The notes below the pieces were generated by a model. It was not told the DNA's origin and made no database searches. It was given only the letters and a program-made list of their open reading frames with translations. Shown one piece after another: positions 1 through 64,000 of a stretch of DNA of 64,000 nucleotides (its first letter is position 1; every line of letters begins with the position of its first letter). Origin of the DNA: Sipunculus nudus (taxonomy: Eukaryota; Annelida; Sipuncula; Golfingiida; Sipunculidae); assembly GCA_026874595.1 (NCBI GenBank), contig CM049317.1, forward strand, positions 22,206,882-22,270,881, written 5' to 3'. A program made the position numbers and the translations under genes.

Positions 1-50
1 ACCTGTCTTGTTAGTTTGACATCTGCAGTCAATAGGAGAAAAACCAGTAA

Positions 51-385
51 GGCCAAAATAAAAAAAAGGTATGGTTCTCAGGCACTTTTTTTTCAGAAAT
101 CAGTGTGGGCGGGCAGTTTTTTATATTTAATTTTTTGGTATGTTTCGATAAAAATGTCAAATGATAAGGGAAAAGCATGATAATAACAGATTTATTTTGC
201 TAAACAAGTAAAAGCACTACATAACAAAGGAAATTGTATGATTTTATCTTCTTGAAAGAAATGTCTAAGCGGCTGCTGCTCATAATTGGTAAGTTTCTAT
301 TAAAAATCAAAATCAAAATTTTGATGCAGGGGTTTAAAATTGAGGCGGGCGGTGCCTGAGAACCATACCTTTTATTTTTTTGGCC
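51..385. mobile_element. MITE-like element with ~35-bp terminal inverted repeats
   Basis: Positions 51-85 (GGCCAAAATA...GGTATGGTTCTCAGGCAC) are repeated in inverted orientation at 352-385, with only A-run differences. The 335-bp interval has no ORF and sits in an SF3A1 intron. This fits a short non-autonomous DNA transposon; the superfamily was not determined. Confidence 0.7.
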
Positions 386-484
386 TAACCTGGATAACTT
401 GACTGCGACAATAGTAATAGTATCAAGAAACTTTGGATTACTTCTCTAATAACTACATACCATAATTGTATATAAATTTCATAG

Positions 485-3400
485 GGATGTTGTTAAGCTG
501 ACTGCCCAGTTTGTGGCTCGTAATGGTCGACAGTTCCTGACTCAGCTGATGAACAGAGAACAGAGGAACTACCAGTTTGACTTCCTGCGTCCTCAGCACA
601 GCTTGTTCCAGTACTTCACAAAGCTTGTGGAGCAGTATACAAAGGTAGTGTTAATACAGTATGCAAATCATGTAACATTGTATTAGTCAAGAGTTGAAAT
701 TGTTGAATATCTTTGAGTGAACACTGAAAATCAAAATTAAACCAGATCTGAGATCAGTTATAAATAGAATCGAAGTTGGAAAATATCTTATAGATATCAT
801 ATATGAGCCAGATTTGAAAGGCGTCTCATAGACTTGAGTTAGACTAAGTTTTAGAGTTTTCAGTTCTAAGTAATTTATGCTTACAACCGTACAAACAATA
901 CTAGTGAATCTCGTATATAATACAGTTAAGCACAAATATTGGTGGGTTGACCCACAGCAGTATGGTTTACCAGTATGTGACAGTGTTTTAACTATTAAAT
1001 TAAATTGAATGATAATAAACTGATTGTTCTCCAGGGATTATTAAGGATTCTCCAGGGCCTTTCTGGTGTCTTTGCTTCTGCCCCTTCCCCATTGAAAATA
1101 TTTCTCTTTTTATTTACATGAAATACCCCCATATTGACTTAAAATTCCTCTTCAAGTAAAAAAAAAAAGATATGTCATTGTCAGTTTTGATCCTTGCACT
1201 TCAACATTTTTATTTTGATTTTCAGAATAAATTTGGCAATTTTTAGTTTTCTTTTGTTATGTTGTACTTTTACCTGTTTAGCAATTGAATTTTGTTATTA
1301 TCATGTTGTCCCCTTATCTTATGACATTTTTGTAGAAAGCCTGTAATAAAAAGGTAAAAAAAAATGGCTTCCCCTAATGATTCATAAAGAAGTGCCTAAG
1401 AAACAAACATTTTTTGGGGCCTAACCTGTATAACATTAAAAAAAACAAAACAAAAAAAGGCCCTAAGTCTTGAAAACTAGAATATTTTTGTTCCTGTTTA
1501 ACTTAAAATGGGTATGATATATAAAAAAATATTTGATTAGTGATGCTATGATATTCTGATATTTAATTTACATTCCTGTCACATCCCATGATATTTCAGG
1601 AGATGGTGAAACTATTTCTTTTGTGCATTGGTTTTTGTAAAATTAATTTGGGGTGGGTGGGGGGGGGTAAACTTTTTCAATATTCTGGTACATCATAGAT
1701 AAATCTTTGAACTTTCAGGTACTTATTCCTCCAAAAGACCTTGTAGCCAAACTGAGAAGCCAGTGCTCAAGCCAGAAAGCAGTAAGTTAATTTTGTTTTA
1801 TCTAAACTTAGTTCATAATCAAGGGGTTGATCCAAAGCTGTTTTGCTTTTCCAAACACTTCAGTCTGTATTTTCATTTCCTTCAGTGCTTTGACTGATGA
1901 AGTACTACAGTATTGTGTTTTGTTAAGTAAAATGAGACATAATACATTATCATCTGTCATTGACAATGATGGTAGCTGTATATTGAGATGCAGGATTTTC
2001 AAGCAGACTGTTAAATGATGAAGCATTAATAAACAGTTTAATTAGTAAATTACACAGCCAATACAGTGGAATCCTGCCTTGCGACCATCGAATTATTTTG
2101 ACCACCTCATCATTTTGACCCATTTCTTGGTCCTGTGTTATATATGGTCCAGGTAACTTTAGTCAGTCCTCAAGTTGGTTGTAATTGAAGGGTTCTGCTG
2201 TATTTGTTTCTTATGATTAAACACTCGGAAAGCTGTAATCTCCGTGTAAATCTCTGAAGGCCATTCAGGGCATTTGATGCGTTCTTCTGAGGTACTGTAT
2301 AAATATTGTTACCTGGATGAAGTATTTAGAATTTAATTGTCATATAGAAAATGTCAAACTACTTGTCAAATTATTTAGACATGTTAAGTCTACAAAAGAG
2401 AGATATTCTGTTCGCATGTTTTGTGTCTACCATTTGCATGTAACAGTGCCTATTTACTAACAGTCACTTAAGACCATTAAACACACTTTTTTTTGCCATC
2501 CCAATATTGGTTTTAAGTTTATAAAAAAATGTGTATAGTTAACCAAAACCATGAATTGATATCATTAATTTCTATTTTGATAGAAGATAATAAAATTCAT
2601 GGCATCTGAATGTCAGTTGTGGAAGGAACCTGGTTCATATAATTATATATCAATGTAATATTCTGAAACTGGCATTTTTTTGTGTGTGCATGTTTCCCTT
2701 CAATATTTGTTAATAAGCTCTCAGAAATCTTACAGAAACATTCATTGAGGTCTTGAATTAATTGATCACTGATCTATACCTAGATCCTTGATGACGTTAA
2801 CTACCGTGTTGAGTGGGCAAAATATCAGGAGAGAGAACGCAAGAAGGAAGAGGAGGCCGCAGAGAAAGAGAGAGGTTGGTTTGATTGTTTTATTTCCTGT
2901 TTTGGATTTTTTTATCTTGCATACAAACCAATACAGGGCTCTGCAATTGTCTTGAAAACTCTGCAGACAAGGTCACCCAAAAAAGCTGGTAAATGTAACT
3001 TTGTTGTTTCCTGACCACATTCAGCACATCTTGCTGTTAGCCTACATGTACACGTTTCAGCATGTCAGTTAAGGGGAAACTTGTAACATTTTAAAGTGAT
3101 TGGGTCAGAACCTTCAGTTTTGTGTGAGGATGTGTAACAAACACTCAAGTTCACCAGCTTGTCCTGCACACTAATCAAAATTAAAGAACTGATCATCCAT
3201 ATCAGGCTCCTCGTGTACACCAAACTTGATAATATTTTTGCTTTACAGTCCATTCTTAAGTTCCAGTAGCTGCAAAATTTGCATGGCAGTTTTCAAGCCT
3301 AAACAATATGTCAAGCCATAACTGTAAGGAATTCTGAAATTAGCTGCATGAAATTACAATCAGTGTTTTGAATGCTGGTTTTGTTAGTTAAACAATTACC

Positions 3401-6400
3401 TAAATATGTTATATCCTTATTTTCAGTGGCATATGCTCAGATTGATTGGCATGACTTTGTTGTTGTGGAAACGGTGGATTTTAAACCTAATGAGGAAGGT
3501 GAGTTCTGCTTTAATCTATAACATTTGCTGCTGTGTGTTTAAAACTATGATTGCCTCTGCCAGGAGGGAATACATTCATTCCTTTCCATGTATGTGTGTG
3601 TGTTTGTTCACAACATAACTCCACAATCATGAACAGAATCCCATGAGATTTTCAGGACACCTCAGGTATGGACCAATGAAGAATCTATTAGATTTTGGTG
3701 GGGGCCCAGCTCATGATCTGGATCCAGGAAGAACTTCCATGAATATTCACTAATGTGCAGACACATATGCCCATTGGAAACGGCTATATGGGCCGATCAG
3801 TGGATGCAAACCTTTGTTGGGGTAATATATGCACCATTGAACCTGGAAATATGGGCGAGTAAGTGAATTTAAACACGGGTTGTGGAGAACCCCACATTAA
3901 GGGCCACCCACATAGAAGAGGCCTGCATTCCCGAGAATGCTTATTTCTTCATAAAACTCTAGTTAATATATCCGTTCATGCATCTAGGCTTTCTTTAATG
4001 ACATAGTGATGTTGGTGCGCTCTTGCCCCATTAGCTTCCAACTTTCCATTCAAATCATTCTGAGTTTTTTCTCTATTTACTATTCATTTCATTTCTAATA
4101 AGGTCATTTATTGTAACAAATTTTTAACCAGTTAATTTAGAGTAAGGAACATAAATGTACTATCATGGCTTACTATTCATTTGAATAAATCATTTAATTT
4201 ATAGGAGTGTGCTGTTGGCAAGGTCTTGTCAGTATATTTCTTATTTTATAAAACCCTGATGTGGTCTCTTTTATTTTTTGTATAATGATTAAAACATATA
4301 AGTATTTTGTATGTTCAGGTAATTTTCCTCCACCCACTACACCAGAAGAGGTTGGAGCTCGGTTGTTGGCCCAGGAGAGGTTGGAAGATGGCATTGAGGA
4401 TGTGAGTCTGGTTTCAGACACTTTCTGTGAAAAATGCAGCTACGAATCCCATGCCCATAGAGGTCAACAAAAACATAGTCCTTCTCCAATCTGTTTAATA
4501 GATTTCTGATGACTCACCTGTGCTAATCTGAAAAGACTTTAAAGTTTATTGACACTGCCTTAAGTAAAGGCTAATTTTTCACTTATGAAAAAAAAATCTT
4601 AAATAATTTTCATGTATTTAATCATCGCATTTTATTGATGAGGATCTGAATGTATTAGACTTTAACCTTCTTATACAATTCTGTCAAATAATCACACACC
4701 AAGCAGGGACTGTATATAATTTTCCTATTACAGTGTATGTCAGGCAGGATTAAATTACAAACACTCTATTTATTGTGTAATATTTAATGTTACACACACT
4801 GTACATTGTGTAATGTACAATTAATTACAGAAAGCTGAGGAGCCGATGGAGATGGAGGTGGAGTCTGATGAGGAATCTGACCAGGAAGATGGCAGGATGG
4901 AGACAGGAGACAAACCTGCCCCACCCCTCCCTCAGCATCCCTCTGGCAAACCACCCCAACCCCAGGATGACACACAGGTCATGGTGAGTACAAACACAGG
5001 TGTCCTCTATGAATCTATTATAGTATATGGATCCCATTCATATTATTTACCCTGTGACATTAGTTTTAGTTTTGTAAAACCTGTATTGCATGCCAAAATT
5101 TCATTTTTAGTTAAAAAAAGTTTATTAAGTAAAATATCAATAGTTGTCTGTTGACCTGTTAACTGTGGAGTATAGCATGAAAAATATTGTTTTCACTGTT
5201 TTATTTATGGATGAGCATTGAATGAACAATTTTACCATATCATGTTTTCCTAGTGGTTTATTACTGATTACATTGTCTCATCTGGTTTTATTACGTTTAT
5301 AGGACATGGAGGAGGACAGTGATGAGGAGGGTGATGGCATGTCAGCTCCACCCCCTCACCCCGCAGCCCCTGGTCACCGGGATTCAGACAAACCTCCCCT
5401 ACCACCACCTCCCCCACCCCCTCCCTCAGAGGCGCCCCAGCCCCCACCCCTCCCCCCAGCACCAGACCAGGTCATCATCAGGAGAGACTACAACCCAAAA
5501 GGTGAGTGACAGCTGACAATCATCCAATTGATTGACAGCTAATATAGATGTGATTGGCATCTTTTACTATTTGCTCAGGAGCTGTAATTTCACTTGCTGT
5601 ATAGTGGCATTAAATATGTAGTGGATTCAAGTGGTACCATTTTAACCAGATGTTTTAATATTATTCTATTTTCCTAAAAAATCTTTCTTGTTAGCCAGTC
5701 GAACAATGCTGATCATAATAAAAGAACTGGATCTTTAATCAGACATAACTTTCTTTCAAAAGAAAAAGATTTATTAATAAAAGATTGGTTAGAAATTTTT
5801 CTGAATCAGTTCTGTGTAAATTTAGAGAGTGCTGTAAGAATATGTCACTTTGTGTTAGACTGATCAAATGACATTTGTATTAGAAAAAGTACAGTGAACA
5901 GTTTAAGGACAAAAAGGAAAGAATATATGGAATTATTTTGAACAATAAATTAAAGAGTTCATGTTTCATAGACAAAATCTTTTGACAATACTTTAACCAT
6001 TTAATTAAACAAAATGGGGGTTGTTTGCCTGTATGTTTTGAACCTCATTTTAAATAAAGACAAAACTTGAAAAAAAAAAAGTGTTTGGTGTTAAAATAAA
6101 GAGGTAATTAATGAATTTTTTACTTGATCAAAATAGGGAAACTGCTCCTTATAGTGATATACATTACATGTCTCAGTTTAGTAATGCTTGCATGTTTTTG
6201 TTGACAGCCCCCAAGATGGTACAGTCAGAGACAGATCCTGGACAGTTCATGGTGTCCCCCATCACTGGGGAGAAAATCCCTGCAGCCAAGGTCCCAGAAC
6301 ATATGCGCTTTGGTAAGTAACTGAGATGTATATTAACAAATGTATCCTGAATGAAGAATTATTTTAACACTGCTCTTCTGCGGATTTTGAAAGTGTTCCA

Positions 6401-9400
6401 AATGAATATTACATCTATTAGCTTTAATAAACTAGCAAGCCTTGAAGACATCCCAGAAGAGTGACAGAATAATAGGGTTCCTGCCAGGAAAAAAAAATAT
6501 CTGTCTGATCAAAAGGTTGGGGGAGGGTGTGGAAGGTGGGTCCCCCCCTTTCACAGTGGAAAATTTGGACAGGAAAATGGTGTATTTTTATGCTATTTGA
6601 GCAACCATTCAGTGAGATACAAGGTGTAGTTTCTTTGTATAATCTCTTGGCATATTAATATCATTGAAGAAAATCAATCGGAATCAAACACATGCAAGTG
6701 CTCCTAATACAGAGAACATGAAAGGAGTGGTACACACTACACAACCATTGTGTCTGGGATATTGCTCCTTTCATTAATACTTAGTATCATGTTATACAAC
6801 ACAGCACTGTCCAGGTCTGGGAATTGGGGTGCTGGCCTCGGCTCAAGTAATAAATTTGGGCCCTGTAGTACCCACAGGTAGAGTCTAATTATGGTCTAAT
6901 GGGTAAATTATCTGATAACTCTTCTTCGAAGCTGGACAGGCCAAACATTTTCTTCCTTTTGTGCACTATCCACTGGGTAATAATACCTTTAATTGCTTGG
7001 TAAAAATGTCTGTTTACGAGTAAAAAAGACAGGGTCGCGGGAACCCTGCATAGTCATCATTTGGCTCTGCTTTGAGAATTATGTATGAGCTTAAGCCAGA
7101 TTCAGGACATAAAGGTAGAGATATAAAATATTATTATCAGCTTACCTTCAGGCAATATTTATAAATTTCACTTGTGTCAAATCTGGTGCTATAAAACCTT
7201 CATATATTTTGTTTACCTTCAATCCTGAGGAGATATAAGATGTGCATCAGTATTCACTTGTCCCTACATTCATGCAGACTTATTGTACCACCATAAGTTT
7301 TTTGGCAAATTATGTTAACCAGTTTGTCAAACCCCACAATATCTGGCCATCCCATGCACAGAATTATAGTAAAATAAGTAAAACAGCTGCCTGTGTTAAA
7401 ATCTTTGTTAATATTGACTTAGTGGTCTAATGTCTGTTTTCCCGTTGTAGGCCTGCTTGATCCCAAATGGAAGGATCAGCGTGATAGATCCATCGCTGAC
7501 CGACGTGAACAGGAAGAAGTGTACGCTGCTGGTTCCTCCATTGACAGCAGCTTGAAACAACTCGCTGAGAGACGTACGGATATCTTCGGTGCAGGAGATG
7601 AAGAAACACAGATCGGTAAAAAGGTCAGTAACACAACTTGTGTAATAAGTGGCATTTATAGATCAGCTAGAAACTGCTAATAAAACTGCTGTAGGACATA
7701 GTTAGTTTTTGTGGCACTGCATTTTGGAATCCTTGGTAATGTTGGAATATAATCCAGGCTGAGAGATACTCTCTTGCCAGTGCTAAAATAGAACTCCTTA
7801 TTCATCCTGATCTTGGTGCATAAAAAAGTTAGAATCATGAAAATTAAAATTTAACACATTGAATATTATGATGTATTCATTCGTTAAAGAGAGAGTCTAT
7901 CATATTTGGTCATAGTCATAGAATTTCCTAAAATATATTGATACAACAATCTATTTAAAGAATTCAAGACGGGACATTAATTTTTGCATGGGCTACATAT
8001 AACATAGAGACAGGTCAATAATTTAATAATAGTTTTGTGTTATGATTTATAAAAAATAAAAGGTACCCTTAAATTTATTCGCTTTAGAAAATCTAATGTA
8101 AACCATTGTGATTCTCTTTAAAATGCCTGATATGCTTTAACCCTCCCTGGTGTGTCCGTATCCTGAGGAGTTTTTGTCCTGATGTTAAGGTCGTATTTTG
8201 TAGATCGGTGAAGAGGAGAAAAAGGAATACAAAGTGGTCTGGGACGGACACACCGCGTCCATGGAAAAGGTGTCACAGAAAGCAAGGGAGAACATCTCAA
8301 TCGAAGAGCAGATTGCCGTTATTCACAAGGCTAAGGGATTATTGTAAGTTTTTTTTTAAATTATTTTTTGTGGAGGTAACTGCCTCAGTTTTTTATTGCT
8401 AACTTAACTACGTTTATGTACATCTGCAGAATTCCATTCCAGTTTCGGACTAAGTGACAGGGCAGTATCACACGCTTCCTCTCATTTTATATCCTGGCAT
8501 CAACCAGGCCCGGTTACTACTGCACCTGTGGGCCCTGGGTGCATTATCATGATATCTTCCTTGTCAGGCTCTTTCCCATGATGAGTTTGACAACATTTTT
8601 ATCATGGATTACTTGATGGATTCTTTTACCTCTCCTCCATAGTCCTATGATGGCTGAGATGTTTTTGGCAAACATAATCTACTTTTCTTGAACATATTAT
8701 TTATTTAAACAAACACCTCAAATAATTAAATTTGTACACAATTTGTTGTAAATACATCTTTTGTAGTATATTTGCCTTTCTGTGGGAATACAAGGAAAAT
8801 ATAGAATGTAAGGAAAATATACAGTCATGGAAATATAGAATTAAAACAGAATACAGTAATATTTTTAATCCTTGAAGTAGAAGAGATTCACAGAAAAATT
8901 ATATCAAATGTTCAGCATTAATTTGTAGGTAAGAATTAAGTAGGAAACAATAGATAAAGACTTCACACATAACATTTGACACTGTGGGATTTTATTGTAG
9001 TAGGAATTAGTAGGAAACAACTTCACACATAAAATTTTACACTGTGGGATTTTATTATATGAGAATATAGTTTTATGTGACACAAATTATTGAATATAGA
9101 AATGTAATTTCAGCAAATGTTGTTATTACATAGCTTTTTATATTCCAGGCCTGATGAAGAAAAAGAAAAGATTGGTCCTTCAGTTCCAAAGTTGCCACCG
9201 CAATTACGTGAGCCACCGCCCCAACCCCCACAACCCCCAGTATCTAAACCACCCCCTCCACCACCTAAGCCCGCTGCCCCTCCAGCAACAGTTGCTCCAG
9301 TTCCTGCTAAGCCACCCCCACCACACCCCCCAAAATCTGTGCCTTTACCGCCGCCCCCACTGATGCAGCAAAGGATGGTGGGAAGACCGCCGCAGATGGT

Positions 9401-12400
9401 CGTGATGGGTCACCAGCCTCCACTGGCGCCACCTGTACGAGGACCTCCTGTTATTGGTATGCACTTCTTATAACGCCACCAGATGATGTAACAGCTCAGA
9501 TAAAAATAGTTGTATGGTAATGGTCAACTGGCAGAGAATGTAGTAAATTGCTATATATATGTCTGTTGCTAAAACTGTGGAAGGTATTTTTCAGACATGT
9601 TATGGAAAATCTTTGCCAGTGATTGTTTGCAAGTTGATAAGAGCATATCTGAGTGCTTTTCTAGTGCAGTTTATTGAATTGTAGATGCTGATCATACACA
9701 CCTTAATCTGGGTAACTATATTTGACATAAGGAGTATAGCATTGTCAGGGAACTCAGACTTGTTTTAGCAATTAATTTACATATTCATAGACTAAACTGT
9801 ATTTCTGAGTACAGTGGATCCTCCATTAATACAGGATTTCGCTGATACCAATACTCTCATGTATGGAGGTAGTAAATGACTGCCTGCTTGGAAAAGTGCA
9901 GACAAACAACTAATGCCCCCTAGTATCCAGCTTGACCAGCCCATACATTCAACACAGCTCAGTGTGGGCTCAGTGTGTTTTTAATTGCCGATCATCCTGT
10001 TACTTATTATTTATCATATTTATAATGCTGTTTTAAAACATATTGCAGAAACTTGAAAAGACATAAGAAATTGCTGCATTCAGCACAGTTTGCATTAGAA
10101 TTTGATATTGAATCGCCTGCCTTGTAGGGAAACGTACACAGAGACTTTCAGTCATTGATAAATGTCAAATTTGGCAAGATTCCTTGAATTTGTTGTACAT
10201 TTTGGTACTAATAAAAAAACCTTGTATTTATTCAATGATCATATTAATTAATTAGAGTCAATAGTGTAGCCTATATAAGTTAACAAAGTGGGGATTGTCA
10301 GTTTTATCTGTGCTTATTATTGTCCAGCTGCATAAAACTTGCCTGCACAAACGGGCTTCCTGCTGAGCCAGCCAGTTGTTTTTCTCCTCCGTCTACACGA
10401 AAAGCTGCATTAGTGATATCCCGTATTGGACACATATGCCTGTAGTGGGTACTTTTTGACAGACCTGTGTTTTCTCATTGTAAGTGGTTTTCTTGACCTC
10501 GATATAGGTGGCACCTCTGTAATGTGGGCAGTTTGCCACAGTCCCAAGGGTGTCCATATTATAGAGTTTTCAATGTACATGAAATACATGTTAACATTTG
10601 GTATTTGTCTGCTCTGCTTGCTTATTTGATACACACAGTATACACACAGTAATTTAAACTTTAAGAGTAAGTTTATTCTTTAAAAAGAATAAGAAATTTA
10701 AGTTGAGGTGGTCATTATCACATAAATATTTGTATTATGGTTTCCAGTAGGTTAAGTCAAAATGAAGTTTATCTGTATTGACTCGTTATGTTTTGTCTCC
10801 AGCTCTGCAGGGTCAGCCTCCGATGCACATGGGCATGGCCCCGGGTCCCCCTGTCGGTGCCCCACAAGGTATGATGCCCCCTCGGGGTCCTCTGATGCCC
10901 CGCCCCAGTCACCCCCCACCCCCGGATGATGAGCCACCAGCAAAGAAAGCCAAGTCAGAAGACAGCCTGATCCCTGAGGATGACTTCCTGAGGATGAACC
11001 AGGTGGAAAATTGTGAAATTATCTGGATTATTGTGAATGTGATATATTTTACCTAGGTCCATAATCCACTGTTGACATTTGTAAATAAACGGTGCTGTGT
11101 CAGTCTGGTTGAATAAAACTAAAGAGAATGTTTGAAACTTTTCTTTTGTCTAAGTTTAAGCATTCTACTTTGGGATATCGTGAAATTTTCTGGGTTATTT
11201 TGAATGTGTTATATTTTACCTGAGTCCATCATCCACTGCAAACATTTGTAAGTACACTGTGTTGTATCAATCTGGTGGAATAAAACTTTAGAGAATGTTG
11301 AAAGCTTTTCTTTTGTCTAATTTTAAACATTGTACTTTTATTTGACTTGCCATGATGTATATTTTTTGGTAATGTAGAGGAAGGATAATAATGAATTCAT
11401 TACCTCATGTAATATATATACATCTGTATCAATTTATGTTAACAGCCTTAAATCAAGAGGCTTAATAAAAATTTTCATTTTCACAAGGAAAGCTTCATGT
11501 TCATGTCCATAAGCTGACCAAGTTTATCCCCATTATAGATAATTATAAGTATAGATGGAACAGCTGGTATATGTACAGTTGAAAACTGAGAATTGGTGTT
11601 CTTTTGTAATCATGGTAGCTTGTCCAGGTCTTGTCCAAAATGTATTCATTATTTCTTTTCCAAAAAGTTCACTGAAAATATTCATAACTGTTTATATAGC
11701 ACTGGTACTGGTCTCATGGGCAAGACGGCTGGCTCCCATTTGATGACCGTTATTGTTAACTGCAGCGATGATGTAAATAAATCTCTTGTACACTGACAGA
11801 CAAACTGATTGAAGGATAAACTTGTAAACAGGGATGATTACACAACCTGACAATATAAAGTTTGTTTGTTGATGGAGTTAACAGAAACATTTCTTCAGTA
11901 CCCTGGTTTAATGGACTCGGATATGTTAAGAATAATCTGTCTCTTTCTGTGTTTAGAGCCCAGTGACTTTCAGAGTGGCTGTACCCAACATGCCAGAGAA
12001 GGCTGAATGGAAGCTGAACGGTCAAATGGTCACTCTGACCCTGCCATTAACAGACACGGTGAGTAAACTCGATCATATGACTGAAGTAGAAATGGTCATG
12101 CTAGTTGGATCATGAGAGAGTTGGATCCTATCATCAGACCTTTGGGACAGTGGTTTAACCATAGTTAAACCATAAATTCTTAGTGTAAATAAGTGGCAGC
12201 AGTGCCACCATCTATTGGCAGTAGTTCAAATTAATTTATAGACTAATATAGCTATCTTCAGTCTATTCAGTTTGTGTTTGTATATAATTGTGTGTGTGTG
12301 TGTGTGTGTGGAGAGAGTTAAATGGCATCATTTCCAAGATTCACATCTTTTAGAATATTCTATATTCAAAGAAAATAAAAACTTAGGTTTAATTTTTTTT

Positions 12401-15400
12401 TTTAAATTTTTTAGCTCAGCTGACTGTAAGTCATCTGAGCTATAGTCGTGGTCCTTTGTCCGTCATCCCTCCGTCCGTCCGTTAACAGGGCACGTTTTAA
12501 AACCGTTGGACCTACGAATCCAAAATTCTGCATACCATTAGATGTCCCCAAAATCTCCTACCATACCGAAAATTGGGTCATTAGAACTTTGTTCCTTCGA
12601 GATATTAAGGAAAAACCTCCGTTTTCCATAAAAAAGCAATTGTTACACTTCAAGTCTGCCTAATATCAAAACCACTGATCTGTTTTTGATCATAATTAGT
12701 ATTCATATTCTTCCATATATTTACTGTGCACATACCAAAAATTAGGTCAGTATTGGGTATTATTTTGAAGTTATAGGCCCAAATATAATGCAATTTTTTA
12801 AAAATCAGGAAATATATTTGCTCACTTAACATGAGAATTGCTGAAGCTGAAGACTTTTTTTCAGGAATATAACTTTATTTAATCAAGATTAAATTGTTAA
12901 CCTAAAATAAGATCTGAATTTTGCAAATTTTTCAAGTTATTAGCTTAAATAAAAAATTAATACCTTAAATTTTGTCCAACTTTGGCAGTGGCACGTTTTT
13001 TCCCTGTAAGCACTGTTGATTTAATTTTCACAGCATATATACATAAGGATTTAATCTTTTAAAATATGAAATTTCAAAGAAATTGTTTGAAAAGAGTAGC
13101 TTTTATTCAAGTTTTCATACACCATGTCAAGTGTTGTTTATATCTGGCCCACCTAGTAGTACAGCCTTCACTTGCATTATGTAACCCACCCAGGCAGCTT
13201 GCCTTGACCCAGCTTGGCCACTACTAGCAGGCTTCTCCTCTGCCCTGCACTCAACCCCCCCCCCCCCCCAGCTGGTGCATAAACTAGATAAATGTTATAA
13301 TTTTCTGTATTTTATTTTATTCTTGGACATGCTACATTTTAGATTTTGGATTGTACCACCAGGGTTACAATGGTTAAAGTGCACATTTAATTGTGTCCAC
13401 AAAGTGATGTATTGCTATGAAAGTATGGATGTTCATCAGATAAGTAATGCTTTACTTCAGAAGAGTAAAACTTCACCAGGTGTGAAATTGACTATTAATT
13501 CCAGTTATTAATTATAGCTTAGATTGTAATTAGCATAATGATATTGTTTGTCCCTCATTCAACCAACAGTGTGTATACTTTATTTGAAAAGATGTTTTTA
13601 TTTTATCAAATTTACTGAATCTTTTATTTTATTTCGGTGAATAAAACTCCAATGTGCAAAACTTTTTAATAGGAATTCAAGGAATAATTTTGTAGATGCC
13701 ATGTTGTGGCATTATTTTCTTTTACATTCAGTTTAAACATTTGATTTAAAAATAATAAAATATATGTGTATGCATAATATGACCCAATGTGAGCTACAAT
13801 CTGGATATATAATGATTGCAACTTAGAATTCTAATATTTTAACTTATATTTTCACTTTTATATTACAAATTTATAACACTTGTAAATAAAAAAATGAATC
13901 AGATAAAAACTATTAATGAAAAAAGTGGATATGCTAAAAAAATAGGCTTGTATATAAACTTAATGCATTATTCCTTTGAAAGTGAAATGAAGGTATTAGT
14001 CCATTCTGTCCACTTGCCTGTCCATCTGTAAATTTTTCATATGCATCACAGTATCTCAAAACTTTTACTGTTTTTCTTCATGACAGTCTTGTCAGAGTAT
14101 TAGTTTGCAATCATATATGGAGAACTTTACTATAACCAAGTAGGAGGACCCTTTCCTCTTAGCTTCTCATATGCTTATATAAATATTAAACATTACAATA
14201 GAATATTTTTCATATTTTGCATTTGCAAAAATTTCAAACTTTTGTCCTGATCCATGGGTCCTTTGTTTATATTCTGGATTCTCCACATCATTGTTTGGCT
14301 AAAACTGAATAAATACCAGACATGGTGCAAATACTTTGCAAATGTATATGAATATGAATATGAATATGTACTCCATTATAAAATTTCTTGCATAAGAATG
14401 GGAATTCAGGTAAAAATGAAAGTATTTGAATACCAGTGCAAATACTTTCAAAATGTATTCATGAATGCATATATTCTATAATATTATTTTAATAATTAGT
14501 TCAGTTATATTTTATTAAAAAAATCATATGATTCTCTTATTATTTTTAATAAATATTATATTGGCACAACATTTGTTATTAAATTTTAATAAATAGTTGA
14601 ACTCTTTTATTTTATGTGCTGCTTATAAGTTATATGGCCAGGTCAAAATCTGTGTGACAATAGCACTCCATTTGTTAATAAAATAAATGAAATGAATCCT
14701 CTTTCCTTTCTCCAAAAATATTATCAAAATCATACATAAGCTAAACACCAACAACTCATAATAAAGCTTATATTTATTACCACACAAAACCAGCATATGC
14801 CTCTTTCCCAAATCATATTTTTTATCATATATAACAGCTGAGCGCTGTGACCCATGGGTCCCTTGTTTTTTGTTGGAGGTAACCGCCTCCATTTTTAGCT
14901 CAGCTGACTTTCAGTCATGCTGGGCTATAGCGATGGGTCTTTGTCCGTCGTCCTTCCATCTGTCGGTCCGGCCGGCCGTCCGGCCGCCCGTCCGTCCGTT
15001 AGCAGGGCACAAATTGTAACCGTAGGGGCTAGGGCCATGAACCTTATGCAGTCTTAGAGGTTATAAAAAGATCTCCTAGCAAACCTGAAATTAGGTCACT
15101 GCGACCTATATTCTCGAAGTTATGGGGTGTGTTTGCACCCCCCAGAAATAACTCTTTGAGACAAAATTTTCATCCCAAACCTTCCATCTTTCACATACAG
15201 CTCACCTACCAACAGGGGAAGAACCATAATTTTTTTTAATTCAAAAGGTCAAAGGTCAAGGTCACAGGAGCCTCTTCTTTGAAAAGCCTGTGGATGCATA
15301 TTAAGCCAACCCTTTCATCCCAATTCTTTGATTTTTCACATATAGCTCACCTACTAAGTTGGAGAAGAATCCTATAGATTTTGAGGTCACAAGGTCAAAG

Positions 15401-18400
15401 GTCAGGGTCACAGGATCCACTTCTTTGAAAAGGTTGTGGACACATTTCAAGCTAGACTTTTCATTCCAAACCTTCCAGCACTGATATCGCTTCTCTGCCA
15501 ACAGGGGAAAAGACCTGTTGATTTTGAGGTCAAAGGTCAAGTTCACAGCACCCACTTCTTGCGTGGAGTCATTTTCAGGCAAACTTTTCAATCTGTACCT
15601 TCCATCTGTCATATATGGCTTACCTACCAATAAGGGAAGAAGCCTATTGATATTGAGGTCAAAAAGTCAAAGGTCAAGGTCACAATATTTAATTGTTCTT
15701 AATGCTTGTGAGCATATTTCAAGTGTAACTGTTCAACCCAAACCTTCAGTCTTTCACATATGCCACATCTATGCATCACTCAGTTTGACTCAAACTTCAT
15801 ATTTATGGGTCTTTTTGCTTGAATAAATAACTTATTGATTTTGGGGTCAGCTGGTCAGCAGATTAAAGGTTGCAGGTCAAAGTTATTCACCCATTGGTTG
15901 CCAAGTAATTGCACCAGATTTAAGTGGTTAGTAGTTACCCATCATTTAGAAAGAATCCAGTTGATATATGGGCAAAAGGCCAAGGTCATAGGTCAGGGAT
16001 GTTCACAATTACTTATTTTATAGACCATCTCTATTTTTCTTGTATATATAACCATCCCACTCCAGCTGGTACATCTCCCTGTGTGGCTGTAATTGTGAGT
16101 GACACTGGTGACATATGACTCCCTTTTGTATCAGCCTATTAAGTGATAAGGCTCAGTGATAAGTACCTCATTACTTCATAACAAAAACACTGTTGTCAGA
16201 ATGCTTCAGCCAGGCATTAAGACTATGAGAGTATAGTATTAAGGTTTAGCTACTGATTTATAAGATGATGGGAACATTTTGCAGTTTATTTTATGGAATC
16301 CTAGCAATAAACTTAGTTTCCTAGATATCTGAATATTTTAATATATATCACCACATATAAAAGCAAGTGTTTGTTCTCATAATATGTGGATGTGTACCTT
16401 GATTTAGGATGGCTTTTTGTTTTATTTCAAGACTCTTAGTCATGCTTTCTGTAATTCTTTTCTTTCAGGTTTGGCAGTTTACCTACCCTGCTGACCCCAT
16501 TGAAAAGCAGAGTGATAATATAAAATATTGGACTTACACTTTTTACAATTGCATATCTATAAATCTGATATGAGGGCCTGGACATGCCTTTTGAATTATT
16601 TTGGGCATTCATTACTGGATAATTTGCTCAAGTTTGGTCTCTTATTGGAGAATGTGGGATATCAAATGTCATACTTGTCAGAAATCCATAATGTCTGCCA
16701 GTTAGCCACCTTAGAAATTCTTTCTTCAGTGCAGTTTCAGTAATTTTTCTTTAATGTTTGGTCCGATTTAGAGAATGTTTGTTGTCTGATTTCAGACTTG
16801 TCAGAAGTCCAATATGGCCACCAGGCAACCATCTTTTAATTCCTTTTGATCATATTATCTCAAGAACAGTTAAAGTGAATGCAGTTGGATGTATATTTAT
16901 GTAATTTTGTAAAGGATTGGGTCAAATATTTCTGAATAAATATTACCATCATTTATAAAAGTGCAGTACAGTTGGCTTGTATTGAATAAAAATTCATACA
17001 GAAGCACCTGTTTCTCAATAATTCTTGCATGTATTTCCTTGAATTTTGCTATATATTTTGATCTTATATTTTCCCTTTGTGGTGTTCCTTTGAGACTGAC
17101 AGGTTTCAAGCAAGCTGTTGGAATAGTTCCTGATAGCTTAACAATCATGCATTTTCCTCAGACCATCAATTCACTGTGTTTTAACCAGACATAGGTGATA
17201 TATATTTCTGTTGTCATAGAAAATTTTCAACAAATTGGCAAATTGGTTCTTCAAAATTTGACTGGAAGTTGTGAATCTCAGTCCATGATGTCACAGGTCA
17301 TGCTTGGCAGCTGAGCGTCATGAACCATGGGTCACTTGTTTAATGCTAGCTTAACTAATTAAATGTACATCTGCAGATGTCCAATCCGGTTTTGAACTAC
17401 GTGACAGGGCAGTATCACTTGCTTCCTCTCATTTGATATCCTGGTGTTAACCAGGCCCGGTGACTACTGCACCTGTGGGCCCTTGGTTGGTCATCATACC
17501 ACCAAGGATCCCTGAAAGGCGCACTCATTTGTGAGTGAAACACGGCCGATGGGCACGACCTTCCCATTAAGCCTGCAGAGGGCTCACCTCGGCTGAGGTT
17601 TGAACTCACGATCTCCCGGCTTTGAGTCCTGCGCTCTACCCCTGAGCTACAGAAGCCGGTTACTTAGGTTTAAGTTGAGCCCTTGATACACACAACTGGA
17701 ATAGTTGCAATACATTGAATACTTTTTATTTGAAAGATTCATGTTTGTGAACTTAGTTAAAATATTATGCACTCTTGTATTCTGCAATTCATAAGTTTTG
17801 TTGAATTGCAGTATTAGTGGATGTAAGTTTCTATCAGGGTTCATAATTTATAGTGCCACAATAAGCACTTTTGGGTGTGGAAAAGTAAATGCTCTAGCCA
17901 AGACAATATATTTTACTGAATTTGCAGTGTTGCATATATATTAATGTATATAACGTTGTAATGATTTTGTTTCTTCACAGGTATCTGTTATCAAGGCTAA
18001 GTTACATGAACAGCTCAGTATGCCAGCTGGTAAACAGAAGCTCCAGTATGAGGTAAGTTCAAGTTATAAGAATCCACGAGTATCATATCCTCGAATAACT
18101 ATGGGATCCTTTGAACTGGTAATATCTTCTCAGAACACCAGGAAAGTGTTACTCTGTAACTTACAAAGCAGTTTGGGAATTTATCTAGACATTCAGTATG
18201 TCATTACTCATACAGACTCATACAGAGGAGAAGGAGTGATCATATTCTCAAAAATTCTAAAATGTGATTTAAACAGTTTCAAATTTCTTTATTAAAATAG
18301 AGAGTGACATGGTAAATATGAGGGTGAAATATTGATAAAGATCAGATGCAGTTTCTGTAAGATAACATTTTTTCATCTATAAGTCACTTCCCATTAAGTC

Positions 18401-18612
18401 CTATTTCACTTGTTCCTAATCACAATGTATATTTGCTAAATGGATGTTGTTTGATGTTATAATTTAACCATGATACATTCAGTTATGTAATAATATTTTC
18501 TTGTTACCAGGGCCTGTTCATCAAAGATTCCAACACGCTGGCCTACTATAACGTGGCCCGTGGTGGTGTGGTCAGTCTCCAGCTCAAGGAGAGAGGAGGC
18601 CGTAAAAAATAA
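485..18612 (+). CDS. SF3A1: Splicing factor 3A subunit 1, 3' part (15 exons)
   Basis: SF3A1 is the scaffold subunit of SF3a in the U2 snRNP; it acts in the nucleus in pre-spliceosome assembly. Exons read from splice sites and frame: 485-644, 1719-1781, 2784-2874, 3427-3498, 4319-4401, 4831-4983, 5303-5501, 6208-6312, 7451-7623, 8204-8343, 9149-9456, 10803-11002, 11957-12058, 17981-18052, 18511-18612. All junctions are GT-AG and the frame is continuous (about 674 codons with stop). The first exon gives the second SURP module (TAQFVARNGRQFLTQL). Then follow a charged helix, the PPPTTPEE segment, an acidic stretch, a proline-rich stretch, the VSPITGEKIP and LKQLAERRTDIFG motifs, a long Pro-rich linker, a basic PAKKAKSED NLS-like patch, and a C-terminal ubiquitin-like fold ending in RGGRKK, which in the family binds U1 stem-loop 4. 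The N-terminal exons with SURP1 lie left of the window. The family is highly conserved, so identity is near certain. Confidence 0.97.
8396..8545 (-). repeat. Partial copy of the 17.3-kb SINE (3' part only)
   Basis: This stretch matches the left half of the SINE at 17342-17660. Shared stretches include GTACATCTGCAGA, TGACAGGGCAGTATCAC and ACTGCACCTGTGGGCCC. The tRNA-like head is missing, so it is a 5'-truncated copy in the intron after SF3A1 exon 8204-8343. Confidence 0.7.
8934..9057. repeat. Short tandem duplication (~60-67 bp unit)
   Basis: Two adjacent units share TAGGAAACAA, ACTTCACACATAA and ACACTGTGGGATTTTATT. They lie inside the intron before SF3A1 exon 9149-9456. The second unit is slightly shorter. 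Confidence 0.75.
11013..11341. repeat. 167-bp tandem duplication next to a splice donor
   Basis: The units at 11013-11179 and 11180-11341 align along their length (GTGAAATT, GATATATTTTACCT, CAGTCTGGTTGAATAAAACT in unit 1 and close matches in unit 2). The first unit starts ten bases after the SF3A1 donor at 11003. Confidence 0.85.
12289..12310. repeat. (TG)n microsatellite
   Basis: About eleven TG units, followed by GAGAGAG, inside the largest SF3A1 intron. Confidence 0.9.
12411..14868 (+). mobile_element. Diverged copy of the ~2.45-kb CTCAGCTGAC repeat family
   Basis: It begins with TTTTTTAGCTCAGCTGACTG, followed by a GTCCGTCCGTTAACAGGGCAC motif region, and ends with CAGCTGAGCGCTGTGACCCATGGGTCCCTTG. 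These are the same ends as the elements at 14890 and 32578, at about the same spacing. The interior is strongly diverged, AT-rich and without long ORFs. It fills the first half of the 5.9-kb SF3A1 intron 12059-17980. Confidence 0.55.
14890..17341 (+). mobile_element. ~2.45-kb dispersed repeat, copy 2
   Basis: It runs from TTTTTAGCTCAGCTGAC to CAGCTGAGCGTCATGAACCATGGGTCACTTGTTT. It is collinear over its whole length with 32578-35020, and most stretches are nearly identical. Internal landmarks are a GTCCG-rich block, several AAAGGTCAAGGTCACAG modules, and a TTTCTTTCAG acceptor-like site at about 16460-16469. No long ORF is present, so it is probably a non-autonomous element; its class was not recognised. 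Confidence 0.85.
17342..17660 (-). mobile_element. tRNA-derived SINE
   Basis: Read on the minus strand from 17660, the element starts with a tRNA-like head carrying an A-box-like TAGCTCAGGGGTAGAGCG and a B-box-like GAGTTCAAACC at normal tRNA spacing. A body of about 240 bp follows. These are internal RNA polymerase III promoter elements. A 5'-truncated copy at 8396-8545 shares the body. It lies in an SF3A1 intron, antisense to the gene. The family name is not assigned. Confidence 0.8.
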
Positions 18613-19599
18613 AGTGCTTGTACTACAGAGCAACACACCATGGGAAATGCTGTCCCCTGATCATAGACTGTGTTGGCTTTTCACTGAACAGTGGACTTGC
18701 AAGAACTGAAACTACACAAACTAGGGAACAGTTAAGATGATATCTTTTAGCTTGTATCATATTAATGTGGAATATCACAGCTTTATTAGGATGGGACATT
18801 TGGAGGGAACATTGGAATTTTTATTCACTAAGTATTTACCAGCATATTTATGATGTATGATACCTACATATTATAAAACAGGAAAGGGTTTATATCATTA
18901 GCTATATGTTATCAGTAACATGGCCTGTTTTTTTTTAAGGTTGGACATTTACAACAGTTAAGTCCCTATCTCTGGACATGTTTACAAATAGGGCTTGATA
19001 TGTAAATTTTATATTGACTAAAGCAGGCACCTGTTTGACAGTTATTTAAGCTACTGGATATCCTAGTAAATTAAATCCTCTGCAAATTTTGTTTGTACTG
19101 TTTATATATGACATGCAGATATTGTATTAAAAAGAACCGTCTTGATGTGCTGGGAGGGATAGCATTTTCAAGCAGACTCTACTCTCCAGAAAGGGATTCC
19201 CTAATAAGTTCTTGTGGGAAAAATAAAGAAATTCCTAGATGGTATGTAGTGACTTTGTGTCATATTATAACACATTATTGTGTGTTGGATCTTGAGAGGA
19301 GACAAAACCAGAAACCGCATGATGGAATAATGCTGTCCTGGCACAGGGGAATAAGGGAATGTAGTTGCATTGCAGTTTCTATATGGATACTATTGAGTGG
19401 CAAGTTAAGAAAGGTCACCCATATATGATCTAAAAATATGATTATATGTCCTGCTGTGATTAAAATAAGATAAAATTGATTTTTATGTCTTGTCAGTTGG
19501 ACACTAAGCACACTTCTGAGGGATTGATCAGAAAAATCCCAAGGCAAATAATTGGGAATTTCAGAGGTAGACAAAGCGACATGTTGTATAGCTTACCTC

Positions 19600-19605
19600 A
19601 ATAAA
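19600..19605 (+). terminator. Candidate poly(A) signal of SF3A1
   Basis: A canonical AATAAA lies about 990 bases after the SF3A1 stop codon and is followed by a GT-rich stretch (TGTGTTTGTTATAA). No canonical hexamer in a comparable context was noticed earlier in the 3' UTR. Transcript data would decide whether this is the site used. Confidence 0.5.
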
Positions 19606-21269
19606 AATGTCTGAAAAAAGTGTGTTTGTTATAATTATCTATATCCCTGGGGTATGCTATGGTTTAAGCATGGTCCTGCTGCCACAGCTGACGCAGAATA
19701 ATCTTATGAGCAAAATAACTAAAAATAACTAATTACATAAAACTGCAGGAATATCCGCTGTGATACAGAGGAAGTACCCCACTTGAATTACTGCACTAGA
19801 TAAGATATTACATGGGCATAAACTAAACTAAAATAGACAAGTAATGTACACATATATTTTCAAACAAAATTGCTAACTGTGCATAACTATCTCGTGAAAT
19901 AGTCTTTCATTAAAGTGCACTGTAGTTACAATCTCATAATGTAATGCTCATTAAAGCTTTTACAGTACATAATAAACTAAATTCTGAATTCATGGTAACC
20001 CATATTTGATGCATGTTTACCATTCATTAACTACTAATAAACTAATACGTTGATACAACTTTTAACATAACTATAGCACAAACATTATTATTGGATAGTA
20101 GTATACCCATCATTGAATAAACTAAATACAAACCGTAAGAACGGGTTCTTTTTCTCAGTACTCTGACCAATTATAACCTGGTCACACGCTCATCAGTATT
20201 GACTGTAAAACCACAAAGAATTCCACCTTAGTGTTAATCAAATATACAGGCTCAGGATATACCTATAAACCTGGCCAGGAATTTACCTTACCAGATTATA
20301 ACATGATATAAACATTCTTCTTTTCACAACAAACAATCTAATTACACAAGAGCTGTCTCCACAAGAATTACCCTTATAATTCTTAAATGACACGAACATA
20401 TTCATAAGTAGATGGAAACAATTATTATATAATATGATATACATCAGATATAGTCCTTTATGTGTCAAAATAAACAATCTTATTGAACAACTGTGACTCT
20501 AAAGGAAATAACACATTACAGCACAAAATATGTGTATTCATAAATGAAACTCATAAATACAATTATATACAATGGTAACAATAAAGAATACAGCAGGATA
20601 ATGTGTGTTACACTCAGGACTTATCTGTAATTGAAAAATAAGTGTATATCAGTAATACAATGTAGCCCTATAACAAAATGGCCGTCCTTGCTGGCAACCC
20701 CCTGTGCCAGTATATATTGCGTCTCACTGAGGTCATTTATTTTACCGCACAATATAATAGAATACATGTATATTAAATCTGATAGAAAGAATTTCTGATG
20801 CAAGCAATGCTTTTGTTACACATGATAAGAATACTTAACGTTATTTACCTTGCACACATGACAATCAAATGTCCATTTAGATTTCAGTTTGCTCAAATGT
20901 TTCTATGTTTCCGCAGCAATGACGTGTCGGCAAAATGGCCACAGTGCTGGGTAGTCAGTCTATATACCCTTACGCTACTGGGGTAGGACAAACCATGGTC
21001 ATTACTTGCAGCTTGTGACAGGCGCTGGCCTGGTCCACAGTACTGCACAAACACAGCGTAAGGGCCTACTGCTACCCTAAACAATACCGGGTGGACACCC
21101 TGTAATAAATCTTTGGACTGTGACCTGACGGGTGACTGACGAAAGGCTATTGAGGTCACCTTGAAAGCTAAGCCCAGACTCAAGAGACCAACCATATGTG
21201 GCTACTGTAAACAAATATTCTGAAACTGTGTGCGTTTGCACGTGTGTGTCTGTGTGTATGCTAGCCTGT

Positions 21270-21348
<79 letters not shown>

Positions 21349-21960
21349 TGCTGCCAGACCGGCTTTTTTGTCTTCATTCAAAGGTTAAAAAAAACAGACA
21401 TAAATATCATAAAGTTTTTTTCCATAAATTTTCTCCATAAATGTAACTACACGTATTATATCCTGAGAAAGGAAAATCATCCATATGAAGTGATTTCAAT
21501 ATAAATGTAACCCCCAGACTAAAAAAAATGAGACACTTTATATTTTAAGTAAAGAAGCGCCGCAATAAATAAGACATATTTCCAAAATAAAAAAGCATCT
21601 CTTTTAGACGTGACGGGTATTATGATATGAGTGAGAGACTGATGCTAATTTAGAATTGAGTCTTGATCTACCTAGGTATGGACAATTTTAATTTCATGTT
21701 TAATTTAATCAGAAATAATGCAGTTTGATTATTTGAATGTCTAGAGTTTAAATTAGATTTCAATCAAACAGTGTTATTCTATTTCTTTAAATTATGCAAA
21801 CACACTGTTCAGTCCAAAAAAATCCTCTAGAATTAGGAAGCAAACTACAAGCAGTATATAACAAATTAGTAGGTCTCCTCTTATGACAATGACCTGAATA
21901 TGAATCGGTCCATACTGAGTGAAAACCATACAAATATTTCATAATTTAAGGCTGGAAGAT
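19606..21960. other. Intergenic DNA with one microsatellite, no gene seen
   Basis: Only short unsupported ORFs occur here. The one clear structure is the TA/GA microsatellite at 21271-21344. The remainder is AT-rich unique-looking sequence. Confidence 0.6.
21271..21344. repeat. Compound (TA)n(GA)n microsatellite
   Basis: About 40 bases of alternating TA switch directly to about 34 bases of alternating GA. A short ORF running through it is a product of the repeat. Confidence 0.95.
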
Positions 21961-21963
21961 ACA

Positions 21964-22179
21964 GAGCCCGGGAGACGACATGGTCAAGATATTTATTAAT
22001 CCGCGCGCATGAAATACTAATCCGTGCGTACGAAATGTTAATCCGTGCGCATGGATTACTAATCCGTGTGCACGGATTAATAAAAACGCAGTTGGTTCCT
22101 GTACGTACGTTTCTATAGGTCAGCTATCTTGGATAGCCTCGGTTTTATAAATAATTTGACCATGTCGTCTCCTGGGCTC
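21964..22179. mobile_element. 216-bp foldback/MITE element with internal 4 x 21-bp repeat
   Basis: The ends form an inverted repeat of about 33 bp: GAGCCCGGGAGACGACATGG on the left and its near-exact reverse complement ending at 22179. The interior holds four consecutive 21-bp units (21997-22080), each starting TAATCCG; together they are rich in CpG. No ORF. Confidence 0.8.
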
Positions 22180-22954
22180 AGTTGGAAGGAGTTAATATGC
22201 GTTGAAAATATGCAGGACGAAAAATCTGTATGGCTTTACCTTGTAGACTGGTGGTACCACCTACATTAACTTCTCTGGTTCTGTGCTTGCTACTGCTCAT
22301 GATCAACATGTGAGCTATATAACATATACAAATAATACATAAAATATCTGAAATTTTGCATGTACATAGATGTGGGTCTAAGCCTCATATGTCTGATAGC
22401 TATGTCCGCTGAACAAGACTTCTGGAGCCGGCTATGTACCGTGATAATATAAATGCACCAGAAAGAAGGTTATTCCCAAGGTATCTACTATGTCGTTATT
22501 TCTAGTCATTGCATGGATATTTTTGAAAGGTGATGTACCCGTCTATATTTGAAAGCTTTATTACCACACACATTTAATTAAAATTTACGCAAAATAATAA
22601 TAATTTTGAGAGTAATGTGTCAGTTCATGGCCTCGAGCAAGGACCTAATGACCATACGTGAAATTTTCCGTGACTGCTTCTTTACACATGCATACACAAA
22701 CTCTCACGCATCCGCACAGACACGCTCAAACACGCACGAACGCAGACATAATAATGCACATACAAACGTACACGCCACTGACACCTCTCACACGAACTTT
22801 GTGCTTAACCCGATCATGTTAAGGGTATTGTATGATCATATAACAAAAGAATAGAACACAAAACCTTTGCTTCGAGATGTCTGTGAACAGAATGCTATCG
22901 GAGCTATCGTTGTGATAAACCGGTGTATATCTTTGTCAGGTCACATGATGAGTT

Positions 22955-23140
22955 TGTAGCTCAGCTGACTAAATGTCTATTAAGCTATAACGATGGCTCT
23001 TTGTCTGAGTTAAAGTCACATATATAGTAAGCGTAAGGATCATGAAACTTTGCATTATCAGAGTTTCTGAAAAGATCTTGTAAAACTGAAACGTGGTCAC
23101 TTGAAACCGATAATCTGCGAGGTACAAGACGTATTTGAGC
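22955..23140 (+). repeat. Fragment of the CTCAGCTGAC repeat family (5' end)
   Basis: It begins TAGCTCAGCTGAC and continues with the family's GCTATA-CGATGG-CTTTGTC region and a GTGGTCACTTGAAACC module. Degenerate; the matching 3' end was not found. Confidence 0.6.
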
Positions 23141-23240
23141 ACCCAAGAAATAAAATAAAATACATATAAATGGCCAGATATATCAAGTAACGCTTGAATA
23201 ATTGTGCTTAAAATGAGGTTGCCAGAAGATCTAGGATAGT

Positions 23241-24185
23241 TTTTAGCTCAGCTGACTGAAAGTCATTTAAAAGAATAGCGATCACTCTTTTTCTGTCGTC
23301 CTCACGCAGCCCGTCCGCCCATTTACTGGGCACAAATCGTAACAGCTGAACCTGGAATCTTCAAACTTGAAATCCAGGGTGGTTATTAAAATATGTCCTT
23401 GGAAATTAAAAATAAGGTCACTGCGGCATATATTCTCTGGGTTATAGGGCCTGTTTGTGCACCCCGGAATAATAAAAAAATTGATACAAAGGCTCCAGTA
23501 TCGCAATAACTAACACACTGATTGACATGATTTTGTCCATACTTATTCAATGGACAGTTTCGTCAGTTCCTGAAGACTAGTTGCGCCACCTAAAACTTTC
23601 CTAAATTCTACTCATTTTTTTTCTATGTTTGAGAAATTCAAATGAAGCAGTCTGGACGTTAAAAACCCACCAAGCGATGTTTTTTTATGGCTCGTAGTTC
23701 TCAGACTATATGTCACTATGGACTTATTTAAGGTTTCAGGGGAGATTTGCATAGGACCTCCTTGAATGTTGCGTTAGAAGATTCTAGGCTTAGATGATAC
23801 AATTTGTGCCCATCTGACATTCAGGGTGTTCATATAAAATTTTTCCCTATAAGTCAGAGTGACCTTATTTCATGTTTCCAAGGACATTTGCCCAGGATCT
23901 CCATGAAATTTAGGTTTGATGATTCCAGGCCTCAGTTAGGTCTTACAGTTACAATTTGTGCCCATTGACATTCAGGGTGCTCATTTGACATTTATTTTTT
24001 CTTTAGGTTGTAGAATATATGACCTAAATTTCAGGTTTCCAAGAATGTTTGCCTAGGACCTTCGTGGATGTACAGTTAGAAGTTTCTAAGTCTAACGGTT
24101 ACGATTTATGCCCTGTTAACGGACGGCCGACCGGACAAAGGATGATCGCTATAGCTTAGATGACGAACAGTCAGCTGAGCAAAAT
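23241..24185. mobile_element. 945-bp element with long inverted ends from the CTCAGCTGAC family
   Basis: The left end (GCTCAGCTGAC, ATAGCGATCA, then GTCCGCC and GGGCACAAAT) recurs inverted at 24105-24185 (ATTTATGCCC, GGACGGCC, GATCGCTATAG, GTCAGCTGAGC). The arms are about 80-100 bp. The interior carries tandem modules of roughly 150 bp, with TGTGCCCAT..GACATTCAGGGTG at about 23808 and again at about 23957. There is no coding capacity. Confidence 0.7.
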
Positions 24186-26505
24186 AATGTAATATATCCG
24201 CCTACATACCCCAAATACCCGCACAATATGAACTTAAATACATGTCCGTCTTAATGATTGAATGTAGAGAAAAAAAACACACACTTCACCTCCATGAACT
24301 TAAAAAAATACTGTGCCTCACTTATCTTTTGTCAAGTTTATATATGATCATGCTGTATGGTGACTGTGGACTTGTGTCTGATGAATGATCTGTTTGTGCA
24401 AGAATTTGCTATGAAGATGCGGGTCAACTCTGGGCGTGGGTACAGAAAGCTACGGCAGTTAATCTTGAGTAGAACTGGTAATTATCAATCACTCGAGTCA
24501 TTGGGAGTGCATCCAGGTGTACGGGTCGTTATCCATAAGGTATCAGGCGTCTCTACTCATTATGGTACTGCCACTAGCGAAGCTGATCCGAAGGGATATA
24601 CTCTTTTAGCTTACAAGTTGACTACACCGTTGCTGGTGTATTGTCATTGTAAACTGCTCCATACTTGCCTCATACATGTATGACTTACCGGACAGTCCTT
24701 CCCTAAAAGAAACTGCCTCGATTATTGCATTAAAAAGGATATCTACGGTCATTTGAGTTGATAAGTAAAATACATAAACCGATAATCACGTCACTATGGT
24801 GATCAATGTAATATACAGAAAAGGATCAAGAAAAGAGGAATCCAGGAAACAGCTCGAGAAATTTGACATAACGTCAAAAATTACCAAGGAAAATTAACCT
24901 GGATTTACCTGGAATTGTGTATGTAGTGGTTCCAGGGACACTTGCAATCGTTGATAACGTTTTAGAAAAAAATGTACATATGATGTTGAACAGCAACAAA
25001 TCTTGGATACGTTTTCCTGAGGGCCTAATAAATGCGCTTTAGGAGGTGAGTGGTTTCTCCGTTCACATTAGTAATTAGACGGTTATTATTAATTATGGCC
25101 ACAGAGCTATACACTGATAAGCAGCATTGAAAATATTTGATTATATGAATGCTGTTACAGCTGCAACGTTCCCATTGTTTTAATAAATGCTATTAATCTG
25201 CTTAGAAACATGTATATAAGGTGGGTAATTTATCAGATAAAGATCATTGCAAACAAGAAAACATCACTTGGAATTTAATGATAGGTAGTAAACAGGCAGA
25301 CATGCACACACAAGTACATTTACAACACCATTTGCATTGGCCTGACCTATACGTATTTGTAACCAAGTACATGTATTTTGCTTATGTGTGCGCATATGCT
25401 GCTCTTAATATATATATATAAAACACGGTCAAAGAATAACATAAATTCGATATATCTAAGAAATTAAAGATGGGGCCCCAAACGCTGTATGGAAGGTTAT
25501 CAGCAGCAAATAAGGATTAACCTGGTTTCTATTAAGAATTTGAATACAAAGATACCTCGATAGTCAACATTCAGCTTCAGACCTGTGTGGACCCGCAACA
25601 GAAACGGTGCATGGGCTGAAAGAAGCTGGGAACATTCAGGATTGGTCATATTATGAGCATCGACACCAGAAACTGCTCTTTTACACTGTGGTTAATTATT
25701 GCATATAGGCTTGATGAATAGCAGTTAACCATATCAGGAATTATTTAATGTCTGTTTCTTTGTTTGCAACAAGGCATCGCACTTGAACTAGACCTTTTTA
25801 AAGACAACAACATAAGAAACATAACCAGTATTCCATATACCAAGCATATTTTGGTCGTAGATCTTACTTTCTCTGCTGATGTCAGATCACACTGACGAAG
25901 TCATGTTATTAACGGAGCAAATGAACTACCTGGTCAAATTAACCAAGAGTGACACACACACATACACACATATATATATATACACACGCACGATCACTCA
26001 CGTTTACATGCCTGCAGGCACAAAACATACACATCAACAGATATTGCACGCACAACATTAACTTAATTAAATATACGACTATAACATGCATTGGCTCAGG
26101 CATATACTCATTCGCTGATACACAACATATGATAAATTAATTATTAACAAATTACTTTTTATGTGGATTTGCTCTTGATAAATACTGTATCACCGATATT
26201 TGCGCAAGACCTTGTTTCTGATGAGTGGCCCAATTCGCGTCGTGTGAGCAGGATACTACTGCTGTTGAGATAAAAGGATATGTATGCATCACCCAGATAT
26301 ATTTAGAGTTTAAAAGTGCATTATACGTCAACAAGTGTCTAACTGTTACGAAAGTGATCAGTGGATATCATTATACATTTATGAACCAGACAAAGAACCA
26401 TTGGTAAACTTATGGATACTTTTATTTGTGGACGTATTAAGGCAGGCCCATATTTGTTGGGCATCTGTTGTGCTAAAGTTGTGCAGATATAATTCTGGTG
26501 TTATG
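24186..26505. other. Intergenic DNA, no supported gene
   Basis: It contains one 108-codon ORF (24357-24683, +) with no recognisable family and a short CA/TA microsatellite at about 25951-25990. Nothing else is identifiable. Confidence 0.5.
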
Positions 26506-26509
26506 CATT

Positions 26510-27400
26510 TTAACTCAGCTGACTGTAATTCGTCTGAGCTTTAGCGATCACCCTTTGTCTGTTGTCCGTTCGGTCCTCCGACCGTTTATCCGTTTATAGG
26601 GCACAACTTATAACTGTTATACCAAAAACCCTCTTACGTTTTTTTTCAAGACAGGTTCTTGAAAAATATCCTTTTAAACCTGACATTAGGTGAGGATGAC
26701 CTATATTCTCTGAGCTTCGATTAAAAAACCCGATTTTGAGCACCATGAATATTAGACAGAGCACAATTCCAGGTTGGATCTGGGAGCTTCATGCTTAAAA
26801 TAAAGACAGGTCATAGTAAAATCTCATAGAATTTAAGTTACTCTGGCCATATCTTTCGAGCTAAGAGAAAACATAAAATTTGGTCTTTGTGACCTGTATG
26901 CTGTTACCATTGGACCTGGTAACGTCCTACTTAAAATCCAAGGGGCTCCTGATAGGGTCTCCTTGGGAGCCCCAAATTAGGTCAATTTGACCTTTATTCT
27001 GTTGGTTCTTCGATAAAAAGTTTGCGTACCCGATAAAAGTCCAATGAACATAACTCGTAAGTGACTGACATAGACACATTTAAAATAAGAAATAAGCTGG
27101 AATCCTCTTACATTACTTCCAGGGAAGTCATGGTTAAATTTCCTCAGAATACTAAAATTAGGTCACTTTTGTGAGCTACGGGACAAAAATATAATTTGAG
27201 CACTGTGAACGTCAGAAGGACACAAATAATAAAATGTGGACCTAGATCTTTCTTACTTCTAGATCTTTCTAGGAAGATCAGTGAAAATCTCCTGGGACAT
27301 AAGGAATAAGGTCAGAGTGACCTTTATTTCTGCGAAATTAGTGAAAACCCATGATAAGAGCACTTCATGGGCCTTAGGACATTTATTTATGGATTCTACA
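26510..27400 (+). repeat. Modular fragment of the CTCAGCTGAC repeat family
   Basis: It starts AACTCAGCTGACTG with GCTTTAGCGATCACCCTTTGTC, as in the other copies. A series of degenerate modules follows, each with a form of AAATTAGGTCAxTTTGACCTxTATTCT and GCACxxTGAA. No matching 3' end was found. Confidence 0.6.
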
Positions 27401-28377
27401 ATAATCATTTTTCCCCTATCTTCCCCCTAAAGTACCATTATTAGCCAAACTACACATTTTCCTGCACTGTGGTGGGTATTAAGTCTCAAACGTGCGGTCC
27501 TTTCTTCCTGCTCTCTGAGACCGGAGAATCTTCCCGGAAATACTGAACACTCACTGTACTGTAGTTGAACATATTATTATTGATCAGGCGCATTCTGTCA
27601 AGACATACCCATGAAAAATGGACAAATTTAGGACTTAAAGCACACGTAGCAACTGTATTCATTCTCATTCTGGATAAATGAATGTGGAATAAAAAAAGTT
27701 ATATAATTCAAAGACAATTGATTACAACTTTTTTTCTTTTACCCAGTTTTTACCTGCAGTTTTGAGATCAAGTCGCGCTTAAAAACTAATATAATAGTTT
27801 ACTGATAACAGCAAGAATAACATTTCTCCATAAATCACACGTTTTTTGAAACTGCAAGATATAACACAAACCTAAAAGTAGGAAAAATAGAAATTTCCAA
27901 GGAAACAAAAGGACTGACACAAAAAAAATAGGAAAGAGGTAAAGTGGGATCACTCGACAGCCTGTAATTCATAAGTCTGTAGAAAGTTGGCGAAGTGATC
28001 CCAAACCAGGGATCAGATGCTATCCTAAGTAGCTATATCCGTATTTACTGAATGACAAGTGAGAATCGAATGATATGTCAGATGTTTACCACGTCTTGTG
28101 GGTATTAAACATTAATTATCCTCAGTTGAACATTCTAACTCCTCAAGCAACCTTGTCACCTCTTTAGATGTTAGCTATTATTCCATTGTTTGCTCTGATA
28201 AATTTGTTTTGAAAAGTTCATTATAACTGTAAATTATGGCTCCATCCAAGTGCAACTGCCTTGATTACAGCAGGCAATCGCTGTAATGTAGTTTGTAATA
28301 TGTTTGGCATTCATTTAATGAGGTAGAGTCGAAATATAAAACGTTTCAAGGACTCAAAAGTACTCATGAAAGTACTC

Positions 28378-28477
28378 GTCTGGGTCTTGGGTTTATCAGG
28401 CTTCTGTTCCCGGTGTAGGCATGAGAAAACACTCAAAGCTTTCAAAGCAACTGTGAATATTTTCCTTGACGTTCTAA
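28378..28477 (-). pseudogene. Stray copy of exon 8 of the atlastin-like GTPase gene
   Basis: About 98 bases are collinear with the exon at 47399-47558, about 94% identical by hand count (6 mismatches, most near one end). The best-matching core is over 60 bases without a difference. Neither flanking exons nor the splice sites of that exon are present, so this is an isolated fragment rather than a gene. It lies about 19 kb from the parent exon, in the same orientation. Confidence 0.85.
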
Positions 28478-30760
28478 GCATAACATAGCACTAATATCTC
28501 CCAGGTTCATGTGGATTCCTGGATTGAGACATCATAATATAAGTGCCTTTGCCTCTGTACATTCTTCTCCAAGAAGAAGCATGTGATATTCCATCCAATG
28601 AATTTTTAGTTTATGATACCTCTAGGATGTCTAGCTTTTGACCACAGTTTGAAAAGTGACTTCAACAGTTTCCAGTTCCACTCTGAAAGTCTTGCATCAA
28701 ATTCAAGAATGCACGCAGCTGTCAAGTACGACATTAACGAGGTATCTTCCAACTGAGCAGTCTGAACAAAACCACCCCTTTGTTGCCTTGTTGAAGGAAA
28801 CATATAACAAGTTCATGTGTATCAAATTTCTTCCTTAACATATGTTATTGGTTGCAGGGGGTCAAGAGAATGTCACTTGTACTAGCTACCCCATCTTATC
28901 AGGGGGACAGGCTGTCCATTAGAGGGTGGTGACATGATAGAACAAAGGCAGGAAATCTCTGTGACATAGGCTTCAGTAAGCTTATACATACAGTTATGCT
29001 ATCATGCAGTGAATGGCTAGAGTTTAGGTCTTATAATAATCTACTGATATAGATTGAAAATTGTCTCATACCTGCAGTTTAATTAATATGTTGGGATGAA
29101 TAAAATAAAATTAATTTATGACTGTATCTAGATCTCAGCAAACTGTCCATTGGTTTATGATAAAGAAAAAAAGACCAAACTATCTAAGATACCGATGCTA
29201 TATGTAATATGCATAAAACTGCAAATAGCAAGAAAAGATTCAACTTTTGCTTGACCACTAAATTTAATTTTATATGCAAGAAAACTTTATGAACATGATG
29301 AAAACTTGAATTTGAAAATACTAGGGCCCAGGAGGATGTTGTCACATGATAACGCAGCCATACATTGTCCAAACCAGTTGAACAAAGCGGCTACATAACT
29401 TGTCCCCAGTGCTGGTGGGTTTCCAGCACAAGGGGGTTGCTGCCTAACAGCACAAGTCTGTTAAAGCCCTGATATATCCCAGGTAATTAGGTATTCTGGT
29501 GTAAGCCTTAACTTTTTTTTTTATTTTTGTATTCACCATGAGCTTTTGGAAATGCTCTTTATTTGGAGATAAAGGGAGGGGCACTCCCGTGCCCCCTTTT
29601 GTAAGGGGGTCTAGTCTGTTTAACACCATGATATTAAATGAGAAGAAGCGTGCAAAATTGCAGGTAAAAAAAGCATTTAAAGGTACTTGCGCCGTCGCAA
29701 CATTTACCAATAAATGTTTTGTATCCCACACAATTCTCAATTGATAATAATAGATAAGCCGACATTAATGTCAGAAAGTTCATGGGTGTTTGGGAGTTTT
29801 CAGTGGTATCTGTTAACGAGAAGTTGCCTGATAAACTATTGTTGAAGGACAATAACTTCGACCACTGGGGCCAGATAGGTACTTTAAACTTCAGCGACAA
29901 TGACTGTACACGGGTTTGGTTGATGTATGTTCATTCCTTTAGCATCTTATTTATACTTATACATATACGTGCCACCTTAATATCTCACAGTCTGTTGATC
30001 GGCGATGGGGAGGGTATCGGATCATCGATGATGTCGGCGTCCTGTGCAAATGTTATTTAGCTATGATGAAAAGGATTTATGCAACATGAACATGTATTTG
30101 AATTAATTCACAAAGCAGTTGAGCAAAACAGTTTTATTCCTTTACAAAGAGTATCAATATCACGAATACACTATTATACTATACAAGTCGTATTACATCT
30201 AAGAATAACTTTACAGTATTTAAACTGACGAAAAAGCACTTCATATAGGTTTAAATAAACAAGTGATCGTAGCCTGCTTGCTCTCCTCTGGCCTAAGTGA
30301 CATTATCCTTTTTTTCTACTTTGGTACATGCATCAATGTGCAATTCATGACTATGCTCGGAGGTTTGATTGAAACTCAAGACTGAATGCCACATGCGATG
30401 TTGGTCGGACTACTTCTGATTAATTCGCAGGCTCTTCGGGATCACCTGGTGCGTTGTCGGGAACAGTACCAGGTATTTTAGGATATTATTTTTAGGTTAG
30501 GTGTATTCATTATTACGTAATATTCATCAGCTAACATATGTCCAACTGTCATCATGATGTCAGCAGTGAGAGAACTTCATTCAATATGAAGCCATAACTA
30601 GAAAGATCAGGAAACGCACACTAAGGAATTTATCAAGCGAAATGAATATTAGTAAAATGACCTAAAATCTTTTATGAGACCAGTGAATTTCGAAAGGGAT
30701 GTCCCCCTCTCGCCATATTTGTTTCTTTTAGCAACTTAACATTCAGGTTGTTGTATATGA
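28478..30760. other. Intergenic DNA, no supported gene
   Basis: ORFs of 60-98 codons occur on both strands (for example 29444-29740 on the minus strand and 29782-30060 on the plus strand). None shows a recognisable domain or a consistent splice pattern. Confidence 0.5.
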
Positions 30761-31008
30761 GAGAAATTATAAACATAAGAGAAATTACAAAAGGACTGAG
30801 TATAATGAACACCTCAATCAAAATAAAACTAATTAACATATTAAAAAGGTAAGCGGACTGAAAATAAAGTTTGGAAAGTTAACGAGAAATTATAAACATA
30901 AGAGAAATTACAGAAGGACTGAGTATAATGAACACCTCAATCAAAACAAAACTAATTAACATATTTAAAAAGGTAACCGGATTGAAAATAAAGTTTGGAA
31001 AGTTAACG
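30761..31008. repeat. Tandem duplication, 123-bp unit
   Basis: Units 30761-30883 and 30884-31008 differ at only a few positions. Shared landmarks are GAAATTATAAACATAAGAG, GGACTGAGTATAATGAACAC and AAAGTTTGGAAAGTTAACG. Confidence 0.9.
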
Positions 31009-31478
31009 CCATTGAATGAATTTACTTTTGAAATTCTAAAATAAAAAAGATCTTGGAGTAAAATAGCTTAAAAGGACTTTAGGTATCATAATTCATACAA
31101 AAAAGGAGTAATTGAGAGTATATACATATTCGAATATGTCTATTTGAATGATTACAGTGATAAAAAAGATCAAATAAAGTCAGTCTCTATAAAGAAGCAC
31201 ACATGTACAAAATTCTTGGAATCCTGTCAAATCATTACAGCTGAAAGAGCTGTTAATATTGCATGAGTAGACCAATGGACACCATAGGTGCAGACAACAC
31301 CCATCAACATACACAAATAACATAGGTCGGAGAATATAAAAACATGATGCACTATCTTTACTTCACGTATCGCCACATTAGGCCATAATTTTGTGAAAAT
31401 TTATAGCAAGCAATTAGCAAAACTGTAGTCTGGAAACGGTCTCTTTACTAGAAGGAGGCGAATAAATACTTAAAACAT

Positions 31479-31482
31479 TATA

Positions 31483-31524
<42 letters not shown>
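31479..31524. repeat. (TA)n microsatellite
   Basis: About 23 TA units, with a single TT interruption near the left edge. Confidence 0.95.
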
Positions 31525-31527
<3 letters not shown>

Positions 31528-32577
31528 ACTTATTTCTAGAACAAAAGTCTGTGGATACATTTCTATGTGCTATTATCAGGGAACTATGCTTGGGCTGATT
31601 GATGTGTTTCATATATCGGAGTGGCCTCTAAATTAAGATCGGCATAGTTTCAACTGTCTACAAAATTTGATACGTAAGTTTCCATTGGTCTTGGATGATT
31701 TAGATGTAATTTGAGAATGCGGGTGCCAAATATATATTTCCGCAAGATAAATCTATCATGTCAATGTGACACCAGTGTGTCAGTTGAGCGGATGAGCATG
31801 TGGGCTTAAAATTCCTTTACATATAAACGCAAACCTTCGTAGCAGGCCGTACCCGCACATATACTCTCAAACAAAGGCATGTGCACCGATCACTAACATG
31901 CGCGCAGGACCTTTGGCCTAAGATGCCCGTAAAACAGGATACTACCGGTCTTACTATTGTGATACGCAAGTGAATAGTACTCATTGAGGTCTTTGCGAGA
32001 GGCTGTACGAGTGTAGCCTGATATTCTTCAGCTAACATGGGTCTATTTGTATTAGTCATGACAACAGTTCTTCGGACAGGAGTTATTTGATATAGGTCCC
32101 TAGGTTTTACCTTTCGACTGTATTATGACTGGTACAGTTTCTTCGTACATTACACTAGAATTACACTTGAACAGGTATTTCTCGGCCAAACAACCTTTTC
32201 TTTAATGCATACAATTCAAACAGTTATCTACTGTTCCACTGTTGGTGTATATATTATTAGCTGTCCAATTCACACTGGACAAGCGGGATTTCGACATGAC
32301 AGAAAGCGGTGTTCCTCGAGAGATATGTGGATTCCATAATCCAATATGTCGTATAAAATCCGAGGTCCTTAAACATATCCTGAGTTACCCGAAATAAGGT
32401 AATAGGAACCTATATTCTGCCATATACAAGGCACAAATATTATCTTGGGCACATTGAAAGGCTCTTGTAAATGTTCGAAATTATACTACGCGAATATTTC
32501 GTTTTGGTTCACAATATTTCAGCAAAGTCTTATCCACACATTCAGACTAAAGTTTGACCAGAAACGGACCAGTTTTT

Positions 32578-35020
32578 TTTAGCTCAGCTGACTTTCAGTC
32601 ATGCTGGGCTATAGTGATGGGTCTTTGTCCGTCGTCCTTCCGTCTGTCCGTCCTGCCGTCCGGCCGGCCGTCCGTCCGTTAGCAGGGCACAAATCCTAAC
32701 CGTAGGGGCTAGGGCCATGAACCCTATGCAGTCTTAGAGGTTCTAAAATGATCTCCTTGCAAACCTGAAATTAGGTCACTGCGACCTATATTCTCGAAGT
32801 TATGGGGTGTGTTTACACCCCCCGGAAATAATTCTTTTAGCCAAAATTTCATCCCAAACCTTCTATCTTTCACATACAGCTCACCTACCAACAGGGGAAG
32901 AACCATAATTATTTTGAGGTCACAAGGTCAAAGGTCAAGGTCACAGAACCAACTTCTTTGAAAAGCCTGTGGATGCATTTTAAGCCAAACCTTTCATCCC
33001 AATTCTTTGATCTTTCACATATAGCTCACCTACTAAGTGGGAGAAGAATCCTATAGATGTTGAGGTCACAAGGTAAAAGGTCAGGGTCACAGGATCCACT
33101 TCTTTGAAAAGGTAGTGGACACATTTCAAGCTAGACCTTTCATTCCAAACCTTTCAGCACTGATATCGCTTCTCTGCCAACAGGGGAAACGACCTGTTGA
33201 TTTTGAGGTCAAAGGTCAAGTTCACAGCACCCTCTTCTTGCGTGGAGTCATTTTCAGGCAAACTTTTCAATCTATACTTTCCATCTGTCATATATGGCTT
33301 ACCTACAAATAGGGAAAGAAGCCTATTGATGTTGAGCTCAAAAGGTCAAAGGTCAAGGTCACATTATTGTTCTAAATGCTTGTGAACATATTTCAAGTAA
33401 AACTGTTCAACCGAAACCTTCAGTCTTTCACATATGCCACATCTATGCATCACTCAAGCTGATTCAAACTTCATATTTATGGGTCTTTTTGCATGAAGAA
33501 ATAACTAATTGATTTTGAGGTCAGCTGGTCAGGAGGTTAAAGGTTGCAGGTCTAAGTTATTCACTCATTGGCTGCCAAGTAATTACACCCGGCCAGATGT
33601 AACTGGTTAGTAGTTACCCATCATTTAGAAAGAATCCAGTTGATATGTGGGCAAAAGGCCAAGGTCATAGGTCAGGTCAACCTATTTTGTAGACCATCTC
33701 TATTTTTCTTGTATATATAAGCTTGCACTCCAGCTGGTACATCTCACCGTGTGGCTGTAATTGTGAGTGACACTGGTGACATATGACTCCCTTTTGTATC
33801 AGGCTATTAAGTGATAAGGCTGAGTGATAAGTACCTCGTTACTGCATAACAAAACACTGTTGTTGGAATACTTCAGCCAGGAATTAACACTATGAGAGTA
33901 TAGTATTAAGGTTTAGCTACTAATTGAAAATATAATGGGATCATTTGCAGTTTATTTTATGGAATCATAGCAATGAACTTAGTTTCTCAGATATCTGAAT
34001 ATTTTTATATAAATCACCACATATAAAAGCAAGTGTTTGTTCTCATGATATGTGGATGTGTACTTGATTTAGGATGCCTTTATTTTATTACAAGACTCTT
34101 AGTCATGCTTTCTGTATTTCTTTTCTTTCAGGTTTTGCAGTTTACCAAACCTGCTGACCCCATTGAAAAGCAGAGTGATAATAAAAAATATTGGACCTAC
34201 ACTTTTACATTTGCATATCTATAAATCTGTTATGAGCGCCTGAACATGCCTTTTGAATTGTTTTGGACATTCATTACTGTAACATTATTTGGAGAATTTG
34301 CCCCAAGTTTGGTCTCTTATTGGAGGATGTGTGATATCAAATGTCAGACTTGTCAGAAATCAATTATGTCTGCCAGTTAGCCACCTTAGAAATCCTTTTT
34401 TTTTCAGTGTAGTTTCAGTAATTTTCCTTCAGTTTTTGGTCCGATTTAGAGAATGGTTGTTGTCTGATTTCAGACCTGTCAGCAGTCCAAAATGGCCACC
34501 AGGCAACCATCTTTAAATTCCTTTTGATCATATTATCTCAAGAACTGTTAAAGTGAAGGCAGTCGGACGTATATTAATGTGATCTTGCAAAGGATTGGGT
34601 CAAATATTTCTTAATAAATATTATCATCATATATGAAGGTGCAGTACAGTTGGCTTGTATTGAATAAAAATTCATACCGAAGCACCTGTTTCTCAATAAT
34701 TCTTGCATGGATTTCCTTGATTTTTTGCTATATATTTTGATCTTATATTTGCGCTTTGTGTTGTTCCTTTTGAGACTGACAGGTATCAAGTAAGCTATGA
34801 GAATAGTTCTGGATACCTTAACAATCATATATTTTCCTCAGACCATCAATTCACTGTGTTTTAACCAGACATAGGTGATATATATTTCTGTTGTCATAGA
34901 AAATTTCAACAAATTGGCAAATTGGTTCTTCAAAATTTGACTGGAAGTTGTGAATCTCAGCCCATGATGTCGCAGGTCATGCTTGGCAGCTGAGCGTCAT
35001 GACCCATAGGTCACTTGTTT
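32578..35020 (+). mobile_element. ~2.45-kb dispersed repeat, copy 3
   Basis: It is collinear with 14890-17341 from TTTAGCTCAGCTGACTTTC to CAGCTGAGCGTCATGACCCATAGGTCACTTG, with scattered substitutions and a few short indels. Its interior has the same GTCCG block, AAGGTCAAGGTCAC modules and TTTCTTTCAG site (about 34123-34132). This copy is intergenic, which shows that the sequence is a repeat and not part of SF3A1. Confidence 0.88.
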
Positions 35021-36548
35021 CTAGTTCTTTTCTATATTTAATATTTGACGATACTATGTGTCCTTATGCACGCATAATGTTATGTATGATACTAAATATA
35101 TAATGAACGACTGTAAAATTTAGCTTCAAAGTTTACGGCTAAATAGGTCATTTGACTGTTATATGTATGTAATTTATAATTATCGTTATAAATCCATATA
35201 TTCCAGGTCAAGAACAATTACCTTCATGTTATGATAAACCATTCCTCAGAGAACAGGTGATTTAAGAGTATTTATTTATTTTAATTGTTCAAAATTGGTT
35301 TACAGAACATTTGCTGCAAATTTAAGGTGTATAATATTATCAGGTTATTCCTGTTATGCGTGTTTCCAATATCTTAGGAACAACCAGGAACTTTGACCAC
35401 CAGAAGAACGAGCTGAGCGACTCTCTGTTAATTGGTCTTGGCGAAACACGCTGATTAGTGCAGTACACAAATACGATAATCATGCCGAATATAATCTCCA
35501 CGTTTTAGTGTCGATCATTCTTGCTGTTTGTTGAGACTGTCTTTGTCACTGATGTTCTTCTAGCTATCTGATTTTGCTTTAAACTAGGTTTAAAGTCTTT
35601 GCTCATATACTACTGAGGTATTTTCTCAGAAGGTAACTGGCAGGTGAATATTACCTGGCTTATTATAACTGCTCATTTTTGCAGTACGGATTGCACAGGT
35701 AAGAATAGCTAAGAGCTGTTATTGTGAGCACTTCACCATGCATAGTCTTTAACAAAGTTATGATGACCATACTAAATAGAAATTAAATTCAAAATGCTGA
35801 TTTTATTTATTCCTCTCTTATTTCATCTCAAAATGCTCACACAAACAATTCACTTGCCTCCATTAGAAACATATACTACCTAAGTATGATTTGATGGCTG
35901 TCGGAAGTCACAACAGCTGCATACTTCACTTCTAATGATGTTTTTTTATCAGTGTTAAACATGAAGGATACGTGTTTTAGGAAACATTAACTGTAGCAGT
36001 TTAAAAATTGGAAAAATCCAAAAGTAATCAATGTAACCTTATCTTATTATCATGATCATGATTACATTTGGATTGTAATTGATTGCGATTAAAATTACTT
36101 TCCTTTTAAAGGTTTACGGATTTTTTAAAGGATTACAGTTACATTAAAAAATATTACAGTTTTTTGTATATCAAAATGTATATTTGTTACAGTTTTTTGT
36201 GTGCTTCTAGCGTATTTCATGTGGATTATATTCATGCTCTTGTAAGGAGTAATAGGCTTGGAACCCTAACCGGTAGGTGGTTTGGAATTGTTTAATAATC
36301 TTTTAACATATTCTTCGTTACTTGGCAACTGCCTTTTGTATTGTTATATATCTGACTTCCAACACGGTGCGCCATCGAAAACCACGCCATTTTTCCCATT
36401 ACCACGTTGACCCAAATGCAACTTGGTCCGTCACTTGGTAAGGGAAGCCCTTTTACAAGGGCACCATAATGGGGTAACCTTGATCGATTGACAGTGATTG
36501 GTGCCCAGACCGGTTAGGATTAACAAAAGGTTGATAATAAAAATAGGG
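35021..36548. other. Intergenic DNA, no gene seen
   Basis: AT-rich sequence with no ORF of note. If the Ty3/Gypsy element to the right kept a 5' LTR it should lie near 35.9-36.5 kb. No clear match to the candidate 3' LTR was recognised by eye. Confidence 0.4.
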
Positions 36549-37105
36549 ATTAAAATGGGAACTTGGCGCTTACTTACGTGTTTGTTCTCAGAAAGGCAAC
36601 ATCCGGAACCTGTGCACGTTTACTTAAGCTTGCGTTAGGGTGTAGAACACAGCTGGCCTTCGACCTGTACACTTTACCAACGGCTGCTAAAGCTGACATT
36701 AAGGTGCGTTTTACGGCAACTTTGAGTAATAAGAAGTCTATCCTTAACTGGTAACAAGAGAGCTATGAAGGGGCTACAGTTTATTATGTAGATTAGGGAT
36801 ACAGCTTGGGTATTTGTACTCCGCAGTGTCGAGTGATCCTGGACAATGCATTCTACAGGGTCCGGTGATTCCCCCTACTGAGGTTTTACCCCCTCTATGT
36901 TTTATGGTAAAGATATGGCAGACGTTCCCGCGGCATATCGTCGATTAGTGCCGTGTACTTACAGACTTTTATGTTTCTGTGTGGTTCGCTAACCCTTTTA
37001 TGTCAAGTTCTGCAGGGAACGTAAAGAATCCTGCGGGTAAATGTGTCGGAGTAGGTCACAAAATAGAAGATTGTTAAAAGCCCGATGTAAGACAGAGTAA
37101 AAGAC
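36549..37105 (+). pseudogene. Possible gag remnant of a Ty3/Gypsy element
   Basis: A segment at about 37033-37068 reads as a zinc knuckle with the C-x4-H-x4-C half intact (CVGVGHKIEDC) but with the first cysteine of the CCHC pattern replaced. It is followed by an in-frame stop. The upstream reading frames (36563-36754) could be gag but are not recognisable by domain. The assignment rests mainly on position upstream of integrase and RT. Confidence 0.4.
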
Positions 37106-37627
37106 TCGATGTAGGTCAAAACCCTAAGGCCGTGGCACAGGCCAAGGTTCATGCACCCAGTGTAGCTCCGCTTTTGACAGGCACAGAATACACAGTCAGT
37201 GATACATGGCCATACGATGCAATTACGACAGATGTAACCCAGAGTCACGAGAAGCCGTAACCCCAGAAGACGCTACATATCTGCTAAAAAGATCCTGCGG
37301 TTCTCATCGTGCGGGCAAATACTTGGCTGGTAACATTCAACATACAAAAAACTGTAGCTTTGTCCTTGTCCCCTTCATAACATCCAATCACTTAACCCTA
37401 CAACATTGTTTTGTCTAACAGAGTCATTCAATTTACACCGTAACATAAATACACGTGCATTTCTTGGTCTGCTCATATTTATGATATTTGTAAAAGGCTC
37501 TCGTCATAATCAATTTGAGGAAAGCTGTTAAGTATCAGCTTAGTCGTAAATCCCTGGAGATTATGTATTTTACTTTTGTTTGGCCTGTTTAAGAATGCGG
37601 CGACATAATATGTGATAATTTTAGTTC

Positions 37628-38225
37628 AGCAGATTTCAGGAAGACAGTCTTTTCATGCAGAAGCAGCCCGGATCGTAACCGGAGGTACCCATATATGCTC
37701 TTATGGGGCACTCCTTTCTGAATTGATTTGGGAAAAGTTGTCCTCACGCTGCAAGCGTAAAACTCGAAACGTTTTACAAATAGTAAATGGTACAACCCGG
37801 TTACATTTGTTAAGTTCCCACTACCGTTCGAGAACGATCCGGAAGTTATCCAGTGCGGAATCAGGCTGATACTGATATATTTCGTAGTCCAACTAATTAT
37901 TTTATAACTCATACTTTCCCTGTACAGTGCGTCTCTAAAATGAACTTGATGATGACGTGAAACAAGTATCATCATTTAATGAATTCAGAAACAAATTAAC
38001 TACCCGGACCAGGGGTGGTAAAACAAGCAACCTGTTGTTTTATTAAGGCGATCGCATAAGTTATATAGTGCACGTCATAATACATAGGGTCTGTTGTTGC
38101 TTAAATTATGACCTGTTTAAATTTGGTTTGGTCACAGATGTTCTTTTGGCCACACATATGGGGACCTTATTCTTTACTTTTCGGCATGCCCATTGTATAG
38201 GTAACATGCCCAGGTAACAATATTT
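37628..38225 (+). pseudogene. 3' end of a non-LTR (LINE) retrotransposon ORF2, decayed
   Basis: In the order typical of the region downstream of RT in CR1/Jockey-like LINEs, the sequence encodes FHAEAARIVTGGT (usual form AARIVTG), then LLSELIWEKL, then an FRNKL-like segment near 37985, and finally GDRISYIVHVI and a LNYDLF segment near 38110. Stops and frameshifts are present. It carries no RT palm motif, so it is a 5'-truncated insertion, which fits LINE target-primed integration. It lies between the gag-like and integrase remnants of the Gypsy element. Confidence 0.75.
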
Positions 38226-38485
38226 ACCTGTTTTCTTATGCTCAGAGATACATAAACCAAACGATTTCCACAGTATTCTGATAGATAGAATGTAATATGA
38301 GTTATGTTATAGTTATTGAGGTTTTATTGTATCATGGCTGCTTTGTCTTGCATGTATCACACGTTGTATGATCTTACAAGAGGCATTGATATAGCATTGA
38401 TATGCTTTTGCCAATCGTTTAAATGTAATACATATGTTTAAACCAAACTGCTGTTGGTCCACGAAACGTTCTATCCTGTGGGATC

Positions 38486-39290
38486 CGACCTAATCGGAAT
38501 GATACAACCGATATCGGATTCGGGAAATCTTTATACCCACACCGTTTTGTTGGCCTGAGACCTTGCCACTACCGAACATAGAGACGGTCATGCCAGTTGA
38601 GGCATGAGTAGATATGTACACGCGAGTAGGTATACCGGCCGAAATTTATACTGACATGGAGAGTCACTTTACTCTGAACTCATGCTTGAGGTGAGCTAAT
38701 GGCTATCTATCAAACAATTTACAACCAGTTCTTACCAGCCTATGTGTAACAGGATGGTGGAGCGGTTTAACGGAACGCTGAAGCGGCCGAAAGATTGGGA
38801 TTGAAACGATTATTCTGTATTGTTCGCCTATCGTGAAGTTCTGCAGGAAAGCACGGGGTTTTCGCCCTTTTTTATTTGCCTTGCGGTCGGTCGGTTAGAG
38901 GTCCGATGATGATATGGCTTGAACCTTAGATCAAAGAGGGCATTGATTGGGAGGTTAAAACGACGTATCAATACATCATTTACGGTTAGCGAACGGTTAA
39001 GTGACACTACGTCGTCGCGAATGAGGCCGTAGAAAAGGCTGCATTTCACGATAAGCCTCTCCACCATAGAGGCAAACGAATTCGCGGTCTTAGAATGGGC
39101 CATCAAGTTTTGATTTTGTTGCCGACTGACCGCAAAAAACTATTAGTGTATTGGAAGTGGCCATATCCGGTCATAAGCAAGGTCAGTGACATGGACTACC
39201 GAGTTAAGATCAATTGGAAGGTGTAAACCTACATTAGAATCTGCTCATAAAGTATCATACAAAGCCAAAGCTGCAACACTTCCTCGCCGC
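38486..39290 (+). pseudogene. Ty3/Gypsy integrase, decayed
   Basis: The segment resembles the retroelement integrase catalytic core and C-terminus in order: DLIG (first catalytic Asp) near 38490, TDMESHF (second Asp) near 38650, SIKQFTTSSYQP, MVERFNGTLK (catalytic Glu) at about 38757, FAYREVLQESTGFSPF, then a C-terminal VLILLPTDRKKLLVYWKWPY stretch near 39110. It shows stops and frameshifts (for example a stop in the linker after RPKDWD), so it is inactive. It is in the same orientation as the RT and upstream of it, joined by a linker that still resembles the pre-RT region. Confidence 0.8.
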
Positions 39291-39514
39291 GGAGAGTGAA
39301 TTTATATGCAAAGAAGATAATTAACCTATTGGGCCGTTGTGGGACGATGATTACTGGGTTAAGGCCGGCGGTGGCGAGCTATTATTCCCATGCCAAGTTC
39401 CGTTGAGAGCGAGTTCGTAAGCAACGTGTATATATACGAGAAACTCAGGAAACTACGAGCTGTAGCGATAAGGCTAATCCTTGGAATTTAATTAATGGAC
39501 CACTGATGCACCTA

Positions 39515-40060
39515 AATTCACTGATGTAAGAGAATGCGAGATATGGCTCACCTTAAAAGAACAGTAAGATCAAAGCCATATCCGATACCACAGGCTAAGC
39601 GAGAGACGATGAGTCGTGAGATAGACGATATGCTTTCGCCTGGCAGCATAGAAAAATCGGACTCGTGATTTGCTGCCATGTTTGATGTTAGGTTAGCCGG
39701 GCGGAAAGATTCTGTTTGTGATAGACTATAGGCGGCTCAACAGAGCGGTTGTCTTCGACCCAGAGCCCATGCCAAAACCTGAGGTTTTATTTTCAAAGCT
39801 ATCTTGCAGTAAATATTTTACAAAGATAGACCTGACGAAGGGATATTGCCAAATACCTGTCGCCACTGCTTCACGTGATGAAACGGCATTTGTGACGCCA
39901 GATGGTCACTTTCAATTTCGTGTGTTGCCATTTGGATTAGACACGGCAAGCACTGTAATCACTAAGATGAGGGGAGTGTCCCGGACGGAATCCAAAACGT
40001 TGTAACATACATCGACGAAATCTTAATCCACAATGTTACTTGAGATAATCATCTGCATGC
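39515..40060 (+). pseudogene. Ty3/Gypsy reverse transcriptase, decayed
   Basis: The motifs run in family order: RSKPYPIPQAKRET, then DYRRLNRAVVFDPEPMP, FSKLSCSKYFTKIDLTKGY (catalytic Asp region), IPVA, TAFVTPDGHFQFRVLPFGL, and a catalytic box that reads YIDE instead of YIDD at about 40009-40020. A frame break between the FGL motif and the YIDE box and a stop (TGA) before DYRR show that it is dead. It continues into an RNase H-like region. Confidence 0.9.
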
Positions 40061-40510
40061 GCTAACAGGAGTGTTAGTGAAGTTGCAAGACGCAAATCTC
40101 GATGCCAAATCGTCCAAGAGAGTGGTTGGGTGTGGGGGCTTGGGACTCCGAGGTAATAGAGTAGGTACGGGTTGCATAGCAACTGATCCAGAGTGACTGA
40201 AGAAGGCATGCCGGGGTATGCCCGGGTATTACACCTGGTCGCGTATGCAAGTAGGAAACTGTTGTCGAGAGACCAAAACTATTCGATGGTCGAGCGTCAG
40301 TCGTTTGGGAGATAAAAAAAAATGACATGTATTTAGCTTAAAGGAAAGCACGGTCTAGACGGACTACAAAGCCTAAAGTTGTATAAAGAGGTCCAAATAA
40401 AACAACAATCAAACGAGTGTGGAGATGGATACTGCAAGAGTACCAGGTTGATATCCAACCTGTAAAGGGAAAGTTAAATTATGGCCCTGACAGTACAGCT
40501 TTAAATACGT
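40061..40510 (+). pseudogene. Ty3/Gypsy RNase H region, decayed
   Basis: The recognisable pieces are SRKLLSRDQNYSMVERQS at about 40251-40304 (the family form is SRKL-x-EQNY-x-x-E) and a terminal QEYQVDIQPVKGKLNYGPDS near 40438-40497 (family form with KGKxNxxAD). The frame is interrupted several times. Confidence 0.75.
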
Positions 40511-40620
40511 AAGGCCATTAAATTTAGAGCAGTATGCGACTCAAAAGTTATATTAGGTATGAGTCAGGCCAACGTACTATTGAAAACGCATTTTATGTAA
40601 TATGTTTATTTAATGGGAGG

Positions 40621-41270
40621 TGTGTCACCAAGTGAATCGTGTCGTTTTATTTAATTTTGGGTTGATATATTCTTGAGTTCAGCTGTATCTTTGCATTTAT
40701 CGAGAGGAGTGAATTTGTTGAGAGTCGATGAACCGGGGAGGGCTATTGTGTCGTAAGGCAATAGGGGTCCCGGCGTGCTCCAGGTCAAGTAATGCCACTG
40801 TAATGTCGAGCGCTATGGCGGGTAGGATGTATTGTTCCAAGCCTATAAGTATTAAGTGTGTGAGACGTTTGAACATAGATGGATAGGGAAGTAGGGTATT
40901 TATAAGGGTCGCATAGTCAGAGTGGTCATTCAGTCCTCGATGTCCAGAAGCCAGCCAGCCGCAAGTTGGGGATAGGTACCTCCAGTCTTTGACCAGTACC
41001 GCCAGTGGGGCTCAAGTGCTACCAGTAGGCGTCCAGTGCTGCCAGTTGGGGTCCAGTGCCGCCAGTCGTGGTCGGTGCCACCAGTTAGGGTGCCACCAGC
41101 TATATATTTTCTTTTATTTTATATGAAGTGAATATTATCACGCATAGCCTAGTTATACGCTTGCTTATAATTTATCTGGTATTGTTTCGGTTTGTGTTTT
41201 TTTCTTGATTATTATTCATATTGTAATAAGATAAACTGATATTTCATCGAAAATGACAAACTGAAACAGA
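40621..41270 (+). repeat. Candidate 3' LTR of the Ty3/Gypsy element
   Basis: A purine tract (GGGAGG) immediately precedes a TGTGTCACC start, the usual polypurine-tract/LTR junction position downstream of RNase H. The region contains TATTTATAAGGG (promoter-like, about 40899) and a CCAGT-rich short tandem block at about 40972-41100. The right boundary and the matching 5' LTR were not identified. Confidence 0.45.
40972..41100. repeat. Degenerate ~20-bp tandem repeat (CCAGT-rich)
   Basis: Successive units are variants of GTCCAGTGCTGCCAGTTGGG, about six to seven in number. They lie in the putative LTR or leader region of the Gypsy element. Confidence 0.7.
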
Positions 41271-42629
41271 TTTATACCCACGGAGGCGGACCGCAGCTAT
41301 ACGCCCAGTTTTTATGACATGTATTTGAAATCGGGATATTCGTCGACCCATTATACATTTGCGCTTGCTATCTCTTCTGTTCTTCAATACGCAAGAAGTA
41401 TTATTTTATTTTTTATTTTATAGCACCATATTGCTACCTTAGCCGGGTCAATAGCTTACACCCAGTTATATGATGTTTGTGATGTAAAGCGTATTATTTA
41501 GACTAAGCCACTTTAAACTTTGTTTGACAAACAATTGATTGACCGGTACACTGTTAACAAAGCAAGCTTTCACAAGATTGAACGCTTGGTTGAAAAATCT
41601 TTGTTTCGTCTGAATAATACAGAGAGTATCACAAGTTTTTTTTTGTTATTTTCTAATTAATGTGGATTGTTTGTAAATAGATTGTATACTGTAAATATAT
41701 TATATGTTATTTCTATTTTGACAAAATTATTTATATTATTTATATAAAAAATCTTTATTTAACATCATTGTTCACTTTGCTAACAGTAAAATGTTGTTAA
41801 GTGTGGAAACATTGGAAAGCTGATAAAGAAAAAAATCCTCGGAAGACCTAATGGATCATTTCTTATTATGACGAATATATTGTTTAAAGTGTTTAATTGA
41901 CTAAAAATTATAGCATTAAATTATTTTAACTGACATGTACAGTTCTTAAAGGTGTCCCTGCATAACAGCTATGATTAAGTGCATTAATCATGGTGACAGA
42001 AGCAAAATAAATAAACACGTTTTTACCCTACAAAGGTTGTTGTCATTAAACAGTGACATAAATACCAACCAGAAATTAGGTATTTCGCGTAATGACTGAA
42101 CAATAAACAAGGTATTACAAGAGATGGTTTAACATTTTAGTCATTTCGTGAAATGCTTGATTGAATGAGTCATTTCGTATTATAACTGAATATTTTACTC
42201 ATTTCATGTGATGAAAATGATACAAATGATGAACTTAGATTATGATCAAATTTCTTAAATTGAATTATATGTGCTCATATAAATATAAACCCTACTGTGC
42301 ACCAATCCTCGGCAATTTTGGGTGAATGAATTAATAAAGGTGAAAATGCAAAATAAAATCAAAGTATAATATGTGGCTGACATAGACTATTAAACGCCTA
42401 CCACGTACCAATTTGTTATCATATTCCACTCTTTAACACGGATGATTGGTCATTTAAAATGTATGAGGATTTGTTTTCTATGCTTGAAAGAAAAGTTATA
42501 AGAAATAATTGAAAAGTTTGATATCTATATGACAATAGTCTAACATTAATATAATAGTTTGACATGAATATAAATATAAACAACCGTTTGGGTAGCCATT
42601 CCTTTGGTAAATGTTGTTTTCAAAGGTGA
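41271..42629. other. Intergenic DNA downstream of GTPase gene A
   Basis: AT-rich, with no ORF or repeat recognised. The 3' UTR of the gene ending at 42630 must extend into it. Several TTTATT (AATAAA on the minus strand) occurrences exist, but none could be chosen with confidence. Confidence 0.45.
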
Positions 42630-45600
42630 TTATTTTCCAAAGATAGCAAAGACAGTCTCTACTATAGCTGGCACCACTGGTTTCAGCACTGGGGGCGCCA
42701 AGGTAAACGCGGCAATATGAGTAGCAGACTTGGCAAGTCCATATGCGTCAACTTCTTGTTGTTCCCTATTCTCGCTGAGAGTTTCAGCTGTTTGGCGAGC
42801 TGTTTCAGCTGTTTGCGGTTGCTGTTTATTTAACTCGTTCATTTTTACGAAATGTCTATATTCGTAGTCCATGGATTTCTTGAGGGATTGTTTATGTTCT
42901 TCTTTATTCACTCTGAATTTCTCTGTTTCTTTGAAGAATGTATCGCACACGTTTTCAAAAGTGTGATTGTGCATCTCTTCAAGTTCGTCGGTGGTTTTGT
43001 ACGATTTTCCTATGTCAATATCCTACAAAATATGGAATGAAAATTCGAAGTAAATAGAGGGAATCTTGAAAACCTATATATTGCATTGCTTATCATCACA
43101 TGTTCAACACAGACGAGAAAACCATATTAAACGGAGTCATTATAACAATATTGCAATGATTATTTGTATCTACCTCCGACATGGTTTCCCTGTATCTTCG
43201 GACAGCATTATTTGTTGCCTCCGTCACACACACCGATAACCCAGTCTGTAGAGAGTAAATATTTAAAATTGATGAATATGCATGTTAAATATTTAAACTT
43301 CTGATCCTAAACCCACTTCAATTGAATCTCATTATTTATAAGTTTTCCTTTTTTTGTTGAACGTTCAGCACATCACATGATAGTTGCGACAATGGGAAAC
43401 TTATTTGAAACAAAGGAAATTTATTCTTTATTTACGTCGTATGCCCATTTCTTTTCCTTTTCATGTCTGGAACATATCTCTTGTTTCTCATCCAGTATTT
43501 TCTTTAACTCGCTCTTCACTGTGTCCGGAAGGTACAAAAAATCTGGATGTCGGATTTCAAGTTTTCCCTTTTGATCTCTTGGGTCGTAAGGAGTGTCGTA
43601 TAACTTCATGGAAAAGATAAGTAAACATGACTCATTTTGCATTTTAGATATTTGCAAAGTTCCTTTAAAAATACATCCGTTTTTCTGTAATGTTACCTCA
43701 AATAAATTTTAAGTCAACAATTTTGCTTGTCGTGCGAAACAAAAAAAGATAGATACCTCATCAAAAGTATTTTGCAGTTGTTTCAAAATATCGGATTTTA
43801 TCCCCTCTATTTTAGCTTTCTCTCTCTCCTGCAATGCAAAGTGTAGTAATTATTCATTATGAATAATGAATAGTGCAATCTATGACGGGTGGTTGAGCCT
43901 ACAGATAAATAACTTTAAATTGTAACATAAAATCATGCAAAACAGCAGTACTTACCTCTCTGGTAAGGGCAAGTGTGTTTGTGTCGTTAAAAGCTACGAA
44001 CTCTTCATCTAATTCCTTCTGTAGCTTGACCAGCCATTCCGTATGAACGTCCCCGTACTTGTACGTTGCTTCTTTGTAAGTAAAGATGGCTGATCTTGAC
44101 ACTGACTCGTGCAAACTTTGGAAGTCATTCTGATTGCGAGGCCCTTTCTTCGTTTCGGCTTCCTGCGTGAGCAAATACACACATATACATTTTTTTCACA
44201 ATAATATCATTAGGTTTGATGAATTTAATGAATTGAAATAAATTTTGAATCATATAATTAATTAATTTAAATATATAATTCTGAAACTCAAGTACTGGTA
44301 TTTATTTGCTTAGCTGTAATAAAAATTAAAATATTTTTTCGTCAATGAAACTCGGATAGGCTGAAACAAACCATTCTAGTGACGTAATGTTTCTTTTGCT
44401 GTGCTGCCACCTCATTGCACTTCTGTTCTTGTTTCATCTGGTAATGAAACAATAAGATAAATATAGTATACTCCAGGCACACACTTTGTGTGAAGATACC
44501 GATATGTTTAATCCTGCAGGAAAAAAGATCCTAGGAGAACTAAGGCAAGAATCAAGCTATCTCTTATAAAAAGTACATGAACCGATAGAAGGATATGGTA
44601 TATACCATTAAAAATGTATGGTTATTTAAACATTTGTTTCCTTCCAGATTACTCGTAATACTTTAATCGAAGTAAATAATACCAACGAGTTCAAGATTCT
44701 GACTTGTAAATGGTTTGATGGAAGGAATTGAATAGATAGTTCTACAAATGATTGAATTGGTTTATCCTACCAAAATCCTTTTGTTTTCCTCATTCACTTT
44801 TTGGTAGCGATCCCAAAGCTTATCCACTTCTTGTAGAAACCTCTTCCGATGATTCATATCTGAAATGCCTTCTTTCAAACATATTCCGTCGTATACCTCA
44901 CAAGCAGCATTTTTGCCTTGTTTGTGTTTTTCTTTCAGTTCCTTTAGATCCACGTGTTTCATGCCCGGAGCAGATATCTGTAATAGTTGGAAACCAGTTG
45001 CAGCAGTTATTTTTAAATTAGATATAAAGAACATGTATAGTACGTGTAAGGAACATGTTTCAGTAATACTGTGCACTGCTTTGTAAAGTCATATTTTCGA
45101 ACCAGCTCAATTATCACAATTTTAAATCAAGAAGGAACAGCTTGTCTTTCAATACCTTTTCCATACGGAACTTGTAGTGAGAAGATGCCTGGCTGGACGC
45201 ATTTGCAATGACTGCATTCTTCAGGTCCTGCAAAACGTTCCATATACTTTTTTATTGATGACAGCGCCTCCTTCATATTGGCCATATAACATTTTAGAAA
45301 CTTGTAAACATGTAAAAAAAAGTAATAATAAGGCACGATAATTTTGCCATCGAATGTTGTAATAATATTTCTTTTACTAACCTTTTCTATTTTTGCTGTG
45401 TGGGCGTTTTGAATCAACCGTGAATATGTTTGTTCGAGGCCCCCGTTTAACTCGTCTAACAGTTCTTTCGTATCTAACACGCGATCTTTTAAACTCTTCT
45501 TAAAAGAGGAGACAATGTCCTCCCTGTATTTAGTGTGGAAATTGTGCAAAATTTGTGGTTCTGTTTCTCCCGCATCGATGTGCTGAAAATGGAATACTAA

Positions 45601-48600
45601 TTATGAGTCAAGATTAAGGCTATGATTTGTAAACAGTAAATAAAAAGTTGCGTAGCTTCGTGTCACATCTATCTTACCTTTCGCATTTTGACTTCGTAGG
45701 CATTTCGTGAATCAACAAGTCTTTTTCGACACTCCTTTTCATCTTGTTTCTGAAAATAAATTGCACAGGTACGCCAACTATAATATTACTATAGGCATGG
45801 TCACTTTTTAATCATAAATCTTTGTCGAGAATAAAGTTAATATTACCTGTTTCTCCAGGATATTCTTCTTCAGCTCCAGCTTTTGCATGTCCTTGATACT
45901 AGTAATAGAATCATCCAGTTTCTTTTGGAATGCTTTAACGTCATGTTTGTTTCCACGGACCTTTTCAGCAAAGAATGCCTTCACTTTTGTTTCTGCTTCG
46001 TTCAGTTTCAGTAAATACCCATCAGGGTTTACTATCACCACATGTGAAGTTAGATCACCCACTTTCTGTATCATACACATGAACATAAGAATTCGACTTG
46101 TACATTTGCATTCAAACAGCCTCTGGTCATATAACAGGCCTGTTATCATGTGTAAGCCTTGTTTTTGATTTTCGTTTATATATTTAAAAAGTTTGGCGTA
46201 CGGACCTTTAAACATACAAAGACTGATTATGCGCTTAATATTATGGTATATGCAAATTTTAATTTTCCAAGTCTTGTTTATCTTATCTAGATTTTTAAAA
46301 TATATTGTTAGATATCCGGTATTTGACTCAACAATTATTCCACTATACCTGTAGCATACTGGGTATTATGCTTCATTGTATAAATTAACCACCAAACTTA
46401 TATTTATGATGATACATTTTTACATTATGATTTTGAAATGGACATTAAAACCTTTTTAATTTTTATGTTCCATCGATAAAAATATTTTTATTAGACATAG
46501 ACAAAATATAAATATGCTTTATTGACCATATGTTTCTAACTCAAAATTAAATGGGCCTTCAAAATATAAAAAATATAGATATAAAATAAAACATAAAACC
46601 AATAAATGTGTTATATATATAATAGAAAACATTTGTGGGAATTCCCACTTTACAATGAACAATTAAGCCATTAGAGTCCGAATACAGTTCTGAGACCTAA
46701 ATATATTATAAACGATTTGCGGTTTGGTACGTTTCGTTATAAATGCGTCAAAGTCAATAAACATTTGGGTGCCTACCTGAACAGAGAAGCGGAATTTTTC
46801 CATAACGTCAGATATTAGGATAGTATTGTACTCGGTGATCAAAGCCTGAAAGGTGACAATGAAATCACTATAAAAATATGAAATGCCGAAATATGTTAAT
46901 TTTATTTGGAGAAAGGAAATATAACAATACCTCCTTTGTTGATACGGGCTTTGGTAGTTTCCCAGACTGGAAGAGGGTCATATACCTCTGAAAAAAATGA
47001 AAGTGTGTTAATAAAAATATCAAAGAATCTCGAATAAATAAAATAAATTTTGGTAAATTAAAACGTTGAAAGCATTGCTACCACAGCATAAATAAAACTT
47101 TTTCTTCTATAAACGTTAGTTCATTATATCCAAACTAACCACTATATTATCGCGGAGATCGATGCCCGTGAGAGCTTTTGTCCCATATTTCTTTATGACG
47201 ACTCGTTCTGAATCGAGCAAAAATGGTGCCAGCTCATCAAGTTTCTTCACAAACTTAGGTTTAATCCCTACAATATAAATGTTTAAAAAAAGCTAAACAA
47301 ATATATAAATTCCTCAACATAAAACATGTCATATTTTTGTATTATTCCAAAATAAAGGATAATAAAAACGAAACTCAAGAATTAAAATGCTAAGCCACCT
47401 GAAATACAGCCTGTGAAAACGTCGTCTTTATCGTCTGGATCTGGGGTTTCGCAAGCTTCTGTTCCCGGTGTAGGCATGAGAAAACACTCAAAGCTTTCAA
47501 AGCAACTGTGAATATTTTCCCTGACGTTCCGCAGGGCTTGTGGTTGATTACCTTGTGCCTTATAAAATGTAGAAAATTATCAATATTACCAATAAATCAA
47601 GAATAGCAATATATTACCTGATCGTTTAAAACAAATTTCGTTGCTGTGTCTTATTGTTGGGGTGTATATACCATTAGTTTGTTCAGGAGATATGCTAGTC
47701 CACCTTCCTCTCCGAACCTATGCAATGATGGGTCAGTCCAATCTCTCACCAAATAAATCAGACGCTGATATGGAATAATCGCCCATGAGTATAGTTAATG
47801 ATGTGGACGTGATTACAAAATACATATTAAGATTTTTTGAAAGTATAAACACTTCGCTTAAGATGTCACGCAGGCAAAAAATAAGGTCAGCGTATTTTTA
47901 AATTCATAATATCATATTCAATTATTTTCAATTGATAAATCTTAGCCTTTAAAGTTTACCTGAAAGGGTTTATCAATGTCTTTGCAGGTTTCCTCCAAAA
48001 CCATTTTTGCAGCTTCTACGAAAAGCTGAAAAGATTTACAATAATAATATTTATGAAAATTACAAATTAATCAGCTGGATATATATAATAAAAAGACACG
48101 TCAGAAATAAACGGTTACCTCCAAGTGCTTCAGGTGGTGTTCTCCAATTGTTCGCATAACGTTGTATACCTGAAGAAGTGTTGTAATGAATATACATATT
48201 CTCGGTATATGTTTACAGACGAAAATTTCATTGATGTTCGTTGTTATCTGAGTCTGCTAATTGTTACGTATGTGAGTAAACCAAAAGTAATTGAAGATAT
48301 TATGCCCTGACCTGAGTAGAACTAATCATTGTACTGAGAGCAAATAGTGTGGCTGCGTCTTCTGGGGCTGTTTTGTCATCGAATAAGCCCTGGGTGTCCA
48401 TCAACAATACTGCCACCTGGAGGTATAAATTAAAAATTTCGTTTATGATTAAAAACATCTCCGAAAAGCCAACGGAGATGTATATTTGGAAAGGTAACGA
48501 TAAAACTAATGGATAGGTTTCTTTATTTAATTTTAGAATAAATCTGCCCTCAGGAGAGAGAGAGATGTTTGGAAAGAGGATAAGGTATCAATATAATATG

Positions 48601-49535
48601 ACATGTAATTATTATTGTTGTATTTTAGAATTACTAGCGCGGTGCTTGAAATAATTTAGAAGTCATTAGGTGGCATTAAGGCTTTAAATTGGATCTCTAA
48701 TGTTCTATCGGTATGTCATAATGTTGTAGTTACTGTGCTTGGTAGGACTTTGAAATATGAGGCAAAACACGCCATACCTAGGATACGTCTGTCCTAATGT
48801 ATTACCCAAAAATCGATGCGAAAGTTAAAGTAAACAAACTACCAAATACGTTTTTATCCATTGAATAAGGATTACCTTGGTCCCGTCCTCTGTTGTTATT
48901 ATATACGGTTTACTCCACAACAGTATACCAACAGTCATTCTTTGAGCACCGGGGGCCCAGTCAAACCCTGTTAGAGGCATATTTGAATCCTTCAGCCATT
49001 CACTTCTTCTTCCCCTTTCCTTAAATTTGATTGAATGGATATTCGATATATTCACATTCATATTGATTGAAATTTGATACACTTTCTATTTATTATGAAA
49101 AATGATTGCGTAATAAAAAAATGCTACTTACGCTTGCTTCCAGAAAACGTATAAGAAAGTTCAGCAAGAAGGATTTTCCGGTTCGGTACTCTCCAGCAAT
49201 TGATAAAACTGCAACTGGCATATTGTAAACTTTTTTCAGGACACTCGTTAACGCAGCTGTGTCAAGCGAGAGCGTTTTGCCATGTTCACAGTTCACTATG
49301 CGTACGGCGTGGCCATCATCTGTGGTTATATATACATAAAGCATATATGCTATATTCTTCTGTTTCCAACTAATCAGTATGTACTTCTTGTTTAATCGTT
49401 GTTTCTTATAACAAAAGTTCTTTTTTAATCCTGAGGTGCACTATTTCCATTAAATAGAGACTAGAATACGCATTGACAGGTTTCGTGTAATTACGAAGAG
49501 AAATAATTTAATGACATACCGTTAAATAATGCCAT
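42630..49535 (-). CDS. Atlastin/GBP-like large GTPase A, 941 aa, 22 coding exons
   Basis: Exons, 5' to 3': 49535-49520, 49319-49132, 49019-48876, 48416-48312, 48169-48119, 48025-47960, 47764-47672, 47558-47399, 47267-47140, 46987-46931, 46845-46777, 46065-45847, 45749-45678, 45582-45382, 45227-45156, 44977-44771, 44437-44372, 44162-43956, 43828-43757, 43603-43436, 43245-43174, 43022-42630. All introns are GT-AG; the frame is open throughout. The GB1/RHD3-type G domain has P-loop GEYRTGKS (48-55, with the arginine-finger position), DTQG (123-126) and LVRDW (195-199). DTQG and RDW are atlastin-like rather than GBP-like. Residues 337-941 are helical, encoded by six short/long phase-0 exon pairs. 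No transmembrane hairpin is evident; the tail ends ETVFAIFGK. By family it should be a GTP-dependent dimerising, membrane-acting enzyme; an immune role is possible but unproven. It is a tandem paralogue of the gene at 51542-58222. Confidence 0.9.
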
Positions 49536-49579
49536 CTTGTTCTCAGTATTTACACTTAGCAGTGATTTTGTGTTGTTGT
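49520..49579 (-). other. First coding exon of GTPase A with 44-nt 5' UTR
   Basis: An acceptor (TTATCAG) precedes 49579, and the exon carries a non-coding stretch followed by ATG at 49535 and 16 coding bases to a GT donor at 49519. The 16-base phase-1 start exon is identical in length to that of gene B, which supports the start choice. A further upstream non-coding exon is implied but was not located. Confidence 0.65.
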
Positions 49580-51116
49580 CTGATAACAGAAAAAAAGCAC
49601 TGTTCACCATATAGATGAAATGACATTTATCTGCACAATCTTTTTAAATGTGTTTATTGTACAATAAAATTAGTAGAGAAGACGTAAATATTTAAAAATT
49701 ATTGTAAATTAACTTCCTACCTTTCTCTCTGCAATATACACTGTGATGTATCTACATGGTCGTAAACGTGTTTCTGATAGTTTAAAAATGCGTCTTAAAT
49801 TTACCAGGTTCAGGCAGTTAACATGTCGGCCGTCTTGCATTCAGGACTCGGCACATATAGTTTAAAGAGTGTCACTCAATCAATCGGGCGGTCCTACTCG
49901 CATGCCAATCAACAAGAGGTAGGTCATGAATAGCCAGATCGTTAAGCAGATGTTATTCATCATATGTGACCTGTTTACATCATAAAAAGATAACAATAGA
50001 TTCATCTGCTGACATTAACAAAGGAAACACTAAACAGCACATTATGTCTATAATCTTATAATGTTATAAAGTTTTAACATTATGATATTATCACATTTTC
50101 TTGTAATATTTATAAGTTTAATGAGAGCACACTTATTCGCTCATCAATGAATGGCAAATAGTGTATTCATATCAAGGATTTTTTAATGTATATTCTACGT
50201 TAAACCGTTTACATTTTAAGGAATACTTAAGATCTCCTTTCAGCAGAATAATTTCTTCACAGATGGCTTAATATAACCAACTTTATTAAAACCTTTACTG
50301 ACCAACCTTTTCATTCTCAACTACTATGTGATAAAGTTACTAATAATGAAATCAGCAAAACTATTCTATACACAATATGAGAATATTATCTTCTGTCAAG
50401 CTGATTTGATTTGACAATTCTTTGACAAAAATGCATCATAATTAATACTCTAAGAGGAATATCCTATACATTAAGCTGCTTATCCTATACATACTCGTTA
50501 GTCCTTAATAAATAAGTATCATTATAGCAATATTTCATACCTTAACATAAAGAACAATTCGAACTGTAGGATATTAAACCTGAAAATAAGGCAAAGCTGC
50601 TTGGTGCTCATCGACATTGCACTGAAACTTATTATCTGATTTAGGTAGGAAAATAAGTATAATTGATAAGATGAAAATGAAACAGAAGACCATATATTTT
50701 AAAGATTAAAGGACTTTATCATAAGCACTTCAAATGTCGACCTTCTAAAATAAACGGAGGAGATTAACGATAAAACGTCCCAGTAAAGTGAGCAAGCTCT
50801 TTTCTATAGAGGTTGTATATCTAATCGCCTCCTGAATCTGCACCCTTTTTGCTCATTTTATATTCGGTAATAAAATTAAAACAAAAACATCACAAAGTGA
50901 ATTACTGAATGAACATTTATTTTTCAACAGGTTATATGATTTGCATAATTAAAACATGTACAGAGCGATATCCTTTTTTTTTAATGTGACCCAATATGCT
51001 GTTTTATTCGTACTTGTAGTTAGGGAACAGCGATAATAACAATTACCTATGTACAAATACGTCATAATTCAGATAAATTTATATATATGAATGTCATTGT
51101 TATAATACAGACGCTG
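49580..51116. other. Intergenic DNA between the two GTPase genes
   Basis: No ORF or repeat is recognised. It should hold the promoter and leader exon of gene A and the 3' UTR of gene B. A minus-strand AATAAA at 51003-51008 lies about 540 bases past the gene B stop and is a plausible poly(A) signal. Confidence 0.45.
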
Positions 51117-51305
51117 TTAATAATGAGTCTTCAGTAAAACAGACACAGATTTGTTTGTTAAATTGTAAAATGAAGTAAAACAGTTATAGTAGAAGAAGTA
51201 TAGGTCTGTAAAAGTGTATGTGTAAAAGCTTTTTGACAAAATATCATAAGCTAGCACTACTATAAAAATTACAGCTAGAGAAACCACGTGGTACTTTCTT
51301 CTCCT
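51117..51305 (-). other. Candidate alternative terminal exon with a membrane segment
   Basis: Downstream of the last exon of GTPase B, a minus-strand open frame follows an ACTGGCAG acceptor-like site and can be read in phase 0. It begins RRRKYHVV and continues with SLAVIFIVVLAYDIL, a strong hydrophobic segment flanked by basic residues, and stops at 51117. The polypyrimidine tract is weak and no transcript evidence is available, so this could be a chance ORF. Confidence 0.25.
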
Positions 51306-51541
51306 CTGCCAGTTATATCTTTGTATTTGGCCGGTCAATTATATATACTGGCTTTGAAATATGAAATTCTATACAAAGAGCTTCCGCACACGATATTTAA
51401 GTAAGGAAACTACAATATTAAGACATTTAGGCCAGGTTGGGGAGCAAGGTAAGGTCATTTCCTCCTGGCTCTGTTCGCCAACTATGTGTTTGACAAATGT
51501 CACATAACTAAATCTGTTTAGTTGGAAGGGATTAAGTTCTT

Positions 51542-51969
51542 TCAGAGTCCAAAGAAACTCAAAATCCCTTTTCCGATTGCAACGAAGGGCGCTGCCACGA
51601 CTTTAGCTACAGTTTCCACTGCTTTCCCAACTGTCTTTAGGCCTTTCAAAAATATGTTGTCGCTCTGAACGCGTTCATTTTCAATGGTTCTGTTGACAGT
51701 TTTCGAATCTGGTAGTTCTCTTGGGTTATTCAACTCATTTAATTCTTGATACCTTGGGTACTCGTTTTGAGCCTGCTTTTTTATTTCAACCAGAAAATTC
51801 TGTCTCTTTGTTGGATATTCTTCTGTTTTTTGTCGAAATTTGTCTAAAGCGTATTTCAATGACTGTGCATGCAGCGTATCGAGTTCCATTTTTGACCTGA
51901 ACGGCTGTCCAATTGCGCAATTCTGGAATAAAGTTAGACTATTTCACTATCAAGTTTGCACATTTTTAG

Positions 51970-52023
<54 letters not shown>

Positions 52024-55000
52024 TATATATTTATAATGAATGGATTGAAATACATTAGCACTTAGTTTATGAAAAAATTAATTTGTCATCGGGGAGCAAG
52101 AAGATGTTTACATATACCGGATTTCTACAAAAGAATTACCTTTGACATCCGATATTTGTATTCGTTCATTGCTCTTCTTGTGGCTTCTGTTATGCAGTGC
52201 TGTGCCTGTACCTAAAAGTTACACAGAGCTCTGGGAATTTGATATTTTATTTTTTTTTGGGAAAGTAAGGTTATATGCAATTAAGGGTGTGCAGTGACAT
52301 GTGAACTGAAAGTAAATATCAAGTCGTGAAAATTACAAAACTGATGAGATAACGAATGCTGCCATATAAGAACTCACCTCGAATATATTTCTTTTCTCTT
52401 CTTCGTGTTTCAAATATTTGATACGCATTTGCTCCAGGTAAGATTGCAACTCCTTTTGCATGTCATAGGGTAAAGTATGGTAGTCAGGGTTGTGATATTT
52501 CATCCATCCTAAATCTTCCTTGGTGTCCGAAAAAGGAGCAAAGAACTTCTGAAATGATACATAAAAGGAAGAATATTAACATCCTGACAGATCGCTGTTC
52601 TATCGTTCATTAACATTTTGATCCGTTGTATTAGGATAAACCTACAGAGGAAACTCGCACCTATCTTTAATGTTTTCAGCGTTGCCCTAGTAATCTGTTT
52701 CATAAGAAAGAGGGAAGTTGTTTTACCAACCTCATCGTAGATTTCCTTAAATTCTCGAATTACTTTTGCTTTGAGTGCCTCATCCCTGGCTCTCTGTTGC
52801 TCCTGGTGAACATATTTATTAAAGAAATTATACACATAAAATAAGTTTTTAATTTGTTTCAGAAATATTAAAATTAAAAATATTTGTACACTAGTGGCAA
52901 CAAGTCGATTTTGAAAGGAGAAAAATAATAAAGAGCCAATTGGAACACTGTACCTTTTTCTTCAAAGCTAGATTATTCGATATCTGTAGCTCTGAAAATT
53001 CATCTGTAATATCCTTCTCGAGATCAACCATAATTTTATCTCGACATTCAAGCAAGTCACAGGTCATTCTCGTGAAATCACTTATTGTTGATTGGAATGT
53101 TCGTAAATGTATCGCACGCAAGTCCCTTTCAATATATGGTCCATTTGACATATTCCTTCTCTGTTTCACAAACAACAAAGTCATAATTACGTGTAGGTTG
53201 TTATTGTCTATACAGAATTTGTCAAAAATTTTCTATATCCACATACTAAATAAAGATCGCGATCTTGCTTTGACTGAAATAAATAAATATTATAACGATA
53301 TGATAATTAATGCGTCACTAATGTTTAATATTTGCAATTAAAAAAATCTTAATTTATAGTTATTTTATATAGCATTAGTTATTGCTGCTTAAGATACTCA
53401 GTTTCACGTGCACAGTTTAACACTCTATTACCATGGAAGCCAAATATTCCTTTTTTGCCTTTTCTGCTATCTCTTTACATTTTCGATCTTTTTCAAGCTG
53501 AAATTAAATATGGTAACCTAAATTTGACGTGTATGCTTATGAATGGATTGATCAGCTGATCTTCACAGAAGACATGTTTTTCAGATTGATTTATTTAATA
53601 GAAAAAGAAATATGCGTACAGTTACTGTCCAGTCGAAAGGGCATAGCACTGATAATTGTAATCTCGTGTAACGAAATGTTACCATATATTTGTGAAAGTG
53701 AGGCCCTGACCCTTTCACCGAAGTTTCGAGTTATTCCAATTACTAGTTCATACAATCGAGAATATTTAAATATTTTCAAGGCCCGTAACAATAGCATTTT
53801 TACTCTTATCATTGTTGTAATTTTGTTGATCATACAATTTTGTAAATTTCTTTATTACTAATAAAAGAAAGATAATAAAAAGGTAACCTTGATCTTTCTG
53901 TTGTCTTCGTTCGTCATCATATAGTTCGAGTAAGTTGCTTCAAATTTTTGTAAAAGTTCCGCACGCACTAGTTTCTTGAAACCGAGGTCTGTGATGGATG
54001 AGCCATCGTACATTTCAAAGGCCTTGTATTTGCTTTGGCCATGATATTGCTCCAAAACATTAGGTTCAGCATATTTTCCGCCTGGTGAACAAATCTAAAT
54101 AAAATGAAAATATAGGATATCCTTTCATATATTCATATATGATATATAAGAATTTGTTCAGTATCCATAAAATTAAGAACAGATGTTAATTAAAAAAACA
54201 CGTGTCATTTGAACGTTATTTCATTTCAACATGTAATATTAATTTCCTACAAAAAATATATACTTATATTAAATTATCATATTTTTGTGGCGTTAGATAA
54301 TACAAAATTATATCATATAGTTAGAAGGAATATGCAAAAGATTAGATAATAAAATAAATTACCTTAGCCATATTTCTTTTATATTCGGTTAAAACTTGTT
54401 GAGCCATATTTAACCATTTAGCCTTGTTCAGTTCCTAATAATGATATTTACCATTATAATTGTTCCCCTGAGATCATCAGACAGTGTTGTGTTTGCGTTT
54501 TCATTAATATATAATGAAATATAATGTCGGCTTCTACATAAATATTAAATCGAAATATCTATTCTTAAGATACACTGAAATGTAGCTAAATCAATACGTT
54601 GTGCTGTTTCATTGGAATACATAAAGAATGACAATTGAATAAAAAATACCTTTTTCAGTATTTTTTCTGTGTTCCTGCTTTTGAATGTATTGTATATTTG
54701 TTGTATATTGGATATCAAGTCATCATACAATACATTTTGGTCCAAAAGCAAATGTTGTATTTCGCAAAGGAACCGTTTCATTACATCCCAATTGCATCTT
54801 TCATGGTGGTCTTTTAACTCTTGAGCAGTCACAGTTTCTTTTGATAACCTCTTAACAAGTGAATAATGAAAAATAAAACATAGAAAAAAGTAAGAGTATA
54901 TTGAGACAAAAGATACTCGCTCATGTCAATGGCAAACATTGGTGAAATGTTACTAGCATACATATTTTTATTCACCTGTCGCATATTAAAATATCCGAGA

Positions 55001-58000
55001 ATGTCCTACCTGTTTCAGCAACAAGAAAGAATTTGTATTACGATATGGTTTATGAATAAATTAAATCATTTTTAGATAATATATCACGAGGAATTTTGTA
55101 TTCCACAAGATTATCAGAACACTCACACGTTCCATGTTGGCATTGTACCTTTCACACGCTTTTGAAATAGATTCTCTCCCTGTTCCTTCATCTTCTTGCT
55201 GCAAAGAGACATAAATGATGATCGAATGAATAAATATAAACAGTTTGTGATATATTATATAATAATAATATTTTCCCTGGTGATACCTTTTTCGTAAGGA
55301 TTGCCTTCTGGAGTTCCAGTCGAGTAAAATCGATGATCTCGGAAACGGATGCATCTAGTTTCTTTGCGAAACGTTCGACCTCTTCTCCGTTCCCTCGCGC
55401 TTTAGTTGCGAATTGATCAAGGATGTCACTGCGTGCTTTCATCAGGGTTTCAATATACTCATTTCCGTTACGCAACACCTCGAGTGGAAAAGGTTTACCT
55501 TGGTACTGAAGTGACAAATATGAGGCATTAAAAAGTTGAACAGATCCCTCACAGGCCAGGGTGTCCGACAGGCCTTTACTTAAAATGATTTAATCCATTA
55601 CTACATTATATCAACATAGGTCTTTTTGTGTATCTATAATTGACATGCAGTATAACGTCTTTTGGAAACAAACGTTATATATTTATTAAGAGGTGTCAGC
55701 TCTGTTTGATTAAAACCTAGATTTTTCATGTATTTCTTACCTTCAATACCATTTTGAACTGCTCTTTTTCAGACATGACAAGTGCGGTATTATACTCACT
55801 GACCAAAGCCTGAAGAGTACGGAAAACAGTGCCACAAATAATTTCAACGAACACAAAAATAGCCCATATGAAACAAACACATTTTTTTATGAAAACACAT
55901 GCAGTGATTGGTTTAAAATTAAGGATTCAATATTTACCTCTCTGGTTGAACCAGGGGGTGGCAGCTTTCCACTTTGAAAAAGAGTCATGTATCTCTGCAA
56001 TTAAACGTTTGCATGAAATATCCAAAAATGTACTTTATCATAATAATAGAATTTAAAAAATAGTTTTTTTTTATAAATAAACAAATACATTGGTCCTCTT
56101 TTCAATTAATTATAATCAATTTTGAAACTTTTAAAACTAAAAGATATATTTATTTCTAGCTCTAAGCTGTCAAATGGAAAGAGTATCCATGATACCAATA
56201 TACTGTCACCGAGTTCAGCCCCCGTCATAGGCTTTGATCCCAGTTTCTTCACCGGTATCCGTGATGGGTCAAGTAGGAAGGGTGCCAAGTCACGAATTCT
56301 TCTGACAAATCTTTTTGGCAAATCTATAAAAGACCATTAATTAATAGTTTTCATTTAAGGACACTAACACCCAATACTCAAAATACACGAAACAAAGAAA
56401 CTACCCTGCAGCTGTCCATCAAACACCTTTGACTCGCCCTCGTCAGGATCAAGACTTTCTGTGGCCTTGCTTCCAGGGTGTGGCATGAGGAAGCACTGGA
56501 AACTGTTAAAACATGTATGGATATTCTTTCTAACTTCCTGTAAGTCCTTTGGCTGGTCCGAGTGAACCTTTGAAACAGACATAAGTTGTACTAGTGATAT
56601 GTTAAATATATTGATAAGCGTATATAAATTATTAATGGCAATGATAAAGGTGATCGTTTTAAAAATGATATAATACCTGCAGCTTCTCAAGCAAATAGCC
56701 TTCTCCTCCTTCTCTTCCAAAATTGTATCGCTTAGGGTCGCTCCAGTCTCGAACTAGATAAACCAGGTGCTGCAGAAACATATTGTAGCAAATAATTTTG
56801 ACGACGATCTACATGTATAAGCCATTATACAACGGACAAAGATAAATTCTACCTGGAATGGTGCTTCTGTCATCCTTCCCGTGTTTTCTTCAAGCACCAT
56901 CTTAGCAGTCTCTACAAAAAGCTAAAATATTCATTTTTATTAATGATAAACATGATCACTACATATTTCATACAAACAGTTTATGAAGTAAAATTTTATA
57001 TTTAAATATGCACATTGGAAATATGTTTTACCTCCAAATGTTTCAAGTGGTGTTCTCCTATATTTCGCATGACGTTGTATATCTGGAAATAAAACACACA
57101 TATGGCGGTGGTAGGAATAAAGTATGTATATTTACTGCAGGTGAAACATCGACGAATAACATTAAACCACATGACCTTTTATTCCCTTGTTGAAACAGGT
57201 TTTTATCAAATGACACCCGAAATGTAGGTTTGAAAGTTCTTGCCTGTGTTGTGCTGATCAGTGTACTTAGTGCGAAAATAGTTGCAGCATCTTCTGGTGC
57301 CGTTTCTTGGTCAAACAAGCCCTGCGTATCCATAAGTAGCACGGCCACCTTCAGAGTGAGTTTAATTTATATTTTTAAGAATATGCCCTACACAATACGA
57401 TATCCAACAGTACTTAAAATGTCCATACCTTATTTTTTCGCATATAATTAGGATAATTTATGTTTAAGAATTAACTGTTGGTAATGCAGATGATTTTACC
57501 TTTGATCCGTCGTTCTGGGTTATTGTAAACGGTCTGCTCCACAGTAATATACCAACGGTAGTTCGTTCTGCGCCTGGAGCCCACTTAAATCCCCGCAAGG
57601 GTCCTTTATCCTTAAGCCAGTCACTGGGGTCTCCCTCCTCCTATAGTAAAATGAGGTTCCAGATTGAGACATCGTTGAACATATCCCATATTAATTTTAA
57701 ACTATTCGTAATATCTAAAATAACACCCACTGTTTTTCTGTTTAATTTAATAATCCCTCATAATTAAAAGAGGGGTTAGGCAAATGAGAGAAGAAACGTA
57801 CGCATGCCCGCAAATATTGTATGAGGAAGTTCAGCAGGAAAGATTTTCCAGTTCGATATTCACCGGCTATGGCTAAGACCGAAACCGGCATGTCCTTAAC
57901 TTTGCTCAAGACCCCCATCAAAGCGTTTGTGTCAAGCCTGAGCTTTGTTTTGCCGGTCTCATTAACCTTTACAATCGGCACAGCATGGTCATTTTCTTCA

Positions 58001-58222
58001 GTTGTAATTTAGATGAAAATAGACAGAAATATAAATATTATAATATATATATACATTGAAATGATGATGTATACATATATATATATATATTTAATTATTC
58101 ACAGTAAATTTAACATAAGATATATATATATATATATATATCAGTCACCGATAAACGTAAAACACTGGTCCTAGTGGAACTAGAGTAATAACGCCAATAA
58201 GCTCACCATCTTCTGAAGCCAT
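51542..58222 (-). CDS. Atlastin/GBP-like large GTPase B, 941 aa, 22 coding exons
   Basis: Exons: 58222-58207, 57995-57802, 57640-57500, 57348-57244, 57082-57032, 56921-56853, 56769-56677, 56567-56405, 56323-56196, 55994-55938, 55809-55741, 55505-55287, 55198-55127, 54850-54650, 54434-54363, 54094-53888, 53497-53432, 53160-52954, 52802-52731, 52548-52378, 52211-52140, 51922-51542. All introns are GT-AG except the one after exon 4, which has a GC donor. G-domain motifs are GEYRTGKS (50-57), switch I-like RTTVG (96-100), DTQG (124-127) and LVRDW (197-201). The part up to about residue 362 follows the atlastin G domain and first linker helices. Residues 340-941 form repeated helical exon pairs; those at 527-619 and 792-891 resemble the atlastin middle domain most. 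The tail, from about residue 905, is amphipathic or hydrophobic and ends [10 protein letters not shown]. No membrane hairpin. Intron positions and phases match gene A throughout. Confidence 0.9.
51971..52018. repeat. (AT)n microsatellite in the last intron of GTPase B
   Basis: About 48 bases of almost pure AT alternation, between exons 21 and 22. Confidence 0.95.
58069..58141. repeat. TA microsatellites in the first coding intron of GTPase B
   Basis: Two short TA runs (about 58069-58090 and 58120-58141) are separated by unique sequence. Confidence 0.9.
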
Positions 58223-58455
58223 AGTGTGGATTCACTTGACCTAAAATAACATAAAAATAAGGCATTTATCAACATCTTCGATGTGATTCGTTATATTTAT
58301 ATAGTACGTTTATAACCTATTAAGAATAACACATGCAAATCATTGACCATATTAGTTTCCTTAGTTAAGTGATATAAACATTACGTTACTGAAACTGAAC
58401 CACTGGTGATTTAAACGTTTACCTCAGAATCACGTCTCTCGTTTGAAACTGTCAT
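58207..58455 (-). promoter_or_regulatory. 5' leader of GTPase B with small upstream ORF
   Basis: The start exon (58240-58207) follows a TTATTTTAG acceptor. Upstream, a donor GAG|GTAAAC at 58423/58422 closes a probable non-coding exon. In the spliced leader an ATG at 58455 opens a 13-codon ORF that crosses the junction and ends with TGA at 58234-58232, ten bases before the main ATG. If used, it would reduce initiation at the main start. The 5' end of the leader exon is not defined. Confidence 0.5.
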
Positions 58456-61400
58456 CTAAGTTAAACATTGTTCACCGTGAACATAAGGATATAACCTTGA
58501 TGTTTACAAGTGCGTGTGCATCGAGATGTCCCTGACATTCAGGTTTGTTTGATAAACTTTGGAAGGCGATTACGAATGATTTAATATTAACCAATCCTCG
58601 CCAGAGTGTATGCATAAAGGTGCCTGAGGGATTCTTTTTAAACACACCGTTAACGCTCTGATCACTTTATAAAGATAGCTATTTATGCTTTGATTATGTT
58701 TGAATGACATTGTAATATAAACCTTTCCATATGTTTTTAACATTGTAAAATTCTATAAAACAAAATTATCCATCTTTGGACCATTGCCTCGTTTTGTTAG
58801 CTACTGTTTACATTGATAGAAAAAAAAACTGTGATATAGATACATGGAATGTGCTGCAAACGTGAGATATTGTTCTTGGTGCTTAATTGGTGAATTTCAT
58901 GTGTGTCATTGAAGATAATGTTTAACTTAACTAGCGAAATCTTCTGCTTGCAAGCAAATAGGCCCTGATTTATATAAAACTTTAAATAAAAACAGTAGTC
59001 TTAAACATGATTGACAAAAATCGCTTAAAATCACTTTCGTCTCGTATTGATTGTTCTCACATATTGAATGTTACCTATGTTACATACGTTTAAAGACTGG
59101 TATAACTAGTATACAAATATCCAACCTCTTTATGTCACTAAAATATTTTTCTATACTCTCTTGACGTAAGCCGGTAGTATATATCAAGTTATTCTATTAG
59201 TCTGTGGGAAATCTTCACTTAAAATTCTGCAGTATTGCAAAATTACATTTTGCAAAGAAATTCAGGTATTCAAATATATTAAATATATATAAATGTGACC
59301 CTGTCCTATTTTCAGGATCCAAAGACGGACATATTTCTTAAAATTAAATGCAGATGTTTTGGAATGACTGTTACGTAGGCGCTACCAACATTTGTATAAA
59401 TAACAAATGCGAATTCGAATACTATCATTTGAATGCTTAATTAGAAAAAAACTCAATGATGACAGCATGTTATCTCTTTCCCAGGCCATCAGAAGAATCA
59501 AATAAATCATAATATGATTGTTATGCCCCACTTCAAGGTTAGACCAAATTTTCCACCTATGCTGCTCGAATACACGATTCTCAGTGAAAACGACTAAATC
59601 AGTAGAATGGTAAATCCTTCATTATGTCCTGCTTATCGGCCAAATATAGACACGGTAAAATATTATAGGTTTCCCGCTTGATTTATTGCTTATATTGCAT
59701 CTAATATATAATATGATTATTTCTCGCAGAATTTTTATTCTGTAAAACGAAACACAGGTTTTTCAATTATCATAGACATGCGACATGCAATGTCACTCTC
59801 ACGACTCTTTGAATGCAGATTTATAAAATCGTAATATTTATTTGCCAATAGACGTACCTTTCATATTACCATAATTATCCTACAACAGTTGTTGCAAAAG
59901 CAGATTTTAAAAACCAGTTTATGATTATGATGATTAAAAGAGCATCATAACCATTACCAACATTGCACCCTTGTAGGTGATGGGATTGTACATAGACCAA
60001 CGATTAACCATAAATTTGTAAGTATCTTGACAACACTTACACATTAAAACTTCTGTTTTATCTTTATATAATTCTGTATATTGATATAGTTATATGTATT
60101 TATTCTTTTCTGTAGAATGTACAATTAAAGATAAATCTTGAATGTGAGGGACACTAATAAAATATCATGTAATATCTTTATTCATCCTTGTGGCATAATG
60201 AATATATCGCTTCTACAGCAAATCTAACTTGTTCTTTAGCGATAAAAAAATAACATGTCAAACGCCCGACCTATTCTTAATGCCTATTTTCGTATTGTAT
60301 CCAAACTTCCTAACCATCGTAATTGCAGGCCATATATGTGTGTATGCATATCTACAAACGAAATACATTTTAATGCGAAGTACATAAAAACCCGAATGTT
60401 CCATACTCTACTTAAAAAAAACACAGGTAAGATATCTGAAAGTAAACATTTAACATGTTACTGTATTTAAAGTGCTCGTAACGTAGACGTCATCTTTTAT
60501 GCAGTGTACAGCTGAACAGTAGAAAAATAGGGATCTCTTGTATACATGTTACATTGTATGTAGTCTTTTTATTATGTGGACGGTTATTGGGCTATTACTT
60601 TTGAGAATTATAAAAGTGATACTAGTGGGGTCTTGTGATAATACAGGGAACTTTTACAGTTTGGGCATGTTTGACTATATGTTATTGCTTTTCATTTGCA
60701 AATAACACAATAGGACAGACGGGTATTTAAGTGAAACGTTACAGATATTTTCGAGATTCTTAATGAATCACACAAATCACGTGTGTACGTGTGATCCTTA
60801 TAGATGGAAAAAAGTAAGGCCAAAGAGTTTTCAACCTAGCAAACATAATTTTTAACGTATTTCAGGCAAAAACAAAGCTTTTTTTTTTAAATACAGGTAC
60901 AGATACTGTCCAATATGCATAAAACTACACCTGACAGACATGAACATGCAATATAATTACAGGTCGATATATCTAGATATCAATTCGTCAGTTCTTGCAA
61001 ATGAGCCTTTATTGAGCGAAACGACATAACGTGCATTAGATATTTGAAATATAGCATATACTTGGTAGGATACTTAAACTGTTTATCAGAAACTTTAGGC
61101 ACAGGCATTAAATAATTAAAATTACGAATTCAGTACCAGTATGTTTCATCTGCGGTAAATTTAAAACATCTCACAGGCAGAATGTTTAGGACCTAACGAA
61201 TATATGCAAGGCTTTGTTAATTGTAAAACTAACTTGTTAAATCACTACTGTGCCTTCAGTATTAACACCTGAACAAGTTACTGCAAGTTTTAATCAGATC
61301 TAAACCATAAACAACGGACCTTGCACTTTGTGTGTCCGTGCAAAATCTATATGAATATTATACATTCTGCTAAACATTGGTGAATACGATTTAATACAGG

Positions 61401-61925
61401 AAGGCCATACGTATTTATTAAATCAATCATTAAATCAATCCAGCGTTTGTTACAAGCCAAAGTTCAAACGAACAAATGTCAGAGAGTTCTGAATAATCGA
61501 TACGTTTCCCGTCATCATTGGCACCTGAAATGAACAACAGTGTCAATTCAGGGGTAAACCGGTACACTCCTCAAAATATGGTGTGTCATTGAGGTAACTT
61601 GAACTGTCGACCCCAAAAACACTCATCCCAGGCGTCGACGGTAACGCGTGTACAGGATACACCATATTTCAATTGGCTTCAAGTGGTGTGTGTTTAATGG
61701 ACGTGTGTTTTTGGTTCTTATATAGTCTGAAAAGCTCCTTAAGGATGTTTACCAAGGTGTTCATGCTTAATATGTTCGTCGAAAGAAAACAAAAAATTCA
61801 ATGTGCGACTAAGGCACGTCTTAACGAGGGGTTTCCGGGGCTTGAAGCAGATCTCTGGGCCCAGTGTCTTCACAGCATACGGCCTTTGGGCCGGATGTAG
61901 CTGGGTCACAGCACTTGACACAATG
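58456..61925. other. Intergenic DNA, no gene seen
   Basis: AT-rich sequence between the divergent GTPase B leader and the palindrome. The left end should hold the gene B promoter; TTTATAAAG at about 58668 is a possible TATA box. Scattered ORFs of 60-75 codons have no recognisable domain. Confidence 0.45.
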
Positions 61926-62975
61926 TATTCACTGGCTGAGCTTTATTACAAACATCACTGGGCCCATCCCCCTATCACCCATCTAACCAACCATCCCACT
62001 TATTAAACATGGTTCCCTTGCTTTGACTGCCCATCAGTCTAATTTATGCTAAAATCGCCTCTACATAAGGCTTAAAACAACTTTTCAATCTTCCTACTTG
62101 GCAATAATTTACCACAAGGTACGAAAGCTGAAATAAACACACGAGAGGTCATGCAAAGAGTTCGTCATGAACGTTCATGAATATTCAAATATCAAGAGCA
62201 ACAGGCCGCATTTTACTAGTGTCTACATAAACACGGGGATATGAAGTCTTATTAGCATACGGGGATAAAGCCAGCCTAATAATCAAATAAGCCTATTTTT
62301 AAGCAGAATACTCACAGACCACTGCATATTATCACTATATTTGCCCGCCAACCATGCAAGAGAAGGCTTTACACTGGTAGGGTCTTGATAACGTAGGGAC
62401 CAGTCTACTGAAACACCCAATTAAAGCATGTACTATTAACATGCAAATGTTCTGTTCTGATTATTTTTTCAAACTTATTGCATCTTCTCGCCTTAAGGAG
62501 CAAGAGATCATGTAACTTAAGAAAAATTTAAAAAAGAAGAACTTCTTAACATGTCCAAAACCTTCTGCGTGGAAATCCCCCGCCACTTGTGAGTATTCTG
62601 CTTACAAAATAGGCTAATTTGATTATTGGGTTAGCTTTATACCTTGACACCCGTATGCTAATAAGACTCCATATTCCCGTGTTTATGAAAACACAAGCTT
62701 AATGTTGCCTGTTGCTCCTGATATCTGAATATCCATTAATGTTCATGACGATCTCTTTGCATGCCCTCCCGTGTGTTTAGTGCATGAGTGGTAGCAGCCA
62801 AGTAGGAAGTTTGAAAAGTTGTTTTAAGCCTTATGTAGAGGTGATTTTAGCATAAAATAGGTTGATAGACAGTCAAAGTAAAGGAACCATGTTTAATCAA
62901 TGGGATTGTTGATTTGATAGGTGACAGCGAGATGGGCCAGTGATGCCTGTAATATCGGTCATCCAGTGAATCTGG
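61926..62975. repeat. Large imperfect inverted repeat (~390-bp arms, ~270-bp spacer)
   Basis: The left arm (about 61926-62318) and right arm (about 62589-62975) are reverse complements with scattered differences. Paired landmarks are TTAAACATGGTTCC, TAAGGCTTAAAACAACTTTTC, TTCCTACTTGGC, AGAGCAACAGG/GGAGCAACAGG, GTCTTATTAGCATACGGG and AAGCAGAATACTCACA. No ORF is present in the spacer. It could be a foldback transposon or two inverted copies of a dispersed repeat. Confidence 0.85.
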
Positions 62976-63563
62976 CACATGAACGTACAACTACGGTTCA
63001 TTATATGAATTGACAAAAATATATTAAATACATTTCATTCACATCATTTTTATGTGAATGGGCAAATATACGTTGTGGTGTAAACTCATTTATTAAATAA
63101 TATATTAATTTGGCAAAAGTAATGGTAAGAAACAAAAGCATGAGAGCATTTTCATTTGTCGTTGATTAATAATATACCATTGGTGGAAATGATATTTACC
63201 GTTTTTACATTACCGCGTCTTTTCAAAGTAACGATTTTGTCTGTTGTGTTGACACACATTATATCTAAAGCTTATCAATTTTGTTAATCTTCCATGTTAT
63301 TTTGGCATATGTACGAAAGACGGATCAATACATTCTACATGCATCTGTTTATCACCCTGGTCAATATATTCCTAAAATGCCTTGCACACGTTCGAAGAGG
63401 GCGGAGCCATCAGAGAACATGTATATTGAATGACACTATCTAGGGTCAAGTGAATCGGTGATAAACTCTTGACGCAAAATCAGTACACGTCTGCGACATG
63501 ATCTGTAAACATCCATAACACAAGGAGTTGTAAAACGAACAAGTTTGCAGGTTCCAGTTATTT

Positions 63564-63570
63564 TATATAA
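63564..63570 (+). promoter_or_regulatory. TATA-like box before the rightmost candidate exon
   Basis: TATATAA lies 60 bases before the ATG at 63630, at a sensible distance for a short 5' UTR. AT-rich context makes chance occurrence possible. Confidence 0.35.
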
Positions 63571-63629
63571 ACTGTACTTGAAATATATAAATATACCGTT
63601 CGGTGTTCAAGAACACCCACAGAAGCAAA

Positions 63630-63648
63630 ATGGAAGATTTCGAAGAAG
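63630..63648 (+). CDS. Candidate first coding exon of a gene running off the right edge
   Basis: ATG GAA GAT TTC GAA GAA G is followed by a good donor (GTAGGA). The start context AGCAAAATGG is favourable. The exon is 19 bases and ends in phase 1, as do the 16-base start exons of the two GTPases; like gene B it encodes a very short acidic N-terminus. It may be a third, divergently oriented family member, but no second exon appears before the window ends at 64000. Confidence 0.4.
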
Positions 63649-64000
63649 GTAGGACTCATCATATACATATTGCTATATATAACCGTAACAATACAAACAT
63701 TATTTGTGTTATTTCACATTGCATGTTGCTGTTAGGGAATTAACACATATCGGTGCAGTATTATCAGTGCCCAGCTGCTGGGTTGTCCGTTCACAGGCTG
63801 AAGTACCCCACAACACACCGCCATGAACTGTATTTGTTTACCCACCATAATCTGTATGCACCTACGCGAGGGCTTACTTACTGTAGCCAGCCCAGCAGGC
63901 TCCGGCTCACAGGGCTGTGACGTGACTGGTCATGAACTAGGTCAGCGCGAGATTTATAGCGTCGGCCGGACCAGGGTCAACAAGAGCTGATTTGCCTACC

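Follow-up and report, generated by a model that had tools for sequence, protein, structure and literature searches.

Can the three-helix bundle that follows the G domain of an atlastin be multiplied into a stalk, and if so, what would such a protein do? The question is raised by two neighbouring genes, here called A and B, within a 64,000-nucleotide stretch of the Sipunculus nudus genome (assembly GCA_026874595.1, contig CM049317.1, positions 22,206,882 to 22,270,881), a stretch referred to below, in its entirety, as the window. A preliminary description of this stretch, made from its letters alone, held that both proteins carry an atlastin-type G domain and then six helical units, each encoded by a short and a long exon.

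Models of both genes were rebuilt by combining stop-to-stop frames with splice-site scores and with conservation between A and B. The predicted proteins are about 40% identical, a value computed on an A model that was one exon short. Gene A starts at 49535 and gene B at 58222, and their stop-bearing last exons end at 42630 and 51542, respectively. One intron of gene B is GC-AG (donor after exon 57348-57244), with all of its others being GT-AG. Beyond about residue 337, every exon of A and B is in phase 0 at both ends according to the predicted splicing. The features of the two genes are as follows.

Gene A, 42630..49535, minus strand: predicted spliced model of 22 exons and 941 aa, with start and stop, GT-AG introns, and exon order as in gene B.
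A atlastin-type G domain exons (aa about 6-336), 46931..49319, minus strand: Pfam GBP, 2e-59.
A unit 1, 45847..46845, minus strand: short exon 46845-46777 and long exon 46065-45847, in the place of the atlastin bundle, with weak profile support.
A unit 2, 45382..45749, minus strand: profile homology to units 3, 4, and 6 and to atlastin.
A unit 3, 44771..45227, minus strand: profile homology to units 2, 4, and 6 and to atlastin.
A unit 4, 43956..44437, minus strand: profile homology to units 2, 3, and 6 and to atlastin.
A unit 5, 43436..43828, minus strand: phase-0 exon pair, its long exon without clear homology to other units.
A unit 6, 42825..43245, minus strand: short exon 43245-43174 and the start of the last exon, with profile homology to units 2, 3, and 4 and to atlastin.
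A C-terminal tail, 42633..42824, minus strand: one hydrophobic end and no transmembrane hairpin (maximum hydropathy 1.71).
Gene B, 51542..58222, minus strand: predicted spliced model of 22 exons and 941 aa, with start and stop.
B atlastin-type G domain exons (aa about 6-339), 55938..57995, minus strand: Pfam GBP, 4.7e-63; phmmer atlastin-1, 8.8e-80, and GBP2, 5.2e-12.
B unit 1, 55287..55809, minus strand: short exon 55809-55741 and long exon 55505-55287, in the place of the atlastin bundle by alignment, with weak profile support.
B unit 2, 54650..55198, minus strand: profile homology.
B unit 3, 53888..54434, minus strand: profile homology; AF2 model of the long exon (pLDDT 90.4) with atlastin in Foldseek rows 1-14 of 40.
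B unit 4, 52954..53497, minus strand: profile homology.
B unit 5, 52378..52802, minus strand: 24-aa phase-0 short exon, aromatic at position 18; long exon without clear profile homology.
B unit 6, 51725..52211, minus strand: short exon 52211-52140 and the start of the last exon, with profile homology; AF2 model placed by VIA-align on atlastin-1 374-445.
B C-terminal tail, 51545..51724, minus strand: amphipathic, then hydrophobic (moment 0.63, maximum hydropathy 1.87).

The G domain is atlastin-type in both paralogues, as had been claimed, and the 12-residue motif and the LVRDW motif are both found in the rebuilt proteins. In Pfam, GBP (PF02263) is the sole family matched by B, while A matches GBP and, below the cut-off, two DUF families (E 0.046 and 0.45), both within unit 1. 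When the PDB was searched with B by phmmer, the nearest solved structures were atlastin-1 (8.8e-80), the LOC432253 protein (9.1e-40), and GBP2 (5.2e-12), in that order; hence the G domain of B is not closest to those of the GBPs. The arginine of the A/B motif YRTGKS was aligned in this search, with B as the query, with R77 of ATL1, and helix 1 of ATL1 was aligned to the region of B directly after the G domain. B 803-880 also matched ATL1 361-440, weakly (8.3 bits, E 5.2). The GBP C-terminal helical domain, for which Pfam presumably contains a model, had no match listed in A or B up to an E of 1, although above 0.1 most matches are removed by the filters of HMMER. Likewise, no match was found to Sey1/RHD3, a model of which we also take to be in Pfam, and a search of NCBIfam with B returned no match. 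Identities of the G domains, all from partial sequences, were 44% (A) and 42% (B) to human ATL1, and 48-66% between A or B and nine related loci that carry array exons. A G-domain tree of mixed support, limited to the HMM-matched parts, placed human ATL1 inside the set beside a divergent gene, g17a (0.75). The genome’s own canonical atlastin was omitted from it because just 3 of 9 exon models of its G domain matched in L025, and, given the mixed support and the partial sequences, the tree was not used as evidence beyond the identities.

Behind the G domain, both genes possess six pairs of a short and a long exon, separated by phase-0 introns only. The short exon of a unit encodes 22-24 residues and the long exon 56-73, and the last long exon runs on into the tail. 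The exon layout is exact for all six of the units originally described, and homology in sequence extends to four of them (units 2, 3, 4, and 6). Two units of B had been singled out, at residues 527-619 and from 792 onward; these are units 3 and 6, and their motifs and coordinates are correct. A YxxxM-like helix in the short exons, also part of the preliminary description, is clearly present: Tyr18 and Met22 occur together, in the same columns, in 8 of the 12 short exons, and position 18 is aromatic in 11, with neither count equalled in any of 20,000 shuffles.

Evidence that the long exons are related comes from profile methods. An HMM built from eight window exons alone, the long ones of units 2, 3, 4, and 6 in both genes, was run against 5,368 six-frame ORFs drawn from the window gene region and from 11 related loci, where it recovered 27 stretches at E<1e-3, namely the eight seeds and 19 others. 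The same seed-only model found nothing among the 1,204 ORFs of the remaining window, 5,368 reversed ORFs, or 5,368 shuffled ORFs. An iterated HMM, trained partly on its own finds, yielded 42 stretches with the same zero counts in the controls. In profile-profile comparisons, all ten pairs among units 2, 3, 4, and 6 and atlastin scored 26.8-48.2, each above all 12 of its column-shuffled nulls (highest null per pair, 11.5-18.8). Profile self-comparison, which had been proposed as a check that could refute the repeat, detects a repeat signal among exon pairs 2, 3, 4, and 6. HMMs of single unit classes (four rows each, tested on 25 targets alongside 1,000 shuffled decoys) also cross-matched. Above its best decoy, the unit 3 model placed all four unit 6 rows, both unit 4 rows from the C13 loci, and atlastin; the unit 6 model placed atlastin, every one of the four unit 4 rows, and three of the four from unit 3; the unit 4 model placed B unit 6 and, by a small margin, atlastin (12.2 vs. 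11.7), but nothing else; and the unit 2 model placed four rows from units 4, 5, and 6. All 16 rows chosen for alignment have His at position 18 of the long exon, but this residue is not universal: some other paralogue exons are without it, and in g17b the unit-4-like exon carries Asn instead. By sequence, homology links the long exons of these four units (2, 3, 4, and 6) with one another and with the final two helices of the atlastin bundle.

The remaining two units fare differently. The long exon of unit 1 lies narrowly above the nulls in three of six profile pairs, those with atlastin (18.2, with a null maximum of 16.7, n=12) and with units 3 and 4, and is not above them against units 2, 5, and 6; its HMM placed no other unit above the best shuffled decoy (13.5 bits). 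These comparisons weakly support unit 1 as a bundle. The long exon of unit 5 exceeds the nulls in one of six pairs, with atlastin (13.1 vs. a null maximum of 12.1), and falls below the null maximum in the other five; its HMM placed no target above the best decoy, and HMM and hhalign searches gave nothing clear on its homology. Only its short exon argues for unit 5 as a member of the array.

The likeness of the long exons to atlastin falls specifically on the bundle. When the atlastin-free profile of the eight window long exons was compared with 177,635 PDB sequences, the top match was atlastin-1 at residues 378-441 (7ol3, 2.3e-5), followed by the next atlastin-1 entries (2.3e-4), the atlastin 3x1d (0.0011), atlastin-3 (0.012), and GBP1 (0.051). 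Structures were predicted with AF2 from window-only alignments without templates, for helices 2 and 3 of a unit only. The unit 3 exon was modelled with helices at 11-30 and 37-68 (mean pLDDT 90.4), and the unit 6 exon with helices at 11-32 and 40-64, with block means of 88-95 over residues 11-60 and of 61 or less from residue 71. AF2 may itself have learnt atlastin. With VIA-align, atlastin chains filled rows 1-10 of 38 for the unit 3 model (Z 7.7-8.5; next 6.7) and rows 1-11 of 50 for the unit 6 model (Z 7.0-8.3; next 6.2), the target segments being residues 374-445 of atlastin-1 and 370-438 of atlastin-3; for helical folds, the tool itself advises caution at Z values such as these (7-8.5). 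With Foldseek, 14 atlastin chains stood at the top of 40 matches to the unit 3 model, at probabilities of 0.87-0.99 and E values (0.26-1.6) that are not significant, and the unit 6 model had no significant match, its one atlastin row standing tenth among 28 (E 6.2, probability 0.38). As matches between helical folds these are modest; what carries weight is which proteins come first and the register in which they align. In the predicted structures, the long exons of units 3 and 6 superpose on atlastin-1 residues 374-445, as the preliminary description had anticipated for the atlastin middle domain. A generic coiled coil was considered for units 2, 3, 4, and 6 and rejected on the profile and structure tests.

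The same genome encodes a canonical atlastin, in which a phase-0 exon of 24 residues, Tyr18 and Met22 among them, supplies helix 1 of the bundle, and the next, long exon begins with ICGG in phase 0 and runs into the transmembrane hairpin.

Canonical atlastin exon pair, C3:35994923-35995704, minus strand: the same short/long boundary residue and phase as the A/B units.

Same-strand GBP-type matches upstream of this pair, up to 36009221, probably belong to the same gene. The unit exons of A and B agree with it in short-exon size, phase, and boundary, and the long exon of B unit 3 begins with ICSPGG. Because the canonical atlastin bundle sits in the same exon pair, the array looks like the product of exon-pair duplication, and we infer tandem duplication of the atlastin exon pair as its simplest origin. 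The domain duplication proposed from the motifs is thereby supported on three sides: profile self-comparison, the unit 3 and unit 6 models, and the shared exon pair.

The transmembrane hairpin of atlastin is absent from A and B, where the maximum 19-residue hydropathy is 1.71 and 1.87, respectively, compared with 2.27 in the hairpin-bearing atlastin of the same genome. Each protein has one hydrophobic segment, located at the C-terminus, which would make a single C-terminal membrane anchor possible. Transmembrane segments after the stalk, in the style of Sey1/RHD3, were not found in A or B. Both proteins combine an atlastin-type G domain with the lack of a hairpin, and would resemble the hairpin-less atlastins unless the one C-terminal hydrophobic segment serves as an anchor. 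Some GBPs carry a CaaX box at the C-terminus. Neither A nor B ends in one (the ends are FAIFGK and LSFFGL), and among eight paralogue tails as read, two have CaaX-like ends (KKRRRCVIL and CSVM) and six have none. In the paralogue ending in CVIL, a fair donor site (score 5.3) precedes the CaaX-like end, which may therefore be spliced out. The stretch between that donor site and the end resembles B.

A and B are members of a larger set. GBP-type exon matches number 47 genome-wide, and from these 11 related loci (22 pieces) were picked. With the iterated model at E<=0.01, array exons were found in nine of the 11 loci (9, 6, 6, 5, 4, 4, 2, 2, and 1), and none in g11, where the sample holds the gene start only, or in the divergent g17a. 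At each of the two C13 loci, the six long-exon classes are all present and in order. In the locus with nine array exons, all of them lie behind one detected G domain. In g17b, there may be a block duplication of units 2-4 or, alternatively, a second headless gene. The best-scoring splice sites of the paralogues are in phase 0 for 35 of 39 acceptors and 29 of 31 donors. A motif-guided scan upstream of 40 long exons in six paralogue loci gave a short-exon candidate for 26; as the scan used the motif as a filter, it is no independent test.

Taken together, the sequences show an atlastin-type G domain that retains an arginine at the ATL1 R77 position, an exon-pair layout, homology between the atlastin bundle and units 2, 3, 4, and 6, and the lack of a two-helix hairpin. 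The reading that we prefer, at a probability of roughly 0.6, is that A and B belong to an expanded, atlastin-derived GTPase subfamily of hairpin-less, peripherally anchored membrane tethers with a stalk of duplicated bundles, plausibly active in GBP-like defence. The exon pair for the three-helix bundle would have been duplicated in tandem to give a stalk of about six bundle-like units, with at least nine array exons apparently placed behind a single G domain in a paralogue, and a short peripheral or hydrophobic tail would have replaced the transmembrane hairpin. Atlastins are reported to couple GTP-driven G-domain dimerisation to a rearrangement of the adjacent bundles (PMC12312388), and by analogy GTP may drive head-to-head dimerisation of the G domains here, with the stack of bundles serving as an extended stalk or spacer whose reach would be set by the number of units. 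Membrane binding would fall to the tail, which is hydrophobic or amphipathic in the two proteins and CaaX-like in two paralogue readings, and the protein might then tether or coat membranes, plausibly around intracellular microbes as GBPs do. A defence role is suggested by the multigene expansion, the loss of the hairpin, the CaaX-like ends, and the precedent of antiviral action set by BmAtlastin-n, a hairpin-less silkworm atlastin of 770 aa (PMC4926086). In the Manila clam, three genes annotated as GBP1, which may or may not be related to the A/B subfamily, are reported to be down-regulated after poly(I:C) (PMC7430831), an observation that was counted against the defence reading.

The main rival is a long-stalk tether or fusogen of the cell’s own organelles, acting in the manner of Sey1p/RHD3 and without a role in defence. 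Its appeal lies in the atlastin-type G domain, in the long helical stalks that Sey1p and Plasmodium SEY1 have or are predicted to have, and in the reported importance of stalk length for fusion by Sey1p (PMC4980331). However, A and B are without the transmembrane hairpin, a canonical atlastin is present in the same genome, and the 47 GBP-type exon matches imply many paralogues, which we judge to be unusual for a housekeeping fusogen; on balance, we regard an organelle tether as unlikely, if the strongest of the competing accounts. A retained ancestral stalk is considerably less probable. Under this account, a multi-bundle stalk would be ancestral to the atlastin/Sey1 group rather than made by exon-pair duplication, and the stalks of Sey1p and RHD3 do exceed that of atlastin in length (PMC3866526, PMC4980331), yet the units resemble the atlastin bundle and have the exon pair seen in this genome’s own atlastin, and the number of array exons varies among paralogues.

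Two further accounts are very improbable. That A and B are true GBPs with an extended C-terminal helical domain is suggested by the Pfam name of the G domain and by the CaaX-like boxes in two paralogue tail readings; against this, atlastin far outscores GBP in the G-domain search with B, the helical region has no Pfam match above the cut-off, and the window-only profile favours atlastin (2.3e-5) over GBP1 (0.051). The GBP extension was rejected on these G-domain and profile results. Equally improbable is a generic repeat look, in which unrelated helices or a coiled coil happen to have periodic exon sizes. Unit 5 and, for the most part, unit 1 are without clear homology to the other units, and chance structural matches are common among helical proteins, but profile scores far above the nulls, a best PDB match specific to the atlastin bundle, zero matches in three control sets, and a fixed exon size with Tyr18/Met22 largely refute this account for units 2, 3, 4, and 6.

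Set beside known systems, the atlastin-derived tether favoured here shares with atlastin (ATL1-3 and invertebrate atlastin) the G domain and, in this genome, a three-helix bundle from the same short and long exon pair. It differs in that an atlastin has one bundle and a transmembrane hairpin, whereas A and B have six exon-pair units and no hairpin. BmAtlastin-n is described as atlastin-type and cytoplasmic, with no transmembrane segments and a long middle region, features that A and B may share, but that region is described as a coiled coil (PMC4926086), and the comparison is by description only. Sey1p, RHD3, and Plasmodium SEY1 are related GTPases reported to have a helical stalk much longer than that of atlastin, but they keep their transmembrane segments (PMC4980331, PMC3866526), and above the Pfam cut-off A and B match no family other than GBP. 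With the GBPs, as reviewed (PMC9005921), the family shares a clustered multigene arrangement and, in two paralogue readings, CaaX-like ends; it differs in its atlastin-like G domain and in a helical region without a Pfam match above the cut-off. Long stalks (Sey1p/RHD3 and Plasmodium SEY1; PMC4980331, PMC3866526) and hairpin-less silkworm atlastins (PMC4926086) are therefore already on record. The statement that no described family has the repeated layout stands in so far as none was found, and needs qualifying in that lengthened helical stalks are known in Sey1p, RHD3, and SEY1 (PMC4980331, PMC3866526). Specifically, no stalk of repeated atlastin bundles arising by exon-pair duplication was described among the matches listed from the open-licence literature, in titles and the starts of abstracts.

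A review of the GBPs leaves open whether atlastins have assumed GBP defence roles in invertebrates that are without GBPs (PMC9005921), and a defence role for A and B would fit that question. A hairpin-less, multigene atlastin subfamily, two members of which have CaaX-like ends as read, makes the question testable. More tentatively, and at odds that we would place below even, an atlastin may in this lineage have been turned into a GBP-like defence family through a tunable stalk of six to nine or more units, replacement of the hairpin by lipidated or amphipathic tails, and clustered gene multiplication, with stalk length acting as an evolving ruler for membranes around microbes. The paralogues would also provide a natural series of atlastin stalks that differ in the number of bundle units, in which stalk length may be related to tethering and to GTP-driven motion.

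Array size varies among the related loci fetched from the same genome, the maximum being nine long-exon matches in the paralogue at C3:31431500-31457500 (L019-L021). At C17:33435000-33462000 (L007-L009), a single detected G domain seems to be followed by two copies each of the class 2, class 3 and class 4 long exons, an arrangement that may reflect either duplication of an array block or a headless neighbouring gene. Finally, because their G-domain parts are 90% identical and their unit order is that of A and B, the adjacent genes on C13 (L010-L011 and L013-L014) are read as a recent duplication.

A further relative lies beside B:

L001:2011-7092 (G000 C12, just outside the window): a third related gene, which lies on the + strand and points towards B.

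This gene possesses a G domain of the atlastin type, and only two array long exons were detected within 18 kb; it is perhaps a shortened member of the family. Within the window itself, two frames resemble the splicing factor SF3A1:

9108-9473, + strand: proline-rich frame.
17954-18295, + strand: second frame.

Six window frames were searched against Pfam, with no match.

B itself uses a GC donor (GC-AG intron) at window 57242-57243 on the - strand, where A has GT. The B G domain also matched PDB entry 9jju, a LOC432253 protein, at 9.1e-40, ranking between atlastins and GBPs. CaaX boxes are present in some vertebrate GBPs, and these are similar to the CaaX-like ends of two paralogue last exons:

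L007:742-1005, - strand: reads to KKRRRCVIL, CaaX-like box.
L006:8431-8718, + strand: reads to PIPCSVM, CaaX-like box.
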